Shown here one piece after another: positions 1-64,000 of a DNA stretch of 64,000 bases (positions are counted from its first letter, which is position 1; the number at the start of each line of letters is the position of its first letter). A program made the translations under genes and the position numbers. This DNA comes from Clostridiales bacterium (GTDB lineage Bacteria; Bacillota; Clostridia; Christensenellales; CAG-314): positions 1 through 64,000 of the forward strand of contig JAFLVM010000003.1 in the NCBI GenBank assembly GCA_022508305.1, read 5' to 3'. Under the pieces are notes generated by a model. The model worked only from the letters and a program-made list of their open reading frames with translations. It ran no database searches and was not told the origin of the DNA.

Positions 1-173
<173 letters not shown>

Positions 174-347
174 AAGGGAGTAGATGGAGACATCTACCAA
201 ACCAAGTCGAGTAACTCTAAGGAGTTACGGTATTTGAAAGTGGAGCATAAACACGAAAAACAAATGCGCAACCCACAACTGTGAACAATCTCTTACTATT
301 CTTGTCTAAGCTAACCTACAATCCCACCCTTAGGGGTGTTATTTTTT
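174..347 (+). terminator. 16S trailer with two hairpins and an intrinsic terminator
   Basis: Directly after the 16S end are two perfect 7-bp hairpins, 180-197 (GTAGATG, loop GAGA) and 211-228 (GTAACTC, loop TAAG). These resemble rRNA-processing stems. A CACCC/GGGTG stem at 325-338 then runs into a T-rich tail at 339-348, an intrinsic terminator. This implies that the rRNA transcript ends here with 16S alone. From there to base 490 the DNA is AT-rich, and I see nothing else in it. Confidence 0.65.
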
Positions 348-507
348 TGTAATTTGTTTGAACCCCATAAGGTGCTTTTTATTAATCTCAATGTCTAAAT
401 GTTTTCTTATAATTAAATTTTAAAATCAACTTAACATTTTCAACATAAAATAGGTATATTTGATAAAATTGTTACAAATTATTATTCAGAATACGAAGGA
501 GAAAAAT

Positions 508-1014
508 ATGCCTAAGTTAACACCAGCACAAAAGGCCGAAATAGCAAATTTAAAAATGGGGTATGCATGCTTAGAAAAAGAAGTACAAAGTGAATTTGAT
601 AGATTCAAGACTGCTGATGAAAAAGCAAATATGTTTCTTGTATTTAATGCTGCAATCTTAGCATTATTTATAATTATTTTCCCACTTCCGGAATTTAGCA
701 TGTGTAGAAAAAATATTTTTTGGATACTATTTACGGTTCTTTGCATGTCATTAGCAACCACTGTAATATTAATAATTATTTCAATTTTTCCGCGTACTTA
801 CTCACGTATTGATGCATCAAATTTACTTGAAGCTGAATTTTATCAATGTAGTTCAGAAGAATTCATAGGAAATATAATGGTAGGACACAGTGATATGTTG
901 GAAGAATTGTATTACATTGTAGATAAAAAATTTAAATTATTAACTGGTGCAATGATATTGACAATATTAAATATAAGTTTAATTGTAATTCTTCTTATAC
1001 TTACTAATGCATGA
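508..1014 (+). CDS. small membrane protein, Pycsar/SLATT-effector-like
   Basis: 168-residue membrane protein. I chose the ATG at 508 over an in-frame ATG at 460 because GAAGGAGA lies just ahead of it. There is an N-terminal cytosolic helix containing ADEKA (residues 36-40), then hydrophobic segments at about 43-60, 70-94 and 144-166. The order, an amphipathic helix with an AD-x-KA motif, a TM hairpin, a Pro-rich turn and a long soluble helix, resembles the transmembrane effectors of cyclic-nucleotide defence systems (DUF5706/PycTM or SLATT). No cyclase or nucleotide sensor is adjacent, so a defence role is inference only. The gene is AT-richer than the housekeeping genes. It is translationally linked to the small ORF at 1022. 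Confidence 0.55.
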   Translation: MPKLTPAQKAEIANLKMGYACLEKEVQSEFDRFKTADEKANMFLVFNAAILALFIIIFPLPEFSMCRKNIFWILFTVLCMSLATTVILIIISIFPRTYSRIDASNLLEAEFYQCSSEEFIGNIMVGHSDMLEELYYIVDKKFKLLTGAMILTILNISLIVILLILTNA

Positions 1015-1021
1015 GGTGAAT

Positions 1022-1174
1022 ATGAGTGAAAATAAACAAAATGAAAAACATGTGGTGACACCAGAGATATTCAAAAAAAAGGATCGTAAACGCTTTCCAA
1101 GGAAAGTAAAGCGTCATGTGGTTATGAAAGCGAAGTCTGGAAAAACTCACAATACACACCGAAATAAACCATAA
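1022..1174 (+). CDS. 50-residue highly basic small protein
   Basis: This short ORF encodes 50 residues rich in Lys, Arg and His, beginning MSENKQNEK and ending HRNKP, with no hydrophobic segment. Its ribosome site GAGGTG overlaps the stop codon of the membrane protein upstream (TGAGGTG), so the two are almost certainly co-translated. The family is not recognised. The charge suggests nucleic-acid or membrane-surface binding, or simply a ribosome-associated peptide. A 12-bp perfect hairpin follows 12 bases after the stop, marking the end of the two-gene unit. Confidence 0.55.
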   Translation: MSENKQNEKHVVTPEIFKKKDRKRFPRKVKRHVVMKAKSGKTHNTHRNKP

Positions 1175-1186
1175 ATATATATAAGA

Positions 1187-1213
1187 AAGAAGGGGTAAAT
1201 GTTACCCCTTCTT
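1187..1213. terminator. bidirectional terminator hairpin
   Basis: Perfect 12-bp stem AAGAAGGGGTAA (1187-1198) with a 3-base loop and its complement at 1202-1213. It sits between the convergent small basic ORF and the XRE gene and overlaps the stop codon of the latter. A- and T-rich flanks on both sides suit termination in both directions. Confidence 0.75.
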
Positions 1214-1439
1214 AATATAAATCTAGTCCTAACAAATAGTCAGCAGTTATGCGGTCATTATCTTTACTGAATATTTCGATAATATGAATTACATCAATTA
1301 CACTCGGCAAACCTTTACCTGTTTCCCAAAACGAAATTGTATCTTGTGATAGACTAAGCAATTTACCGAATGCTTCTTGCGAAAGCTTATTGTCTAATCT
1401 TAGTTCTTTAATTCTTTCCCCAATAACTTTTGTGTCCAT
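1212..1439 (-). CDS. XRE-family (HTH_3) transcriptional repressor
   Basis: 75-residue protein made up almost entirely of a Cro/CI-type helix-turn-helix (about residues 7-60, with the recognition region around SQEAFGKLLSLSQDTISFWE). There is no separate C-terminal domain, so it is a minimal DNA-binding repressor. It is transcribed divergently from the membrane protein at 1555. The shared intergenic region carries three near-palindromic TACGAAT...TTCGTA sites, which are its likely operators. It probably represses both itself and the divergent gene. A very similar arrangement recurs at 51969-53050. Confidence 0.85.
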   Translation of the reverse strand: MDTKVIGERIKELRLDNKLSQEAFGKLLSLSQDTISFWETGKGLPSVIDVIHIIEIFSKDNDRITADYLLGLDLY

Positions 1440-1448
1440 ATATTTATT

Positions 1449-1530
1449 TTACGAGTATTTTTCGTAAAATATGTTGACTTACGAATATTATTCGTATATA
1501 ATATAACAAACATACGAATAAATTTCGTAA
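1449..1530 (+). promoter_or_regulatory. sigma-70 promoter with three XRE operator palindromes
   Basis: Promoter for the gene at 1555: -35 TTGACT (1474-1479), 17-base spacer, -10 TATAAT (1497-1502). Three related palindromes flank and fill it: 1449-1467, 1479-1497 (lying exactly between -35 and -10) and 1512-1530. All share ACGA(A/G)TA...TTCGTA. The central site would block polymerase. The outer ones overlap the leader of the XRE gene and the transcript start of the divergent gene. Confidence 0.8.
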
Positions 1531-1554
1531 TATTGGCGAAAAGGAGAGAAATAT

Positions 1555-1950
1555 ATGGGGCAACCTGTACATAAGCGTTGGTGGATTTGGGTTATAATAG
1601 TACTTGTAGTCGTTATTGTAATAACAATCTGTTTTTCAGATGGCAGTTCGTCTGATGGAATTAAAATAGTAGAAGAAAAACTTGTTACAACAGGGCTGCA
1701 GGTTGTTAAAGGAAATTATATTTTTCCGATAGTATCTATAAGAGTAAAAAACACCTCATCAGTCGCAAAAAACGTGTCATTTGAAGTGAATTTTTATGCG
1801 AATGGGGAATTATTAAGTAGTGATCAAGCAGAATATATTACTTTAGCTCCCGGTGATGAAGCTACTTTAATGGCGCAAAGTAGTTATGGTATTTTTATTG
1901 GTACACAAACGCAGTACACATATAAAATTACTAAGTGGTGGATTTATTGA
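1555..1950 (+). CDS. membrane-anchored FxLYD-like extracytoplasmic protein
   Basis: 131 residues: a short charged start, one TM segment (about residues 9-28), then an extracytoplasmic beta-rich domain. That domain has the pattern VSIRVKNTS...NVSFEVNFYANGE, followed by an APGDEA turn, as in FxLYD-type immunoglobulin-like domains of Bacillota surface proteins. The ribosome site AAGGAG lies 8 bases before the ATG. Expression is probably controlled by the XRE repressor encoded divergently. Its function is unknown; a binding or envelope-stress role is only a guess. Confidence 0.55.
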   Translation: MGQPVHKRWWIWVIIVLVVVIVITICFSDGSSSDGIKIVEEKLVTTGLQVVKGNYIFPIVSIRVKNTSSVAKNVSFEVNFYANGELLSSDQAEYITLAPGDEATLMAQSSYGIFIGTQTQYTYKITKWWIY

Positions 1951-1963
1951 TTAAAGAAACAAA

Positions 1964-1993
1964 AGCACTTGAGTATTATCAAGTGCTATTTTA
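1964..1993 (+). terminator. intrinsic terminator
   Basis: 9-bp stem AGCACTTGA/TCAAGTGCT (1964-1972 with 1979-1987) followed by ATTTTATT. It ends the gene at 1555 and lies against the stop of the convergent TetR gene. Confidence 0.8.
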
Positions 1994-2605
1994 TTACTTA
2001 AACAATTCAACCAGAATTTTACATACAATTTCTTTCATTTTGTCGTATGCAATGTAGCTGTGGCTGTCGAATACGATTTCGTGAGCGAAGGATTGCACGA
2101 TATTCATTGCAAGGTGTACCTTTTCGGTGAGATTATCGGTGCTTATACCTAACTTTCGTAACTGTTCGCTCATTTGCTCGGTAATCTTGTTTTCAAGCGA
2201 AATGAATTCGGCGTTTACAACCTCGTCAGTGGTGGCGAGGGAGTGGAGTGTGTTGTGAAGTTTTGCATTTTGTTCGTGCAGCTCTATCGTCTTGTTAAGT
2301 ACCGACATTGCAAGCGCGTGCAAATCCACAGGTACAACCGTATTCTCCATTATTTCTTGTAGCGGACTGTATACGGCATTTATGTAGATTTCAAGCACGC
2401 AAATCAATATATCGCGCTTATCTTGAAAGTACCCGTACACAATACCCGTCGATACGCCTGCGCGCTTGGCAATTTCCACGGTGTTGGTACCGTAGTAACC
2501 AACCTCGCTAAACAGTTCGTAGCCTGCTTGTATTATTTTGTTTTTCTTTTCAATTGACCGCTCTTGCTGCGGAACTCGTATGTTATTGCTCATCTTGCAA
2601 TACAT
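1994..2605 (-). CDS. TetR/AcrR-family transcriptional regulator
   Basis: 203 residues. The N-terminal TetR DNA-binding domain (about residues 18-65) shows the signature AGVSTGIVYGYFQDKRDIL, with the HTH in NTVEIAKRAGVSTG. The remaining all-helical C-terminal part is the ligand-binding and dimerisation domain. A second Met at residue 5 (codon ending at 2593) is an equally possible start. It is divergent from the feo operon, and paired inverted repeats lie in the shared 153-base intergenic region, so it may control iron uptake. The ligand is unknown. TetR control of feo is not the usual DtxR/Fur scheme. Confidence 0.85.
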   Translation of the reverse strand: MYCKMSNNIRVPQQERSIEKKNKIIQAGYELFSEVGYYGTNTVEIAKRAGVSTGIVYGYFQDKRDILICVLEIYINAVYSPLQEIMENTVVPVDLHALAMSVLNKTIELHEQNAKLHNTLHSLATTDEVVNAEFISLENKITEQMSEQLRKLGISTDNLTEKVHLAMNIVQSFAHEIVFDSHSYIAYDKMKEIVCKILVELFK

Positions 2606-2634
2606 TATATCTTATTGTTTCTCGAAAATCAACA

Positions 2635-2737
2635 CAAAATGTGAAAAAAGTATCATATTTTGCTTGACTTGTCTCTATGTTGGTGTTAAGATAAATACGA
2701 AAATGAAATAAACTTCACATTTTGCGAGATTTGTGAA
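2635..2737 (+). promoter_or_regulatory. feo operon promoter with inverted-repeat operator
   Basis: -35 TTGACT (2664-2669), 17-base spacer, -10 TAAGAT (2687-2692). An 11-base sequence CAAAATGTGAA (2635-2645) recurs as its exact reverse complement at 2714-2724. The downstream copy is also half of a TTCACA...TGTGAA palindrome (2714-2737). These flank the promoter symmetrically and are plausible TetR sites. Confidence 0.6.
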
Positions 2738-2758
2738 TAAAGTACGAAGGAGGCTATC

Positions 2759-2971
2759 ATGCCGATAGTATTTGCGCCATTAAACATAGATTTGAGAATA
2801 GTAAGGGTACTTGCCGATGAAAAGACCAAGAAACACCTTGAAAGTCTTGGCATTACCGTCAACGGCAACGTTACGGTGCTTAGTTCAAGCGGCGGTAGTG
2901 TCGTTTGTCGCATCAAGGACGGCAAAGTGGCATTGGACAGCAATCTTTCCACCAAAATTTTCGTCGCTTAA
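2759..2971 (+). CDS. feoA: FeoA-domain ferrous iron transport accessory protein (first copy)
   Basis: 70-residue SH3-like FeoA domain. Its pattern is an N-terminal strand, a helix ending in LESLGI, then TVLSSSGGSVVCRIKDGKVALDSNLSTKIFV, the standard FeoA beta-barrel end. It has a strong ribosome site (AAGGAGG) and is the first gene of the iron operon. FeoA is thought to bind FeoB in the membrane and aid Fe(II) uptake. Two consecutive feoA genes ahead of feoB is common in Clostridia. Confidence 0.85.
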   Translation: MPIVFAPLNIDLRIVRVLADEKTKKHLESLGITVNGNVTVLSSSGGSVVCRIKDGKVALDSNLSTKIFVA

Positions 2972-3030
2972 AATCGGTTAACACTGCTAAGGCAGTTTAA
3001 TACAATTTATATCTACAAGGAGTAATACAA

Positions 3031-3291
3031 ATGCAAAAAACACTCGACCAATTTGCAATAGGCGAACACGGAATAGTGCGTCAAGTCGCAGGCGAAGGCA
3101 AAATCAAACGCCGCCTGTTCGATATGGGCATAACCCCCGGCGCAGAGATTATGTTAAGAAAAAAAGCGCCGCTTGGCGACCCGCTTGAGGTTACCGTACG
3201 CGGCTACGAGCTTACGCTTCGTATCACGGAAGCTCAGTGCGTCACAATGGTGGTGACAGATACAAAAAATGAACATGGGGTAGGAAAATAA
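3031..3291 (+). CDS. feoA: FeoA-domain protein (second copy)
   Basis: 86 residues. A canonical FeoA domain: GEHGIVRQVAGEGKIKRRL, then FDMGITPGAEI, then PLGDPLEVTVRGYELTLR. It is closer to the family consensus than the first copy. Its stop codon overlaps the ATG of feoB by one base (TAATG), so translation is coupled. The ribosome site is AAGGAG. It acts with FeoB in Fe(II) import. Confidence 0.92.
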   Translation: MQKTLDQFAIGEHGIVRQVAGEGKIKRRLFDMGITPGAEIMLRKKAPLGDPLEVTVRGYELTLRITEAQCVTMVVTDTKNEHGVGK

Positions 3292-5711
3292 TGAAAAGAT
3301 TTGCTTTAGCAGGTAACCCCAACTGTGGAAAAACCACCCTATTTAACAGTTTAACAGGCTCAACCGCCCACGTCGGCAACTGGCCTGGTGTAACCGTTGA
3401 CAAGCGCGACGGCGTTTACAAGAAGTGCGCCGAGCCTGTGGCAATTATCGACTTACCCGGTATCTATTCTCTTTCACCCTACACGCCGGAAGAAGTAATC
3501 GCCCGCAACTACATATTGGATGAAAAACCTGATTGCGTAATCAACATCGTAGACGCAACCAACCTCGAACGTAACCTGTATCTGACAACCCAAATACTGG
3601 AAATGGACGTTCCTGTGGTTATCGCGCTCAACATGATGGACGCGGTGGAAAAGGCGGGTGACAAAATCGACGCCAAGGAACTGGAAAGGCGTTTAGGCGT
3701 TCCCGTTGTCAAGATTTCCGCGTTGAAAGAGCAAGGACTGTCCGAACTGATGGACAAAGCCTTTAACGAAAGCCTAAAGGAACGCAAAGGCACGACCGTC
3801 TTGCAGGACACCGCGCTTGCGCACCTAATCGGCGACGTAAAGATTGCGCTCGCAGGTCAAAAGGTTGCAAATCCGCTGTTCCACGCTATCAAGCTCGTTG
3901 AGGGCGACGAAATCGAAGTGGAAATGCACAAAGATACTCTCACAATGGTGCAGGAATTCAAAGAAACCTTCTCCGATGAGATTTTCGGCAATGACTTCGA
4001 GGCGCTTGTTGCAGACGGCAGATACAAGTACATATCCAAGCATTTTGCGCCCGTGTTGGTGCGCCAAAGCAAGGAAAAGTTCCAAATGACGCGCTCAGAC
4101 AAAGCGGACAAGGTGCTGACAAACCGTTGGGCAGGAATTCCCATTTTCCTTGTCATTCTGTTCCTTATTTTCCATTTGACCTTTTCCGAGAACTTTTTGT
4201 TTCTGGGCTCAATTTTCAATCTTCCTGATTTGGAAACGTTGGGTTTGCTTACAGAAGAAGGCGAACCGATAAGTTACGGCGTTAGATGGCTTGCGTGTAT
4301 CTACGACGGCGCGATATTTTCTCCCGGCGTAATTATCAACAACATATGGAATGATATGCTTGTTGGCGAACTGTTCGGCTGGATTCAAGGACTCGTAGAA
4401 GGTAGTAGTATGGCAGGCTGGGCTGTCGGTCTTATCAACGACGGTATAATTGAAGGCTTGGCGGCAGTGCTGTCTTTCTTACCCCCAATTCTCGTTTTGT
4501 TCCTGTTTTTCTCCATTTTGGAAGACAGCGGATACATGGCGCGTATCGCATTCATTCTCGACAGAATGTTCCGCCGTTTCGGTCTTTCGGGTAGGGCGTT
4601 TATGCCTATGATTATGGGCTTCGGTTGCTCTGTTCCCGCAATGATCAACACCCGCACGCTTGCAGACGACAAGGAACGCACGGCGACCGTACGCGTAATT
4701 CCCTTCTTCTCGTGCGGTGCAAAGCTGCCAATCTTGACGGCAGTTGCAGGCGCAATAGTGATGTCCTTCGGTTTGGGTAACGCCGACCTCATCACGTACT
4801 CAATGTACATATTGGGTATAGTTGTAGCGATTGTGTCCGTACTGCTTATGCGCGGAACGACCTTGAAGGGCGAAACACCTCCGTTCATAATGGAACTGCC
4901 CGCCTACCATGCGCCCCAGTTCAAGAACTTGATGATTCACCTGTGGGACAAGACGAAACACTTTATTAAAAAGGCGTTTACAATCATTCTTGCATCTACA
5001 ATCGTAATTTGGTTCCTTACTCACTTCAGCTTCGATTGGAAGTTCCTCGAAAACGAAGAAATCAACGAAAGCATTCTTGCAGGCTTGGCAAAGCTTCTTC
5101 AACCCTTGTTCACACCTCTTGGCTTCGGTAGTCAATTGGGCGAGTTCGGTTGGGTGTTCGTTGTAGCAGTGGTTGCAGGACTTATCGCTAAAGAAAACGT
5201 TATTGCAACCTTTGCAACGCTCGGAGCTTGCTTGATGGCAGTTGGCGGTTTCGACTTCGGCGCTATCGGCGGACTGGACGCTATCAATGCCTCAGACGGT
5301 ATTGCAGCAGTACAAGCAATGATTATTGCAACGAATATCACAATTCCCGCGTTGATCAGCTTCATTGCCTTCAACATGACGACAATCCCCTGCTTTGCGG
5401 CAGTAGGAACTGCAAAGAGCGAACTGGGCAACAAAAAGCGTTTCAACTGGACTTTGGTATTTTGGCTTGTAGCAAGTTATATCACCGGCGCGGCAGTTTA
5501 CACAATCGGTTCTTGGTGGTGGACGTTGTTCATTTGGCTCGCCGTAGTTGCAGCAATCACAACGGTAATCGTGCTGTACAACAAGGGCAAAATAAAAATC
5601 AAATTGCCTAAAAAGAAGGTAAAAAAGAGCAACCCGTCCTGTTGTGAAGGTTGCAGTAATTGTTCTTTGTGTGATGATGCAACTAAAATTAACGAAAAAA
5701 ACGACAAGTAA
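3291..5711 (+). CDS. feoB: ferrous iron transporter FeoB
   Basis: 806-residue integral membrane Fe(II) transporter with an N-terminal G-protein domain: G1 GNPNCGKT (8-15), G3 DLPG (54-57), G4 NMMD (114-117), G5 SAL (143-145). A helical linker precedes a membrane domain starting near residue 280, including the two Gate-like regions (around MIMGFGCSVPAM and the later FGWVFVVAVVAGLIAKENV). The C-terminus ends in a Cys-rich tail (CCEGCSNCSLC), a feature of many clostridial FeoB proteins in place of a separate FeoC. Length is normal. It closes the feoA-feoA-feoB operon and is followed by a strong terminator. Confidence 0.97.
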   Translation: MKRFALAGNPNCGKTTLFNSLTGSTAHVGNWPGVTVDKRDGVYKKCAEPVAIIDLPGIYSLSPYTPEEVIARNYILDEKPDCVINIVDATNLERNLYLTTQILEMDVPVVIALNMMDAVEKAGDKIDAKELERRLGVPVVKISALKEQGLSELMDKAFNESLKERKGTTVLQDTALAHLIGDVKIALAGQKVANPLFHAIKLVEGDEIEVEMHKDTLTMVQEFKETFSDEIFGNDFEALVADGRYKYISKHFAPVLVRQSKEKFQMTRSDKADKVLTNRWAGIPIFLVILFLIFHLTFSENFLFLGSIFNLPDLETLGLLTEEGEPISYGVRWLACIYDGAIFSPGVIINNIWNDMLVGELFGWIQGLVEGSSMAGWAVGLINDGIIEGLAAVLSFLPPILVLFLFFSILEDSGYMARIAFILDRMFRRFGLSGRAFMPMIMGFGCSVPAMINTRTLADDKERTATVRVIPFFSCGAKLPILTAVAGAIVMSFGLGNADLITYSMYILGIVVAIVSVLLMRGTTLKGETPPFIMELPAYHAPQFKNLMIHLWDKTKHFIKKAFTIILASTIVIWFLTHFSFDWKFLENEEINESILAGLAKLLQPLFTPLGFGSQLGEFGWVFVVAVVAGLIAKENVIATFATLGACLMAVGGFDFGAIGGLDAINASDGIAAVQAMIIATNITIPALISFIAFNMTTIPCFAAVGTAKSELGNKKRFNWTLVFWLVASYITGAAVYTIGSWWWTLFIWLAVVAAITTVIVLYNKGKIKIKLPKKKVKKSNPSCCEGCSNCSLCDDATKINEKNDK

Positions 5712-6451
5712 AAAAGCGTCCCGCTAATTAAAAAGTGGGACGCTTTTGTATTATATGATATCATTGTCTCGTCAACGGCGTTTGTAGGTATCGTAACGAC
5801 GGTAGAACCTACGTCGTATATTTTGATATTTCCAATTAGTAGTAGTGAATCACCGAATAACCACGAATGCCTTATATTGTAAATCAACACCGTTGCCTCA
5901 TTAGTTCGCATTGTACACTCTATCCACAAATCATTGCCGTCATATTCAAATTGTCCTTCGGCGTAGTTTGTCGTGGCGTCGTAACGTTTCCATTCAACGT
6001 TGTCCAGTAGGTCTGTCAGTATTGACATATCCGATGGATAATTATCTTCTTCCGTAATCAGTCTTTTACGCCATGTACCGTCTTGTTGCAGGTAGACGTA
6101 TTCCCTGTCGTCAGCAGTTTTTTCAACGTAGTATTTTTCGCCGTTGTTATTGGTGAATATTTTGCTGCCGTCCACCGATATGCTGTATTTCTGTCCGCCT
6201 GTGAGTAGTTCGCCTAAGTTGTTTTTTATCTCTCCCGATGCGGAAAAATTGTCTTCTATGGACAACAAATACTCTTCGATAGCTTCTTTTGCCGTTTTGG
6301 GCTTGACGGGTGGATTGCTTGTACTATTCGATCCGTCGTCATCGGTTGAGTTTTCTTCCGATAGTTTAGGATTGGCGCAAGCGCCCAACGCCAGCGCAAC
6401 TATCAATATTAAAGTTATAAGTAAGACTATTTTTTTATTCAAAGCATTCAC
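5498..6451 (-). CDS. lipoprotein with a run-on C-terminus overlapping feoB
   Basis: Open frame of 317 codons. The N-terminus is a lipoprotein signal (hydrophobic core, then ALGAC with the lipobox Cys near residue 25), followed by a Ser/Asp-rich linker and a beta-rich domain to about residue 230 (ends near TVVTIPTNAVDE). This resembles the small lipoproteins of gut Clostridia. The frame then has no stop: the last ~80 codons run through the feoB terminator and antisense into feoB. In both other frames a stop occurs within about 20 bases of the domain end, so a late frameshift or stop-codon loss is likely. The natural C-terminus is probably near 5755. Function unknown. Confidence 0.6.
   Translation of the reverse strand: MNALNKKIVLLITLILIVALALGACANPKLSEENSTDDDGSNSTSNPPVKPKTAKEAIEEYLLSIEDNFSASGEIKNNLGELLTGGQKYSISVDGSKIFTNNNGEKYYVEKTADDREYVYLQQDGTWRKRLITEEDNYPSDMSILTDLLDNVEWKRYDATTNYAEGQFEYDGNDLWIECTMRTNEATVLIYNIRHSWLFGDSLLLIGNIKIYDVGSTVVTIPTNAVDETMISYNTKASHFLISGTLFYLSFFSLILVASSHKEQLLQPSQQDGLLFFTFFLGNLIFILPLLYSTITVVIAATTASQMNNVHHQEPIV
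5712..5747 (+). terminator. feo operon terminator
   Basis: Stem AAAAGCGTCCC/GGGACGCTTTT (5712-5722 with 5737-5747) extended by two more pairs, with T-rich flanks on both strands. The convergent lipoprotein frame reads straight through this hairpin without a stop. Confidence 0.9.
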
Positions 6452-6462
6452 CTAATACTGTC

Positions 6463-7062
6463 TTATTTGGTTTTTCGGATAAATTGTTCAATCTGTCTGT
6501 TACCCATAAGCAGTAATTTTTCCAAAACTTCTTTAGTCGCTAAAATATCGCTTGCGGCGTTGTGGTGGTTTAACTGCACGTCAAGCCGTTCGCTAAGCAC
6601 GTTCAACGTCAAATCGCCTTTGACGGTGCGGAAATGGTACAGTATATCTCGCGCCACCCACATCGTGTCAAGTACCTCTTGGGGCGTAAACCTGTAGCCG
6701 AATCTTCCCAAATCCTTTTTCATGACGTTCAAGTCAAAGCAGTAGTTGTGGGCAACAAAAACGAACTCATTGGGTATATGCGGCGACATAACCTGCCAAA
6801 ACTGTTCAAGTGTTGGCGCGTCAACTACGTCTGCGTCAGTGATGCCGTGAATGTAACTAAGAGTGATATGCGTTTGCGGATTGATGAGTGTGTAGTATCC
6901 TTGTGACTCACCGTTCTTGACGAGTATCATGCCGATAGCGCAGATTCTGTCGTTAAATCCGTTCGCCGTTTCCACGTCCACGAAAACGAACGATTTATCC
7001 TTGGGATATTCGTATTTTCCAACCCCATGTGAAGTTTTTGATGTTAATTCTTCCTGTGTCAT
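6463..7062 (-). CDS. DEDDh 3'-5' exonuclease (DnaQ/PolC-epsilon family)
   Basis: 199 residues. Exo I is FVDVETA (D29, E31), Exo II is HNYCFD, and Exo III is LNHHNAASD with the catalytic His. The full DEDDh set of a DnaQ-like 3'-5' exonuclease is therefore present. There are no BRCT or helicase domains, so it is a stand-alone proofreading or RNA-trimming type nuclease. It lies 20 bases after the 2H phosphoesterase gene and 11 bases before the lipoprotein, all on the minus strand, so the three may share a transcript. Confidence 0.85.
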   Translation of the reverse strand: MTQEELTSKTSHGVGKYEYPKDKSFVFVDVETANGFNDRICAIGMILVKNGESQGYYTLINPQTHITLSYIHGITDADVVDAPTLEQFWQVMSPHIPNEFVFVAHNYCFDLNVMKKDLGRFGYRFTPQEVLDTMWVARDILYHFRTVKGDLTLNVLSERLDVQLNHHNAASDILATKEVLEKLLLMGNRQIEQFIRKTK

Positions 7063-7082
7063 AGTGTAAAACAGTGTTATAT

Positions 7083-7586
7083 TTAATTACGGAATTTTTC
7101 AGCAACTAACGTTTTCGTTGGGAAAAACTCTCCCAGTTGAATGCCGATTATTTTTGCATTAAAAGGACTGAATGTATTTGTCAAAACTTCTTTCGCCACT
7201 GCAACTTGTTCGGTAGCACCGCAAAATATGGTCGTGTGAGCATGCCAAGGAAATCCGTCTGCAAAGTTATTGTCAAAGACGCGGTGCAAGTTTTGTAATT
7301 GTGTGTTTACAGTAGGCTCTATGAATAATACGGAATTGTTAAAGTGATTTATTTTATCCAGCCGTATTTCAAAAGAAATCTCTTGCGAGCATACGGTTTT
7401 GATTTTTGCTATTAAATTTTCTGCGCACTCAACAGGAAAACTTCCCAATGATATATGAAAAGGGATATCCATAGTTTGACTCCCTTCAAATCCTAATTTC
7501 AACACACTGTCTTGAAGTTTTTTAAGTTTAATTTGCGTATCATTGTCAAATACAGCAAATACTGTTAAAAATTTTTCCTGTTTCAT
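7083..7586 (-). CDS. 2H phosphoesterase family protein (2'-5' RNA ligase-like)
   Basis: 167 residues with the two signature H-x-(S/T)-x motifs of the 2H superfamily, HISL (44-47) and HTTI (117-120), at normal spacing. Such proteins act as cyclic phosphodiesterases or 2'-5' RNA ligases on RNA ends. It lies immediately downstream of tRNA-Gly on the same strand, 10 bases after the CCA end, and ahead of the DEDDh exonuclease. That makes an RNA-end-processing job plausible but unproven. Confidence 0.8.
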   Translation of the reverse strand: MKQEKFLTVFAVFDNDTQIKLKKLQDSVLKLGFEGSQTMDIPFHISLGSFPVECAENLIAKIKTVCSQEISFEIRLDKINHFNNSVLFIEPTVNTQLQNLHRVFDNNFADGFPWHAHTTIFCGATEQVAVAKEVLTNTFSPFNAKIIGIQLGEFFPTKTLVAEKFRN

Positions 7587-7596
7587 ATCGATATTT

Positions 7597-7670
7597 TGGA
7601 GCGGGTAACGGGAATCGAACCCGTAACTACTGCTTGGGAAGCAGTCGTTTTACCACTAAACTATACCCGC
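7597..7670 (-). tRNA. tRNA-Gly (anticodon CCC)
   Basis: Complete cloverleaf on the minus strand. The acceptor GCGGGTA pairs with TACCCGC, the D-arm is GTTTAGTGGTAAAAC, the anticodon stem ACTGC/GCAGT encloses loop TTCCCAA (anticodon CCC), and the T-arm contains GGGTTCGATTCCC. The discriminator is T and the CCA is encoded. Confidence 0.95.
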
Positions 7671-7685
7671 GTACAAGAACTCGTT

Positions 7686-7961
7686 TTATCTGCGTTTTTC
7701 CCTTTTGTCTGGAACCGCCTCAAGATCAAGCATGTCAAAATCGACGCTCTCCACAAAGTCGCGTGGCTTGAACCGTGTGTTGTTGAACATGACAAAGTGA
7801 TTGAAATTGACACGCGTAACAACAGGCGTAGGAATGTCCATTTGCTCACATACGTTCTGCATCACAGACACGAATTCCTCTTCGCAAGATACTGAACCGT
7901 ACTCATACAGCAGGTCGCGCGTGATTTTTTCGTCAACAATTGTCTTTGCCCATACCTTCAT
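7686..7961 (-). CDS. conserved hypothetical small protein
   Basis: 91 residues beginning MKVWAKTIVDEKITRD, with no signal peptide, TM segment or Cys motif. It looks like a compact alpha/beta protein ending in a basic tail (DKREKRR). I recognise the style from small clostridial proteins but cannot name a family or function. It lies upstream of tRNA-Gly on the same strand and divergent from the nucleosidase at 8099. Confidence 0.6.
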   Translation of the reverse strand: MKVWAKTIVDEKITRDLLYEYGSVSCEEEFVSVMQNVCEQMDIPTPVVTRVNFNHFVMFNNTRFKPRDFVESVDFDMLDLEAVPDKREKRR

Positions 7962-8039
7962 ACAAATATTGTATCAAAATTCCCACAAAATGCAACCTTT
8001 TTTGGCATATTTGAACTATAAATGGCGTTTGCTAATGAG

Positions 8040-8068
8040 TTTACTATTTAAGCGCGATATGGTATAAT
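8040..8068 (+). promoter_or_regulatory. sigma-70 type promoter for the nucleosidase gene
   Basis: TTTACT (8040-8045), 17-base spacer, TATAAT (8063-8068). It decides the start of the next gene: an in-frame ATG at 8069 would lie upstream of the transcript start, so the ATG at 8099 is preferred. Confidence 0.65.
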
Positions 8069-8098
8069 ATGCTTATTAAAATAATAAGTAGGCGAAAT

Positions 8099-8770
8099 AT
8101 GAAAATCGGAATTTTTACTGCAATGGAAAAGGAAGCGGCGTCATTTTTACGAACTGACGTTGTAAAAGAGGTTGTAGGCGCTTTTACCGTATATCACTTC
8201 ACGCTGGGCAAACACGACGCGGTGTTGTGTTGTCCGCCCTCCGTGGGTGAAATTGCCGCATCTGCCGCGTGTCAACTGCTAATCACCAAGTACGGCGTTG
8301 ACTGTATTCTCAACTTTGGAGTAGTGGGCGCGTTGACGCCAAAAGCATCGGTGCAGTCCTTTGTATACGTCAAGGACGTCGTTCACTATGACATGGACGT
8401 AAGCGAAGCAGACAAGACTCCTGTTGGCAGATACGGTTGCTTTGACAACGTGGCTGTACAATGCGACCAAACTTTGCTAATCAAGGCGCAACAGCTAAAC
8501 GCATTGCCGCAAGTCAGGTGCGCTTCTGCCGACAAGTTTGTGGGCGGAGCCGAGCGCAAAGCCGCTCTGCACGAACAATTCGGCGCTGAAATCTGCGATA
8601 TGGAGTCCGCCGGCATTCTGTTTGCCTGCCGTTTCAACAACGTACCCTGCCTGCTTGTCAAGTGCATTTCCGACAGCTTAACGGGCGGATACGGGGAATA
8701 TCGCAACAACGTTTTTACTGCTTGTGAGGGATTTTTCGCCTTCGCCGAGCAGCTTGCCAATATACTTTGA
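8099..8770 (+). CDS. mtnN: 5'-methylthioadenosine/S-adenosylhomocysteine nucleosidase-like protein
   Basis: 223 residues from the ATG at 8099 (ribosome site AGGCG; the promoter argues against the upstream ATG). It starts MKIGIFTAMEKEA, as MTA/SAH nucleosidases do, with the central LNFGVVGAL and the substrate-binding MESAGILFACR and catalytic ISDSL near the C-terminus. Members cleave adenine from MTA, SAH or 5'-deoxyadenosine in methyl-cycle and radical-SAM by-product recycling. It is somewhat divergent from textbook MtnN, so specificity for another purine nucleoside is possible. Its stop overlaps the ribosome site of the DUF362 gene. Confidence 0.8.
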   Translation: MKIGIFTAMEKEAASFLRTDVVKEVVGAFTVYHFTLGKHDAVLCCPPSVGEIAASAACQLLITKYGVDCILNFGVVGALTPKASVQSFVYVKDVVHYDMDVSEADKTPVGRYGCFDNVAVQCDQTLLIKAQQLNALPQVRCASADKFVGGAERKAALHEQFGAEICDMESAGILFACRFNNVPCLLVKCISDSLTGGYGEYRNNVFTACEGFFAFAEQLANIL

Positions 8771-8780
8771 GGTGATTGTC

Positions 8781-9956
8781 ATGGAACAAAAAGTCAAAGT
8801 AGCAACTTCTGGTTGTAAAGATTATCAAGAAAGCAACGTATCAGCAGCGGTAGACGACGTTTTGATGCAACTGGGCGGAATCGAGAAGTTCGTACCGCAA
8901 AATGCCAAGGTCTTTGTCAAGGTCAATTTGGTTCGCGAGATGTCTCCCGATAAATGCGGCACAACGCACCCCGAGGTGGTGGTCGCGCTATGTAAGCAGC
9001 TTCAAAAAGTCACTCAAGATATTATTGTTGGCGACAGCTGCGCGGGTTTGTACACCAAGGGTATGCTTAAACCCGTTTACAGTAAATGCGGGATGACTGA
9101 GGTGGAATCGAGAACCGTTGCCAAGCTCAATCAAAACTTTGACACGCAAACGGTGGACTTGGGCGGCGAGATGATTTCAGACTGCGACATAATAAGCAGT
9201 TTTCTTGACGCCGACGTGGTAGTAAACGTTGCCAAACTTAAAACGCACTCTTTCGCAGGCTACACGGGCGCGGTCAAAAATCTGTTCGGTTTAATCCCCG
9301 GACTTGTCAAGGTGGAGATGCACAGTCGCTTTCCCGAGATGAATGATTTTTGCAACATGCTTGTCGATTTGGAGCGTTTTTCCCACCCCAAGTGCGTTTT
9401 GCACGTGATTGACGGCATATTCGGAATGGACGGCGAAGGTCCGACAAACGGCAAACCCAAGTTCATTGGTCAGCTTCTTGCCTCGCCTGACCCTTACGCG
9501 GTGGACGCAGTGGCGGTGTCGCTTTTTGCCAATCCGTTTGATATACCGCTCATGCAAGTTGCGGCTAAACGCGGTTGTATTGACGAAAGCCTAACCGATA
9601 TTGATTTCGATTTCGCCGCTTGGAAATCCAATTTCATCACCGATTTCGACAGTCCGCCCGCAGAGTCAATGGACTTTATGCTCAACATGCCGAGCTTTGT
9701 CAAAATACTTGTCAAAAAGTACATGGTAAAGCGCGTCAAAATGGACAAGAACTGTCGCGGCTGTGGTAAATGCGCGACTCACTGTCCCGCAAAGGCAATC
9801 TCATTCAAAAAGGGCAGAGCGCGCGTTCACCAGAAAAAGTGTATACATTGCTACTGCTGTCAGGAGCTTTGTCCCTTCAACGCCGTGCGATTCAAAAGGC
9901 CGCTCCTATACAAGTTTGCGCAGAGATATTCCGGCGTACAAAGCAAAAAGAAGTAA
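8781..9956 (+). CDS. DUF362 domain protein with two 4Fe-4S ferredoxin clusters
   Basis: 391 residues from the ATG at 8781 (GAGGTG ahead). An N-terminal DUF362 domain (about 1-300, with GDSCAGLYTKG and VAKLKTHSFAGYTGAVKN, the most conserved stretch) is followed by a dicluster ferredoxin domain. Its first cluster Cys are at about 325, 328, 331 and 335 and the second set is CIHCYCCQELCP. The family is common in anaerobes, and its reaction is unknown although electron transfer is implied. It is translationally coupled to the nucleosidase upstream, whose stop codon overlaps its ribosome site. Confidence 0.88.
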   Translation: MEQKVKVATSGCKDYQESNVSAAVDDVLMQLGGIEKFVPQNAKVFVKVNLVREMSPDKCGTTHPEVVVALCKQLQKVTQDIIVGDSCAGLYTKGMLKPVYSKCGMTEVESRTVAKLNQNFDTQTVDLGGEMISDCDIISSFLDADVVVNVAKLKTHSFAGYTGAVKNLFGLIPGLVKVEMHSRFPEMNDFCNMLVDLERFSHPKCVLHVIDGIFGMDGEGPTNGKPKFIGQLLASPDPYAVDAVAVSLFANPFDIPLMQVAAKRGCIDESLTDIDFDFAAWKSNFITDFDSPPAESMDFMLNMPSFVKILVKKYMVKRVKMDKNCRGCGKCATHCPAKAISFKKGRARVHQKKCIHCYCCQELCPFNAVRFKRPLLYKFAQRYSGVQSKKK

Positions 9957-9967
9957 CTTTTGCTCGC

Positions 9968-10055
9968 TTGACATATTTAGTACTTCATAGTAAAATATCA
10001 ATAATAAAAAATAATTGTACCAAATCAACTTAAAAGCCATCTTTAAGCGGCTTTT
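9968..10055 (+). promoter_or_regulatory. greA-lysS promoter and leader hairpin
   Basis: Near-consensus promoter TTGACA (9968-9973), 17-base spacer, TAAAAT (9991-9996). About 30 bases into the predicted transcript is a stem AAAAGCC/GGCTTTT (10032-10038 with 10049-10055) without a proper T-run. It could be a leader element rather than a terminator. Confidence 0.7.
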
Positions 10056-10086
10056 AGGTTGTTTTGTGTCGTAAAAGGAGTTAAAC

Positions 10087-10536
10087 ATGCCTGAAGTTCA
10101 ATTAACAGAATCCGGTCGCAAAGAGTTAGAAGCGCGTTTGGACTATCTCAAGTCCGTTCGTCGCGCGGAAATTGCCGAGGAAATCAAGACGGCAAGAGGA
10201 TTTGGCGACCTTTCGGAAAACGCCGAGTACGATGCAGCGCGCAAAGCGCAAGCAGAAATGGAAGGTGAAATTGCTGAAATCGAAGCCAAACTTCGTATGG
10301 CAAAGATTATTCACGAAACGACGGTTACCTGCGCTGAAATCGTAGACGGCAAGGAACTTGAAAAGAAGACCTATACTATTGTCGGAACAGCAGAAGCGGA
10401 CCTGAAGAGCGGTCGTATCAGCGACGAATCACCCGTTGGAGCAGCTCTCATCAAGGCGCAGGACGGACAAACCGTAAGCGTAAGCCTTCCTAACGGCAAG
10501 GTTAAGAGCATCAAGGTGTACAAGGTTACAAGATAA
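10087..10536 (+). CDS. greA: transcription elongation factor GreA
   Basis: 149 residues. An N-terminal antiparallel coiled coil (about 1-75) carries the tip acidic motif GDLSENAEYDA (40-50) that enters the RNA polymerase secondary channel and stimulates cleavage of backtracked RNA. The C-terminal FKBP-like domain contains VGAALIKAQDGQTVSV. Length is slightly short for the family. It is preceded by AAAGGAG and followed 22 bases later by lysS, a common clostridial pairing. Confidence 0.95.
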   Translation: MPEVQLTESGRKELEARLDYLKSVRRAEIAEEIKTARGFGDLSENAEYDAARKAQAEMEGEIAEIEAKLRMAKIIHETTVTCAEIVDGKELEKKTYTIVGTAEADLKSGRISDESPVGAALIKAQDGQTVSVSLPNGKVKSIKVYKVTR

Positions 10537-10558
10537 GTTTACCCAAAGGGGAAATATC

Positions 10559-12076
10559 ATGAGTGAAGAAAAGACCACTGTTGTAGTAGAACAGGAACAG
10601 GATCTAAACGAAATATTGCGTATTCGCCGCGAAAAGCTGGCAAAGCTGATCGACGAGGGCAAGAACCCTTACGAGATTACTCGCTTTGACAAAACTCACT
10701 CCTCCAAGCAAATTTTGGAGAGTTACGTTGACCATGCCGAGGGCGAAGAGTACGAACCGCAGATTGTAGCCGTTGCAGGTCGTATGACCTCTCGCCGTAT
10801 TATGGGTAAGGCAAGCTTTTGCCACATCTTAGACGGCGAGGGCTCAATCCAACTTTACGTCAAACGCGACGAGGTTGGCGAGGACGTTTACGCAGCATTC
10901 AAAACTTGGGATATCGGCGACATTATCGGCGGCGTAGGCGAAGTTTTCCGCACCCATATGGGCGAAATCTCCGTAAAACTCACGTCTATTCAACTGCTTT
11001 CTAAGTCTTTGTTGCCCCTGCCCGAAAAATTCCACGGACTTAAGGACATCGAGACAAGATACCGTCAACGCTACGTTGATTTGATTGCTAATCCCGAAGT
11101 AAAGCGTACTTTCGTTGTCCGTTCGGGCATCATGAAGGCAATCCGCGAGTATCTGGACAATCTCGGTTATCTCGAAGTGGAAACGCCTATTCTTAACACG
11201 ATAGCGGGCGGCGCAAACGCGCGTCCTTTCATCACTCACCACAACACGCTGGACATTGATATGTACATGCGTATTGCAACGGAACTGCACCTAAAACGCC
11301 TCATCGTTGGCGGCTTTGAAAGGGTGTACGAAATCGGTAGACAGTTCCGCAACGAGGGAATGGATTTGCGTCATAATCCCGAGTTCACGACGATAGAACT
11401 GTATCAAGCGTATACCGACTTCCACGGCATGATGGAGATTGCTCAAGGAATGTTCTGCTACGTAGCAGACAAAGTGCTTGGAACGCGCCTGTTGCCGTAC
11501 GGCGACGTAACTATCGACCTCAACAACTGGCAATCCCTCAGCATGATTGAGGCTGTCAAGAAGTACACGGGTGTTGACTTTGAAAAACTTTCCGAAAAGC
11601 AAGCAGTTGCAACCTGCAAGAAGAAGGGCATCGAACTTGCTGTAGGAAAGCAAACTTGGGGTAACGCGCTGTACGAAATGTTTGACGCCTTTGTTGAAAA
11701 AGAACTGGTGCAACCCACCTTCATTTACGATTATCCCGTAGAAGTCAGCCCGCTTGCAAAGAAAAAGCCGACAGATCCGCGCCTGACCGAGCGTTTCGAG
11801 TTCTTTATCAATTGCAGCGAGATGGGCAACGCCTTCTCCGAATTGAACGACCCGATTGACCAATACGAACGCTTTGCAGCGCAAGTAAAGGCGAAAGCGC
11901 AAGGTGACGACGAGGCTCAAATGATGGACGAGGACTTTGTAACGGCTCTCGAATACGGAATGCCTCCGACAGGCGGTATGGGAATTGGCATTGACAGAAT
12001 GGTAATGTTGTTCACCAACAACCAATCAATCCGCGACGTCCTTCTCTTCCCGACAATGAAACCGCTAAGCAAATAA
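10559..12076 (+). CDS. lysS: lysyl-tRNA synthetase, class II
   Basis: 505 residues. An N-terminal OB-fold anticodon-binding domain (about 70-180) is followed by the class II catalytic core. Motif 2 lies in GRQFRNEGMDLRHNPEFT and motif 3 in GMGIGIDRMVMLF near the C-terminus. It charges tRNA-Lys with ATP and lysine in the cytosol. The ATG at 10559 follows AAAGGGGAA. No T-box is seen. It is probably co-transcribed with greA. Confidence 0.97.
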   Translation: MSEEKTTVVVEQEQDLNEILRIRREKLAKLIDEGKNPYEITRFDKTHSSKQILESYVDHAEGEEYEPQIVAVAGRMTSRRIMGKASFCHILDGEGSIQLYVKRDEVGEDVYAAFKTWDIGDIIGGVGEVFRTHMGEISVKLTSIQLLSKSLLPLPEKFHGLKDIETRYRQRYVDLIANPEVKRTFVVRSGIMKAIREYLDNLGYLEVETPILNTIAGGANARPFITHHNTLDIDMYMRIATELHLKRLIVGGFERVYEIGRQFRNEGMDLRHNPEFTTIELYQAYTDFHGMMEIAQGMFCYVADKVLGTRLLPYGDVTIDLNNWQSLSMIEAVKKYTGVDFEKLSEKQAVATCKKKGIELAVGKQTWGNALYEMFDAFVEKELVQPTFIYDYPVEVSPLAKKKPTDPRLTERFEFFINCSEMGNAFSELNDPIDQYERFAAQVKAKAQGDDEAQMMDEDFVTALEYGMPPTGGMGIGIDRMVMLFTNNQSIRDVLLFPTMKPLSK

Positions 12077-12096
12077 TATATTCTTGAAACTAACGA

Positions 12097-12122
12097 GAGG
12101 AGGAAACAGATGTTTCTTCCTC
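12097..12122 (+). terminator. terminator-like hairpin after lysS
   Basis: Stem GAGGAGGAAAC (12097-12107) and GTTTCTTCCTC (12112-12122) with one G-T pair, followed by TTATAACTATT. The T-tail is weak. Confidence 0.55.
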
Positions 12123-12184
12123 TTATAACTATTGAATATTCAATAAATCAATTGTAAAATTGGCACAACCAATAAAATGACTGT

Positions 12185-12532
12185 ATGATTGGAAAAACCG
12201 TCAAAGTAATCGTTGATAGACCTCTTGGCAGCTTCCACCCAGAGCGCAAGGATATTTACTATCCTGTCAATTACGGCTACGTGAAGGGAATAATAGCACC
12301 CGACGGTGAAGAGCAGGATGCGTATATACTTGGTGTCAACGTTCCCGTAAAAGAGTTCACGGGTAAGGTTATTGCGATAATCCACCGAGAGGACGACGTG
12401 GAAGACAAGTGGATAGTAGCGCCCGAAAACTGTTGTTTCACTCAAGAAGAGATAGAACAACAGGTAAACTTTCAAGAAAAGTACTTCCAACACACCGTTA
12501 CAATGTTCAATCAAGTGGGTAAAGGGGAATAA
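12185..12532 (+). CDS. inorganic pyrophosphatase-family protein (short form)
   Basis: 115 residues. It has the family I pyrophosphatase hallmarks YYPVNYGYV (with the substrate-binding Tyr) and DGEEQDAYILG, and then HREDDVEDKWIVA with metal-binding acids. It is shorter than classical PPases (about 170), and short versions like this are frequent in Clostridia. It would hydrolyse pyrophosphate to drive biosynthesis. There is no clear Shine-Dalgarno before the ATG. The next gene begins two bases after the stop, so the two form an operon. Confidence 0.75.
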   Translation: MIGKTVKVIVDRPLGSFHPERKDIYYPVNYGYVKGIIAPDGEEQDAYILGVNVPVKEFTGKVIAIIHREDDVEDKWIVAPENCCFTQEEIEQQVNFQEKYFQHTVTMFNQVGKGE

Positions 12533-12533
12533 T

Positions 12534-12839
12534 ATGAAAAAAGTCAAAATAACGGTAATGAAAGTAGCGCGCTACGACGACTTGATAGCGCAATACGAAA
12601 ATCCAATTGAGCACGCGTGCAGTATGCAGGTAGGGCAAGTCTTTATTGCAAAAGGTCACGAGCGTCCCGACTTCTTTTGCGATAGCGCATGGGATAGCGT
12701 AGCGCCCTTTGTCAAGGTTCTTGCAGCGGGTGGCGGTAACTTCTACGACGGTTGGATGAAGAACGAAAAGTCCGCAATGATTTCATGCAACGACGGCTTT
12801 CGTCCTGTCAGTTTCCTCTTGGAAGCAATTGACGAGTAG
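12534..12839 (+). CDS. TIGR04076 family protein
   Basis: 101 residues. It matches the small family TIGR04076 in pattern: KVKITVMK at the start, a central GQVFIAKGHERPDFFCDSAW, then GGNFYDGW and a C-terminal CNDGFRPVSF. The Cys positions (in FCDSAW and ISCNDG) are the conserved ones. Function is unknown; in anaerobes it often sits near redox enzymes. The start is 1 base after the upstream stop, with the ribosome site GGGGAA inside the pyrophosphatase gene. Confidence 0.75.
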   Translation: MKKVKITVMKVARYDDLIAQYENPIEHACSMQVGQVFIAKGHERPDFFCDSAWDSVAPFVKVLAAGGGNFYDGWMKNEKSAMISCNDGFRPVSFLLEAIDE

Positions 12840-12939
12840 ACTCGGGTATTCGTCTTGGACGCTTATGCGATGTCTCAAATCCGAACACTCTCGCCAATAA
12901 TCGTGAAAAACCAAACAGTTACTATATATAGGAGAATAT

Positions 12940-13656
12940 ATGATATACACAAAACAGCAAATGGTCGGTAGTTACATGATTGGCGCAGACGTCAATTTGT
13001 CAGTAATAGGCTTGTTCGGCTTGGTTGAGTCCGCCATAACCGAAGGCATGGGCGTGTTGAAAATTGACGGCTTGACAATAAAAAGAGAGTACAACGCATT
13101 TTGGGTGTTTACCAAAAACCGTATAAAGATTTTCGGTAAAGCTCCTTGGGGAGAGGTACTAACTGTACAAAGTTTTATTTCCAACGTGTCAATTGCTAAG
13201 TTGGATGTAGACACAGTACTCAAAAAATCTGACGGCAGTGTAATTGCCTATTCCCGTTGTGAGATGTGTCCGCTTGACGCAGCAACAGGGCGTATCAAAC
13301 GTACGTCAGCAGTAGGCGTCAACGAAACAATTGTTGCCGAAAAGCCATTGATGAACATTGCGTTTGAAAAGTTTGACGACGGTGATTTGCCACTCGTTGA
13401 TAGTGTAACGGTGCGCTCCACGAACGTTGATTACAGCAACCATTGCAACAACGTCGAGTATTTGCGGTTTATTTTAAACACCTACACGGTTGCAGAGTTA
13501 ATCAACAAGCCTATCAAGGAAATAGAAGTGAATTACGTCAACCAGTCTTACGAAGGCGACACGCTGTCAGTCTACAAAACTACAGGTGATAACCGCGACC
13601 TGCTCTCTCTCAAAAAGAACGACCAAACGGTTATAAAGTGCGTAATTAGCCACTAA
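12940..13656 (+). CDS. acyl-ACP thioesterase (FatA/FatB-like)
   Basis: 238 residues in a double hot-dog arrangement. The N-terminal half has EYNAFWVFTKNRIKI and the C-terminal half has VRSTNVDYSNHCNNVEYLRF, the Asp/Asn-His catalytic region of bacterial acyl-ACP thioesterases. It releases fatty acids from acyl carrier protein. Such genes are common in Clostridia and set chain length or supply exogenous-type fatty acids. It is preceded by AGGAGA and followed by a strong terminator. Confidence 0.85.
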   Translation: MIYTKQQMVGSYMIGADVNLSVIGLFGLVESAITEGMGVLKIDGLTIKREYNAFWVFTKNRIKIFGKAPWGEVLTVQSFISNVSIAKLDVDTVLKKSDGSVIAYSRCEMCPLDAATGRIKRTSAVGVNETIVAEKPLMNIAFEKFDDGDLPLVDSVTVRSTNVDYSNHCNNVEYLRFILNTYTVAELINKPIKEIEVNYVNQSYEGDTLSVYKTTGDNRDLLSLKKNDQTVIKCVISH

Positions 13657-13666
13657 TAATATTCAA

Positions 13667-13696
13667 AAAAAACACGCCTATAAAGCGTGTTTTTTA
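13667..13696 (+). terminator. intrinsic terminator after thioesterase
   Basis: AAAAAACACGC and GCGTGTTTTTT arms around a 7-base loop, with T-runs on both strands. Confidence 0.9.
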
Positions 13697-13786
13697 ACAT
13701 GGGGTAGGGAAACTGTAACAGTTGAGGCATTAGTGTTTAGTTTTAATCACTCCACATTTAATTTACCTGAATAATCTAATCAAGCA

Positions 13787-14698
13787 TTAAACATTTTCCA
13801 GTAGATTGTTTCTGTAATTAAATTTCTTTAATACTTTGATTTTTCTTGAAGTGGTCACCTCTGTGTAACGCTCAGTAATGGAAACGTTGCTGTGTCCGAG
13901 AATTTCCTGAACCGACCTTAGATCCGAGCCGTTTGCAAGTAGATTGGTGGCAAAGGTATGGCGTAAATAGTGCGGTGTAGCGTGAACGTTAATTTGCGCG
14001 AGATTGCGATATTTGTCAAAAATATTCTCAATGCCGTGTATGGAAATGGGCGACAGTTCTCTGTTTACAAATACGAAACTATGCGACGGCGCAAGCTCAC
14101 TTCGTAGAACAAGCCAGCGTTTGAGGTTCGTAACTGTTTCCGCGCAGGACAAATAAATCAACCTTTCCTTTTTGCCCTTGCCGTGTATAAGAATAATTTT
14201 TGAGCGTAGGTCCACGTCGTCCACAGTTATTGCCGCTGCCTCGCCAATTCGTATTCCGGTCGAACACAACAAGTCAATCAATGCAAGATCACGTGTGATT
14301 TGGAAGGTGGCAAATTTCGTAGTCGCCTCGTCACGCAGTTTGTACAATGTGGCAAGCAGCCGTTTGACTTCTCTTACGGAAATGGTGCGCGGCAACGTCT
14401 TCTCCGACTTCAATTTGAACTCAAATTGTAACATGGGGTTGGAAATTTTGTCATTTCGGTACACATACTTGAAATATTGTCCCAGCGTTGCAATGTGCCT
14501 CTTGATAGTTGTGGTCTTGTGATTTGTGTCAATGAGATTAGATACGTACCTCATTACGTTTGCGTCACCCGTTTCGTTGACGTATCTAACGTATGCGGCC
14601 AAGTCCTGCTTGTAAGCGCATATCGTCTTGTCGCTCAGATTTTTTGTAACCTTGCAAAATGCAATAAATTCGTTTACTTTGTTTACCTTTGCTTTCAT
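13787..14698 (-). CDS. tyrosine recombinase, XerC/XerD-type
   Basis: 303 residues. The N-terminal SAM-like core-binding domain (about 5-85) precedes a catalytic domain with a full set of residues: R150 (STGIRIGEA), K174/176 (HGKGKKERL), H243 and R246 (HYLRH), H269 (LGHSN) and nucleophile Y278 (ERYTEV). Length suits Xer chromosome-dimer resolvases, but many integrases look the same. No flanking att repeats or phage genes are visible, so a housekeeping Xer role is favoured. It is preceded by AAGGAG and read alone on the minus strand. Confidence 0.88.
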   Translation of the reverse strand: MKAKVNKVNEFIAFCKVTKNLSDKTICAYKQDLAAYVRYVNETGDANVMRYVSNLIDTNHKTTTIKRHIATLGQYFKYVYRNDKISNPMLQFEFKLKSEKTLPRTISVREVKRLLATLYKLRDEATTKFATFQITRDLALIDLLCSTGIRIGEAAAITVDDVDLRSKIILIHGKGKKERLIYLSCAETVTNLKRWLVLRSELAPSHSFVFVNRELSPISIHGIENIFDKYRNLAQINVHATPHYLRHTFATNLLANGSDLRSVQEILGHSNVSITERYTEVTTSRKIKVLKKFNYRNNLLENV

Positions 14699-14832
14699 AG
14701 TTTTTCTCCTTTGTTTGTAAGTGTGCTAATATACAAAATTGCAATTTACTATTATATACGCGATTCAAGGAGTTAACAAATGATTAGCGACGTTGACTTG
14801 GAGAATTGACAACATAATACCACAAGAAAACA

Positions 14833-14862
14833 ACAGGAAGAGGTATTGTTTCCTCTTCCTGT
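14833..14862 (-). terminator. terminator of the LRR lipoprotein gene
   Basis: Perfect 11-bp stem ACAGGAAGAGG (14833-14843) with its complement at 14852-14862. Read on the minus strand it is followed by TTGTTTTCTTG. It lies about 80 bases past the stop of the gene at 14941. Confidence 0.7.
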
Positions 14863-14940
14863 AGTTATGGCATAATTTTTTAAAGTATGCTATCGGCACT
14901 TCGCTTCATTTCGCAGATTTTCTTTCACTATTATTTCAGT

Positions 14941-17064
14941 TCAGGAATTGTAGTGTCTTGTTGCGCTTAGCAATCCATCGTTACCGTTTGCTCCGATGCC
15001 GATAGCGTTCCAATCGGCTTCTGAACCGGTGTAGTAGACGTCGTCAATTTCCGCTGACGTAAACGCGTTGTGTTCGATAGTCTGCAAGTTACTCGACAAT
15101 CTTACGGTTTTGAGTGCGGTGCATGAGCCAAACGTTACCGTTTCAATTTTAGTAACGCCACTGCCAATAGTAACGCTTGCAAGATTGGTGCAAATTTGGA
15201 ACGCGCCATATTCAATGCTTGTCACGCTGTCTGGAATTACAATACTTGTCAGCGCTTCACAATACATGAAGGCGAAAGAACCAATCTTTTTCAGTCCTTC
15301 GTTTAATGTCACAGTTTCAAGATATCTACAATTGTAAAATGCGTGGTCGCCAATTTCCGTTACGCTACTTGGGATTGTAATGTGAGTTACGTTGAAACAG
15401 TCGTAGAACAAATAGGAACTTATGTACTCAACGTTGTTGCCAAAGTTAACCGTTGTCAATTTGTCGCAATCGGCAAACGCCCTGTAGGAGTCGTATGCTT
15501 GTGGCGACGCTTTGCTCACGTCGTAAATGCAGTTTGTTGCGTTCCAGTAGACATTTTCCAAATCGTTGCAGTAGTTCAACACGCCGCACCCAACGCGCTT
15601 TACGCCACTGGGTAGTGTGAAGCTTACAAAACTCTTGCATGCGGCAAACGCGCTGTCACCAATGGTAGTTACACTTTCGGGGATGGTTATGCCAAGTAGC
15701 GCCCAGCAACCGCCAAAGGCTACGTCGCCAATAGTGGTTAACCCGTTGTTCAGCGTTATGCTCGTCAAGCCTCTGCAGTCATCGAATGCATATTCACCAA
15801 TTTCCCTCGTGCTGTTGGGCAACGTCATCTCGGTAATTTTGTTGCATCGCGCAAAAGCGTAGTCGCCGATTTTTTCCACTTTGCTGCCGAACGTTACGCT
15901 TTCAAGATTATCACAGCCGGAAAACATTGATTTGCCAAGTTCCTTCAGACCGTTGCCAATGGTTATGCTCGTTAGCGATTTGCAATCCCAAAATATTGAT
16001 TCGCCAACACTCAGCACGCTATCTGGGATGGCAATCGTTTCCAAGCTCTCACTCATAGAGAATGCGTAATCGCCAATTTCGGTAACGCTGTTAGGTATTG
16101 TTATGCTTACCAATGCCGAGCTACCAAACGCCCAGTTGCCGATACGGGTGATGTGACTTGGAATATTAAAAGTTGTAAAGGACGTACAACCGCCAAACCA
16201 GTTGCCTATTTCGGTAATGCCACTGCCGAGTGTAACGTTCGTGAGAGATGTGCAGTTGCCAAATGCAGATTGCCCAATACTTGTTACTGTGTTGGGTATT
16301 GTTATGCTTGCAAGACTTGAGCATTGTGAAAACGCGTAGTCGCCAATAGTGGTCAAACCGCTGCCAAACGTTACGCTTGTAAGACTTGCGCAATTAACAA
16401 ATGCGCCTTCATCGATTTCAATCACGCTGTCGGGAATAAATACGCTTTCAAAATCTTCGCTGAGGAATGCATGATCGGCGATACGGGTAACAGGTTTACC
16501 CATGTATTCGTCGGCGATCACCAGTACCGTTACGGTATTGCCGTATTTAAACAAACCTCTGACGTAAGCGGTTTCACCGTCTATGTCTAACTCATACCAC
16601 AGGTTCTCCGTCGGCTTTTTCGCTCCGCATACGGAACACACTCCGTCAACGTAAGTGTGTTTTGGAATGATTACGTTGCTTCTGTCGAGTATTGGAATCT
16701 CACCGTTACTGTCTTGAAACCACATTTCGCAATGGCTGCAAGTATAGTACGCTAAGTTACCGGTTTCCGTACAGGATTGCGTTTTTGCAGGTACGAGTGT
16801 GAGAATGTGCATGCCTTTGCCGCCTGCCAAATCGAAAAAACAAGTGTCGCAAATGCCGTCTTTGTTGTCGTCGCTGTGCCTTTCGAAGTCCTTTTGTCGG
16901 GCATCGCATAGACCGGGCGCGATACATTCGTGAAAATGTCCCTCCGAATTGGAATTCCAGTCGGTATTGTAGTTGTGCACGTGTTCTTCCTCGCAGGCGA
17001 CGCACACGAACACGCAACTAAGCGCGCACAGGGCAACCAAAATTGTAAGTAAAAACTTTTTCAT
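14941..17064 (-). CDS. BspA-type leucine-rich-repeat surface lipoprotein
   Basis: 707 residues. It has a lipoprotein-like signal with a Cys-rich end (CVACEE near residue 24) and a Cys/His-rich segment (about 28-160: HVHNYNTDW..., HFHEC, CDTC, CSHC, CSVCG). More than fifteen LRR_5 (BspA-like) repeats of the form SVTFGSGLTTIGDYAFSQC follow, about 23 residues each, to the end. Such proteins are displayed on the surface of gut bacteria and bind host or partner-cell ligands. The N-terminal Cys/His modules have the same style as the stalk repeats of the DGR target at 32343, suggesting a shared surface repeat vocabulary. Confidence 0.9.
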   Translation of the reverse strand: MKKFLLTILVALCALSCVFVCVACEEEHVHNYNTDWNSNSEGHFHECIAPGLCDARQKDFERHSDDNKDGICDTCFFDLAGGKGMHILTLVPAKTQSCTETGNLAYYTCSHCEMWFQDSNGEIPILDRSNVIIPKHTYVDGVCSVCGAKKPTENLWYELDIDGETAYVRGLFKYGNTVTVLVIADEYMGKPVTRIADHAFLSEDFESVFIPDSVIEIDEGAFVNCASLTSVTFGSGLTTIGDYAFSQCSSLASITIPNTVTSIGQSAFGNCTSLTNVTLGSGITEIGNWFGGCTSFTTFNIPSHITRIGNWAFGSSALVSITIPNSVTEIGDYAFSMSESLETIAIPDSVLSVGESIFWDCKSLTSITIGNGLKELGKSMFSGCDNLESVTFGSKVEKIGDYAFARCNKITEMTLPNSTREIGEYAFDDCRGLTSITLNNGLTTIGDVAFGGCWALLGITIPESVTTIGDSAFAACKSFVSFTLPSGVKRVGCGVLNYCNDLENVYWNATNCIYDVSKASPQAYDSYRAFADCDKLTTVNFGNNVEYISSYLFYDCFNVTHITIPSSVTEIGDHAFYNCRYLETVTLNEGLKKIGSFAFMYCEALTSIVIPDSVTSIEYGAFQICTNLASVTIGSGVTKIETVTFGSCTALKTVRLSSNLQTIEHNAFTSAEIDDVYYTGSEADWNAIGIGANGNDGLLSATRHYNS

Positions 17065-17331
17065 ATACTATCTATTACTCCTTATAATAGTATTAGAAGC
17101 ATTTTACTAAACAAAGCGTTAAAAAAGCGTTAAAACGAAGCGTTTATTCAAAAATAAATTGTTGTCTTTTAAATTACCCGTCAAATTGTTTGTTTTTAAT
17201 AAATTCATTAACAAATTTTTCGCTGTATTGTCGCGCATAACATCAATTTTTATAATTCAATTTCGCTAAAATTTCATTTTCGTTCGTATTCATTTGGCGT
17301 TCCATTTCATTTGCCGTTATCTCGTGCAATC
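17065..17331. other. AT-rich intergenic region
   Basis: About 270 bases without a supported gene, between the LRR gene and the tRNA-Leu terminator. A ribosome site (AGGAGTA, minus strand) for the LRR gene is at 17075-17082. A direct repeat of AAAGCGTTAAAA occurs near 17120. I see no structured RNA or ORF. Confidence 0.5.
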
Positions 17332-17359
17332 AAAAAAAACAACACCCGAAGGTGTTGTT
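17332..17359 (-). terminator. terminator of tRNA-Leu(CAG)
   Basis: 9-bp stem AACAACACC/GGTGTTGTT (17338-17346 with 17351-17359) with a UUCG-type loop when read on the minus strand, followed by eight Ts. A textbook intrinsic terminator 5 bases past the CCA end. Confidence 0.92.
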
Positions 17360-17363
17360 TGAG

Positions 17364-17446
17364 TGGTGCGGATGACAGGACTTGAACCTGCATGATTTCT
17401 CACATGAACCTGAATCATGCGCGTCTGCCAATTTCGCCACATCCGC
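17364..17446 (-). tRNA. tRNA-Leu (anticodon CAG)
   Basis: Class II tRNA on the minus strand. The acceptor is GCGGATG/CATCCGC, the anticodon stem CATGA/TCATG encloses loop TTCAGGT (anticodon CAG), then a long variable arm and the T-arm with GGTTCAAGTCC. CCA is encoded. Confidence 0.95.
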
Positions 17447-17526
17447 TTACTGCCTTACAATTATACTGCATATTTCCATATTTCGCAAGTATTTTAGGCA
17501 ACATTGGAACGTACAAAATTTTGTGG

Positions 17527-18033
17527 TTAGTCTTCCACATTAGAGATTCTATTTCTCAGTTCTTCGATTTCGCCAATCAAAATTTTTTTAAGCATTGCTC
17601 CGTAAAAACCTGTCAAAGCAATTTCCGTTGACGCGGCGCTACCCATTCCTTGACTAATCCATCCCTCAATGAGCACTGTATTGTCGTCGTTAATGGTGCA
17701 TTTGATGAATCTGCGCGCAAGCCACCAACCGTTCCCCTTTTTGTAAACATCCTCATCGTTGTATTTCAGTGGCTCGTATTCGTTTTCTTTCATAAAAACG
17801 TCGATGGCAAACTGTACGCGTTCTTTACTGCATTTGTATTCGACAGTGTAGGGTGTGCGGTGCTTTTTAACCTTCTTTCTCGGCAAATTAGTGTACAAAA
17901 TGCCTGCAATCACGAACAAAAGACCGCAAATAAACAGCACGAACATGACGATAAAGTTTTCTACTGCTGCGGATATGAAAATGCCTGCGAATATTAAAAC
18001 CAATCCAATTATACAAAAAAGCATACCCAACAT
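17527..18033 (-). CDS. hypothetical two-TM membrane protein
   Basis: 168 residues. Two N-terminal TM helices (about 2-22 and 27-48) end in NLPRKKVKKHR, so the rest is cytosolic by the positive-inside rule. A mixed alpha/beta domain with a WWLARRF motif and a C-terminal helical segment follows. No family is recognised. It is monocistronic, downstream of tRNA-Leu in the opposite order. Confidence 0.6.
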   Translation of the reverse strand: MLGMLFCIIGLVLIFAGIFISAAVENFIVMFVLFICGLLFVIAGILYTNLPRKKVKKHRTPYTVEYKCSKERVQFAIDVFMKENEYEPLKYNDEDVYKKGNGWWLARRFIKCTINDDNTVLIEGWISQGMGSAASTEIALTGFYGAMLKKILIGEIEELRNRISNVED

Positions 18034-18204
18034 AATAACATCTCCTCAAAATTAGTATTTATTTCTTATAATATCATTATATATAACAAAAGCGAAGTAG
18101 TCAATAATATATTTTTCAATAAGGTTTTAGCTTGAACAGTAAATCAGATATTGAAAAACCCATGAAATGAGCACGAAAACCGTTTTGCTAACATATTTTT
18201 TACT

Positions 18205-18963
18205 ATGTACAACTGTTTTTCCGATTTTGTTTGCGTAATAGATAGCGGTGTAGGCGGTCTGACGGTGCTAAGACAACTGCAATGCGAATTTCCACGTTGC
18301 AACTACGTTTATCTTGCCGACAGCTCCCACTGCCCGTATGGAGTAAAGTCGCCGCAGGAAATTCAACACCGAGTTGAGACACTCATTAAGTATTTCTATG
18401 AAAACGGCGCACAAGCGGTGGTAATAGCCTGTAACACTGCGTCAGTGTTTGCCGAAACAATGCGTTCAAAGTTCAATTTGGCTATTTTTGACGTCATCGC
18501 GCCCACCTGCAAGCAGGTCGCAAGCGTTACTCGAACGAAAAAAGTTGTTTTGCTTGCAACAAACACTACAGTCAAAAGCCGAGCGTATCAAAAGGAGCTT
18601 CAACAGTTTGGAATAACGGTTACGGCATTCCCATGCAGTGACTTCGTTCCATTTGTTGAGAAAAATGCAGTTGACACGGCAGAATGCAGCGAAGTTGTTG
18701 CAAGTACGCTATCTACTCTGCCTCAATGCGACGCCGATACTGTGATTTTGGGCTGTACGCATTTCCCGATATTGTATAAAAAAATTTCCCCTTATGCCAA
18801 GGGGAAAAAGATAGTAGAGTGTTGTTGCGACTTTCAACCGTCCATTATTTACTCGTCTAAATCAGCCCTGCAAACAATGTTTTTGACAACGGGCGTAGCA
18901 GAACAGGCGAACAACGCCTCACAGTGGTTCGGGAAAACTAATTTTGTCCACGTTGACTTGTAG
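18205..18963 (+). CDS. murI: glutamate racemase MurI
   Basis: 252 residues. DSGVGGLTV (D13) and the paired catalytic cysteines C76 (ACNTAS) and C184 (GCTHFP) identify it. It converts L- to D-glutamate for peptidoglycan. Length is normal. There is no evident Shine-Dalgarno before the ATG at 18205, but the family N-terminus begins just before the DSGVGG motif, so the start is probably right. Confidence 0.95.
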   Translation: MYNCFSDFVCVIDSGVGGLTVLRQLQCEFPRCNYVYLADSSHCPYGVKSPQEIQHRVETLIKYFYENGAQAVVIACNTASVFAETMRSKFNLAIFDVIAPTCKQVASVTRTKKVVLLATNTTVKSRAYQKELQQFGITVTAFPCSDFVPFVEKNAVDTAECSEVVASTLSTLPQCDADTVILGCTHFPILYKKISPYAKGKKIVECCCDFQPSIIYSSKSALQTMFLTTGVAEQANNASQWFGKTNFVHVDL

Positions 18964-18991
18964 CGACGTTTTGTTGCTGTAAATCAACTCA

Positions 18992-19672
18992 TTATTTTTC
19001 TTTACTGTTTTGCTCGCTATCTGCAACAAACTCTTGACTTTGCTGTACTTCATTTGCCTTGTCAGCTTGTTCAGTTGTGTTTTTATTGCGAACTTTTCTC
19101 ATAAGCTTAGTAACAAGCCCCGACGCCTGCAATCCGGCAACTATCACCGTGTTTACGGTAAGGTTTACTGCTGACATTGGCGCTCTGGTAGCAAGGTACA
19201 CCCAAAAACTCTTTTTAATTCCGGATTGATCCATTGTAATAAATTCTACAACACCCGAAATTCCGATGCCGAAAATGCCTGATTTTACACCGACGACGTA
19301 CTGTAGCCACAATCCAAACGTGTTCAGTCCGCACAGGCAAATAATATAGCAAATAGCGGCAGAAATCAATAAGTTTACAATTTTAGGTAGTCGCGCCTTG
19401 TAGACAAGGGCGCAAATCACTCCGTACAGCGTAATGGACAGAGCCATAAACCAGTTGTACGCGCCCATTGGGTTGATTAGGTGAGCAATCAAGTCGCCCA
19501 TGTATCCCACAATCGCAGCGGCAAGCGGTCCGAAATATATTCCGGTAAAAAAGCATATTGCAAGCGTAAACGATATGGCAGAGTTCCCCGGCAGTTGAAT
19601 GGTGCAAAAATTTGCAACTATGCTAAGCGCCGTCAGCATCGCCACGCAGACAAGCTTGTGTGTTTTGTTCAT
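18992..19672 (-). CDS. ECF transporter S component, probably folate-type (FolT-like)
   Basis: 226 residues from the ATG at 19672 (ribosome site AAAGGAG). The longer open frame upstream is leader RNA. About six TM helices are seen. The N-terminal MNKTHKLVCVAMLTALSIV and the GPLAAAIVGYMGDLIAHL and NPMGAY motifs match the folate/FolT family of substrate-binding S components, which use a shared energising EcfAAT module encoded elsewhere. The C-terminus is a charged tail. Folate as substrate is supported by the upstream leader, which fits the tetrahydrofolate riboswitch pattern, but it remains inference. Confidence 0.75.
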   Translation of the reverse strand: MNKTHKLVCVAMLTALSIVANFCTIQLPGNSAISFTLAICFFTGIYFGPLAAAIVGYMGDLIAHLINPMGAYNWFMALSITLYGVICALVYKARLPKIVNLLISAAICYIICLCGLNTFGLWLQYVVGVKSGIFGIGISGVVEFITMDQSGIKKSFWVYLATRAPMSAVNLTVNTVIVAGLQASGLVTKLMRKVRNKNTTEQADKANEVQQSQEFVADSEQNSKEK

Positions 19673-19866
19673 AAAAAAAACTCCTTTTGCGTTTTGCAAA
19701 AGCAGTCCGAAGTGTGGCAAGCCACAGATATGTCTCAACGCCGCGACAAATGGGTCGAAGCTTGAAAAGGCAACGGACCGAACGACGCACCGCAGAACGC
19801 ATGAGCTCTTTCGTCTATGCTTTTTCCTAAGCATAGCACTTGACGCGCGCCGTCAACTTTGCTACC
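19673..19866 (-). promoter_or_regulatory. candidate tetrahydrofolate (THF-I-like) riboswitch and expression platform
   Basis: Structured leader of the S-component gene, minus strand. The aptamer is about 19866 down to 19769. P1 is GGUAGC (19866-19861) with GUUGCC (19774-19769). A P2-like arm GACG/CGUC has an internal loop. The string CGCGUCAAGUG, an 8-bp hairpin CUAUGCUU/AAGCAUAG, then ACGAA and GCGGUG with UCCG before P1 follow the order of conserved elements I recall for THF riboswitches. The expression platform is a CUUUUGC/GCAAAAG hairpin that overlaps the AAAGGAG ribosome site and is followed by eight Us, so it could end transcription or hide the start. Confidence 0.6.
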
Positions 19867-19869
19867 GCT

Positions 19870-19898
19870 ATTATACAGCAAACAAACTTATTTGTAAA
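19870..19898 (-). promoter_or_regulatory. promoter of the S-component leader
   Basis: On the minus strand: TTTACA (19898-19893), 17-base spacer, TATAAT (19875-19870). Transcription would begin around 19863-19866, at or just inside the predicted riboswitch P1 stem. Confidence 0.75.
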
Positions 19899-19964
19899 CA
19901 AAAACAACTGCTCAACATTTTGACGTAAACGTATATAAAACATTCAGTTGCCCAAACTACGGTT

Positions 19965-20639
19965 ATGATAATAATTTTCATCAGAGCAATAATTTTGTTC
20001 GCCGTACTGCTGTTTGTGTTCAGACTCATGGGCAAACGGCAAATAGGCGAAATGGAACCCTTCGAATTGGTCATCACGCTGGTTATTTCCGAGCTTGCAT
20101 GTATACCAATGGCGGACAGGTCAATTCCTATCACATTCGGTATTGTTGCCATACTGACAATGTTCGTTATTCACCAGTTCATTTTGCTGCTTTCTCACAG
20201 CGAAAAGCTGCAAGGCATAATAAACGGCAAACCGGTAATGGTAATCACTCAAAACGGTTTGGACGTGCAGGCGCTTAAGGGACTGAATATGCACGTAAAC
20301 GACATTTTGCAGGCAATGCGTTCGGCGGAATACTTTTCGCTTGAAGAGGTGACCTACGGCATCATGGAAACAAACGGACAGTTGACGGTCGTTGCAAACA
20401 AAGAGTTGGAGGACAAGCAACAAACGTTGCCCATACCCGTTGTGTTGGAAGGCAAGTGGAATGACGAGAATATCAACGGCAACGGTTTTTCCAAACAGGA
20501 GCTGCAACAGCTGTTACTTCGCGAAAACGTAAAAGTCAAAAACGTAATTTTGCTTGCAATTGACGAAAACAACCGTATGACTTTGCAAAAGCGCAACAGT
20601 CCGATATATTTCAAAAACGTGGAGGTGACGCGTCAATGA
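19965..20639 (+). CDS. DUF421 (YetF-like) membrane protein
   Basis: 224 residues. Three N-terminal TM helices carry the family-defining RLMGKRQIGEMEPFELVITLVISE, followed by a cytosolic domain with INGKPVMVITQNGLDVQALKGL and a tail. Members occur in spore-forming Bacillota (the YetF/YdfS family) and in many anaerobes, with unknown biochemical role, possibly in membrane or germination physiology. There is no obvious Shine-Dalgarno. It overlaps the next gene by 4 bases (ATGA), a coupling typical of DUF421-DUF4363 pairs. Confidence 0.88.
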   Translation: MIIIFIRAIILFAVLLFVFRLMGKRQIGEMEPFELVITLVISELACIPMADRSIPITFGIVAILTMFVIHQFILLLSHSEKLQGIINGKPVMVITQNGLDVQALKGLNMHVNDILQAMRSAEYFSLEEVTYGIMETNGQLTVVANKELEDKQQTLPIPVVLEGKWNDENINGNGFSKQELQQLLLRENVKVKNVILLAIDENNRMTLQKRNSPIYFKNVEVTRQ

Positions 20640-21013
20640 CAAAGAATATATGGGCAGGACTTATCGCATTGATACTGGTTGTCACCTGTGGAATTTTGGA
20701 AGTGGTGTTTTTGACCAAAGATTACGAGCACATGGCTAACGATTGCAGCGAGGCTATCGGCAAGTGTGAAGCTGAGACGCTGACCGTTGAGGAATACAAC
20801 GAATTGCGTGACAAGTGGGTCAAACTTCGTGAAAAAAGTGAACTGCTGTTGCCGCATATCGACGTTTACGAGATAAACCTGCGATTTGCCGAGGGGCAGG
20901 CGTATGCCGAGCAAGAAGACTTTGAACAGCTCAAAGCGCAACTCAAAGTAGTAGAGGAATTGCTTGACTACGTGCCTCATCTTATGAAACCGTCATTGAG
21001 ACATATAGTTTAA
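20636..21013 (+). CDS. DUF4363-like membrane-anchored protein
   Basis: 125 residues: one N-terminal TM (about 5-25), then a long helical extracytoplasmic region with conserved spacing of Trp and Leu. It sits directly behind DUF421 with a 4-base overlap, which is the standard genomic position of DUF4363 partners. Role unknown; it probably forms a complex with the DUF421 protein. The ribosome site GGAGGTGA is inside the DUF421 gene. Confidence 0.75.
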   Translation: MTKNIWAGLIALILVVTCGILEVVFLTKDYEHMANDCSEAIGKCEAETLTVEEYNELRDKWVKLREKSELLLPHIDVYEINLRFAEGQAYAEQEDFEQLKAQLKVVEELLDYVPHLMKPSLRHIV

Positions 21014-21073
21014 GATGGCGATAAACGTCGGTACGCGTTGTTCTGCTTACCATTTACCCTATTCAAATAAACT

Positions 21074-21110
21074 AAGAACCCACCCTCAGCAGGGTGGGTT
21101 CTTAATATAT
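21074..21110 (+). terminator. intrinsic terminator
   Basis: 13-bp perfect stem AAGAACCCACCCT (21074-21086) with complement at 21091-21103, followed by AATATATTTTTAT. It separates the DUF421 operon from the convergent large gene. Confidence 0.85.
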
Positions 21111-21128
21111 TTTTATCAATTTAATATA

Positions 21129-23753
21129 TTAGTATCTTACTACCAGTTCGTTTTCGTCGTTTTTGAGATTTTGCGGACAGAAGGGTTGGAAGCACAGTAT
21201 TCCGTTCAAAGTCATGGACTGTACGGTAGCCTTGGCAAAAGTGGTGTCGATGCGTTTGCCGTTAATATTTATTGCAAATTGCTCCAAAACGTTTTCCGCC
21301 GTCACCTTTGGCGCTATATGAAGTTTACCGGCAGCAATATTCAGTCCGTACAAATTTTCCAGCTGCGACACGTAGTACCAGCTTTTGGGAATTTCGTAAC
21401 GGTTGCACAGATCCTTCAGTCGCTCTTTGGACGGATTTACCATGGGCACTGCGCCTATTGCCTGCGCGTAGGAGTACAGCTTTGCGTCGGCGGTTATGGC
21501 CTTTTTCAACTTGTTGTATTCCACCAAACAACGCACCTTGTCAAAGCCGTTAAGTTGCGACGCTTTTAGCAGAGCTAATGCTTTTATGCAAAGTTCTTTA
21601 CCCTCGTAATTTTCAAAAAACAGCACCCCATTTGCACTTTTTATCATTTCGGAAGGTAGTTCGCCCACTAAATTGAGGTAGTAAATTGTGGCTAACGGAA
21701 ACGCCAATCTGTCGCAAAAACTTTTGGGTTTTCCCTTTACGTCGTAGTAGTAGGTGTGATAATTTGCGGTTTCAAAGGTCTCGCTTAGGTACTTCCGTAC
21801 AAACTGGGGATTAGTGTAGCAGATTGCGGCTAAGGTCAAGCAGTCCGCGCGTTTCAGATGGTTGCTCAGGCAAAATACGCTTTTGTCATTGACGTAGTTG
21901 AGGTAGGTGGAAACAAGGCTTTCGCGAATTATCGGCGTGGAGTGCGGAGTTTGTTGCGCCGAATTGATTTCCAATTTTACTTCGTTTGAGGTCGCCAAAC
22001 AAATTGCAAGGCAGTTGCCTGCATCGATATTGTTTGACAGCTTGTAACGTAACTTGTCCTCGCTGCATTCCAACGCGTTAGTAGTGTAGCTTTCCACCTT
22101 GCCAACGCATTTTACAAAGTATTTTCTTGCGCTGTCCGTCACAGTGAACGTTTCGGTTTTTGCGTCGTAAACCACCTTCGAGCGTTTTTCAAATGGGAAA
22201 TAGAACAGTGTTTTGCACGGTTTTGCGTGTGTTATTTGGTAAATTTTGCCCTTAACGTGACTAATTTCACAGGTAGAGCTACCTTTTACATAGCGTAATC
22301 GGTCTACGTCAATGTGAAAATTTTGCTCGTTCAACTTTGAAATCAGCCCGTTTTTCACCGCGTAGATGCCTTCGCCCCTCACTCCAAACACAAAGCCTTG
22401 CAGCAGTGTGGTGGAATTGCCCGCGTTGTCAACGAAGGTTGCTACGTCGTTGTCGCCTAATTGGTAGGTGTAGTTGAGTTGTTCGGACAACAGTTTTTGC
22501 GGTTTTTTCAAAACGTGTCCGTGAGATGACAGCTTAAGTTTTGTGTCGCTTACGTGAACTCGAGTACAAACGCTATCGTAGAGGTACGGACAGCGAGTGT
22601 TGCCCACCGTTTCCAATTCGTACAGCGCATCCGCCAAGGTGGGAGTATCGGTGGAGTAGAGGGTAACCACGTCAAACGAGAAAGAACTGTTGCTGCTCAC
22701 TGTTACGTCAAAGCATTGAGCTTGCTCACCGTAACAATTCAGTAACGTATTGTCGTGTACGATTGCCAGTGCGGTAAAAACGTCCGTTGCCAGGCACAGC
22801 GCGTTACCCATGCGGAAATAGTTGCCTTGCTGTGAAGTATTCGTGTTTGTCAAAGGAATTTCCACTGTAAATTTACGCGCTCGCTTGCCTTTGTTTACAA
22901 CGGTAATCTTGCGAATTTCCTTGTTGTTTGCAATGAAGTATTGCATACTGACGTCCACAGTCTTGGTGGTGGAGATAAACTCCGCCGTACGCTGCCCAAA
23001 CTTGCTTTTGCAAAAAGTATCAAACACGTTGCGACCGTTTGCATATACAAACAGCTTGGTGTCAACGTCCACAATCTTGTCGTTTAGTTTTACAGCCGAC
23101 GCGCCCATGCAGTCGATTACGGTTGTAATTTGCTTTGCGCAGTAGGCTGCCTGCGTGTATACGGTGTTGGTTGTAAATTCATGTTTTAGCAACATGGGGT
23201 GAAGAAACTTGGCGATATGCTGCTCCGAATAAGGCAAGTTGTTGAGCAAGCCAAGTGTCGCGGCGCAGTAGTATTTCAGCTTGTACAGTTCAACGACGTC
23301 GGCAAGATAGCGTTCCTCTTTTTCCGTCAGTTGCGTGATTTCTGCGGCGCGCTCGGTCATTCTTGTTAGCGACGCCTCGTCTACTGCAAATTGAGTGCAT
23401 TTTGCAAGCAGTTCCGCAACTAATTCTACTCGTGTGTTGCCCGCGCTACACGGAAAGGTAACGAACTTTTTACTAAACTGATTTTTGAGTCTGGTAAACC
23501 GCGCCCAAAACAGTCTAAAGTAGGACAGCGCAATTTTTTCGGCGGGCGTTTTGGCGGAGCAAAGCGCAATCTTGTTCAAACAAAATTCCAATTCAAGCGT
23601 GTCTATGCTTTTTACCTCGGGAAAGTAGCTGTTTGCCACCTTTTCCAGTTGCTGATAAAACTGTTCCTCGGTGGTCGGCGTAGCCAGAAGACGCGCAAAG
23701 CTGTTTTGATGAAATTGCCAACGAATGTTTTTGTACAAATAGTTAGTTATCAT
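21129..23753 (-). CDS. large cytosolic protein of unknown function, possibly GH94-like
   Basis: 874 residues from the ATG at 23753, chosen because GAGGT precedes it; an in-frame ATG lies 10 codons earlier. No signal peptide or TM. The N-terminal ~220 residues are helical, the middle is beta-rich with carbohydrate-enzyme style strands, and the last ~150 residues are helical with a closing ENLYGLNIAAGKLHIAPK. That ending recalls the final sandwich segment of GH94 and cyclic-glucan-synthase C-terminal modules. I cannot find a clear catalytic Asp motif of that family, so the relation may be remote or absent. Cys content is notably high. Confidence 0.5.
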   Translation of the reverse strand: MITNYLYKNIRWQFHQNSFARLLATPTTEEQFYQQLEKVANSYFPEVKSIDTLELEFCLNKIALCSAKTPAEKIALSYFRLFWARFTRLKNQFSKKFVTFPCSAGNTRVELVAELLAKCTQFAVDEASLTRMTERAAEITQLTEKEERYLADVVELYKLKYYCAATLGLLNNLPYSEQHIAKFLHPMLLKHEFTTNTVYTQAAYCAKQITTVIDCMGASAVKLNDKIVDVDTKLFVYANGRNVFDTFCKSKFGQRTAEFISTTKTVDVSMQYFIANNKEIRKITVVNKGKRARKFTVEIPLTNTNTSQQGNYFRMGNALCLATDVFTALAIVHDNTLLNCYGEQAQCFDVTVSSNSSFSFDVVTLYSTDTPTLADALYELETVGNTRCPYLYDSVCTRVHVSDTKLKLSSHGHVLKKPQKLLSEQLNYTYQLGDNDVATFVDNAGNSTTLLQGFVFGVRGEGIYAVKNGLISKLNEQNFHIDVDRLRYVKGSSTCEISHVKGKIYQITHAKPCKTLFYFPFEKRSKVVYDAKTETFTVTDSARKYFVKCVGKVESYTTNALECSEDKLRYKLSNNIDAGNCLAICLATSNEVKLEINSAQQTPHSTPIIRESLVSTYLNYVNDKSVFCLSNHLKRADCLTLAAICYTNPQFVRKYLSETFETANYHTYYYDVKGKPKSFCDRLAFPLATIYYLNLVGELPSEMIKSANGVLFFENYEGKELCIKALALLKASQLNGFDKVRCLVEYNKLKKAITADAKLYSYAQAIGAVPMVNPSKERLKDLCNRYEIPKSWYYVSQLENLYGLNIAAGKLHIAPKVTAENVLEQFAININGKRIDTTFAKATVQSMTLNGILCFQPFCPQNLKNDENELVVRY

Positions 23754-23938
23754 ATCATTTACCTCGTCACAAATTATTGCCACAATTTTGTCTGTTTACA
23801 CGGCAACAGTGAGTCAATGCGGCTAAATTTGACGAGATTTGTTGTCAATAGTCATGATTTACTAAACCTTTCGACAAAGTCTTAGACAAGAGTTTAAATA
23901 TATGATAGAATAATAAAAACACTGAACGGAAGAAACCT

Positions 23939-25069
23939 ATGCAACAAATCACAGTAAAAGAATTGTCAACGTTGGAACCTGACGAGATATTGATAGTGGA
24001 CGCGCGCGACGAAAATTCCTATTCATACGGGCACGTTCCCGGAGCCGTCAACGTTCCGGCAAACAAAATTGACGAATATAAGTTCCAAACCAACAAAAAA
24101 ATTATCGTGTACTGCCGTACGGGGCAAATAAGCGGTGACGTTGTTTTAGATCTTTGCGAAAAGGGCTACGATGCCTACGACCTTGTCAGCGGCTACGTCG
24201 GTTGGCTAAAGTTACACATTTACGACTTGGCGCAAGACACGGCTCTTCAGGTAGAAGAGGGCATACGCACAAAGTTTTCCAAAAAGCTTTTTACCAAATT
24301 CGCCAAGGCAATTACAACCTACCGTCTGCTTGAACCCAACGACAAGGTAGCGGTGTGCATTTCGGGCGGCAAGGACTCCATGCTCATGGCAAAGCTGTTT
24401 CAGGAGCTTAAGCGTCACAACAAATTCCCCTTTGAGCTGGTTTTCCTCGTAATGGACCCCGGCTACAGCGCGGAAAACAGAGAAATTATCGAGCGCAACG
24501 CCAAGGTGCTCAACGTACCAATTACCGTATTCGAAACGGACATTTTCGAAAACGTTTTCAATATCGAAAAGTCGCCCTGCTACATTTGCGCCCGTATGCG
24601 CCGTGGTCACCTCTACGCCAAAGCCAAAGAACTGGGTTGTAACAAAATTGCGCTTGGGCATCACTACGACGACGTAATAGAAACCACCCTTATGGGGATG
24701 CTGTACGGCGGACAGATGCAGACCATGATGCCGCGCGTAGACAGCAGCAATTTTGAAGGTATGCGACTCATTCGCCCGATGTATTTGATACGCGAAGAGG
24801 ACATCAAGGCTTGGCGTGACTACTACAATTTGCAGTTTATTCAATGCGCGTGCAGGTTTACCGACACGTGTACCTCGGACGTTTGCCAAAGCTCCAACAC
24901 GGGTTCCAAGCGTAAAAAAGTGAAAGAGCTTATTCGCGCGCTGAAAACCGAAGACCCCGAGATAGAACAAAACATATTCAAAAGCACCGAAAACGTAAAC
25001 CTGTCAACAATCCTTGCCTACAAGGACAAGCAGGGGGTAAAGCACTTTTTCTGGGAAGAGGACGCTTGA
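23939..25069 (+). CDS. rhodanese-TtcA-like fusion, tRNA thiolation
   Basis: 376 residues. An N-terminal rhodanese domain (about 1-95) has its active Cys at 59 (VYCRTGQIS), fused to an ATP-dependent PP-loop sulfurtransferase domain (about 125-345). That domain has SGGKDS (142-147), the Cys pair C214/C217 (CYICARM), and C303, C305, C311 and C316 near the end. The order resembles TtcA/TtuA-type tRNA thiolases, which activate a base with ATP and insert sulfur via an Fe-S cluster. The fused rhodanese would supply persulfide sulfur. The extra Cys-rich segment could bind zinc or a cluster. Not typical MnmA or ThiI. Confidence 0.85.
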   Translation: MQQITVKELSTLEPDEILIVDARDENSYSYGHVPGAVNVPANKIDEYKFQTNKKIIVYCRTGQISGDVVLDLCEKGYDAYDLVSGYVGWLKLHIYDLAQDTALQVEEGIRTKFSKKLFTKFAKAITTYRLLEPNDKVAVCISGGKDSMLMAKLFQELKRHNKFPFELVFLVMDPGYSAENREIIERNAKVLNVPITVFETDIFENVFNIEKSPCYICARMRRGHLYAKAKELGCNKIALGHHYDDVIETTLMGMLYGGQMQTMMPRVDSSNFEGMRLIRPMYLIREEDIKAWRDYYNLQFIQCACRFTDTCTSDVCQSSNTGSKRKKVKELIRALKTEDPEIEQNIFKSTENVNLSTILAYKDKQGVKHFFWEEDA

Positions 25070-25130
25070 AGGTAGAACTCGTGACTGCGCTTTCAAAGGA
25101 TAAATATATTAAGGAGTTTAATGTCACATT

Positions 25131-25577
25131 ATGACAAATTATAAACAGTTGTCTGAACAACTAAAAGCTCTAATATGCGGAATTCCCCACCCCATTTCAA
25201 ATTTAGCAAATGCGTCGGCGCTGTTGTGGCAGAATTTATCTGACATAAACTGGGCAGGATTTTACCTTATGCAAGGTGACAAGCTTGTACTTGGTCCCTT
25301 CCAAGGAAAGCCTGCCTGTATCGAGATTCCTCAAGGGGTAGGCGTTTGCGGAACGGCTGCTGCAAGCGGTAAAACGGTGGTGGTTAGTAACGTGCACGAA
25401 TTTGACGGACACATCGCCTGCGACTCGGCTTCAAACTCGGAAATCGTCGTACCGCTTTTTGTCAACGGTAAACTCTTCGGCGTTCTCGACGTAGATAGCC
25501 CGCTGTTCGACCGCTTTACCGAACAGGACAAAGAGGGCTTGGAACAGTTTGCGACGATATTACAAACGAATTTATAA
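25131..25577 (+). CDS. msrC: free methionine-(R)-sulfoxide reductase (GAF type)
   Basis: 148-residue GAF domain. C63, C73 (GVCGTA) and C97 (HIACDSAS) reproduce the 10- and 24-residue spacing of the catalytic cysteines of fRMsr enzymes, and the surrounding motifs (VCGTA, HIACDSASNSEIVVPL) are diagnostic. It reduces free Met-R-sulfoxide with thioredoxin. An ATG ten bases upstream (25121) has better Shine-Dalgarno spacing but opens only a 7-codon frame overlapping this start. It is followed by a strong terminator. Confidence 0.93.
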   Translation: MTNYKQLSEQLKALICGIPHPISNLANASALLWQNLSDINWAGFYLMQGDKLVLGPFQGKPACIEIPQGVGVCGTAAASGKTVVVSNVHEFDGHIACDSASNSEIVVPLFVNGKLFGVLDVDSPLFDRFTEQDKEGLEQFATILQTNL

Positions 25578-25580
25578 CGA

Positions 25581-25612
25581 AAAAGGAAACACGAAATCGT
25601 GTTTCCTTTTTT
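25581..25612 (+). terminator. strong intrinsic terminator
   Basis: 13-bp perfect stem AAAAGGAAACACG (25581-25593), loop AAAT, complement 25598-25610, then Ts. On the minus strand it is also directly behind tRNA-Leu, so it likely works both ways. Confidence 0.92.
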
Positions 25613-25694
25613 GGTGCGAGATGTGGGACTTGAACCCACACGGTCTCCCACGCGCCCCTTAAACGCGCGCGTCTGCCTATTCCGCCAATCTCGC
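25612..25694 (-). tRNA. tRNA-Leu (anticodon TAA)
   Basis: Class II tRNA on the minus strand with acceptor GCGAGAT/ATCTCGC, anticodon loop TTTAAGG (anticodon TAA), a long GC-rich variable arm and T-arm GGGTTCAAGTCCC. CCA is encoded. The closing pair of the anticodon stem (31-39) is a G-G mismatch in my fold. Confidence 0.93.
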
Positions 25695-25776
25695 ATTGCT
25701 ATTCTATATTAGTGTAAACCTAATTTTTTGTCAATTGTTTTGCAACAAAATTTAACTCTTTTACAGCGGATTTCCG

Positions 25777-26313
25777 TTAATCTATCAGTGTGTCTGAAAT
25801 TTTGCTGTAAACGGTGGGGGCTTTTTCCGCCCAGGTGCGCTCAAGATATTTGGCAATGTTGCGCGTCATAACGTTCAGTTTCACGACCAAAGTGGTTTTG
25901 GTAGGCTCCACAATTTTGAGCGTCACGTCGTAGCTGCCGTCAGGACATTTTTCGTAGGTGGCAACGTAATCTTGGTGCCTGCGGTAGTCGATACGCTTGT
26001 GTTTGATGTCGTCGGCAATCAACTGGCGTACGCTGCTTGGAATACGCGTGTAGAAATTTTTGAGGCACCATCTGCCTTCAGCCGTCAGGTCGTACAGCTC
26101 GTCGCCGCCGCCCATAGGTACGCTTTTGTACACGAAACCGTTTTGAACCACGTCGTAGAGCGTTTGCTTGCAGTTTGTGAAGTCAATCCAGTTGTTTTTG
26201 TAGCTGCACAGGTCGAGAATGGTCGCTTCAGTCAAAGCGGTTTCCATTTTGTCAAACACAAACAACAGTATAAGCTTGTTCATCGTGCTGTCTTGCGTAA
26301 TGCCTGCCTGCAT
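25777..26313 (-). CDS. DUF4364 family protein
   Basis: 178 residues from the ATG at 26313 (AGAGGAG ahead). An upstream in-frame extension is unlikely to be translated. A winged-helix N-terminus (NKLILLFVFDKME..LTEATILDLCS) and a TAEGRWCLKNF segment match DUF4364, a clostridial family of suspected transcription regulators. The C-terminal half is a beta domain (YDVTLKIVEPTKTTLVVKL). It is divergent from the gene at 26493. Confidence 0.8.
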   Translation of the reverse strand: MQAGITQDSTMNKLILLFVFDKMETALTEATILDLCSYKNNWIDFTNCKQTLYDVVQNGFVYKSVPMGGGDELYDLTAEGRWCLKNFYTRIPSSVRQLIADDIKHKRIDYRRHQDYVATYEKCPDGSYDVTLKIVEPTKTTLVVKLNVMTRNIAKYLERTWAEKAPTVYSKISDTLID

Positions 26314-26492
26314 AGTTACATCTCCTCTTTTGTAGAATGTATTATACAACAAAAACCATTTTCTAACAAGAGATTTGAAGGTTTTTGGCAAAAATACTTC
26401 CAAAAAGATTTTGAATATGTTACAATATTGCGAGGAAAACCGTCTGAATGGGCAATGCTTCTTAAATAGACGGGTCAATCTTGGGAGAAAAT

Positions 26493-27245
26493 ATGCCTAC
26501 AAACGAACTTGCTTACTTTACCGAAAGCGTAAATACACTAATAGAGGGCAAGCTTATTCTAATAGATAAGCACATAGCCTCCGTCTTGAAGTGTGTGGCG
26601 ACCTCGCCAACGCTCAGATACACGTTGAGTGAAACAGTCAAGACGATGTCGTACGCAACGGAGTTTTCTCGCGCTCGGGTAAGCTGGCGACGCAGTGACG
26701 GCGTAGTAGAAAGTCGTTTGAAACTCCCCTTAGACCGCAACAGGATGTTCGCGTTCGTCGTGTGTCTGCTTACGGAGGTGGACAGCGGTAGACGCAACAT
26801 ATTGGAATTTTTGAAAGAGTACTACGACGACGTCAGCAACGACGCAAGCTACAATAGGTTTGCCGAAGAGGTACTAAAGCCCTTCAAGCAAGCGGGCGAG
26901 GCAATACTTTCGACGATAGACCCCGAGAGCCTCAATGCTCAAAACGTGGAACAGGCGGAACGCTTCTTCAAGGCGGAAAAGATTTACATTGACACGTTGT
27001 CATTACAGCAAATTTTCGACGAAATGGAGCAGGTTCGCCGCATAAAGGACGGCTTGCAGCTGTCGGACGAGGAAATTTACGAGTTTAACGCCGCGTCGGA
27101 GTACTTTGTAAACGCACTCTATCTCAAAAACCCGCGTATACTGTCCGTGTCCTTCCTTGCGTACAAAAACACCGTGTTGAGATACGATGGTACGGCAGAC
27201 CACCTACAAAAGATAGCAAATTTGATAAATAACGTACTGAAGTAG
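26493..27245 (+). CDS. conserved hypothetical protein
   Basis: 250 residues from the ATG at 26493 (GGGAG ahead; a TTG at 26481 is less likely). The protein is soluble and mainly helical, with Arg-rich stretches (WRRSDGVVESRLKL) and a central coiled-coil-like region (EEVLKPFKQAGEAIL). The family is not recognised. It shares its promoter region with the DUF4364 gene, which may regulate it. Confidence 0.6.
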   Translation: MPTNELAYFTESVNTLIEGKLILIDKHIASVLKCVATSPTLRYTLSETVKTMSYATEFSRARVSWRRSDGVVESRLKLPLDRNRMFAFVVCLLTEVDSGRRNILEFLKEYYDDVSNDASYNRFAEEVLKPFKQAGEAILSTIDPESLNAQNVEQAERFFKAEKIYIDTLSLQQIFDEMEQVRRIKDGLQLSDEEIYEFNAASEYFVNALYLKNPRILSVSFLAYKNTVLRYDGTADHLQKIANLINNVLK

Positions 27246-27330
27246 TAAATCTACTTAATAATTTGCTTTTGTAGTGAAAATCAATAGAAATAGCTAAATA
27301 TTACGGGCGATTGTCCGTAGTTGGAGTTTA

Positions 27331-27900
27331 ATGAAAGAACAAAACCAAAAAGTGGGCTTTTTTCAGTCCATAAAGCAACGCGACCCCGCGGCGCGAAACT
27401 CTCTTGAGATACTTTTGCTGTATCCGGGAGTACACGCGCTGATACGGTACAGGATTGCGCGTTTCTTTTACAAAATAAAGTTCAAGTTTATCGCCAACTG
27501 TATAACTTACACAACGCGGCGCAGAACGGGCATAGAAATTCACCCGGCGGCTGAGATAGGCAAAAACCTGTTTATCGACCACGGTATGGGCGTAGTGATA
27601 GGCGAAACGGCAATTATCGGCGACAACTGTACTATATATCAAGGCGTAACCTTGGGCGGTACCGGCAAGGAACACAACAAACGCCATCCGACCCTTGGCA
27701 ACAACGTTGTGGTGGGCGCGGGCGCAAAGGTGCTCGGTAACATAACGGTAGGCAACAACGTGAAAATCGGCGCCAATTCCGTCGTACTGAAAGACGTTCC
27801 CGATGACTGCACGGTTGTTGGGGTTGGCAGAATCGTTAACGCTCACGATCCGCAGCCTACTTGCGACAATTGTGAAAATTGCACGGGTTGCAGCGAATAG
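27331..27900 (+). CDS. cysE: serine O-acetyltransferase
   Basis: 189 residues. An N-terminal helical domain (about 1-65) precedes a left-handed beta-helix of hexapeptide repeats with [27 protein letters not shown] and the conserved [15 protein letters not shown] loop carrying the catalytic His. It makes O-acetylserine for cysteine synthesis. The tail ends in a Cys-rich [10 protein letters not shown], an unusual addition that might sense metal or redox. Length is otherwise typical of bacillary CysE/EpsC. Confidence 0.95.
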
Positions 27901-27970
27901 AATCATCCATCAGCGGACGGAAGAGTTGCAACGTCTCTTAAAATTTTAGTAAAAATGGGGTAAACAATAA

Positions 27971-28828
27971 ATGAAAATTCGTATCAGCGCAGACAGTACC
28001 GCAGATCTGTCTCAAGAGCTACTTGAAAAGTACAACATTCCTACAATGCCATTGCACGTGTCATTAGGCGAAAATGACTATCTTGACGGAGTGTCAATTA
28101 AGCCTCAGGACATTTACGACTTCTACTCCTCCACGAAAAAGCTCCCCAAGACGGGCGCCCGTAGCGCAGAGGAATACAAGGAATTTTACCAAGGCATACT
28201 TGACGAGGGATACGACGCAATAGTGCACTTCACAATATCGGCGGATATGTCGGCATCCTACGCAAATGCGGAGCTTGCTTCTCACGACTTCGAAAATGTG
28301 TTTGTAGTAGACAGCCGTCAGCTTAGTACGGGTATAGGTCTGCTTGTTTTGGACGCTTGCGACATGGTAGAGGCGGGACTTACCGCAAAGGAAATCGCCG
28401 ACCGCGCCACAAGCAGAACCGAGGCGACCAAATCCTCCTTTATCGTCAACACGTTGGAATTTTTGTACAAGGGCGGCAGATGCTCGTCACTCGCGTATTT
28501 AGGGGCAAACCTGTTGCAAATTAAACCCTGCTTGGAAGTCAAAAACGGTCTGATTGGCGTAGAGTCCAAACCCATGGGTCGCTACCGCCGTTGCGTTGAC
28601 AAGTACTGCGAAAGCATCAAGGCGAAAATGACCAACCCCGACCCAAAACGTTGCTTCGTGACCCACACCCAAATGGACGATGGCACAGCAGAAGAAGTGA
28701 TAGCAACTGTCAAGAGCTGGGGCATATTCGACGAAGTGCTTGAAACAACTGCGGGCTGCACGGTAACAACTCACTGCGGCGCGAATACAATCGGTATTCT
28801 TTATATCAACGACGGCGGACTTAAATAA
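27971..28828 (+). CDS. DegV family fatty-acid-binding protein
   Basis: 285 residues with the DegV signature. It begins MKIRISADSTADLSQELLEKY, has DGVSIKPQDIYDFY, KLPKTGARSAEEY and SADMSASYANAE in the N-terminal domain, and TVTTHCGANTIGILY at the end. DegV/FakB proteins bind fatty acids and present them to the FakA kinase for phospholipid synthesis. A terminator follows. Confidence 0.93.
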   Translation: MKIRISADSTADLSQELLEKYNIPTMPLHVSLGENDYLDGVSIKPQDIYDFYSSTKKLPKTGARSAEEYKEFYQGILDEGYDAIVHFTISADMSASYANAELASHDFENVFVVDSRQLSTGIGLLVLDACDMVEAGLTAKEIADRATSRTEATKSSFIVNTLEFLYKGGRCSSLAYLGANLLQIKPCLEVKNGLIGVESKPMGRYRRCVDKYCESIKAKMTNPDPKRCFVTHTQMDDGTAEEVIATVKSWGIFDEVLETTAGCTVTTHCGANTIGILYINDGGLK

Positions 28829-28835
28829 ATAAATC

Positions 28836-28868
28836 AAATGCTTATCTAAAATGAGATAAGCATTTTTT
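28836..28868 (+). terminator. intrinsic terminator, GCTTATCT-type (copy 1)
   Basis: 12-bp stem AAATGCTTATCT (28836-28847) with complement 28854-28865 and a T-run. The stem core CTTATCT/AGATAAG recurs at 28955 and 40330. Confidence 0.9.
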
Positions 28869-28954
28869 ATATTTTTTGTTTATATTTATTTATCATAATT
28901 TTTTGATTTCACGCAATCTTCATATCTTTTTAAATATAACTAACACAATAATTT

Positions 28955-28981
28955 CTTATCTAAAAAAGATAAGCATTTTTA
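28955..28981 (+). terminator. intrinsic terminator, GCTTATCT-type (copy 2)
   Basis: CTTATCT (28955-28961), five As, AGATAAG (28967-28973), then CATTTTTAT. A near repeat of the terminator 120 bases upstream, with no gene between the two. Confidence 0.7.
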
Positions 28982-29032
28982 TATATCAAAAGTCCGTTTT
29001 TATATGGCGGAAATTGTCTTTATCTTGTCGGA

Positions 29033-29060
29033 TTGAGAGGCTGTTGCTTTGACATATAAT
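29033..29060 (+). promoter_or_regulatory. candidate promoter for the gene at 29087
   Basis: TTGAGA (29033-29038), 16-base spacer, TATAAT (29055-29060). The start codon lies only about 20 bases past the expected transcript start and has no clear Shine-Dalgarno. Confidence 0.5.
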
Positions 29061-29086
29061 CACCTCGCCGTTCATATATTACCCAT

Positions 29087-29554
29087 ATGAAAGCAACGTT
29101 GAAAGGTGTAGCAGTAGCGCTGTCAATTTTGGCAATGGTAATCGTAGTCCTCTCGGCAGTAGACAAGGCAAACGACGTAACTGTGGCGGTGACGGACACC
29201 TACTTAAAAATCGCAGTAGTTGACCTCAACGACGCGCCCGTCCACAACGCCAAGGTGACGGTTGGCGAGCTTAGCTTCTACACGGACAACAAAGGTATGT
29301 CTCCTACGATTCAACTCGGCAGCTACACCAATTGCTACGACAGTTCTATTACGGACTGGGGCACGGTTACAGTAATGATAGAAAAGGACGGCTTCGCTCC
29401 AACGTTCGTTTTCAACTGCGTAGTGTACAACGGTCAAACGAGGAAACTCACTGTCAAGATTTACCAACAGGACGCAAGCGAACTTCCCTACGTGAGCTAC
29501 GTTGAAAGCCCTCCCGACGACTACGTAAAAGGTTTGTTGACCTCCAACGACTGA
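29087..29554 (+). CDS. secreted or membrane-anchored beta-domain protein
   Basis: 155 residues. An N-terminal hydrophobic segment (about 7-25, an uncleaved anchor or signal) is followed by a domain with KIAVVDLNDAPVHNAKVTVGELSFYTDNKG. This is the pattern of carboxypeptidase-regulatory-like (CarboxypepD_reg) or Cna-B-like beta sandwiches. Function unknown. It lies 200 bases upstream of the DGR reverse transcriptase with a terminator between, so it is probably not part of that cassette. Confidence 0.6.
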   Translation: MKATLKGVAVALSILAMVIVVLSAVDKANDVTVAVTDTYLKIAVVDLNDAPVHNAKVTVGELSFYTDNKGMSPTIQLGSYTNCYDSSITDWGTVTVMIEKDGFAPTFVFNCVVYNGQTRKLTVKIYQQDASELPYVSYVESPPDDYVKGLLTSND

Positions 29555-29564
29555 CATCAAAAAG

Positions 29565-29600
29565 AAGGCAATCCGCGAACATGGGTTGTCCTTTTTTCTT
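29565..29600 (+). terminator. imperfect intrinsic terminator
   Basis: AAGGCAATCC and GGGTTGTCCTT arms with a bulge, followed by a long T-rich tract. It separates the upstream gene from the DGR. Confidence 0.65.
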
Positions 29601-29753
29601 TTATTATAAAATTTTTTTCACCCATATCGAAAAATTCGCAAAATTTATCTTTACTTTTGATGCAATCAAACAGTATATATAGTAGAATAGGTGTGTTCAT
29701 TAACGCTTTCAAACGCGTAATGAAGAATAAATTTCACAAAGGACAAGACTGTT

Positions 29754-30860
29754 ATGATCACCAAAACCTTCAATGAGATTTTTTCGTTTGAAGCGCTGTA
29801 CCGAGCCCACCTACACGGACGGGCAGGCAAACGCACCAAGAAGCCCGTCGTCAACTTCGAAATCAACATGGTCGAACGCATTTACGACTTGTACCAAAAG
29901 CTTCAAAGCGGCACGTACAGGCTAAGCAGGTACCACTCATTCGTTGTCTACGAGCCGAAAAAGCGCGAGATACAAACTCTGTGGTATTCCGACCGCGTTA
30001 TTCAGCACGTTCTCTGCGACGACGTACTTGCTCCCTACTTCACAAGGCGGGCAATGATAGACAACTGCGTGTGCCAAAAGGGTAAAGGTACGCACTTCGC
30101 TCTTGGGCGGTTTGAAAAAATGCTCAACAAGTTTATTTCAAAACACGGACCAAACGGCTACATTTTGAAGTGCGACATTCTGAAGTACTTTCCCTCTATT
30201 CCGCACGCGCAGCTGAAGGAAACGGTATGCTCTCAGATACTCGACCCGAAGCTTCGCGACTACATCGCCTACGTCATCGACAGCTATCACACCTCGCCCG
30301 ACTACTTGGCAAGATACGGGTTGCAGTCATACGGCGAGGGCTACAACACCGAACGGGGCATACCCATCGGCAACCAGTCCAGTCAAATATTCGGAATGTA
30401 CTTTCTCGACCCTGTGGACAGGCTTGTCAAGGAGCAGCTTCACGTAAAAGTGTATTCGCGGTATATGGATGACTTTGTTGCCGTTCACGAGGACAAGGAG
30501 TACTTGAAATACGTGCTCAGCGAAATTGAAAAGATGGTGGAGCGGTTGGGTTTGACCCTCAACACCAAAACGCAGATTTTTCCATTGAAAAACGGCGTAA
30601 CTTATCTTGGATTTCGCTATCACGTAACGCCCACGGGTAAATTGGTTAAGACTGTCAAGAAGCCAACCAAACGTCGCTTCCGTTGGCGGGCAAAGCTGCT
30701 CAAAAAGGCGTACCTCGACGGCACAATCGACAAAGAACGCGTCAAAGTGTCAATGACGGCAATGCACGGACATTTGTGCCACGCAAGAAACGCCAGATTA
30801 GAAAACGAACTTAACAAAAAGCTTTTACCAATGATAGCCACATCGGACAACGAGGAATGA
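29754..30860 (+). CDS. diversity-generating retroelement reverse transcriptase
   Basis: 368 residues of reverse transcriptase fingers and palm: KCDILKYFPSI with catalytic D141, the DGR-diagnostic IGNQSSQ (205-211) in place of the retroviral or intron sequence, and YMDD (237-240). There is no maturase or endonuclease domain, so it is not a group II intron enzyme. It copies template-repeat RNA with errors at adenines and the product replaces the variable repeat of the target gene. Ribosome site AAAGGA. It leads the cassette in the order RT, avd, TR, target, whereas the prototype order is target, avd, TR, RT. Confidence 0.96.
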   Translation: MITKTFNEIFSFEALYRAHLHGRAGKRTKKPVVNFEINMVERIYDLYQKLQSGTYRLSRYHSFVVYEPKKREIQTLWYSDRVIQHVLCDDVLAPYFTRRAMIDNCVCQKGKGTHFALGRFEKMLNKFISKHGPNGYILKCDILKYFPSIPHAQLKETVCSQILDPKLRDYIAYVIDSYHTSPDYLARYGLQSYGEGYNTERGIPIGNQSSQIFGMYFLDPVDRLVKEQLHVKVYSRYMDDFVAVHEDKEYLKYVLSEIEKMVERLGLTLNTKTQIFPLKNGVTYLGFRYHVTPTGKLVKTVKKPTKRRFRWRAKLLKKAYLDGTIDKERVKVSMTAMHGHLCHARNARLENELNKKLLPMIATSDNEE

Positions 30861-30865
30861 GGCAT

Positions 30866-30905
30866 GTGTTACGCTACAAAACGAGACTGTCTTGTAGCGT
30901 AACAC
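30866..30905. repeat. 14-bp perfect inverted repeat between RT and avd
   Basis: GTGTTACGCTACAA (30866-30879), 12-base loop, exact complement 30892-30905. It has no T-run, so a terminator role is doubtful. RNA processing, a cis-element or a cassette boundary is possible. A related stem (3' arm about 19 of 24 bases alike) closes the block at 40205-40301. Confidence 0.7.
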
Positions 30906-30993
30906 GTTCGCCATCTCGCTTCTCACGGTGCAAACAATAAAGTAATCATAATAGTCGTCCTTTGTCAAAATCACAAAAGAAAAAGAGGAAAAT

Positions 30994-31479
30994 ATGAAAG
31001 AAGAAAAACAGGTAAAAACCGAGATAGAAAATGAAATAGCAACCGAACTTAAAACAAACGAAATAACCGAAGAGGAAGCGCAACGCGCGGGCAGAAAGCC
31101 ATTTGTCATTCACGACTTCGACGCGCCCCACGACAGGGAAATGGCGGTGTTCACCTGCGCCAAGAAGTTGTCCGAGTACATTTTCGTAATCACGGAAAAG
31201 TCGCCCAAGAAGTTCCGTTGGAGCATAATTACCCGACTTCAAAACGCCTCGGTGGACATAATCGAAAACCTCTACCGCGCCAACTTCGAGCGTGAGGCGG
31301 AAAACCGTATCGCTTATCAAAAGAGCGCGCTTGTAAGCATCAATCTTGTCGATTTCTTTGCGGAAACGGCAAGGAGCAAGGGCGCGATAAACCTGCACCA
31401 AACGTCCGTCATCGCCAAGCAGATTGTGGAGTGCAAAAAGCTGCTAAACGGCTGGGTAAAAGCCACCAAGAACAAGTAA
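30994..31479 (+). CDS. avd: DGR accessory variability determinant (Avd-like)
   Basis: 161 residues. A charged N-terminal tail is followed by a four-helix bundle of the Avd / 23S-intervening-sequence type. FTCAKKLSEYIFVITEKSPKKFRWSIITRLQNASVDIIENLY matches the second helix pair, including the KxPxxxR-type motif. The protein is strongly basic. In the prototype system Avd forms a barrel-shaped pentamer that binds the reverse transcriptase and is essential for cDNA synthesis. Ribosome site AGAGGA. It sits between RT and TR on the same strand, 133 bases after the RT stop. Confidence 0.9.
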   Translation: MKEEKQVKTEIENEIATELKTNEITEEEAQRAGRKPFVIHDFDAPHDREMAVFTCAKKLSEYIFVITEKSPKKFRWSIITRLQNASVDIIENLYRANFEREAENRIAYQKSALVSINLVDFFAETARSKGAINLHQTSVIAKQIVECKKLLNGWVKATKNK

Positions 31480-31509
31480 GTCGAGCGTATCAAAATTAGG
31501 ATGATATTG

Positions 31510-31538
31510 TTGCTTTTTATAATATTAAATGCTATAAT
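31510..31538 (+). promoter_or_regulatory. promoter for the template-repeat RNA
   Basis: TTGCTT (31510-31515), 17-base spacer, perfect TATAAT (31533-31538). It lies 30 bases past the avd stop, and transcription would start near 31545, 28 bases ahead of the TR. Confidence 0.7.
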
Positions 31539-31572
31539 GATCACATGGGGCAAAAGTTTTGTTCGTGACGGT

Positions 31573-31693
31573 TGGTCCTGGCTGCGTTCCGCTAATAATA
31601 ATAATAGCAACAATGCTAACGTGCTGGGTGCCGGCGGCGTTAACAGTAATAACAACGTATCTAATACTAACGCCGTTCGTCCCGCGCTTCACT
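31573..31693 (+). repeat. DGR template repeat (TR)
   Basis: 121 bases matching the VR at 33363-33480. It has 31 adenines, clustered in AAT/AAC codons so that a read-through would give Asn-rich protein (e.g. SANNNNSNNANV). In the best alignment 21 adenines are changed in the VR against only one non-adenine base. The 3' end, GCCGTTCGTCCCGCGCTTCA with one T, is identical in both copies and GC-rich, the expected initiation of mutagenic homology. Confidence 0.95.
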
Positions 31694-31835
31694 CGCCTAC
31701 TTTACAAAAGATGAGACAGTAGGATATTTTCCCGTATTCGACGCGTACACTGACCGTCGAACAGTATTTTGAAACGAGTTGAAGGGGCTTTTGTCCTGCC
31801 TCGCATTTTGCCTTAATGGCAAGCGTGGTAAAACA

Positions 31836-31918
31836 GACTCAACCTTAACCTTACGCCGCAAGTGGCATACTACGGCTTTCGGTTATGAGCTTATTCAAGC
31901 GGTTGAGTCATTTTTTTT
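31836..31918 (+). terminator. closing stem and terminator of the template RNA
   Basis: GACTCAACC (31836-31844) pairs with GGTTGAGTC (31901-31909), followed by A and eight Ts. The 56-base interior folds further (for example GCC...GGC at 31853-31864), giving a multibranch terminator. Confidence 0.75.
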
Positions 31919-32063
31919 GTAATTTTTCCGAGTTTTTTCAAAGATCAGCAAACACAAATCAAACTATTGTATAACATTTTTGTCGCATTTTGCGGTTTTT
32001 TAGCGTATTTTCAACCCCCATTTTCCGATATGGGTGCAATTTTATTTTTTTTTAAACTATGGG

Positions 32064-32092
32064 TTGACATTTCTTTTCAAACAACATATACT
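32064..32092 (+). promoter_or_regulatory. consensus promoter of the DGR target gene
   Basis: TTGACA (32064-32069), 17-base spacer, TATACT (32087-32092), in a very AT-rich stretch. Transcript start is about 32099, giving a 244-base leader. Confidence 0.85.
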
Positions 32093-32161
32093 TACAGTGC
32101 CACAACGTCACCAATATTATGTTAAAGGTTTCGCGTATTTTTCGCGGGAGTTTTAGGCAAT

Positions 32162-32310
32162 ACTACTTGGTATAAACTAAGGCATTGAGTGTCTCTTTCT
32201 TCAAGTAGTGTTCCCAAAATCCTTTTTGCGCGACACAATATTGTTGACGGTGTGGCAACCTAAAGAGATACAATGCAAGGTGTGACTCTTTAGGGGGCCA
32301 CACCTTTTTT
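32162..32310 (+). promoter_or_regulatory. structured leader with an intrinsic terminator ahead of the target gene
   Basis: Within the leader, ACTACTTG (32162-32169) pairs with CAAGTAGT (32202-32209). A 17-bp stem follows: GGTGTGGC (32249-32256) plus CCTAAAGAG (32259-32267) pair with CTCTTTAGG (32286-32294) and GCCACACC (32297-32304), interrupted only by an AA/GG loop. It is followed by six Ts, 18 bases before the Shine-Dalgarno GGAGG. This is a terminator inside the leader, so attenuation is likely. A TCTCTTT (32192-32198) that can pair with AAAGAGA (32262-32268) is a possible antiterminator. Confidence 0.7.
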
Positions 32311-32342
32311 ATTATCGAACACTATTTGGAGGAAAACTCACA

Positions 32343-35300
32343 ATGCCTAAGACAAAATCAACGCTTTACAAAGTATCGCTTGCTTTGTTAGCAGTGATAC
32401 TGTGCGCGTCGGTGATTGCCGCTGTGTGTCTCACGACGACAACCGCAGAAGCGTACACCGGTTCGGAATTGAACAAGCTTACGTCCTACAACATTTACAA
32501 CAGTAGTACTAAGTCGTTTACCGCTTCCGAATTGAAGAAACTGTTTACGGCTCTTGGAAGCACCGACGGCACGTATGCAGGCTTGCCTGTAGCTACTGCC
32601 CAAGGACAGTCGGTAGCAGGTAAGAGCATTATCGTCGAACTTGGCGGTAAGAAGTGGATAGCGGTCTACTATTCCAAGGCAGACCAAGCTACCGCTAACA
32701 ATGCCAAGTCCATTGCTCCTGCAAAGGGCAAGGCAGACGACGGCGACAAGGTACTAACATTGTGGCTTGCAAACACATCGACAGGTAAGTACACTTGGAA
32801 CCAGTACTATGACACGGGAACAAACACAGGTTCTCACACTGGCACAGATACCGACTACCCGTCCAACAACTACGGTATCAGTTTCATGCGCGCGTCCGTA
32901 CTTAACAACGGCGGAGACTACTACAGTCCCGCAGCAAACGGACAAAACGCAACGGCTACGAGTAACCACGGTTATATAACTCCCGAGAACAACAAGGCTA
33001 ACACCGAGTTCTATGACTTCACAACCGACAATATCGGCTTGATGAGTTACCTTGTTGCGCCCCGTTACATGAAGTGGCAATATGACGGTCAACAAGCAAG
33101 AAACCTTCGCGCTACAAGCAACAACAGCCAGTGGTGGGACGGTATCTTGAACAACGACGCGTGGGGTCTTGGCGGTTCGTACAGCGACTCAAACGGCGCG
33201 TACAACTGGATTAACAAACCCGGTTACACCGCTTGGATTGACGACCTTGTTTGGTTGCCTTCTCTTCCCGAGACCGGTATGGATCACAGCGACGGACGTA
33301 CTTTCGTTGGTTTGTGGGGCACTTCCAAGATTCAGAATTCATTTGATAATACCGCAGCAGACTGGTCCTGGCTGCGTTCCTCTGTTTATAATAGCCACCG
33401 TGCGTGCGTGCTGGGTGCCGGCGGCGTTGGCAGTGGTCTCGACGTGTCTGGTACTTACGCCGTTCGTCCCGCGCTTCACTTAAATCTATCCTCTGCCGCG
33501 GAAGCGGCGGGGCTTACACACAGTAAGCATGACCTGAAATGGGTTGACGACGGAAACGGCAACCACTATCAACAATGCACAGGATGCGAATATAAATCTC
33601 AATCAACACCGCACACCATTCAGTACGGTGTATCTCTTGATGCCCAAAACAAGCACAAGGGATTCTGCACAGTGTGTCATCTTGAAATTACCGAAGACCA
33701 CAAGCCGACGGGCAATATCACCGACGAAGGCAATCACGACCACGACGGACACTGGACGACGTGTAGCGTGTGCGGCGACAAAGTGGGGTACGTAAAGCAC
33801 ACCTGGAGTGGAAGTTGGGCGCAAGCCGATGATTACCATTACAAACTTTGCGACCAATGCGGTGAGATATATAAAGAAGACCACACCGTAAAAACATGGA
33901 CAAAACAGCCAGACAATGCTAATCACAAGGGCTCTTGCGAAACGTGCAGTAAGGAGTTCACCCAGCCGCACGACCTGGTGTGGCAGCAGAATGAGGAAGG
34001 CAAGTTCTATCAAAAGTGCTCCGACTGCGACTACCAAACTGACCCACAAGGCAGCAGCGGTGACGTTCACGAACACACTTGGTCGCAAGAATGGGCGGTT
34101 GACGAAAGTCACCATTGGCACGAATGTGAAGACCTGTCCTGTACTGCACGCAATGATGTAGACGACCACCAGCTTGATGACTGGGTAGCAGTAGACGGCG
34201 AACATTACAGAGAATGTAAGACTTGTCACCACAAGGCTCGCGAGGAAAGTCACTACTTAACTAAGCACGAAGCAGAACCTGCGACCTGCAAACAAACAGG
34301 TATCAAGGAGTACTGGGAATGCTTGGTATGTAGCAAGTTCTTCTCCGACGAAGCAGGTGAAAACGAAATAAGCGACCTTAACAATTGGAAACAAATTCCC
34401 GAAACAAGCGGTGGTGGACAATTAGGTATTGATTCATCCGCTCACGTTTGGGGCAGCTGGACAGACGCAGGCAACGGCAAGCACGAAAGACAGTGTACTT
34501 TGTGCGAAGCTACGGAAAGCGGCGACCACAACCTGACTCACATTGTATACTTAGACACAGCTAAGCACGGCGGCTATTGCGAAGAGTGTCAACTGTACGT
34601 TGAAGAAACTCACACCGCAACAGGCGACTATGCTGACGCCGACAAGCACGACCAAAACAGTCACTGGAAGATTTGCCAAGTATGTAACGGCAAGGTAAAT
34701 GAAGTGGCTCACGAATTTACGGAAGAAACCTGGTCTGCAAGCGGCGGAAAGCACTGGAAGGGTCAATGCAATATTTGTAACCAAAGATTCTTCGAGGACA
34801 CTCACCAACTCACTAAGATAGACGCTACCGAGCCTACTTGCGTACAGGACGGACACAAGGACTACTGGCAATGTGACGTTTGCCAAAAGTACTTCTCCAA
34901 CCAAGAAGGCACGTCAGAAATAAGCAACCTTACCAACTGGCTCAACAATGCAGGTAACGTTGCCCGCACAGGTAACGAACACGAATGGGATGACATCTGG
35001 CACTACGACGGTGACGGCGGTCACTACCACGAATGCGTACACAACAGCGCTCACCGTAGTTCACTGCAACATCACAACTACAACGATAAGTACTACGATG
35101 ATGGCGGCAACAATCACTATCAGGTGTGCGAGGATTGCAGTTATGAAACTGACCACGCAAACCACTCGGTAACGGCTTGGTCAAGCAACGGTAGCGAATC
35201 TCACACCGGTACGTGCGGAATTTGTCACCTGACTCTTACCGTTAACCACGATTGGGAACAAACCAAATCATTCGACAACAACGGTCACTGGTATAATTGT

Positions 35301-38300
35301 AAGTTCCACGGACAAGGCTGTACCGCCAAAAAGGATTACGCAGAACACAAGGTAACAACTTGGAACAGCGCCGACGACGACAATCACCGCGGCAACTGCG
35401 TAGACTGTGACAAGACCGCTATTACGGCAGCGCACAGTATTCAGTGGAACGAGGACAGCTCTAACAAGCACTACAAGACTTGTACGGTATGCTCGAATTA
35501 CGAATCCAACCACGAAGATCACGTTGTCACAAGATGGGTTGACAGCGGTGACGGTTCTAACCACATCGGTTACTGTTCAGTATGCGGTTCGGAAGAAGCT
35601 ACGGCTGGTCACAATTGGGACACTGAAAACCTCAAGTACGACCTCAGCGGACACTGGTACGAATGTAAGGATTGCAAGGCTAAGAGAAGCGATGATGCAG
35701 TTACTCACGAGTGGAACAAGCTTGAGTGGAAGGTAGCTGACGGCAAGCACTACAAGGAATGCGCAATCTGTCATCAAAAGTACGAACACAACGCTCACGC
35801 AAAGGAAACGATAGCGCAAGTTGACCCGACGTGTAAGGCTACGGGAACCAAGGCTTACTACCATTGCGCTGTATGCGACAAGTACTTCTCTGACGAAGCA
35901 TGTGAAAAGCTTATTGACCTTGACAGCTGGAAGAACCAATCAGGCGACAACGGCGGACTTATTCCCGTTGACTCCACAGCTCACGTTTGGGGAGAATGGC
36001 AGCTTGACAGCGGCAAGGGCGAACACTACAGAGAGTGTACGGTTTGCCAAACGGAAGACGGCGCGTCTCGCGCTAAGCACACAGTAACCATTGCAACCTT
36101 TGTAGACAACGACGGACACCAAGGTTACTGTACAGAATGTAAACTTCCTGTAAAGGTAGAACACACGCTCAACACTGACTACAAAGCAGAAGGCAACCAC
36201 GACCTGAACAGTCACTGGCAGACCTGTACTGTATGTAACGGCAAAGCAAATGAAGTAACACACGAGTGGAGCGGCAGTTGGACGAACGCAGGCGACGACC
36301 ACACTAAGACTTGTGGCGACTGCGGACAGGTGAAACGCGAAGCTCACAGCGTAACGTCTTGGACGAACGCAGATGACGGCGCTAACCACAAAGGAACTTG
36401 CGAATGCGGCGCGGAAATCAAGGAAACTCACGTACTCAGCGAGCTGAAGAAAGAATCCGACGGCGACAAATATTATCAAGAGTGTACTGTTGAAGGATGC
36501 AACTACAAGGTAACCTTTGATGTAGGCGACGTTCACGTACACAAATTCACCGAATTGCGTTTTGACGCGGTAAGCCACTGGTACAAGTGTGCGGAATGCG
36601 ATGCGTTGAGTAACGTAACTTCCCACAGCGGTGGCGAATGGGTAACCGATGGCAGCGGACACCACAAGGAATGCGAAACCTGCCATCAAAATTACAACAG
36701 CGGTAACCATATCTTGTCCTACAAAGACAACAGTAACGGCAAGCACTATCAACAGTGCGAAATCTGCAGTCACACAACTGAAGAGCAAGCGCACGTTGTA
36801 ACAATTGTCAAGAAGGTAAACGACACCAACCACGAAGGACGCTGCAACGACTGTGGAGCAACTGTGACAACAGCGCACACACCTAACGGCGATTTCAAGT
36901 CCGAAAGCAACCACAACCTTGACGGTCACTGGCTGACTTGTACCGAATGTAACAGCAGATACAACGAGGCAACGCACGAGTGGAGCGGCAGTTGGACGCC
37001 CGCAGAAAGCGACCACACCAAGACATGTGGCGACTGCGGACAGGTAAAACGCGAAGCTCACAGTGTAACTTCTTGGTCAAAGGACGACAACGTTAACCAC
37101 AAGGGTAACTGCGACGGCTGCGGCAAGGAAATCAAGGAAGCTCACGTTCTTAGCGAGCTGAAGAAAGATGTTGACGGTAGCAAGTATTACCAAGAATGTA
37201 CAGTAGCAGGTTGTATCCACAGAGTAGATTTCAACGATGTAGGCGACGTTCACGTACACACTTACAAGTGGCAGCATGACGACTTCTCTCACTGGAGAGA
37301 GTGTACTGACGCAACGTGTAAAGCCCTTGAGGATGACCCCAAACCTCACGACTTCAGTAATGGTTGGGGCGTATCCGACGGCAAGCACACTCACACTTGC
37401 AAAGAGGATAACTGTGGCTACACTCTCACCGAAGCGCACAACTTGATTTCATTCAGTGGCAAGACGGCAAGCTGTACGGAATACGGTCAACAACCCTACT
37501 GGTACTGCAAAGTTTGCGAAAAGTATTTCTCGGACGCAGACGGCAAGCAACTGATTAACAAGGACATTGAACAATGGCTTGACAACGTTGGCGAAGGCAA
37601 GATTGACAAAATTGCCCACAGCTACAACGGCAACTGGCTGAGCAATGAAAGCGGTCACTGGAAAGAGTGTACCGTATGCGGAAACAAGCAATCTGACCCC
37701 GTAACCCACTCCTATGGCAGCTGGATTGAATATGACAACTGTCAACACTACAAAGAGTGCTCAGCCTGCAACTACAGAACATATGCTGATCACAGCTACG
37801 GCAGTAATTGGACAGTATCAGCGGGTAACCACTCACGCAAGTGCGACAGCTGTACTCACAATGACGAACAACTACACGACAACGGTCTTGCGAAAAACCG
37901 CACGGCGCAACAGAACCCCGTAGGTGACACACCGGGCGTAAGAGCATATTCAAGATGCAGTATTTGCGACACCTACTTTGACAACAGCGGCAACCTAATT
38001 GGTAACGGCGTATCAGCGCTCGAAAGCTGGAAAGAAGGCGCAGGCAAGATTAACCCCGGCGAAGAAATCGCCCCACACGAACACGTTTACAACAAGACAA
38101 ATCAACATGACGGCGTAAGCCACTGGGACGAATGTGAATGCGGCGCTCGCGAAAACGTAACAGCTCACCAAGTAGCAGTAGGTGGCTGGACTCCGACAAA
38201 CGCTACAACCCACACGGGCTCGTGCGCAGTATGCGGCGAAACGGTAACGAAAGCTCACACCCTCAACAAGGACAATGAGTGCGAGGAATGCGGATTCGTA

Positions 38301-38732
38301 CTTACAACAGCGTCCGACTGTAAACACGTCGTAACAAGCGGAACAAGCAACGGTAACGAAACTCACAGCGGCGTTTGCGAAGTTTGCGGACTTACCGTAA
38401 GCGTAGCTCACGAATTTGGCGATGATTACGTAACTGACGAGAACGGTCACTGGCACGAATGTTCAGTATGCGGAGCGAAAACAGACGAAGCTGAACACAC
38501 CGTATCCGAATGGACTACGGATGGCGAGCATAGTCACAGCGGAGATTGCGAAGTATGCGGCGAACATCTCGATGTTGAACACAAGTGGCTGTTCGGTAGG
38601 TGCCTTGGCTGTGACGACAGACTTGTTGAGTACTCCGAAGGCGACATCGGTTTGGCAGCTGTGGCAATTGTAGCCCAATTGTTCGGACTAATTGCAGTGG
38701 CGGCTATCATCAGTCGCAGAATGAAGAGATAA
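32343..38732 (+). CDS. DGR-diversified giant surface protein
   Basis: 2129 residues. A signal peptide (about 1-38, cleavage near TAEA) precedes an N-terminal domain of about 350 residues rich in Trp, Asn and Gly. That domain ends in the variable segment (341-380: WSWLRSS...AVRPALH), matching the W-LRS...VRPAL-L frame of DUF6273-like, C-type-lectin-like variable domains. Residues ~395-2085 are Cys/His-rich modules (H-W-x5-C-x2-C-G style, ~43 CxxC). A C-terminal TM (about 2103-2123) ends in SRRMKR. The protein would be anchored by its C-terminus with the variable head far from the cell. Ribosome site GGAGG. The partner gene starts 14 bases downstream. Confidence 0.92.
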   Translation: MPKTKSTLYKVSLALLAVILCASVIAAVCLTTTTAEAYTGSELNKLTSYNIYNSSTKSFTASELKKLFTALGSTDGTYAGLPVATAQGQSVAGKSIIVELGGKKWIAVYYSKADQATANNAKSIAPAKGKADDGDKVLTLWLANTSTGKYTWNQYYDTGTNTGSHTGTDTDYPSNNYGISFMRASVLNNGGDYYSPAANGQNATATSNHGYITPENNKANTEFYDFTTDNIGLMSYLVAPRYMKWQYDGQQARNLRATSNNSQWWDGILNNDAWGLGGSYSDSNGAYNWINKPGYTAWIDDLVWLPSLPETGMDHSDGRTFVGLWGTSKIQNSFDNTAADWSWLRSSVYNSHRACVLGAGGVGSGLDVSGTYAVRPALHLNLSSAAEAAGLTHSKHDLKWVDDGNGNHYQQCTGCEYKSQSTPHTIQYGVSLDAQNKHKGFCTVCHLEITEDHKPTGNITDEGNHDHDGHWTTCSVCGDKVGYVKHTWSGSWAQADDYHYKLCDQCGEIYKEDHTVKTWTKQPDNANHKGSCETCSKEFTQPHDLVWQQNEEGKFYQKCSDCDYQTDPQGSSGDVHEHTWSQEWAVDESHHWHECEDLSCTARNDVDDHQLDDWVAVDGEHYRECKTCHHKAREESHYLTKHEAEPATCKQTGIKEYWECLVCSKFFSDEAGENEISDLNNWKQIPETSGGGQLGIDSSAHVWGSWTDAGNGKHERQCTLCEATESGDHNLTHIVYLDTAKHGGYCEECQLYVEETHTATGDYADADKHDQNSHWKICQVCNGKVNEVAHEFTEETWSASGGKHWKGQCNICNQRFFEDTHQLTKIDATEPTCVQDGHKDYWQCDVCQKYFSNQEGTSEISNLTNWLNNAGNVARTGNEHEWDDIWHYDGDGGHYHECVHNSAHRSSLQHHNYNDKYYDDGGNNHYQVCEDCSYETDHANHSVTAWSSNGSESHTGTCGICHLTLTVNHDWEQTKSFDNNGHWYNCKFHGQGCTAKKDYAEHKVTTWNSADDDNHRGNCVDCDKTAITAAHSIQWNEDSSNKHYKTCTVCSNYESNHEDHVVTRWVDSGDGSNHIGYCSVCGSEEATAGHNWDTENLKYDLSGHWYECKDCKAKRSDDAVTHEWNKLEWKVADGKHYKECAICHQKYEHNAHAKETIAQVDPTCKATGTKAYYHCAVCDKYFSDEACEKLIDLDSWKNQSGDNGGLIPVDSTAHVWGEWQLDSGKGEHYRECTVCQTEDGASRAKHTVTIATFVDNDGHQGYCTECKLPVKVEHTLNTDYKAEGNHDLNSHWQTCTVCNGKANEVTHEWSGSWTNAGDDHTKTCGDCGQVKREAHSVTSWTNADDGANHKGTCECGAEIKETHVLSELKKESDGDKYYQECTVEGCNYKVTFDVGDVHVHKFTELRFDAVSHWYKCAECDALSNVTSHSGGEWVTDGSGHHKECETCHQNYNSGNHILSYKDNSNGKHYQQCEICSHTTEEQAHVVTIVKKVNDTNHEGRCNDCGATVTTAHTPNGDFKSESNHNLDGHWLTCTECNSRYNEATHEWSGSWTPAESDHTKTCGDCGQVKREAHSVTSWSKDDNVNHKGNCDGCGKEIKEAHVLSELKKDVDGSKYYQECTVAGCIHRVDFNDVGDVHVHTYKWQHDDFSHWRECTDATCKALEDDPKPHDFSNGWGVSDGKHTHTCKEDNCGYTLTEAHNLISFSGKTASCTEYGQQPYWYCKVCEKYFSDADGKQLINKDIEQWLDNVGEGKIDKIAHSYNGNWLSNESGHWKECTVCGNKQSDPVTHSYGSWIEYDNCQHYKECSACNYRTYADHSYGSNWTVSAGNHSRKCDSCTHNDEQLHDNGLAKNRTAQQNPVGDTPGVRAYSRCSICDTYFDNSGNLIGNGVSALESWKEGAGKINPGEEIAPHEHVYNKTNQHDGVSHWDECECGARENVTAHQVAVGGWTPTNATTHTGSCAVCGETVTKAHTLNKDNECEECGFVLTTASDCKHVVTSGTSNGNETHSGVCEVCGLTVSVAHEFGDDYVTDENGHWHECSVCGAKTDEAEHTVSEWTTDGEHSHSGDCEVCGEHLDVEHKWLFGRCLGCDDRLVEYSEGDIGLAAVAIVAQLFGLIAVAAIISRRMKR
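33363..33480 (+). repeat. DGR variable repeat (VR)
   Basis: 118 bases inside the target gene, codons 341-380. It matches the TR except at 21 adenine-derived positions, one T-to-G change and a 3-base deletion. The diversified codons encode the surface positions of WSWLRSSVYNSHRACVLG and of the GVGSGLDVSGTY stretch. Its 3' end is identical to the TR. Confidence 0.95.
33491..33512 (+). promoter_or_regulatory. GC-rich hairpin 3' of the VR (retrohoming target element)
   Basis: CTCTGCCGC, loop GGAA, GCGGCGGGG: a 9-bp stem with two G-T pairs, 10 bases past the VR end. The prototype DGR requires a GC-rich hairpin or cruciform with a GRNA-type tetraloop shortly 3' of the VR for target recognition. 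Position and form match, though here it lies inside the coding region. Confidence 0.7.
36261..37259 (+). repeat. near-identical ~95-residue internal duplication in the stalk
   Basis: The segment coded by 36261-36542 (HEWSGSWTNAG... to GDVHVH) recurs at 36975-37259 with most residues conserved (CGDCGQVKREAHSVTSW in both). The offset is about 715 bases (~238 residues), so a multi-module super-repeat was duplicated in recent time. Confidence 0.85.
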
Positions 38733-38746
38733 GCGAGGTACGACAC

Positions 38747-40195
38747 ATGTTGAATTTATTGAATGTAGTAGATTTTTTTGGATTGTACGGCATGGACATT
38801 GATCTGCACGACACGATGTTTTGGCTATACATTGCTCAAGCGGTAATTGTGTTTATCGGTATCATTATCTTCTTTGTTCTGCTTGCTCGCACACGCGGCG
38901 GAAAACAAAGAGTAGTGGAAAAGGTCATTGTTTACGAAGAAGAGGAAGAGGACGAAGAACCCGTTGTCCAAGAAATCCGTAAGAAAAAAGTAGTTAAAAA
39001 GCAAGAGACGAAGCCCGCAGCAGTTGAGGAAACTGCTGCTGTGGCAGCCGTCGCAGAACCTCAACCGCAAGTTATCGTAGTTCCTGCCCCTGCGGCAGAA
39101 CCTGTAAAGGAATCCGAAAAGGTTGAAAGAGTACTTACAGGTATCAATCTTGACGTGGGAGTAGTACAACGCGAATTCACGGTTGGCGAGGAATTTAATT
39201 GCGACGGACTGCTTGTACGCGCAAACTACAACCTTGAACCCCTCACCGAAACAATTATTGCCTACTCCGTAGTAGACAATGAAGTATTTGACAGACTGTC
39301 CAACGTTAGCGAAATTAAGGTATGCTACGTACTTCGCCCCGACGTCAGTGAGGCCGGAATCAAGTTCGTAACCGTCAAATACGCAGACCAAACGGCAATT
39401 TACACGATTTCTATCAAGAATGCTCCCGTTGCGGAAGTTAAGGAAGAACAACCCGCTCCCGTAGAGGCTAAGGAACAACCCGCAGAGCCGGTAGTAGTTG
39501 AGAAAATCGTTGAAAAGCCCGTAGTGGTTGAAAAGATAGTAGAAGTAGAAAAGATCGTCGAAAAGCCTGTCGTGGTCGAGACGGTTGTTGAGAAACCCGT
39601 AGTGGTTGAACGCGTCGTTGTTAAGGAACAACCCGCAGAAACCGTCATCATTGACGAGGAGTCCATTGAGGCTGGCAAGCTGCGTTACGACAAGAGCTTT
39701 ACCGCGCGTTTCATTCAGTCCGACGACGACGTGAAGCACTGGTACACTCAAGTCAAGAACGAACTTCTATCTTTCCAAAAAGCTAAAGCTCGCATAAGCT
39801 GGAAACGCGAAACCTTCAAGGCGAACAAGCAAGTAGTAGCTATGTTGGCATACCGCGGAAAGACCTTGTGTCTGTTCCTGCCGTTGAACCCCAACGACTA
39901 CGCCAATTCCAAGTTCGACGTTGAAGACGCGTCAAAGGTTCCTGCTTACGCTGAAACTCCCGCTCTCATCCGCCTGAAGAATGACAAGCACGTCAAGTTT
40001 GCATTGGAATTGATTGGCGAGGCAATGAAGCAGAAGGGCGTCGATCGCAACGTTGCTTACGTTTCCGAAGACTTCTACCTTCCCTACGAGGGCATTGTAG
40101 AACTTATCAATAAGGGACTTGTAAAGCGCGAAATCAAGACCGCGGCAGACGAAGCGGTTTTCGAGCGCGGCAAGCAAACCGAGGACGACGAATAG
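38747..40195 (+). CDS. membrane protein with EKPVVVEKIVE repeats, DGR-target partner
   Basis: 482 residues. One TM near the N-terminus (about 23-45), followed by RTRGGKQR, implies that the rest is cytosolic. Next come an acidic stretch, a Glu/Pro/Ala linker, a small beta domain (about 135-225), then Val/Glu/Lys/Pro repeats (EKPVVVEKIVE type, 252-305). The C-terminal domain (about 315-470, KLRYDKSFTARFIQSDDDVK...) is seen in other gut Bacillota membrane proteins but I cannot name it. It starts 14 bases after the target stop (ribosome site GAGG), so it is surely co-expressed. A cytosolic link to the anchored surface protein is inference. Confidence 0.7.
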   Translation: MLNLLNVVDFFGLYGMDIDLHDTMFWLYIAQAVIVFIGIIIFFVLLARTRGGKQRVVEKVIVYEEEEEDEEPVVQEIRKKKVVKKQETKPAAVEETAAVAAVAEPQPQVIVVPAPAAEPVKESEKVERVLTGINLDVGVVQREFTVGEEFNCDGLLVRANYNLEPLTETIIAYSVVDNEVFDRLSNVSEIKVCYVLRPDVSEAGIKFVTVKYADQTAIYTISIKNAPVAEVKEEQPAPVEAKEQPAEPVVVEKIVEKPVVVEKIVEVEKIVEKPVVVETVVEKPVVVERVVVKEQPAETVIIDEESIEAGKLRYDKSFTARFIQSDDDVKHWYTQVKNELLSFQKAKARISWKRETFKANKQVVAMLAYRGKTLCLFLPLNPNDYANSKFDVEDASKVPAYAETPALIRLKNDKHVKFALELIGEAMKQKGVDRNVAYVSEDFYLPYEGIVELINKGLVKREIKTAADEAVFERGKQTEDDE

Positions 40196-40204
40196 TAGGA
40201 TTCG

Positions 40205-40308
40205 GGGGTTCCACTAAAACAGGGTCGCTAAGCCTTGTTAGCAGCATTTATGACCAACCAAAACAAACCGCTTTACTGCGACTGTTTTGTAGCGGAACCC
40301 CATTCCCT
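40205..40308 (+). terminator. large hairpin with terminator tail after the DGR locus
   Basis: GGGGTTCC (40205-40212) pairs with GGAACCCC (40294-40301). The inner arms CTAAAACAG and CTGTTTTGTAG also pair, and a sub-hairpin GCTAA/TTAGC lies at 40227-40242. The tail is ATTCCCTTTTTT. Related in sequence to the inverted repeat at 30866-30905. Confidence 0.75.
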
Positions 40309-40325
40309 TTTTTAACCACAAATTC

Positions 40326-40362
40326 AAATTGCTTATCTGAACTAAGATAAGCAATTTTTTTA
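40326..40362 (+). terminator. intrinsic terminator, GCTTATCT-type (copy 3)
   Basis: 13-bp stem AAATTGCTTATCT (40326-40338) with complement 40345-40357 and a T-run. Shares its core with the two hairpins at 28836 and 28955. Confidence 0.88.
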
Positions 40363-40366
40363 TTTT

Positions 40367-40399
40367 TCAAAAAGGCTCATTCCTTAGGAATTGAGCCTT
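40367..40399 (-). terminator. terminator of the GH13 gene
   Basis: On the minus strand AAGGCTCA-ATTCC/GGAA-TGAGCCTT (one bulge) followed by TTTTGAAAAAT. It lies 40 bases past the GH13 stop. Confidence 0.8.
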
Positions 40400-40436
40400 G
40401 TTAATACATATTATTTGATTGATTTGTGGTGCATTT

Positions 40437-42116
<1,680 letters not shown>

Positions 42117-42360
42117 ATTTTCACCTGTTTGTAGCCTTTTTTGCTATTGTTTTTGCCGTAGCGGCTGATTTTTGTTAGTGTGAGCCGCTGTTTCAACGTA
42201 AATTATACAGTATTTTATAGGGAATTTCAATATAATATAAAAAATATAATTTATTTGAAATTTTGCGCGCCAACAGTACACAATGTAGATATTTTATGCT
42301 AATATATACGATAGATAAGTATATTTTGTTGCAATTTACGCTGCAAAAAGGTGGAAAACA

Positions 42361-44760
42361 ATGGACGTTGAGGCTTTCGTAAACAATTTATCCGTTGCTG
42401 AAAAGGCAACATTGACGCACGGTCAAGGAGCCTGGCACACAAATTCAGTAAACGGCTTGCCGACTATCATGATGACGGACGGGCCGCACGGTTTACGCAA
42501 GCAAGCAGATTCTAACCACGGAATCAACGACAGCAATCGCGCAACCTGTTTTCCAACGGCGTCGGCGGTGGCAAGTTCTTGGAACAGAGCAAACGCTCAA
42601 GCCATTGCTGAAAGTATAGCGGACGAGGCAATAGCAGAGGACGTTTCCGTAGTACTTGGTCCCGGCGTGAACATCAAACGCAGTCCTTTGTGTGGGCGCA
42701 ACTTCGAGTACTTTTCGGAGGATCCGCTGCTTGCAGGTGAACTTGCAACGAATTTCGTTTTCGCTATGCAGGCGAAAGGCATTGGTTGTTCACTCAAGCA
42801 CTTTGCCGTGAACTCACAGGAAACCCGCCGTATGACGATGAACGCGATAGTGGACGAAAGGGCGCTACGGGAAATCTACCTTGCCGCATTCGAAAGGGCG
42901 GTAAAGCAAGCGCAACCCTACACGATAATGGCGGCTTACAACAAAATAAACGGCGACAGCTGCGCTTTGAACAAGCGGTTTTTGACGGATATTTTACGCG
43001 ACGAATGGGGATTTAAGGGCTTGGTTGTGTCCGACTGGGGCGCAAGCTACGACATGGGCAAAGCCTACGCGGCAGGATTGGATCTCGAAATGCCTGACGG
43101 AGGTTACTTCCACGAGCAAAAGACCGTCAAGGCGGTAGAACGCGGCGAACTGGATGAAAAGGACTTGAACAGGGCTGCGTCCAAAGTCGTTGAGCTTGTT
43201 CAAAAGTGCAACGTTGAGAAAAACAAGCAGCCTGTTGACTACGGCAAGCACCACGAGCTGTGCAGAAGAATAGCTGCAGATTCGGCAGTTTTGCTCAAAA
43301 ACGACGGCATTTTGCCACTTCACAAAAACAGTCGGTTGCTCGTTGTGGGTGAGCTTGCGGAAAAACCCCGTTTTCAAGGCGCGGGAAGCAGTCACGTCAA
43401 CGCTCAGTGCAAGTCATTTTTGCAGGTTCTTGAAGAAAACGGCGTAGAATTCACTTACGCCAAGGGCTACAGCGTCTACGGCGACACCGTATACGAACAG
43501 TTGGAACAGGAAGCTGCAAAGCTTGCAGTGAAATGCGACACGGTGCTTTTCTTTGGCGGACTTACCGACGACTTTGAGGGCGAGGGCTATGACCGCAGTA
43601 AACTGGACATACCCAACTGTCAGCAAAGTCTGCTAAAAGAAATTTCCAAGCACAATCCCAACGTAGTGTTCGTTGCTTTTGGCGGCTCACCGTTCGTAAC
43701 GCCGTGGCTCGACCAAGTAAAGGCGCTACTCAACGTGTATTTGGGTGGCGAGGCGGTAACGGAAGCCATTTACGATTTGGTATTCGGCAACGTTAGTCCA
43801 AGCGGACGGCTTGCTGAAACCTACCCGCTTAAGCTGTCCGACACGCCATGCTACAACTACTTTGCTAACGGCTACGACGTAGATGAACACCGCGAAAGCG
43901 TATTCGTTGGATACCGTTACTACAATACTTTTGGCGTACCCGTTCAGTTCCCCTTTGGCTACGGACTGTCCTATACGCATTTCGACTACTCCAACCTAAA
44001 AGTTGCCAAGACAGCCGACGGTTACGACGTGAACGTCACCGTCAAAAATATGGGCAAGTGCGACGCAAGCGAGGTAGTGCAAATTTACGTAGACAACTGC
44101 GACTGCGGTTACATGCGCCCGAAACGCCAACTTGCAGGATTTACTAAAGTATTTGTTAAGGGCGGTGAGAGTGAAGATGTTACCGTTCACGTTGAAAGTC
44201 GTGCGTTTAGCATTTTCGTTGACGGTCAGTTTAGAGTAGTCAAGGGTAAGTACGCCGTTGCAGTGTGCAAGGACGTAGAGCAAGTTGTTCTTTCTCAACA
44301 AATTGACGTAGACGGCGAAGCTATCAAAGGAAATGACAGGGAACTGTATCCAACCTACTTTGAACGTAATTTGCGCGAGGAAGACGGTAATCAAGGCGGT
44401 TGGGAAATTGACGAACAGCAGTTTTATGCCTTGGCAAATGCAAAAAAGATTGAGTACACCCCACCAAAACGCGGGCAATACACTCTTCAACACACTTTGG
44501 GAGACATGGCTGTCAACGTAGGATTAGCGCGTACTGTGCTCAAATTCGTAAAGAGAATGGCAATCAAGCAATCTCCCACCAAGAGATTCGACGACCCCGT
44601 AGCGCAAATGATTTGCCGCGGCGCAATGGAAACTCCGCTCATTTCGTTAATGAGTACGGGCGGCGTTGCTGCCAAATACGTGATGTTTTTCCTGCATCAC
44701 GCAAATAGACGTCACGGCAAAGCGTTAGCCGCTTTGTTGGGTAAATACAGTGTAGAATAA
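42361..44760 (+). CDS. beta-glucosidase, GH3
   Basis: 799 residues. The GH3 TIM-barrel has KHFAVN (146-151) and nucleophile D225 (LVVSDWGA). The (alpha/beta)6 second domain has GGSPFVTPW and the FnIII-like third domain spans about 560-640. A C-terminal extension of ~120 residues is found in some gut GH3 enzymes. No signal peptide, so it is probably cytosolic and cleaves beta-glucosides or beta-xylosides. Ribosome site AAGGTGG. It begins a run of plus-strand genes (pgi 21 bases later). Confidence 0.93.
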   Translation: MDVEAFVNNLSVAEKATLTHGQGAWHTNSVNGLPTIMMTDGPHGLRKQADSNHGINDSNRATCFPTASAVASSWNRANAQAIAESIADEAIAEDVSVVLGPGVNIKRSPLCGRNFEYFSEDPLLAGELATNFVFAMQAKGIGCSLKHFAVNSQETRRMTMNAIVDERALREIYLAAFERAVKQAQPYTIMAAYNKINGDSCALNKRFLTDILRDEWGFKGLVVSDWGASYDMGKAYAAGLDLEMPDGGYFHEQKTVKAVERGELDEKDLNRAASKVVELVQKCNVEKNKQPVDYGKHHELCRRIAADSAVLLKNDGILPLHKNSRLLVVGELAEKPRFQGAGSSHVNAQCKSFLQVLEENGVEFTYAKGYSVYGDTVYEQLEQEAAKLAVKCDTVLFFGGLTDDFEGEGYDRSKLDIPNCQQSLLKEISKHNPNVVFVAFGGSPFVTPWLDQVKALLNVYLGGEAVTEAIYDLVFGNVSPSGRLAETYPLKLSDTPCYNYFANGYDVDEHRESVFVGYRYYNTFGVPVQFPFGYGLSYTHFDYSNLKVAKTADGYDVNVTVKNMGKCDASEVVQIYVDNCDCGYMRPKRQLAGFTKVFVKGGESEDVTVHVESRAFSIFVDGQFRVVKGKYAVAVCKDVEQVVLSQQIDVDGEAIKGNDRELYPTYFERNLREEDGNQGGWEIDEQQFYALANAKKIEYTPPKRGQYTLQHTLGDMAVNVGLARTVLKFVKRMAIKQSPTKRFDDPVAQMICRGAMETPLISLMSTGGVAAKYVMFFLHHANRRHGKALAALLGKYSVE

Positions 44761-44781
44761 ACTTCGAAAAGAGGAGAAAAT

Positions 44782-46179
44782 ATGAGTATCAAGGTCAACT
44801 ACAACAACGTAATGAAACACGCAATCGGAGAGCAAGGTATCCCCGAAATCGAGTACAAATCGCATCAGCTTTTGGCTGAAGCGGCGCACGCGAAGGTAGA
44901 GGCGGGCAGAGGCAAGGACATGCAGGGTTGGATGGACAGCCCCTACAACCAAAAGGAAGTAGTCAAGCAAATCAACGCGACTGCCAAGCGCATACGTAAA
45001 ACCTGCGAAAGTTTTGTAGTCTTGGGTATAGGCGGCTCGGCGCTCGGACCGATAGCAGTGTTTACTGCGCTCAAACACCTGTACTACAACGAACTGCCCA
45101 AGAAGGTCAGAAAAGGCCCCAAATTCTACGTAATTGACAACGTGGACCCCGAACGTATGAACGCGCTATTCGACGTCATTGATCTTGACAAGACGGTTTT
45201 CAACGTCATTACCAAATCAGGCGCAACAAGCGAAACGATGAGCCAATACCTCATCATTATGGACATGCTGGTTAAACGGTTCGGCGACAAGGCGGGTGAG
45301 CACGTAATAGCTACAACAAGCGAGTTCAAGGGCAACCTTATCAAGATTGCGAGGGAACACAACATCGAAACCTTCTACATTCCCGAAGGCGTAGGCGGCC
45401 GTTTTTCCGAGCTGTCGCCTGTAGGACTGTTGCCCGCGGCGGTAGTGGGCATTGACATCGCCGAAATGCTCCGCGGAGCGCGCGAAATGGACAAAAAGTG
45501 CAAGACAAACAACATGTGGCGTAACCCCGCGCTTGCGCTTGCTACAATTCAGTATATTTCCATCAAAAGCGGCAAAAATATCGGCGTAATTATGCCGTAC
45601 GCCGACAGTCTCAAGTACATTGCCGACTGGTATGCTCAGCTGTGGGCGGAGAGTTTAGGCAAAGAGGTGGATAGCGAAGGCAACAAGGTCAACGTCGGAC
45701 AAACTCCTGTAAAGGCTTTGGGCGTCACCGACCAACACAGTCAGGTACAGCTGTTCAACGAAGGCCCGTACGACAAGGTTATCACCTTCATCGAAGTGGG
45801 CAATTTCCGCAACGATTGTACAATTCCCAACGGTTGTGAGAGCTACCCCGACGTCAATTTCTTGTGCGGACACACGCTCGGCGAACTGATGAACAGCGAA
45901 CTGTTTGCCACACGCTACAACCTCGTTCAGCGACACAGGGCTAACTACACGATATACCTTGACACCGTAGACGAATACCACGTTGGCGCGCTGCTGTACC
46001 TCATGCAGCTTCAAACAGCCTACGCAGGCGCAATGTTTGACGTTGACGCCTACAATCAACCGGGCGTAGAAGGTGGCAAGAATGCCGCTTACGCATTGTT
46101 TGGACGCAAGGGCTACGAGGCTAAGGCGGCAGAAATCAACAGCGCGAAGGCTGACGACGACAAATACATTATTGAGTAA
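44782..46179 (+). CDS. pgi: glucose-6-phosphate isomerase
   Basis: 465 residues with LGIGGSALGP and ITKSGATSETM phosphate-binding segments and the closing VEGGKNAAYALFGRKGY. It interconverts glucose-6- and fructose-6-phosphate. The position after GH3 joins glycoside breakdown to glycolysis. Ribosome site AGAGGAG. Length is typical of bacillary Pgi. Confidence 0.96.
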   Translation: MSIKVNYNNVMKHAIGEQGIPEIEYKSHQLLAEAAHAKVEAGRGKDMQGWMDSPYNQKEVVKQINATAKRIRKTCESFVVLGIGGSALGPIAVFTALKHLYYNELPKKVRKGPKFYVIDNVDPERMNALFDVIDLDKTVFNVITKSGATSETMSQYLIIMDMLVKRFGDKAGEHVIATTSEFKGNLIKIAREHNIETFYIPEGVGGRFSELSPVGLLPAAVVGIDIAEMLRGAREMDKKCKTNNMWRNPALALATIQYISIKSGKNIGVIMPYADSLKYIADWYAQLWAESLGKEVDSEGNKVNVGQTPVKALGVTDQHSQVQLFNEGPYDKVITFIEVGNFRNDCTIPNGCESYPDVNFLCGHTLGELMNSELFATRYNLVQRHRANYTIYLDTVDEYHVGALLYLMQLQTAYAGAMFDVDAYNQPGVEGGKNAAYALFGRKGYEAKAAEINSAKADDDKYIIE

Positions 46180-46195
46180 TTGATTAGGAGTAAAA

Positions 46196-47437
46196 ATGTT
46201 ACCTAAAACACCGGCCAAGGGCATGAGAGATTTCCTGCCCAAGGAATTTGCTCTCAGACAGCAAATTTTGGCAACCATACAAAAGACTTACGAAAGCTAC
46301 GGCTTTACGCGTATCGAAACGCCCGCCGTGGAAAACATAGAACTGCTGACCTCTAAGCAGGGCGGCGACAACGAAAAGCTCATTTTTAAAATTTTGAAGC
46401 GCGGTGAAAAGTTGGAAAACGCCGCGGACAACGAGCTGTGCGACTTGGGTCTACGATACGACCTAACGGTGCCTCTTGCGCGTTTTTACGCTAACAACGT
46501 GGGTCAACTGCCCGCAGTGTTCAAGTCCATTCAAATGGACAGCGTTTGGCGCGCAGACCGTCCTCAACGCGGCCGTTTCCGTCAGTTTGTACAGTGCGAC
46601 ATTGACGTGATAGGCGAGGAAAGCAACCTTGCGGAAGTGGAGCTCATTTCCGCAACCATGTGTACGCTGTCTAACCTCGGTTTCAACGACGTAACCGTGC
46701 GTATTTCCGACAGACGTTTGCTCAACGCCCTTGTGGAGCGTTCGGGATTTACCGACGAGCAAAAGCAATCTGTGTTTATCGCCCTTGACAAATTGGACAA
46801 AATTGGAGTAACGGGCGTTATGCAGGAAATAGAAAGTATCGCGCCGGGCAAAGCGGTGGACTTTATCAATCTCATCAATCGCATAACCTCTGCAGACAAT
46901 CCATTTTCTAAGTGCGTAGAGGAATTGGGCAGTTACCTACCCCAAGAGGTCAAGCAAAATCTAAGCGAGATACTGTTCGTCACCAACAACGTTGTACAAA
47001 ACGGACGTGTCGTGTTTGACGTGACGCTTGTGCGCGGCATGGGCTACTACACCGGTACAATCTACGAGGTTACGGTGGACGGCTTGAACAGCGCTGTAGC
47101 GGGCGGCGGCAGATACGACAAAATGATTGGCAAAATCACAGGCAGCGACGTTCCCGCTTGCGGATTTAGCATAGGCTTTGAACGTATTGCCCTGCTGATG
47201 AGCGAACGTGGTGTACAGAATAACGCGGCTAAAGGTACGGCGGTGCTCGTAGACAAGAGCTTGGACGCACAAACGCTGACGGTTGTGTTGAACACGTGCA
47301 GAAGTATGCGCAAGACTCAAAACGTCACCGTGCTCAAAAAGATTAAGAACTTCGGCTACCAGCTCAAACAACTAAAAGAGCAGGGGTACGAGGTTATTTA
47401 CGAATACAGAAACGGAACTTTTAACAAAATAGACTGA
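46196..47437 (+). CDS. hisS: histidyl-tRNA synthetase
   Basis: 413 residues. Motif 2 lies in WRADRPQRGRFRQFVQCDID, and the histidine-specific LVRGMGYYTGTIYEV and AGGGRYDKM are present, followed by the anticodon-binding domain. It charges tRNA-His. It is 16 bases after pgi (AGGAG) and 4 bases before the P-type ATPase, so all may be one operon. No T-box is seen ahead of it. Confidence 0.95.
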   Translation: MLPKTPAKGMRDFLPKEFALRQQILATIQKTYESYGFTRIETPAVENIELLTSKQGGDNEKLIFKILKRGEKLENAADNELCDLGLRYDLTVPLARFYANNVGQLPAVFKSIQMDSVWRADRPQRGRFRQFVQCDIDVIGEESNLAEVELISATMCTLSNLGFNDVTVRISDRRLLNALVERSGFTDEQKQSVFIALDKLDKIGVTGVMQEIESIAPGKAVDFINLINRITSADNPFSKCVEELGSYLPQEVKQNLSEILFVTNNVVQNGRVVFDVTLVRGMGYYTGTIYEVTVDGLNSAVAGGGRYDKMIGKITGSDVPACGFSIGFERIALLMSERGVQNNAAKGTAVLVDKSLDAQTLTVVLNTCRSMRKTQNVTVLKKIKNFGYQLKQLKEQGYEVIYEYRNGTFNKID

Positions 47438-47441
47438 CGAT

Positions 47442-49973
47442 ATGAACGAAAAAGACAACAAACAACTAAAAAAACGGCTCAAACGCGCCAAAAATCTCGA
47501 CGGTGTAGAACGTTTTGCTCCGCCATCGGACGTTGGTTTGACCGCTGAACAGGTTGAAACACGCAGAGAGCAAGGTTTAGTCAACGTTGACAAGACCAAG
47601 CACGGCAAGAGTGTGCTTGGTATAATCTTTTCCAACGTTTTTACCTTTTTCAACCTTATTTACATTATCATTGCGGTGATACTTTGCCTGAACGGTTTGG
47701 CGGATCAGTGCACGTTTTTGCCTGTGGTAATTACTAACACGCTCATTGCAATTGTGCAGGAAATCAAGTCCAAAGTGACGTTAGACAGGCTCAATCTCAT
47801 TACGGAACCGAAGATAAAGGTGTTGCGCGACGGCGATTGGACGGAAGTTGCAGTTACCGAACTTGTTTTGGACGACGTGGTGACGCTGATGAGCGGCGAG
47901 CAAATCACTGCCGATTGCACCGTTTTGGGCGGACAGGTTGAGGTAAACGAGTCTATTTTGACGGGCGAAAGCGACGCGGTTGTCAAACGTCAAGGTGACA
48001 CCCTCTATGCAGGTAGCTACGTTGTGTCGGGTATTTGTTCGGCGCAGGTAACGGCAGTGGGTAAGTTTAACTACGTTTCCGGTCTAACAAGTCGCGCCCG
48101 CAAGTTCCAAAAGCCCCGTTCCCAAATGCTAAAAGCATTGAACGGTATTTTGATTTTCGTAGCTATCGTGGTTGTTCCAATGACGATAGGTCTGTTTATG
48201 GTCAACTACGAATACCCGTTTGTCAAACAGGGACTTGTTGCAAATTGGGCGGATTTTTCGGTTTTCCATCTCGACGAGAATTTCGGTATACCTGCGCTCA
48301 AACTCACGGCAGGCTCTATCATTTCTATGATACCGGCAGGACCATTCCTGCTTACGAGCATCGCGCTTGCGGCGTCCTTTTTGAGGCTTGCTAAGGGTAA
48401 AACAATGGTGCAGGAGCTGTACTGTATCGAAATGCTTGCCCGCGTTGACACGCTGTGCCTTGACAAAACGGGAACTATCACCGACGGCACTATGCGCGTA
48501 ATCGAGGGCATAGACCTGCGTCAAAGCAGCACTTACACGCTGCGAGAGATAATCGGCAGCATGAATGCGGCATTAAAAGCGGACAACATGACGAGTAAGG
48601 CTCTCAAGCAGTACTTTGGTTCACCGCAAAAGCCCGCGTTGGAGGCTTTGGCGGTCATTCCCTTTTCTTCAGACAGAAAACTGTCCGCCGTTTCCTTCAA
48701 AAACAACGGCACCTACATTCTCGGCGCGCCCGAGTTTGTTTTGAAAACTCCTAATGAACGCGTCAACGATTTAATAGAAAAGTATGCCAAGGAAGGCTTA
48801 CGCGTGCTGTTGCTTGCGCACTCGTCAACGACTATTTACAACAGTGAAACTTTGCCCGAAGCGCGCAGACCGGTTGCGGTCATCGTAATTGAAGACCACA
48901 TTCGTAGCGACGCCAAGGACACCATTGAGTGGTTCAAGAAAAACGACGTAAAGATAAAGGTTATTTCCGGTGACAATCCTATTTCCGTGTCCAGCATCGC
49001 TATGCGCGTGGGTGTGGAAAACGCAGAGGAATACATCAGTCTTGAAGGTTTGACCGACGAGCAAGTGCGCGAGGCGGCGACGAAGTACACGGTATTCGGC
49101 AGAGTGTCTCCCGATCAAAAGGCAATTCTCGTAAAGGCTATGAGAGCGGCAGGTAGCACTGTTGCAATGACGGGCGACGGCGTCAACGACATACTTGCAA
49201 TGAAGGAAGCGGACTGTTCCATTTCTCTTGCAGGCGGTAGCGATGCAGCGCGCAAGGTGTCTCACTTGGTACTTTTGGATGACAGCTTTTCTAACCTTCC
49301 CAAGGTGGTTGCCGAGGGTAGGCGAGTTGTCAACAACATTCAAAGCGCAACGTCCATGTACTTTATGAAGACGGTGTACGTAATACTAATCAATTTGTTG
49401 TTGATTGTTTTGCATTTCGGCTTCAATCAAACGATGCAATCGCCACTTACCAACAAGAGTGTTATGCTCATGGACTGGGTAATAGTGGGCTTGCCGACGA
49501 CGCTACTTGCGCTTCAACCCAACGAGCGGCTTATCAAAGGCAAATTCTTCAGTAACGTGCTTAAACGTTGCTTGCCGGCGTCGTTTACATTCATTTTGAC
49601 CACCGTGACGTTTTACGCATTGCAAATGTACGACGAAACGTTAGTTCCGTCAGCAGAACAGCTTGGCACACTCGTAACTCTTACCTACACGTTTGGCGGA
49701 CTGTTTGCGCTGTTCTACGCATGTCAGACCTTCAACAGGTGGAAGATAGCAATGTACGTCGGCATTTGGGCGATAGTGTTAGCAGCCGTATTCATACCGT
49801 TTACTTACGCGTTCTTAGATTACGTAGCGCTTGGCAGAGAACAATTGTTGTTGCTACTCGTGGCAATATTGGCGTCACCGTTTATTCTGTTCGTATTTAT
49901 GCGAGTGTTTCAGCAGACAAAAATGCCGCTTAAAGGCAAATTGCCCAAATTAGCGAAAAGGAAAATCAAATAA
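47442..49973 (+). CDS. CtpE-like P-type cation ATPase
   Basis: 843 residues. The actuator has LTGES, the phosphorylation site is D341 (DKTGTITDG), and the hinge is MTGDGVNDILAMKEADCS. There are about ten TM helices and no heavy-metal domain. The M4 motif reads MIPAGPFLLTS rather than the PEGL of SERCA-type pumps, matching a clostridial subfamily related to the mycobacterial Ca pump CtpE, so ion specificity is uncertain. It starts 4 bases after the hisS stop with a weak ribosome site, suggesting coupled translation. A hairpin follows. Confidence 0.85.
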   Translation: MNEKDNKQLKKRLKRAKNLDGVERFAPPSDVGLTAEQVETRREQGLVNVDKTKHGKSVLGIIFSNVFTFFNLIYIIIAVILCLNGLADQCTFLPVVITNTLIAIVQEIKSKVTLDRLNLITEPKIKVLRDGDWTEVAVTELVLDDVVTLMSGEQITADCTVLGGQVEVNESILTGESDAVVKRQGDTLYAGSYVVSGICSAQVTAVGKFNYVSGLTSRARKFQKPRSQMLKALNGILIFVAIVVVPMTIGLFMVNYEYPFVKQGLVANWADFSVFHLDENFGIPALKLTAGSIISMIPAGPFLLTSIALAASFLRLAKGKTMVQELYCIEMLARVDTLCLDKTGTITDGTMRVIEGIDLRQSSTYTLREIIGSMNAALKADNMTSKALKQYFGSPQKPALEALAVIPFSSDRKLSAVSFKNNGTYILGAPEFVLKTPNERVNDLIEKYAKEGLRVLLLAHSSTTIYNSETLPEARRPVAVIVIEDHIRSDAKDTIEWFKKNDVKIKVISGDNPISVSSIAMRVGVENAEEYISLEGLTDEQVREAATKYTVFGRVSPDQKAILVKAMRAAGSTVAMTGDGVNDILAMKEADCSISLAGGSDAARKVSHLVLLDDSFSNLPKVVAEGRRVVNNIQSATSMYFMKTVYVILINLLLIVLHFGFNQTMQSPLTNKSVMLMDWVIVGLPTTLLALQPNERLIKGKFFSNVLKRCLPASFTFILTTVTFYALQMYDETLVPSAEQLGTLVTLTYTFGGLFALFYACQTFNRWKIAMYVGIWAIVLAAVFIPFTYAFLDYVALGREQLLLLLVAILASPFILFVFMRVFQQTKMPLKGKLPKLAKRKIK

Positions 49974-49989
49974 AACAATTAAATTCTAA

Positions 49990-50017
49990 AATTTTGACGG
50001 TTTTTACCGTCAAAATT
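49990..50017 (+). terminator. hairpin after the P-type ATPase
   Basis: 11-bp stem AATTTTGACGG/CCGTCAAAATT with only a short T stretch downstream. A moderate terminator 18 bases before the ABC-F gene. Confidence 0.55.
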
Positions 50018-50034
50018 AATATTTAGGGAAAATT

Positions 50035-51909
50035 ATGTTATTGCAAATAAGGTCGGCGGAATTCAGATACTCCGACGTTACAATTTTCAAAAACGTCAAT
50101 TTGGACGTCAACGAGGGGAACAGCATCGGTCTTGTAGGCGCTAACGGAGCGGGCAAAAGCACGCTTCTTGGTTGCATTGTGGACGAATTGCAGCTGTTTG
50201 AGGGCAATATTACGCGCAAAAACGGCTTGACGGTGGGCTACCTCAAGCAAAATTGCGATTTCGTCTCGAGCAACACACTGTTTGACGAGATGATGTCCGT
50301 ATTCGCCTATCAAACACAGCTCGTAGAGCAAATTAGGGAAATCGCCGAGCAAATGGCAAGTTGTGACTTCGATAGCATCGAATACAAGGTTCTTGCCGAC
50401 AAATATCACCGTCTGACAGTGGAAGCAGACGTTACGGAAGCTTATCAATGCGAGGTCAAGGTCAAGACGGTACTGAACGGTATGGGCATGACTGAGTTCA
50501 GCAATAGAGTAGTGTCCACGCTCTCCGGCGGCGAAAAGACCAAAGCCGCGCTGTGCAAATTACTGTTGCAACGCCCCGAATTGATGATTTTGGACGAACC
50601 GACCAACCACCTTGACTACAAGACGTTGGACTGGTTGGAAACCTTCCTTTCCGACAAAAAGTCCACGTTGCTCGTCGTTTCACACGACAGATATTTTTTG
50701 GACAAGCTTTGCGACACAATTTGGGACGTGCAGCATCAAAGCGTCACGGCGTACAACGGTAACTACACCAAGTACAAGCTGCTCAAGGCTGAAAGGCAAG
50801 AAAACGAACGCAGAGCATACGAACGTCAACAGCGTGAAATAGCCAAACTGACGGATTACATTCAGCGCAACAAGGTACGCGCGTCCACAGCTGACATGGC
50901 GAAGTCACGCGAAAACGCCTTGAACAAGATGGAAAGGTTTGACGCACCCAAATCAGACGAACGTCCGCCGCGCTTTAAGTTCGGTTATTCGTCGGAGCCG
51001 TCGGAATTCCCTTTGACAATTCAACGTTTAACTCTCGGCTACGACGGCAAGCAACTGTTAAATGACGGCGAACTGCAAATTAGACGCGGACAAAAGGTTG
51101 CCTTGCTCGGACTCAACGGCGTAGGTAAATCCACCCTAATACGCAGAATTGCCTCTCAAAACCCGCAGGACTACGGCAAAATCGTCTTCGGCAAAAACGT
51201 CCGTATGGGCTACTACGACCAAGAAAATATCAACCTGCAAGCAAATCTTCGTGTAATTGATCAACTGTGGTTTGACAACACGCGTATGTCGCAAACTGAA
51301 GTCAGAAATTTACTTGCGCAGGTGACGTTGGGCGCGGACGACGTGTACAAGCAGGTTGGCGACCTCAGCGGTGGTGAACGCGCCAAGTTGGGCATAGCAA
51401 TGATAATGGCAAAGGACTGCAATTTGCTACTGCTTGACGAACCCACGAACCACCTTGACCTGCCCAGTCGCGAGGCTTTGGAAGAGGCTTTGAAAAGCTA
51501 CACGGGAACGCTGTTGTACGTTTCTCACGACAGGTATTTTGTCAACAGCGTATCAAACGTCATTGCCGAACTCAACGACTGTAAGTTGACGGTATACGAG
51601 GGCAACTACGACGATTTTTTGAACCGCAAAAACACGCCTTCCGAACCCGTGAAGCCCGTTGCAAAACCTGCTCAGTCAACCTACCGCAACGCCAAGCAAC
51701 GCGCCGACGAAACCAATCGCGCTAAGAAAATAAAGGAATTGGAAAAGCGTATCACCGAACTGGAAATGGAAGTAGAGCAGCTGAACGGGCAAATGGCGCT
51801 TCCCGAAATTGCTGCCGACTACTCTAAACTGTCGCAGGTTATGGAACGCTTGAAGCAAGCAAACGCCGAACTGGAACAAACACTTTCCGAATGGGAAAAT
51901 CTAGCGTAA
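50035..51909 (+). CDS. ABC-F family ribosome-associated ATPase
   Basis: 624 residues with two ABC domains: Walker A GANGAGKST (35-43) and GLNGVGKST, and signatures LSGGEKTK and LSGGERAK. A helical inter-domain linker and a C-terminal coiled coil (about 555-620) are present, with no TM. The architecture is that of Uup/YfmR-type ABC-F factors that act on stalled ribosomes; antibiotic protection is less likely from linker length alone. Ribosome site AGGGAAAA. Confidence 0.92.
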   Translation: MLLQIRSAEFRYSDVTIFKNVNLDVNEGNSIGLVGANGAGKSTLLGCIVDELQLFEGNITRKNGLTVGYLKQNCDFVSSNTLFDEMMSVFAYQTQLVEQIREIAEQMASCDFDSIEYKVLADKYHRLTVEADVTEAYQCEVKVKTVLNGMGMTEFSNRVVSTLSGGEKTKAALCKLLLQRPELMILDEPTNHLDYKTLDWLETFLSDKKSTLLVVSHDRYFLDKLCDTIWDVQHQSVTAYNGNYTKYKLLKAERQENERRAYERQQREIAKLTDYIQRNKVRASTADMAKSRENALNKMERFDAPKSDERPPRFKFGYSSEPSEFPLTIQRLTLGYDGKQLLNDGELQIRRGQKVALLGLNGVGKSTLIRRIASQNPQDYGKIVFGKNVRMGYYDQENINLQANLRVIDQLWFDNTRMSQTEVRNLLAQVTLGADDVYKQVGDLSGGERAKLGIAMIMAKDCNLLLLDEPTNHLDLPSREALEEALKSYTGTLLYVSHDRYFVNSVSNVIAELNDCKLTVYEGNYDDFLNRKNTPSEPVKPVAKPAQSTYRNAKQRADETNRAKKIKELEKRITELEMEVEQLNGQMALPEIAADYSKLSQVMERLKQANAELEQTLSEWENLA

Positions 51910-51910
51910 A

Positions 51911-51938
51911 AAGCCACAGTGGTAAAACACCGTGGCTT
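51911..51938 (+). terminator. terminator-like hairpin after ABC-F
   Basis: AAGCCAC-GTG/CAC-GTGGCTT imperfect stem, T-poor tail. It also lies 30 bases past the XRE stop on the other strand. Confidence 0.5.
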
Positions 51939-51968
51939 ATCTAATATTTCATCTACTATTTACCAATA

Positions 51969-52301
51969 TTAATTATTTGTCCGTTTTGACAAGATATATT
52001 CCGCGTAGTTATATACTTCCTTTTTTTCGCGACTGTCAAGCTTTGAAAACAAGGCAAGCGTCTTTTTCTCTTCCTGTGTTAAAGTAGTGGTTATGTTGAT
52101 ATTTCCTAAATCGTTTTCTCGACCCAAAATATAGTCAGTAGTACATTCAAAGCAATCGGCAAGCGCAGTTAAGAAATACACGGAAGGCTCACTGACACCG
52201 CGTTCCCAGAAGTCTATCGCTTTTTGACTACAATTTATTTTTTCGGCAAGATCACGCTTACTCAAATTGTGTTCTAATCTCAAAGACTGTATTCTCAGCA
52301 T
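51969..52301 (-). CDS. XRE-family transcriptional regulator (second module)
   Basis: 110 residues from the ATG at 52301 (strong AGGAGG site); the longer open frame upstream is the regulatory region. HTH domain about 5-60 (SKRDLAEKINCSQKAIDFWE), and a C-terminal helical part with DSREKKEVYNYAEYIL typical of clostridial XRE repressors. It is divergent from the membrane protein at 52418, with three GAAAAAT-type operators between. It probably represses that gene and itself, mirroring the 1212-1950 module. Confidence 0.85.
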   Translation of the reverse strand: MLRIQSLRLEHNLSKRDLAEKINCSQKAIDFWERGVSEPSVYFLTALADCFECTTDYILGRENDLGNINITTTLTQEEKKTLALFSKLDSREKKEVYNYAEYILSKRTNN

Positions 52302-52323
52302 ATTGCTACCTCCTTCTATATAA

Positions 52324-52403
52324 TAGAAAAATTTTTCCATTAAAATATTGACAAGGAAGAAACATTCTATTACAATTATGAAAAAAATAGAAAAATATTT
52401 CCA
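52324..52403 (+). promoter_or_regulatory. promoter with three XRE operator sites
   Basis: TTGACA (52348-52353), 17-base spacer, TACAAT (52371-52376). TAGAAAAATTTTTCCA (52324-52339) and TAGAAAAATATTTCCA (52388-52403) are near-identical palindromes, and an inverted relative lies between -35 and -10 (52354-52370). The layout is the same as at 1449-1530. Confidence 0.8.
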
Positions 52404-52417
52404 AAGGAGAAAATTGT

Positions 52418-53050
52418 ATGAGTGAATCACAAAACGAAACTTCTGTAAGAAGTGAAAATAGTAGAAAAGGATTACCAAAATTTGCAATAGCGATTTGCTA
52501 TATTCTGTTAGTTGTTTTGCTATTAGTAGGAATTTTTTTTGGAGTCAGAACTTACGGTGATATGCAAATGAGAACGTCAGTAGGCTATGCGCTTGGAGCA
52601 AGAAAAAGTTTTAGTATATTTATGGCTCTCAATGAACGTGAAATGGACAACGTAACTATCACTGTCATCAATCAGAGCGAAGACAGTTTGACGTTGTTGC
52701 CAGAGAATATGTTGCGTCGCATATCTATTGAGCTCCGTTATATGCAATTTATAAAACTGCCCAGTGGTGGGTCTGAAACGAGATATGACACTCTAAAGGA
52801 AACGATTATAGAATTTGCTAACGAGGAAAGCGCAAATGAGTATTTTAATGAAATAGAAAAGAACGAAACACGCGATCAATTTGTACTTCACCGTTATTAC
52901 TTTGATTTGGTACCAGAGGAAGAACTTGTATATAATAGTGGCGATCTTGATACAGAAGAGTTCAATGCTCATCTCAGAAGTTATGCGGTGATGGATATCA
53001 GAAGAGTTGCAACAGGCTTTGGACCATTCATTTATAAAATTTTTGGATAA
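52418..53050 (+). CDS. membrane-anchored protein under XRE control
   Basis: 210 residues. One TM (about 24-47), then an extracytoplasmic domain with mixed alpha/beta content and a Glu-rich middle (EFANEESANEYFNEIEK). No family recognised. Ribosome site AAAGGAG. It shares an operon with the zinc-ribbon membrane protein at 53079 and is AT-rich compared with nearby housekeeping genes. Confidence 0.65.
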   Translation: MSESQNETSVRSENSRKGLPKFAIAICYILLVVLLLVGIFFGVRTYGDMQMRTSVGYALGARKSFSIFMALNEREMDNVTITVINQSEDSLTLLPENMLRRISIELRYMQFIKLPSGGSETRYDTLKETIIEFANEESANEYFNEIEKNETRDQFVLHRYYFDLVPEEELVYNSGDLDTEEFNAHLRSYAVMDIRRVATGFGPFIYKIFG

Positions 53051-53078
53051 GAGGTACTAAGGCGGGAAGGTGAAAAAA

Positions 53079-53600
53079 ATGAGTAAGACTGAAAAAAAAT
53101 CACAAAAAAAATTATTAGTTTTTGCAATTATAGTTGCTGCAGTAATTGTGGTTGCTTTTGTTCCAACGATATATCAAAGTTTAATGAACAAACGTGACGT
53201 CTCCGTATTATTTGATAAATACGGTTTTTCCTATACAGTGACTAATAATTCGCATGTTCTTGTATCATGTAACCAATGCGAAAACGTTAGTGTGCTCGAG
53301 AGAGAACGTAGAGATCGGATTATTTGTCCTGAATGCGCAAGTTCAAGCGTCGATAAATACTATATAAACTACGTATATACTTTTTACAAGATCACTGTTA
53401 CGGGAGAAGAGGGCGAGGAAGAACTACTTTTGGAAGGAGGGACGGTGTATGTCTTTGATTCTACTGATTATAAAAAAGCGTATTCTATTCTCAAAGAAAG
53501 CAATGACGATAAGGTAATTCTTGCGAAAAGATACCATGTATTCGTTTTAAATAATCAACCGAGTGAATACCTGTCAAAAGTTATTGATAAACTCGTGTAA
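53079..53600 (+). CDS. membrane protein with a zinc-ribbon-like domain
   Basis: 173 residues from the ATG at 53079 (GGGAAGG ahead; a GTG at 53070 would add three residues). One TM (about 13-33), then CNQC...CPEC, a four-Cys treble-clef/zinc-ribbon pattern, and a C-terminal alpha/beta domain. Function unknown. It is co-transcribed with the upstream membrane protein. Confidence 0.6.
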   Translation: MSKTEKKSQKKLLVFAIIVAAVIVVAFVPTIYQSLMNKRDVSVLFDKYGFSYTVTNNSHVLVSCNQCENVSVLERERRDRIICPECASSSVDKYYINYVYTFYKITVTGEEGEEELLLEGGTVYVFDSTDYKKAYSILKESNDDKVILAKRYHVFVLNNQPSEYLSKVIDKLV

Positions 53601-53652
53601 ATTATAGATACAATGATAAAAGCAAATAAATCAAACAAACTAAATTATGAAC

Positions 53653-53680
53653 AAAGACACGGTTTGCTCCGTGTCTTTTC
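53653..53680 (+). terminator. intrinsic terminator
   Basis: 10-bp stem AAAGACACGG (53653-53662), loop TTTGCT, complement 53669-53678, then T-rich DNA. It ends the XRE-controlled operon. Confidence 0.85.
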
Positions 53681-53792
53681 AGTTTAAATTTTTTTTGCAA
53701 ACAAAAGAGACATTTTTAACCTATTGCAAATTGCAGTTCATTGTGATAAAATTTAGTTTAGTATCTTATTTAATAAAATCAAGCAGGACGAA

Positions 53793-54497
53793 ATGAAAAT
53801 AGCGTTAGTGACGGGTGGCTCGCGTGGAATAGGCGCGGCAACCGTTGAAAAATTTGCAAGAGAAAATTTTACCGTAATTCTCAATTACAACAAGAGTGCT
53901 GAACTTGCGGAAAATCTCAAAAAAAAGCTTGTTGCGGCGGGCTGTGACGTTCACCTGTACCAAGCGAACGTGTCCAACTGTAAGCAGGTTGAGGCAATGT
54001 TTGCTTGGGTTGGCAAGTATTTCAAAAAGTTGGACGTACTTGTCAACAACGCAGGAATTTCGCTTGTCAAGCAGTTGCAGGACGTGACCGAAGCGGAATT
54101 TGACAGCGTTGTAAGTACCAACGCAAAAAGCGCGTTTTTCTGCTGTCAGCAGGCGTTGCCACTGCTTACGCGTAGCGACAGGGGTTCAATCGTAAACGTG
54201 TCGTCAATATTTGGACTTACGGGCGCAAGCTGCGAGAGCGCGTACAGTATGAGCAAGTTTGCGGTAGTGGGTTTGACCAAGAGCCTTGCAGAGGAATTGC
54301 AGCCTCTCAATATCACCGTTAACTGTGTTTGCCCGCCAATAGTGCTAACAAATATGTCAGCTCATCTTTCGGATCAGGACGTTTCGGATTTTTGCAAAAG
54401 GCATAACACAAAGGCGTTTACGCCTAATCAGGTAGCAGAGGATATTTTCACCTTGGCAGTAGGTGGTAAAACAGGAATAATTTTAGAGGAGAAATAG
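53793..54497 (+). CDS. SDR-family oxidoreductase (FabG-like)
   Basis: 234 residues of classical short-chain dehydrogenase: TGGSRGIG (7-14), NNAG (85-88), and catalytic S138, Y151 and K155 (YSMSK). It most resembles 3-oxoacyl-ACP reductase but is about ten residues short, and the isolated context makes its substrate uncertain. It starts a three-gene plus-strand run with the hydrolase (3-base gap) and the M3 peptidase. Confidence 0.88.
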   Translation: MKIALVTGGSRGIGAATVEKFARENFTVILNYNKSAELAENLKKKLVAAGCDVHLYQANVSNCKQVEAMFAWVGKYFKKLDVLVNNAGISLVKQLQDVTEAEFDSVVSTNAKSAFFCCQQALPLLTRSDRGSIVNVSSIFGLTGASCESAYSMSKFAVVGLTKSLAEELQPLNITVNCVCPPIVLTNMSAHLSDQDVSDFCKRHNTKAFTPNQVAEDIFTLAVGGKTGIILEEK

Positions 54498-54500
54498 ATT

Positions 54501-55463
54501 ATGGAATGGTACTTCATCGTATTGATCGTTTTGGGCGGCGTAGTTGCGCTATTCGGCTTATATATGATTTTTGCGGCTGTAATTGCAAAGGCAACGTTGA
54601 AAGCGGCGTCTACACCCAAGGCTCACTCGTTAGAGGACGCTCGTTCTCATCAGGCGGAAGTGGAAGGTTACGATTTCGGCGACTACGACAGCAAATGGCG
54701 CAAGCAGGACTTTGAACTTGACGGAACACGCGGCAAATTGCGCGGAGAGGTTATATTCAACGACAGCGTTGACAAGGGCTCGCGCGTAAAGGTGGCAGTG
54801 TTATGCCACGGACACACCTGGAACAGACTTACGGCGTTGAAATACGCAAACATTTTCTACGCCAAGGGTTACAATTTGGTAATTTACGATCACGCATATT
54901 TCGGCGTGTCGGACGGCGATCACACGACGATAGGCGGCAAGGAGAGCCACGACCTCAACACGGTACTCGATCACGTACGCGGAATTTTCGGTAAAGATGC
55001 CCTGTTGGCTCTTCATGGCGAAAGCATGGGCGCGGCAACGGTCTTGCTTGAACTGGGCTTGCGTGACGATATCGATTTTGTTGTAGCCGATTGCCCGTTC
55101 TCCAACACAATGAGCTACTACCGCGAACTTTGCAAGAAGGTGACGCATCTTCCAAGCTTCCCAATAGTGGATTTTGCAAACGTTATGGCTAAACGCAAGT
55201 ACGGCTACGATTTTACAAAGGTCAACCCCATTGACGCAGTGGCATCAAGTAAAGCTCCAATATGCTTTATTCACGGTAATGCTGACGACTTCATCAACAT
55301 GCATCACAGTCAGGACATGCACAAGGTCAGCGCAAATCCCCTGTCGGAAATACACATCGTTGAGGGCGCCGCGCACGCAGAAAGCTACAAGACGGACAAA
55401 GACCAATACGCTCAAATCGTTAACGCGTTTATCGACAAGGTAGAGGCGAGTTTCAAACAATAA
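54501..55463 (+). CDS. membrane-anchored alpha/beta hydrolase
   Basis: 320 residues. An N-terminal TM (about 3-25) precedes an alpha/beta-hydrolase fold: CHGHTWNRL (oxyanion-type), HGESMGAATV (nucleophile Ser), a later FIHGNADDFINMHHSQDM (Asp) and GAAHAESY (His). It is likely a serine esterase or peptidase of the YkfA/BEM46-like group. The stop-to-start gap from the SDR is 3 bases, so translation is coupled. Confidence 0.87.
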   Translation: MEWYFIVLIVLGGVVALFGLYMIFAAVIAKATLKAASTPKAHSLEDARSHQAEVEGYDFGDYDSKWRKQDFELDGTRGKLRGEVIFNDSVDKGSRVKVAVLCHGHTWNRLTALKYANIFYAKGYNLVIYDHAYFGVSDGDHTTIGGKESHDLNTVLDHVRGIFGKDALLALHGESMGAATVLLELGLRDDIDFVVADCPFSNTMSYYRELCKKVTHLPSFPIVDFANVMAKRKYGYDFTKVNPIDAVASSKAPICFIHGNADDFINMHHSQDMHKVSANPLSEIHIVEGAAHAESYKTDKDQYAQIVNAFIDKVEASFKQ

Positions 55464-55475
55464 AGGAGTAAATTT

Positions 55476-57152
55476 ATGGTAAAAATTTCCGAAATAAAGT
55501 ACACCCGTCCCAACAAAGACGAGGTGATGTCTAAACTTGCGGAATTCAAGCGCCGTTTTGAAAATGCCAAGACGGTAGAGGAATTTTACGCAATTCACGA
55601 TGAATACAAAGCTTACGACGAGCAGATGGGCACCAACATTCGTATTGCTTTTATTCGCTTCACACAGGACACTCGCGACGAGTTTTACGCCGCCGAGCAG
55701 GACTATCTTGACGAGATAGGACCTGAAATATCCGTAGCTAACGCGGACATTGCGAAATGCTATCTAACTTCCCCCTTCCGCAAGGAGTTGGAAAAGCGTT
55801 TTCCCAAGGTTCTGTTTACCAATTTGCAAATGGCAGTGGATGCAAACGACCCTCGAATTGTCGCCGAGCGAGTAGAGGAAAACAAGCTCACGACGGCTTA
55901 CACCAAACTCATGAGCGGTATTGTCATTGACTTCAACGGGGAAAAGCTCCCCATGAGCGGAATGGGCAAATATTTTACTGTGGAAGACCGCAAAATACGC
56001 AAGGCCGCCTATATAGCATGGGGACAGGCAATTGAGGACAACAAGGATCAGCTTGACGATATTTACGACAAGCTTGTAAAGGTTCGTACGGAGATGGGCA
56101 GAAAACTCGGTTACGAAAACTTTTCGCCATTGGGCTACCTTCAAATGCAACGCAACTGCTACACCAAGGAAGATATTGCCAAGTTCCGTGAAAACGTGTT
56201 GAAGTATCTCGTGCCTCTTGCGTCAAAAATCCGCGCCAAGGTGGGTAAGGACTTAGGTGTCAAGAAGCAGTACATTTACGACAACGGCGTGTTTACCAAG
56301 GCGGAACCCAAACCCATAGGAACGCCGGACGAGCTTTTCGCCAACGCTTCCAAGATGTACAATCAAATGTCACCTGAAACGGGCAAGCTGTTCGACACAA
56401 TGGTGGCAAGCGAGTGCTTTGACGTAATGTCCCGCGAAGGCAAGTGGGGTGGCGGCTACTGCGAAGGTCTACCCGCCTACAAGTTGCCCTTTATTCTGTC
56501 CAACTGGAACGGTTCTGCAGGCGACATAGACGTGTTGACGCACGAGTTCGGTCATGCGCTCGAGTTCTACAAGTCGTTCTTTATTGAGAGCGAATTTTTG
56601 AGCAGCATTTCAATGGAAACGGCAGAAGTGCACTCTATGTCAATGGAATTTTTAGCGTACCCGTGGATTGACCTTTTCTTTGGCGACAAAACGCCCGAGT
56701 ACAAGTTTACGCATATCGGTGGCGCGGTAACGTTCATTCCCTACGGCACGATAGTGGACTACTTCCAACAAACCTGCTACGACAATCCCGACATGACGCC
56801 TGCCGAGCGTAACGCTTTCTTCAACAAAATAGAAAAGCAATTCTTGCCGCATATGACTACGGAAGGCATACCCGCCTTCCAAGACGGACGCCGTTGGCAA
56901 CGTCAGGCGCACATTTTCGAAAGTCCTTTCTATTACATTGACTACTGTTTGGCGCAGTTCACAGCGTTGCAATTCTTGGCGCTGTCACAACAAGACTACG
57001 AGGCAACCTTTGCCAAGTACAACAAGTTCCTAAACTACGGCGGAACAAAAACCTTTGTGGAATTGCTTGACGCTTGCGGATTGCTGTCACCCTTCGAGGA
57101 AGAAAGCTTCAAGCTAGTGGTTGCTTCTTGCGAGAAAATACTCGGTTTGTAA
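55476..57152 (+). CDS. M3 family oligoendopeptidase (PepF-like)
   Basis: 558 residues with the zinc motif HEFGH (356-360) and the downstream SMETAEVHSMSMEF glutamate region. It is a metallo-oligopeptidase acting in the cytosol on short peptides. Length is typical. Ribosome site AAAGGAG, 12 bases after the hydrolase stop. A terminator follows. Confidence 0.94.
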   Translation: MVKISEIKYTRPNKDEVMSKLAEFKRRFENAKTVEEFYAIHDEYKAYDEQMGTNIRIAFIRFTQDTRDEFYAAEQDYLDEIGPEISVANADIAKCYLTSPFRKELEKRFPKVLFTNLQMAVDANDPRIVAERVEENKLTTAYTKLMSGIVIDFNGEKLPMSGMGKYFTVEDRKIRKAAYIAWGQAIEDNKDQLDDIYDKLVKVRTEMGRKLGYENFSPLGYLQMQRNCYTKEDIAKFRENVLKYLVPLASKIRAKVGKDLGVKKQYIYDNGVFTKAEPKPIGTPDELFANASKMYNQMSPETGKLFDTMVASECFDVMSREGKWGGGYCEGLPAYKLPFILSNWNGSAGDIDVLTHEFGHALEFYKSFFIESEFLSSISMETAEVHSMSMEFLAYPWIDLFFGDKTPEYKFTHIGGAVTFIPYGTIVDYFQQTCYDNPDMTPAERNAFFNKIEKQFLPHMTTEGIPAFQDGRRWQRQAHIFESPFYYIDYCLAQFTALQFLALSQQDYEATFAKYNKFLNYGGTKTFVELLDACGLLSPFEEESFKLVVASCEKILGL

Positions 57153-57251
57153 AACAAACGGCTAAAATCACGGATACGTATACTCAATTAGTAACACATC
57201 AACAAAAAATTCTTACCGATAAATCGGTAAGGTAATCTAATAAGTGAAAAT

Positions 57252-57290
57252 AAAACGGCATAAACGTTACAGTTTAAGCCGTTTTTTTTT
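57252..57290 (+). terminator. intrinsic terminator
   Basis: AAACGGC-TAAAC and GTTTA-GCCGTTT arms with one A-A mismatch, then nine Ts. It ends the SDR-hydrolase-peptidase operon. Confidence 0.9.
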
Positions 57291-57348
57291 GCATTATTAA
57301 GTGTTTTAAGAATTTTATTCTACTTATTCAAGTCAATTTTTACTTCAT

Positions 57349-57771
57349 TTATGCGTTTGTTTGCTTGGGTATCATAGGTCTCACGTGAGGCTTGCGTTGT
57401 ACAACTTCCTCAATGAGTTTTTGTATCGCCTCGTCACGCTTGTCACTGTCAAGCTTGTTCAATTCTTCGATTTGCTTCATCACCTTGGGGTTGCGCGTAA
57501 CGAAAACGTGGTCAACCTCACATTCTTCCTTGATTTTTTCGCGCATACTGTTTACGTATTCGTCATATTGGCTTTTTGACGTAAATTTTTCCGTTTTGAT
57601 TGCTACAACGCACGCGCGTTCGTAAACAACGCATTTTGCGTCCGTTACTTTGTCGTCGGCTTTTGCAAGTTGGCATATTTTTTGTTCCGTTGCCGTCTCT
57701 GCAAAAACGACTTGACCCAAACATAGCGCTATGGTTGCAACAAGCAATATTGCAAGTAGTAATTTTTTCAT
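57349..57771 (-). CDS. secreted small protein, possibly YhcN/YlaJ-like
   Basis: 140 residues with a signal peptide (about 1-24, cleaved near VFAET). The mature part has ADDKVTDAKCVVYERACVVAIKTEKF, a pattern like the YhcN/YlaJ sporulation-lipoprotein domain, though it lacks a lipobox and the match is partial. A C-terminal Glu/Lys-rich helix follows. Ribosome site GGAGG. No clear partner gene. Confidence 0.55.
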   Translation of the reverse strand: MKKLLLAILLVATIALCLGQVVFAETATEQKICQLAKADDKVTDAKCVVYERACVVAIKTEKFTSKSQYDEYVNSMREKIKEECEVDHVFVTRNPKVMKQIEELNKLDSDKRDEAIQKLIEEVVQRKPHVRPMIPKQTNA

Positions 57772-57968
57772 AATTACCTCCTTTCTTTTCAGGTAGTATT
57801 TGTAACGGTCAGAAATTTATACATAAAATATTATAATAATCGTCACACACACTCGTTTTTGTCTGTAACTTTGACAATACTGTGTTTTCCTACTAAGATT
57901 TCAATTATTTATAATTTTATCTCTATTTCGCCAACAGCAATGACCTACAATGGCTACAAGAGGTGCGT

Positions 57969-58142
57969 ATGGAAAAGGTTTTGCCGGTAATCATCATTTG
58001 CGGAGTAGGTATTGCGCTGTGTTTAGCGTACATTTTGTCACTGACTGTCAAGGCGCTACGCAACCGTCCTCGTCGTAAGCGTGAATTTGAAATTGAAGAA
58101 AACGTGCTGACTATCAAATTGGGCAGGCGCAAAAAAAAGTAA
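57969..58142 (+). CDS. 57-residue single-TM small protein
   Basis: Starts MEKVLPVIII with a hydrophobic segment (about 4-24), then a strongly basic region (KALRNRPRRKRE), an acidic stretch and a basic end (GRRKKK). It has a good ribosome site (AGAGGTG). It is short but well formed, resembling small membrane proteins of Bacillota. Family unknown. It lies between the divergent secreted protein and deoC. Confidence 0.65.
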   Translation: MEKVLPVIIICGVGIALCLAYILSLTVKALRNRPRRKREFEIEENVLTIKLGRRKKK

Positions 58143-58144
58143 GC

Positions 58145-58210
58145 TCGGGCATCCCCTCAAAAAAGGGTTCACTTCGCGCGAACTATCCCTTGCAGGGCGA
58201 GGTTGTTTTT
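58145..58210 (+). terminator. GC-rich structured element with T-tail
   Basis: CTCG (58145-58148) pairs with CGAG near 58198. Inside are a GTTC/GAAC hairpin and the palindrome TTCGCGCGAA, and GGTTGTTTTT follows. It probably terminates the small ORF. A small RNA is an alternative. Confidence 0.45.
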
Positions 58211-58317
58211 ATCATTGATTTATTTTTTTCATATATATTGAAATGCCTTATAATTTATGTTATAATTGTACTGTTATTTGTCTTGAATAACGTATCAACG
58301 ATTCGGAGGAAAAAATA

Positions 58318-58968
58318 ATGACAAAAAAAGAAATTGCTGCTTTGATTGACCATACTCTTTTGAAACCTGCAACAAACGCTCAAATCGTAACCTTGTGCGC
58401 TGAGGCAAAAGAACACGGCTTTGCGTCCGTGTGCGTCAATCCCTGTCACGTTAAGACTGCCGCTAAAGAACTTGCAGGAAGCAAAGTAAAAGTTTGCACC
58501 GTTGTAGGTTTCCCCTTGGGTGAGAACACCGTAAAGGCAAAAGTTTTTGAAACGAAAGAAGCAATAAAGAACGGCGCTACGGAAATTGACATGGTTATCA
58601 ATCAATCCTTGGCAAAATCCAACGCTTGGAAAAAGGTACAAAAAGAGGTCGCCGCTGTAAAGAAAGCTTGCGGTGAAATCCTTTTGAAGGTTATTCTTGA
58701 AACTTGCAATTTGTCCAGAAAGCAAATCGTTGCCGCTTGTAATGCATGTGTTGCTGCCGGCGCGCAATTCGTAAAGACCAGCACAGGCTTTGGCAGCGGC
58801 GGAGCAACGGTAGAGGCGGTAAGTATTATGGCTGACACGGTACACCCCCACGGACTGAAGGTTAAGGCAAGCGGTGGCGTTCACAACTACGAAGAAGCGC
58901 TCGAAATGGTCAAAAACGGCGCCGACCGCATTGGCGCAAGCTGCGGCGTGGCAATCTGCAAAGAATAG
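58318..58968 (+). CDS. deoC: deoxyribose-phosphate aldolase
   Basis: 216-residue TIM barrel with D91, Schiff-base K153 (FVKTSTGF) and K183 (KVKASGGV). It cleaves 2-deoxyribose-5-phosphate to glyceraldehyde-3-phosphate and acetaldehyde in deoxynucleoside salvage. Ribosome site CGGAGGA. It is monocistronic with a terminator at 59047. Confidence 0.96.
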   Translation: MTKKEIAALIDHTLLKPATNAQIVTLCAEAKEHGFASVCVNPCHVKTAAKELAGSKVKVCTVVGFPLGENTVKAKVFETKEAIKNGATEIDMVINQSLAKSNAWKKVQKEVAAVKKACGEILLKVILETCNLSRKQIVAACNACVAAGAQFVKTSTGFGSGGATVEAVSIMADTVHPHGLKVKASGGVHNYEEALEMVKNGADRIGASCGVAICKE

Positions 58969-59046
58969 TTAGATACGCCTCGCCTACCTCACTTATAAAT
59001 GTTTAAACGATATATGATATAAATTATAATCAACAAAATTAAAAAG

Positions 59047-59072
59047 GCTTGTGAATTTTCACAAGCTTTTTT
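59047..59072 (+). terminator. deoC terminator
   Basis: 9-bp stem GCTTGTGAA/TTCACAAGC (59047-59055 with 59058-59066) followed by six Ts. Confidence 0.88.
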
Positions 59073-59073
59073 G

Positions 59074-59094
59074 TGTTGGTGGTGGGACTTGAAC
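59074..59094 (-). pseudogene. fragment of a tRNA-Leu 3' end
   Basis: On the minus strand, 21 bases equal the T-arm and acceptor end of the tRNA-Leu(CAA) at 59453-59473, with one mismatch (20 of 21). The rest of the molecule is absent. Probably a decayed tRNA copy. It could also be a relic attachment-site duplication, though its orientation is inverted relative to the intact gene. Confidence 0.55.
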
Positions 59095-59158
59095 TCTTTG
59101 TCGTTTCTGCTTTGTCGAAACGCGTTGTCTTAGATTAAGTAGTACTGATTTTGCGTAA

Positions 59159-59234
59159 TGGTCTACCTGCCGGGATTCGAACCCGGAACGATGCCGTCGG
59201 AGGGCATTATTTTATCCAATTAGACTACAGGTAG
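59159..59234 (-). tRNA. tRNA-Arg (anticodon CCG)
   Basis: Minus strand: acceptor CTACCTG/CAGGTAG, D-arm, anticodon stem ATGCC/GGCAT with loop CTCCGAC (anticodon CCG), T-arm CCGGGTTCGAATCCCGG. CCA is encoded. Confidence 0.94.
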
Positions 59235-59346
59235 TTATGTGCGATTATAATATTACTTTATAATTATAACATACAATTGTTAGGTAGGCAATTAAATAAT
59301 TTGTTGTAATCAGAACAAAAAAATTGCTAAAAGTGGTGCAAAACTG

Positions 59347-59375
59347 TTGATAAATCTATCTTTTTATGTTATATT
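59347..59375 (+). promoter_or_regulatory. promoter of tRNA-Leu(CAA)
   Basis: TTGATA (59347-59352), 17-base spacer, TATATT (59370-59375), 15 bases before the tRNA. Confidence 0.7.
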
Positions 59376-59390
59376 AAGTAAGCAATTCGT

Positions 59391-59476
59391 GCTGGTGTGG
59401 TGGAATGGCAGACGCGTCGGACTCAAAATCCGATGTTGGTGACAACGTGTGGGTTCAAGTCCCACCACCAGCACCA
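59391..59476 (+). tRNA. tRNA-Leu (anticodon CAA)
   Basis: 86-base class II tRNA. Acceptor GCTGGTG/CACCAGC, anticodon stem TCGGA/TCCGA with loop CTCAAAA (anticodon CAA), long variable arm, T-arm GGGTTCAAGTCCC. Encoded CCA at 59474-59476. A T-rich imperfect hairpin follows. Confidence 0.95.
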
Positions 59477-59543
59477 AAAAAGGGCTATGATTTTGATATA
59501 AATCATCGTCCTTTTTCACTTTTACAAATAAAATGAGGAAATT

Positions 59544-60449
59544 ATGGCTTTTTTACGTGCCTTCGATAATGTGAATATCAGTAAAATGAATTCGGGCGAT
59601 TCTGCTTATATAAAGAATGATATTGAACTTCAATTTTCTGACAACAATCACTATCTCAAACTGAATCCTTGCTATAATGTTGCGCTTTTTACTTTGTTAA
59701 AAGATGATGTTACCAAGGGCAACGTTTTTCCTGCTCTACGCAATAATGAGCTTCACTTTTATTATAAAGGCGGATGTCTTTTTAAGTTTGTAAACGGCGC
59801 ATTCTATAGGGATTCAAAATACAAAGGATATAGCGCAGGTGTTGAGGGATTGACTTCCTACGAAAAATCTAAAAAACAGAACGAAAACAAATTCACTAAC
59901 AAAAAAGGTGAAATAACTGAACGACAGTTTTTAGATAAGCTGTATTGTCATACATATAATCCAAATTTAAAATCAAAGACAGTAGTACTTGATATCGAAG
60001 TAAACCTTAAAGGCAATATCGGTTGGGGCAAGAAATGCGATCTTGTTCTTCTGAACACCGAAACCGACGAGATAATGTTTGTGGAGGGAAAAGTTTACTC
60101 CGATGACCGTGTAAGAAGTGCTGTCGGTTACATTCCAAGAGTTATAGAGCAGGTTAATATATATACTCAAGCGATTGCAGAGCAGAGGCAAACTATTATT
60201 GAACAGTACGCCGAATATATACGCATAGTAAACGAGTTGTTCAATACTCATTATAAATCTCCTCGAAAGCTGATCGAGCCTGCGAAATTACTTGTCTACA
60301 AGACAGGTGGCGGTATAGCGGAAAACGTTCGTTATACAATAGAAACAATCAATAAAAAACTTGGTGATAGTAGCGTTATGTGGGTAAAAGACGAGGAACC
60401 GACCTTGGACGAAATATGGAATGCGCTCAGCGGTGAAATATGCAGATAA
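59544..60449 (+). CDS. PD-(D/E)XK-like putative nuclease
   Basis: 301 residues, soluble. The central part has the spacing of a PD-(D/E)XK core: E152 (VLDIEV), D166 (KKCDLVLLN) and E181-x-K183 (VEGKVY), each at the end of a predicted strand. The N-terminal ~130 residues and the C-terminal helical part are not recognised. It overlaps the downstream metallo-hydrolase by 10 bases, so the two are translationally coupled. It lies right behind a tRNA, a common integration spot, and is AT-richer than the genes before it. Confidence 0.55.
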   Translation: MAFLRAFDNVNISKMNSGDSAYIKNDIELQFSDNNHYLKLNPCYNVALFTLLKDDVTKGNVFPALRNNELHFYYKGGCLFKFVNGAFYRDSKYKGYSAGVEGLTSYEKSKKQNENKFTNKKGEITERQFLDKLYCHTYNPNLKSKTVVLDIEVNLKGNIGWGKKCDLVLLNTETDEIMFVEGKVYSDDRVRSAVGYIPRVIEQVNIYTQAIAEQRQTIIEQYAEYIRIVNELFNTHYKSPRKLIEPAKLLVYKTGGGIAENVRYTIETINKKLGDSSVMWVKDEEPTLDEIWNALSGEICR

Positions 60450-61654
60450 AAATTTATAGAGGAACCCATCAGATAGGCGGATGTATTACCGAAATACAAA
60501 CAACACGGACGCGAATAATTATAGATATTGGCGCGGAGCTTCCAAGAGCGGACAAATTTGAAAATTCGCCGCCTGAAATTGACGGCATAACGCGAGGTGA
60601 AGCTAATTGCGACGGTATATTTATAACTCACTACCACGGTGACCATGTAGGAATGTTTGAAGAAGTCTTGCCGTCAATACCTATTTATATGGGCAAAGCG
60701 GCTAAGCAAATATATTCAGTTGTTCAGCAAATTCTAAAACGCAAGCTTGACAAAGGCAATCCCAAGCTTGTTGCGGATTTCAAAACGTTTGATGCGGGCA
60801 AACCTATTCAAATAAAAGACATAAAAGTAACGCCATATTCGATAGACCATTCAGCGTTTGACGCATACATGTTTTTAATTGAAGCGGAGGGTAAGCGCGT
60901 ACTGCATACGGGTGATTTTCGTATGCACGGCGCAAAAGGTCGCAAAATGCCCGCCGTATTTGAAAAGTATGCTCGTGATATTGATGTGTTGATAACCGAG
61001 GGAACTATGATGAGTCGCGTTGATGAAAAAATCATAACCGAACATGAGCTTGGCAGAAGGGCAAAGGAAATCCTGAGAGATAATAAAAACGTATTCGTAC
61101 TATGCAGTTCTACAAATATAGATACGATAGCCGAGTTTTACAGTGCTGCAATAGCAAACAAAAAACCGTTTATTGTGTGCGAGGACGATTTTCAGCTTGA
61201 AATTTTGCGTACTGTTACCGAAAACTCAAAATCGTCTTTTTACAATTTTGACAGACAGAAAATTTACGTTTACGGATATAACCTTCATGACTATATGCTT
61301 GAACGCGGTTTCTGCTTTCTTGGAAGAACTAACCACGTAACGCAAAAAGCGCTTGAGAATTTTCCCGCAAACGTTTTGGTTTATTCGATGTGGAAAGGCT
61401 ATCTTGATAAGACGCATCCCGCATACGACGAATACAAATATGCATTTGTTAAAAAAGCTATTGCGGGCGGAAGTCGTCTTGAATATCTGCATACAAGCGG
61501 TCATGCGACTGCAGAGCAAATAAAGAAAGTCTGTGAAATAACAAACGCAAAGATAATTATTCCTATTCATTCCGAGAAACCGGAAGCATTTTTGCATTTA
61601 GGAATAAACTGCGATGTACGTCTTTTACATGATGGCGAGAGTGTTTTAATTTAG
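60440..61654 (+). CDS. MBL-fold beta-CASP ribonuclease-like protein
   Basis: 404 residues. The metallo-beta-lactamase fold has THYHGDH (H64, H66, D68, H69), a later HTGDFRMHG and the beta-CASP-type ending TSGHAT...IIPIHSEKPE, as in RNase J and related RNA hydrolases. It lacks the long N- and C-terminal parts of housekeeping RNase J, so it is a compact relative. It is coupled by a 10-base overlap to the putative nuclease upstream. RNA cleavage is the likely chemistry; the biological role is unknown. Confidence 0.8.
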   Translation: MQIKIYRGTHQIGGCITEIQTTRTRIIIDIGAELPRADKFENSPPEIDGITRGEANCDGIFITHYHGDHVGMFEEVLPSIPIYMGKAAKQIYSVVQQILKRKLDKGNPKLVADFKTFDAGKPIQIKDIKVTPYSIDHSAFDAYMFLIEAEGKRVLHTGDFRMHGAKGRKMPAVFEKYARDIDVLITEGTMMSRVDEKIITEHELGRRAKEILRDNKNVFVLCSSTNIDTIAEFYSAAIANKKPFIVCEDDFQLEILRTVTENSKSSFYNFDRQKIYVYGYNLHDYMLERGFCFLGRTNHVTQKALENFPANVLVYSMWKGYLDKTHPAYDEYKYAFVKKAIAGGSRLEYLHTSGHATAEQIKKVCEITNAKIIIPIHSEKPEAFLHLGINCDVRLLHDGESVLI

Positions 61655-61760
61655 ATGAATCATGGCCGTGAACGCTCCGGCTATTGATTTGAACTGTTAG
61701 TAATTTTTGTGTCAAAATCTGCAACAATGCAGATAGGATGGCTCACAAAGTACAGTAACA

Positions 61761-61788
61761 AAGAGGACACAATTTGTGTCCTCTTTTC
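61761..61788. terminator. bidirectional terminator
   Basis: AAGAGGACAC/GTGTCCTCTT stem around five bases, with TTTT on the plus side. It lies between the MBL gene and the convergent glycosyltransferase. Confidence 0.85.
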
Positions 61789-61806
61789 AATTGCCGTTGA
61801 ATGTGT

Positions 61807-62961
61807 TTATTCGGCGGTAGTGTTGTTGTGTTTTGTCACAACGTCGATTAGCATTTGTTCCATACGCTTCATGCATTCGTCTTGATTGAAAACTATGGAT
61901 TTTTCAAGGTATTTCTTTTCGTATTCTTTTTTCAATTCCGGATTTTCAATCCAAAAATCAATAACTCTTGCAAGGTCTTTCGGGTTGCGACATTTGAAAA
62001 TACATTTTTCATCTACGGCAAACTCCTTTGTCGCCGCAAGCTTGGAATCGGACACGATAGTCAGTTTTCCGCACGCTATCGCCTCCAAGCAAGCAATGCC
62101 CTCAAGTTCGATTTCGGCAGAATGTACGTAAATGTCGCAGTAGTTTATGACGTCGATTATGTCAGTTCTGCTGTAAAAGTTGAATACGGGCGCTACGGGC
62201 AAATCTTGAGCTAATTTCTTGTAGTATTTTTCCTTAGGGCCGATTCCGCCGAAAATGAGTTGTATTTCATCCTTGTGGCGAGAATATTTAATTGCTTTGA
62301 GTAGTGTATCTTGAGATTTTTCTCTCGCAAGTCTACCAACGGACAGTATAACGATTTTGTCCTTGTACTCTTCGGGTTTAGGTTGTTCGCGCTTTTGCAC
62401 GTAGCTGTGTACGCCGTTGGAAATTACGTAGGCGGGCGTTGACTTCCTAACACTGTGTTCAAAGACGTTTTTGATAAACTCCGTAGGGTAGTGTATTGCG
62501 CTTACGTGTTTGTATAGATGGTCGTATATGAACAAGTAAACAAGGTCGTTAGCAGGCTTGATTTTGTTAAGCTTTAAATAACTTGTCAAATTTTCCGCCT
62601 GCATGTGAAATCCTGCCGTAACGGGAATGTTCATTTCTCGAGCAATTTTCGCCGCTTTTATGCCAAGGCTCAGCGGAACCATAATGTGAACTACGTCAGC
62701 CCCAGTCAAGGCTTGTCTGATAATATGCGCTTCGGGTTTTGCTATGGTTACGCCGACTTTCTCAACGTAGGCGTTTAGAAGCGCGCCAAAGTCATAGTCC
62801 GGTACTACAAAAACGTCTTCATCGCCAATTCTGTCTTGGTCGCCGCACAAAATTCTAACCGTGTGTCCTTGCGCCTTCAAAAATCTTATCAAATTCATTG
62901 CCGCAACTGTGGTGCCGTTGTTTTCTTTTCCAAGCACGTCACAAACAACTGTGATTGTCAT
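61807..62961 (-). CDS. GT4 glycosyltransferase, glycolipid-type
   Basis: 384 residues from the ATG at 62961, preferred because GGAGG lies 8 bases ahead; an ATG five codons earlier overlaps that site. The GT-B fold has VVCDVLGKENNGTTVAAMNLIR at the start, LSVGRLAREKSQDTLLKAI at the hinge and an E-x7-E type HSAEIELEGIACLEAIACG in the C-terminal domain. It resembles diacylglycerol glucosyltransferases and other GT4 enzymes that use UDP- or GDP-sugars at the membrane. The acceptor is inference. Confidence 0.87.
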   Translation of the reverse strand: MTITVVCDVLGKENNGTTVAAMNLIRFLKAQGHTVRILCGDQDRIGDEDVFVVPDYDFGALLNAYVEKVGVTIAKPEAHIIRQALTGADVVHIMVPLSLGIKAAKIAREMNIPVTAGFHMQAENLTSYLKLNKIKPANDLVYLFIYDHLYKHVSAIHYPTEFIKNVFEHSVRKSTPAYVISNGVHSYVQKREQPKPEEYKDKIVILSVGRLAREKSQDTLLKAIKYSRHKDEIQLIFGGIGPKEKYYKKLAQDLPVAPVFNFYSRTDIIDVINYCDIYVHSAEIELEGIACLEAIACGKLTIVSDSKLAATKEFAVDEKCIFKCRNPKDLARVIDFWIENPELKKEYEKKYLEKSIVFNQDECMKRMEQMLIDVVTKHNNTTAE

Positions 62962-63169
62962 TGATTTTTCCTCCATAATTGTTAGGTCGGTAAATTACAA
63001 ACTTCAAAAGTCTGCATATTCAATACAAAATAAACACAACAATTATATTACTTACTGCTAATACTGTCAAAACGGAAAACTGAATGGAGAAAAAATCTTT
63101 TTCATTTATTATTAGATAAATAGCGCGTGGGCTGGTAAAAACTTTCAATTTAGTGTATAATGGTTTACA

Positions 63170-63664
63170 ATGAAAAAGCTTTCAAATTTATTACTGACGA
63201 TATTGATTATATGTTTGCTTTTGACATTTGCCGCTTGTCCTAATAATCCCAACACGGGCAATCCCGCGGACGGTGAACAAAACGGCGGCGACAGTCAAAG
63301 TGGCGGTAGTGACGAGGTGACCTCTATGAAAATTACGATAGGAAACAGCGAGTTTTCGGCAACGCTATACGAAACCGAAGCGGCGAAGGCCTTTGCTAAG
63401 CTGTTGCCTCTTACTCTCAACATGAGTGAACTGAACGGTAACGAGAAATATCACAATCTTTCAACGACATTACCCACTAAAACCGAGAGCGTTGGCCGTA
63501 TCAACGCAGGGGACGTTATGTTGTGGCAGAGCAACTGTATCGTCCTGTTTTACGAGAGTTTCGCAACATCATACTCTTATACCAAAATCGGCAAAATCGA
63601 CGACGTAACAGGACTTGTACAGGCAGTTGGTAGAGGTAGTGTTACGGTGACTTTTTCATTGTAA
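63170..63664 (+). CDS. lipoprotein with a cyclophilin-like domain
   Basis: 164 residues. The lipobox Cys is near residue 23 (TFAACP), followed by a Gly/Asn/Ser-rich linker and a domain starting MKITIGNSEFSATLYETEAAKAFAKLLP. This is the Cyclophil_like fold found in many gut Clostridia lipoproteins, with GRINAGDVMLWQSNCIVLFY in the middle. True peptidyl-prolyl isomerase residues are not evident, so a binding role is more likely. There is no strong ribosome site before the ATG. Confidence 0.8.
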   Translation: MKKLSNLLLTILIICLLLTFAACPNNPNTGNPADGEQNGGDSQSGGSDEVTSMKITIGNSEFSATLYETEAAKAFAKLLPLTLNMSELNGNEKYHNLSTTLPTKTESVGRINAGDVMLWQSNCIVLFYESFATSYSYTKIGKIDDVTGLVQAVGRGSVTVTFSL

Positions 63665-63739
63665 AGGTCGTCAACGCATTTGAAATCAAAGTAAAATAAA
63701 ATTCAATAAGATTTTCTATTAAAATAACAGGAGAACATT

Positions 63740-64000
63740 ATGAAAAAATTACTTTCAAGCAAACTATTCGTAATACTTACGCCCATTATTGTATTAGTTG
63801 TAGGTATAGCCGCAGCAGTATTATTGAGTTTACAACCAAATGTATACGGTAATATATCAGGCGGTTTTGGACTTGTCAAAACGCAGTATGTATTCAGTTT
63901 GATGCACGCATGCGCATATTCGCTTCTTGCTGTTGTATTGTCTTGCATTACGCTGTTGCTTTGTGCTGTATTACGTAAATTAGCTAAAGTTCAAGATCGC
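63740..64000 (+). CDS. multi-TM membrane protein (5' part, cut by the window edge)
   Basis: 87 codons are visible with no stop. Ribosome site CAGGAGA before the ATG. Two TM segments (about 9-29 and 53-77) are separated by a Gly/Asn-rich loop, with a basic segment (LRKLAKVQDR) at the end. Family not recognised from this fragment. Confidence 0.65.
   Translation, partial: MKKLLSSKLFVILTPIIVLVVGIAAAVLLSLQPNVYGNISGGFGLVKTQYVFSLMHACAYSLLAVVLSCITLLLCAVLRKLAKVQDR

Follow-up and report, generated by a model that had tools for sequence, protein, structure and literature searches.

A diversity-generating retroelement on a Clostridiales chromosome with its variable repeat near the start of a giant target protein

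RESULTS

An intact retroelement in a 64-kb window

The stretch of DNA analyzed here (the window, 64 kb) contains an intact diversity-generating retroelement (DGR) at positions 29754-38732, comprising a reverse transcriptase (RT), an Avd protein, a template repeat (TR), and a target gene with its variable repeat (VR), all on the + strand, in keeping with the single strand given in the preliminary description. The system is a DGR, and its lineage is unlike textbook DGRs because its VR falls in the first part of the protein and its rewriting signal apparently within the gene. We conclude with high confidence that it is a complete chromosomal DGR in which RT and Avd would rewrite the lectin-like head of a giant protein. 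The features, with the basis for each, are as follows.

29560..40330, no strand: approximate island, missing from the corresponding site of six same-genus genomes (genome comparison)
29754..30860, +: DGR reverse transcriptase, 368 aa (ORF, PF00078, PHROG, PDB, SQ motif)
30994..31479, +: Avd accessory protein, 161 aa (PHROG match)
31573..31693, +: TR, 121 nt, 31 A (repeat alignment)
31690..31914, +: structured RNA 3' of the TR (spacer), closing stem 31836-31909, then a T run (fold z -3.4, covariation)
32064..32092, +: promoter-like TTGACA-N17-TATACT ahead of the target gene (by consensus only; the region has 11, with 4.0 expected)
32100..32342, +: 5' leader of the target, with strong predicted structure (fold z -7.0)
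32343..38732, +: target gene, 2129 aa (ORF, Pfam, hydropathy)
33363..33480, +: VR, residues 341-380 of the target (alignment to TR)
33458..33480, +: adenine-poor 3' end common to TR and VR, IMH-like (alignment; role by analogy)
33495..33508, +: hairpin of 5 bp, GCCGC-GGAA-GCGGC, 15 nt 3' of the VR and within the ORF (sequence)
38747..40195, +: protein of 482 aa, with a single hydrophobic segment as judged by eye (homologs)

RT and Avd

The RT carries IGNQSSQ at residues 205-211, YMDD at 237, and a basic patch of 11 K/R within 20 aa (residues 299-318). It thus has both the (I/V/L)GxxxSQ motif and the basic patch near the C terminus that are described for DGR RTs in PMC3521204 (here and below, articles are cited from portions of their text). 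Profile searches matched PF00078 at 6e-18 and phrog_1423 ("Reverse transcriptase") at 2e-100. The Avd matched phrog_3206 ("Avd protein of DGR") at 3e-16, in line with its earlier designation as Avd-like; matches to NF033474 (2e-11) and bAvd (9e-8) were under the curated cut-offs of NCBIfam and Pfam, and a PDB search with the protein gave no useful match. An Avd homolog is present at 26 of the 28 other loci of the RT clade.

In an RT tree that took in 14 of 22 viral loci, the window RT falls in a 29-row clade without viral rows (SH-aLRT 99, quick method). Loci of this clade share a layout in which RT and avd lie 5' of the TR and a covarying RNA comes after the TR, and their VRs lie near the N terminus of large proteins. 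The window has one TR; nine relatives have two to six copies, mostly in tandem. Some of the relatives' TRs carry in-frame stops, and a TR motif search allowing stop codons found a fourth TR in locus L003.

Adenine-specific differences between TR and VR

TR and VR were compared both by an alignment tolerating changes at A and by plain scoring. The A-tolerant alignment gave 22 substitutions, 21 of them at template adenines and the remaining one T>G, as well as a 3-nt gap (P ~9e-15); by site, 21 of 31 adenines were changed versus 1 of 87 other positions. Plain scoring, for which 6 of 16 co-optimal alignments were inspected, placed 18 to 19 changes at A and only 2 at other bases (P ~1e-12). The matching repeat pair claimed in the preliminary description is therefore real, and its differences concentrate at adenines. 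Among the 37 codons of the TR before the last, 17 contain A. When the window's genome (1.47 Mb, 46 contigs) was searched with the TR, the only matches were the TR itself and the VR at 33363-33480; a second target in the same genome was dropped, as only one VR was found.

Pooling 11 TR/VR pairs from the clade, most of them from a scan requiring A excess, showed change at 167 of 337 A sites, compared with 11 of 924 sites of other bases. The pair at L029, found by motif, has 12 changes at A and 0 elsewhere. The scans sought same-strand, ungapped pairs with A excess, so inverted TRs and gap-split pairs are missed; they returned no pair in 19 of 35 entries in one scan and 12 of 52 in the other.

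A covarying spacer RNA and the target leader

The structured spacer RNA expected 3' of a DGR TR is present, as judged from its predicted fold and from covariation: 29 of 42 pairs show compensatory change, with 114 both-side cells versus 37.1 in shuffles and a maximum of 27 when slid. A model built on 16 loci found 10 further clade loci (26 of 29 in total) and 0 of 45 others, and the window RNA scores 162 bits on the clade model. Rfam gave no match to it. Further downstream, the leader of the target contains a terminator-like stem and T run at 32249-32310, seen by eye and absent from the terminator scan. Considered as a shared RNA family, the leader had a partial match in G007 only, out of 24 other genus genomes, and results in other targets were mixed.

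Head, stalk, and anchor of the target protein

The target begins with a hydrophobic N terminus, followed by DUF6273 at residues 293-381 (4e-6, above the Pfam cut-off), and ends in a hydrophobic segment with a basic tail. DUF6273 has been reported to resemble C-lec (PMC10743442); a search of PDB with the head profile gave nothing useful. The VR (residues 341-380 of 2129) is near the N terminus rather than at the C terminus, and the 1750 residues after it contain 43 CxxC. This stalk had a single weak PDB match, to 9qa6 ("IgA protease") at 4e-8. By blastp, it is similar to a portion of another giant protein encoded in this genome, in segments beginning at residue 391 or later, the final 152 residues being 55% identical and the remainder 24-42%. 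Similarity that starts just after the hairpin suggests a grafted head. Head and linker thus seem to be a module that was joined to a kind of stalk and anchor already in the host, and this would also be the direction of the fusion. The 482-aa protein encoded next has homologs behind the target in G007 (53%) and, within the window's own genome, after the stalk paralog (68%).

The target protein is probably membrane or surface anchored, and its head may be displayed there to bind ligands. A hydrophobic C-terminal segment is found in only three of seven complete clade targets, which slightly lowers our confidence, as does the short stem of the hairpin described below.

A GC hairpin at a fixed place inside the reading frame

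A GC hairpin occupies a fixed in-ORF place after the VR in 12 of 12 readable clade targets. Its arms change together, being GCCGTGC/GCACGGC in L023 and GCCGCGC/GCGCGGC in L034. The published DGR hairpin after the VR has a 7-10 bp stem and a GRNA loop (PMC3240598); the window hairpin, with 5 perfect pairs, is under that length, its GGAA loop fits GRNA, and only 3 of 12 clade loops match. Within 60 nt of the VR end, a longer stem, of 6 bp, exists further on. In a control for stems of at least 6 with a loop of 4, such a structure was seen in 13 of 559 sequence windows; this was not used as proof because most targets fail that rule. By analogy with the published element, the hairpin may act as a cis signal within the ORF.

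A patchy chromosomal island

Housekeeping-type genes lie on both sides of the DGR. In six same-genus genomes, both flanking genes enclose a homolog (52-83%) of a 155-aa gene, and neither RT nor Avd was found between the flanking genes there; two of the six carry the DGR elsewhere. The RT is present in 3 of 41 family genomes, which together with the six empty sites indicates a patchy chromosomal island and not a fixed host gene. The preliminary description of the element as chromosomal and host-owned thus holds for its location and gives way where ownership implies a fixed gene. Near-repeats of 41 bp at 28836 and 40327 were considered as island ends and rejected, as they form terminator-like hairpins and no junction falls there in the genomes with the empty site.

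Alternative explanations

An origin of the RT in a group II intron, retron, or antiviral RT system, with a coincidental repeat, is so improbable as to be negligible. The RT does match several such models, including the NCBIfam group II model (1e-23) and, among PADLOC models without cut-offs, general RT (2e-28) and RT_UG4 (2e-25). However, its NCBIfam scores are far under cut-off for both the group II model (83.9 of 300 bits required) and the retron model (43.6 of 235); the best PDB match is 8ub7_A ("Reverse transcriptase," 1e-33), group II maturase reaching only 5e-9 and retron-type RTs 4e-4; and Avd and an adenine-biased repeat adjoin the gene. The NCBIfam scores and PDB ranking speak against the group II or retron identity that the preliminary description had named as a refuting outcome, and its assignment of the RT with IGNQSSQ and YMDD to the DGR type is upheld. 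A prophage or phage-remnant DGR would agree with the nearest phage RTs being ~40% identical, one of them from phage nd12, and with the occurrence of DUF6273 targets in phages (PMC10743442, PMC11792537). We regard it as very improbable, given the absence of the 14 viral rows of the tree from the RT clade and the six genomes whose flanking genes enclose the 155-aa gene homolog without RT or Avd. In addition, no phage structural or integration families were found in the flanking ORFs scanned (16 with Pfam, 10 with PHROGs, out of 58 ORFs of at least 150 aa in the window), in agreement with the earlier remark that no phage genes surround the element. Prophage origin was dropped on the RT tree and these scans.

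A dormant or decaying DGR, its parts complete and its VR frozen since the last homing, is improbable, though less so. The 3-nt gap and one to two non-A substitutions between TR and VR would fit it, and the data are from a single genome; against it stand the intact reading frames of RT, Avd, and the 2129-codon target, the 162-bit spacer RNA, and the strong skew of changes toward adenine sites. The DGR is taken here as putatively active. A more serious alternative, unlikely on balance, concerns the hairpin alone, which could be nothing more than a side effect of GC-rich codons in an Ala-rich linker, with no role as a cis signal. Stems are short and loops variable, and equally good stems often arise in synonymous shuffles: for single genes this control is weak (P from 0.009 to 0.40, the window target being at 0.40), and the combined P of 2e-4 treats related genes as independent. 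A by-product, however, does not readily account for the constant place in all 12 targets or the covarying arms, and no stem of at least 5 bp was found in five of five anchorable DUF6273 genes without TR match or RT, Ala-rich L124 included.

DISCUSSION

The window DGR resembles that of Bordetella phage BPP-1 in its RT, Avd, TR, VR, adenine-specific change, candidate hairpin after the VR, and, at the window, a loop that fits the published GRNA (PMC3240598). The preliminary description had set its gene order apart from BPP-1, which is correct for RT upstream of avd and target downstream of TR, whereas the avd-TR-spacer order is the same (PMC12875486); variation in DGR gene order is already known to be common (PMC3521204). 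Unlike BPP-1, the window element has its VR near the N terminus, its hairpin in the ORF with a shorter stem, a host chromosome location, and its own terminator-like stem after the spacer RNA. By analogy with BPP-1 and on the anatomy described here, RT and Avd would bind a transcript of the TR and 3' structured spacer, the TR transcript would be copied with errors at adenines, and the mutated cDNA would replace the VR, altering up to ~17 codons in the lectin-like head. The hairpin after the VR, a requirement in BPP-1, is here within the reading frame, where it encodes a short Ala-rich linker.

An N-terminal DUF6273 head, putatively C-lec in the window target, bears the VR both here and in tentaclins of phages nd4 and nd12 (PMC10743442), and the phage RTs nearest to that of the window include nd12-type RTs. 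Tentaclins are defined by an N-terminal C-lec with VR, Ig domains, and a C-terminal Ig consensus; the window target has a CxxC stalk and no Ig family match. Phage tentaclins are 313-649 aa with Ig domains, as against 2129 aa here, and bacterial tentaclin-like proteins of up to 1445 aa are reported in Brevibacillus (PMC10743442). Four phage-type loci (L065-L067 and L071) have the TR upstream of RT and lack any stem of at least 5 bp (loop 3-5) after their N-terminal VR. Roux et al. 2021 (PMC8144416) surveyed C-lec targets encoded by cells, for the most part believed to be membrane anchored, and reported that most cellular targets start with a TM or signal peptide; the window target differs in its VR near the N terminus and long stalk after it. 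Multiple TRs, as in the nine relatives and in contrast to the single TR of the window, are also known from the Stenotrophomonas SKA14 DGR, which has two (PMC6642488).

We tentatively propose, while considering it less likely than not, a host-chromosome DGR lineage in which head, VR, IMH, and hairpin form a self-contained module in the first part of the gene. Such a module could be fused to different stalks because the retrohoming hairpin doubles as a protein linker. Relatives would add up to six alternative templates, the most recent one to write the VR not being the final template of the array in four of four arrays with a readable VR, and homing from templates with an in-frame stop could also switch the protein off.

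In the survey of Roux et al. 2021, a C-terminal VR is near universal, and the suggested reason is that retrohoming signals must be intergenic (PMC8144416); this lineage appears to hold the signal in the gene as a linker, which would permit stalks and anchors to be swapped freely behind a hypervariable head. If true, the range of proteins that DGRs can diversify would be wider, the lineage would offer a natural portable head-plus-signal design, and the covarying RNA would provide a handle for finding such elements.

Components of the element

A preliminary description had named the parts of a complete diversity-generating retroelement (DGR), and each of them was found where it had been placed. 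Coordinates of these parts, and of further features described below, are as follows:

29754-30860, + strand, reverse transcriptase (RT)
30994-31479, + strand, Avd
31573-31693, template repeat (TR)
31690-31914, spacer RNA 3' of the TR
32100-32342, 5' leader of the target gene
32343-38732, + strand, target open reading frame (ORF)
33363-33480, variable repeat (VR) in the target
33495-33508, hairpin behind the VR

Under an alignment tolerant of change at adenine, 22 substitutions separate TR and VR (A>G 11, A>T 6, A>C 4, and T>G 1; P ~9e-15), and the VR is three bases shorter. Plain scoring, for which 6 of 16 co-optimal alignments were inspected, gave 18 to 19 changes at A and 2 elsewhere, with a gap that shifts place (P ~1e-12). 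A search of the same genome with the TR stretch returned no further match.

The top PDB sequence match of the RT was 8ub7_A, "Reverse transcriptase" (1e-33), compared to 5e-9 for a group II maturase and 4e-4 for retron-type RTs; the listing itself is silent on the source of the 8ub entries, which we take to be the BPP-1 complex. Its SQ motif, IGNQSSQ, and a stretch of 20 residues that contains 11 K/R fit the features given as typical of DGR RTs in the accessible text of PMC3521204. Avd matched the PHROG Avd family, with Pfam and NCBIfam scores under the curated cut-offs, and a PDB search with it yielded zero matches.

The target is a protein of 2129 aa, with a DUF6273 match at residues 293 to 381 and the VR at residues 341 to 380. 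The 1750 residues after the VR (the stalk) hold 43 CxxC motifs and end in a hydrophobic segment and a basic tail. The 5' leader of the gene has a very strong predicted fold (z -7.0), in which the ribosome-binding site is paired and one stem is terminator-like; if formed, this structure may control expression. A 75% match to the leader over 177 nt lies upstream of the target gene of G007, a genome of the same genus.

A clade with 3' templates and N-terminal variable repeats

Relatives were collected by scanning genome contigs (59 loci) and viral contigs (22 loci). A quick RT tree was built from 60 rows: the window plus 45 genome loci (out of 59) and 14 viral loci (out of 22). The window fell within a set of 29 with an SH-aLRT of 99, and none of the 14 viral rows did. 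Records of this clade are for the most part labelled Clostridia MAGs. The closest phage RT records are about 40% identical and include that of phage nd12, the tentaclin phage of PMC10743442. Avd was present near the RT in 26 of the 28 other members, the exceptions being L034 and L014, whose contig stops just past the RT.

All 26 TR-bearing clade loci have a TR on the 3' side of RT and avd, placed on the strand opposite to the RT in L007, L008, L010, L016, and L029 (L029:11981-12097); L018 has an extra unit upstream of the RT besides the 3' one. Among 52 non-clade loci scanned, a TR/VR pair was obtained in 40, and in all 40 the TR is upstream of the RT. At most 36 residues remain after the best VR in 36 of these 40 (one truncated by a contig end), the exceptions being the phage-type loci L065 to L067 and L071. 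The VR ends at residue 323 to 468 in 11 of 12 clade targets read, the exception being L017, where the frame begins past a stop within the VR. The part of the protein behind the VR ranges from 194 to more than 3000 residues. Five of the 12 frames run off the contig or fetched stretch; of the 7 complete ones, a hydrophobic C-terminal segment is found in 3 (the window, G007, and L015) and absent from 4, so that anchoring is only putative for the clade as a whole.

A C-terminal VR is described as near-universal by Roux et al. (2021), who suggest that it leaves cis elements free to be intergenic (PMC8144416, accessible text). N-terminal VRs in DUF6273 heads are already known from tentaclins, whose bacterial counterparts reach 1445 aa (PMC10743442), and DUF6273 DGR targets occur in Faecalibacterium prophages (PMC11792537).

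A hairpin within the target ORF

BPP-1 requires a GC hairpin after its VR (Guo et al. 2011, PMC3240598). The window has a 5-bp hairpin at this place, in frame within the target ORF. A hairpin of 5 to 7 pairs with a loop of 3 to 4, starting 13 to 16 nt past the VR, was seen at 11 of 13 VR-like sites read. The other two are L032 (non-clade, truncated 23 nt after the VR) and L029b, a DUF6273 gene that does not fit its local TR (32 non-A differences, versus 0 for L029a). G007 also has the hairpin, bringing the count to 12 of 12 clade targets, and 3 of the 12 loops fit GRNA. No stem of at least 5 bp was present in five DUF6273 comparison genes (L029b and four from RT-less genomes of the genus), these being the ones that could be anchored by motif among 37 DUF6273 matches in 15 genomes. 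The arms co-vary (L023 and L034). Synonymous shuffles gave P values of 0.009 to 0.40 per gene, with 0.40 for the window; therefore, Ala-rich coding by itself can often yield such a stem. A search of literature listings and accessible passages, which lacked most subscription papers, turned up no account of an N-terminal VR followed by a hairpin inside the ORF.

A conserved spacer RNA

The stretch 3' of the TR folds better than its shuffles (z -3.4). RNAalifold analysis of 16 aligned relatives gave 42 pairs, 29 of which show change on both sides, with pairing in 92.4% of cells. Both-side changes filled 114 cells, compared to 37.1 in shuffles (0 of 500 as high); sliding the partners gave 27 or fewer. 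A model built from the 16 loci was run on 74 sources, with 8 of the 59 genome loci, every one non-clade, outside the search; it matched 39 places in 26 sources. The RNA was found in 26 of 29 clade members (all but L011, L014, and L021), 10 of them unused in model building, and in none of 45 non-clade loci, 22 of them viral. Of 396 genomes sampled from the order, 12 have it, spread over four families; of 41 family genomes, it is present in 3, namely those that have the RT. An Rfam search returned no family at cut-off. All 18 sequences tried also fold into a hairpin immediately 3' of the TR that is not part of the model structure. Because a T run follows the closing stem, the TR RNA probably terminates before the target gene. 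In BPP-1, the spacer serves RT-Avd recruitment and cDNA priming (PMC12875486, accessible text); by analogy, the RNA described here may have the same role.

Template arrays and in-frame stops

Multiple template or spacer units were present in 9 of the 26 TR-bearing clade loci: six in L005; four in L003; three in L006, L007, L012, and L016; and two in L010, L015, and L018. Several TRs have been reported before, two in a Stenotrophomonas element (PMC6642488) and several in Treponema metagenomes (PMC4891356). The VR could be read in four arrays; in each, a single template is by far the best fit, and it is never the last.

Best-fitting template per array, with non-A changes for it versus the others
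G007: third of four, 2 versus 14-18
L006: first of three, 1 versus 10-13
L015: first of two, 3 versus 12
L005: second of six, 1 versus 11-17 (VR truncated by contig end)

In L003, L006, and L015, a separate spacer RNA accompanies the last template alone. In L012 (3203-4140), three template-spacer units include two templates that are almost A-free (4% and 9% A versus 19%) and look as if they had themselves been overwritten.

Among 39 template copies found by motif in the clade, 11 have an in-frame stop; they come from 9 of the 26 loci, and some are nearly identical. Of 39 non-clade templates, 4 have one (frame doubtful in one case). The L017 VR (7787-7900) retains the in-frame TAA of its template, so that the present L017 target would end inside the VR; the L028 VR is without its template's stop. 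The window template has neither array nor in-frame stop.

Chromosomal setting and possible origin of the target

Same-genus genomes have the DegV gene (27971 in the window) facing the alpha-amylase-family gene (40440-42116) with no DGR between them; the gaps measure 689 bp (G008), 861 (G007), 718 (G010), 697 (G005), 2271 (G009), and 1665 (G023), against 11.6 kb in the window. A 155-aa gene (29087-29554) has a homolog in all six gaps read (52-83% identity), none of which holds an RT or Avd match, and the DGRs of G007 and G010 are on other contigs. Of 16 flanking ORFs, 12 matched metabolic, transport, tRNA-synthetase, and similar Pfam families (one weakly) and 4 had no match; 10 scanned against PHROGs matched only unknown or auxiliary-metabolic families, and neither scan returned an integrase. 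Terminator-like hairpins that are 85% identical flank the DGR island (28836-28876 and 40327-40367). Elsewhere in the window, a THF riboswitch (RF01831, Rfam; 19769-19863, - strand) precedes an ECF transporter gene.

The same genome encodes a second giant protein (G000 C1:491090-509998; L133 and L134); its open frame spans 6303 aa or more, with a start beyond the fetched stretch. It has 88 CxxC motifs and a different, repeat-rich front, gave no DUF6273 match when searched, and shares with the DGR target the type of stalk and end. Behind it lies a gene homologous to the 482-aa gene at 38747-40195. Across the 3637 residues compared, similarity to the target begins at residue 391 or later, just past the hairpin, with identities of 24 to 42% in the repeats and 55% across the last 152 residues. 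In G007, the closest DGR relative (RT 79%), the stalk is without CxxC. These sequence comparisons suggest that a head module, the DUF6273 part with the VR, was joined onto a resident stalk, although that direction is tentative.
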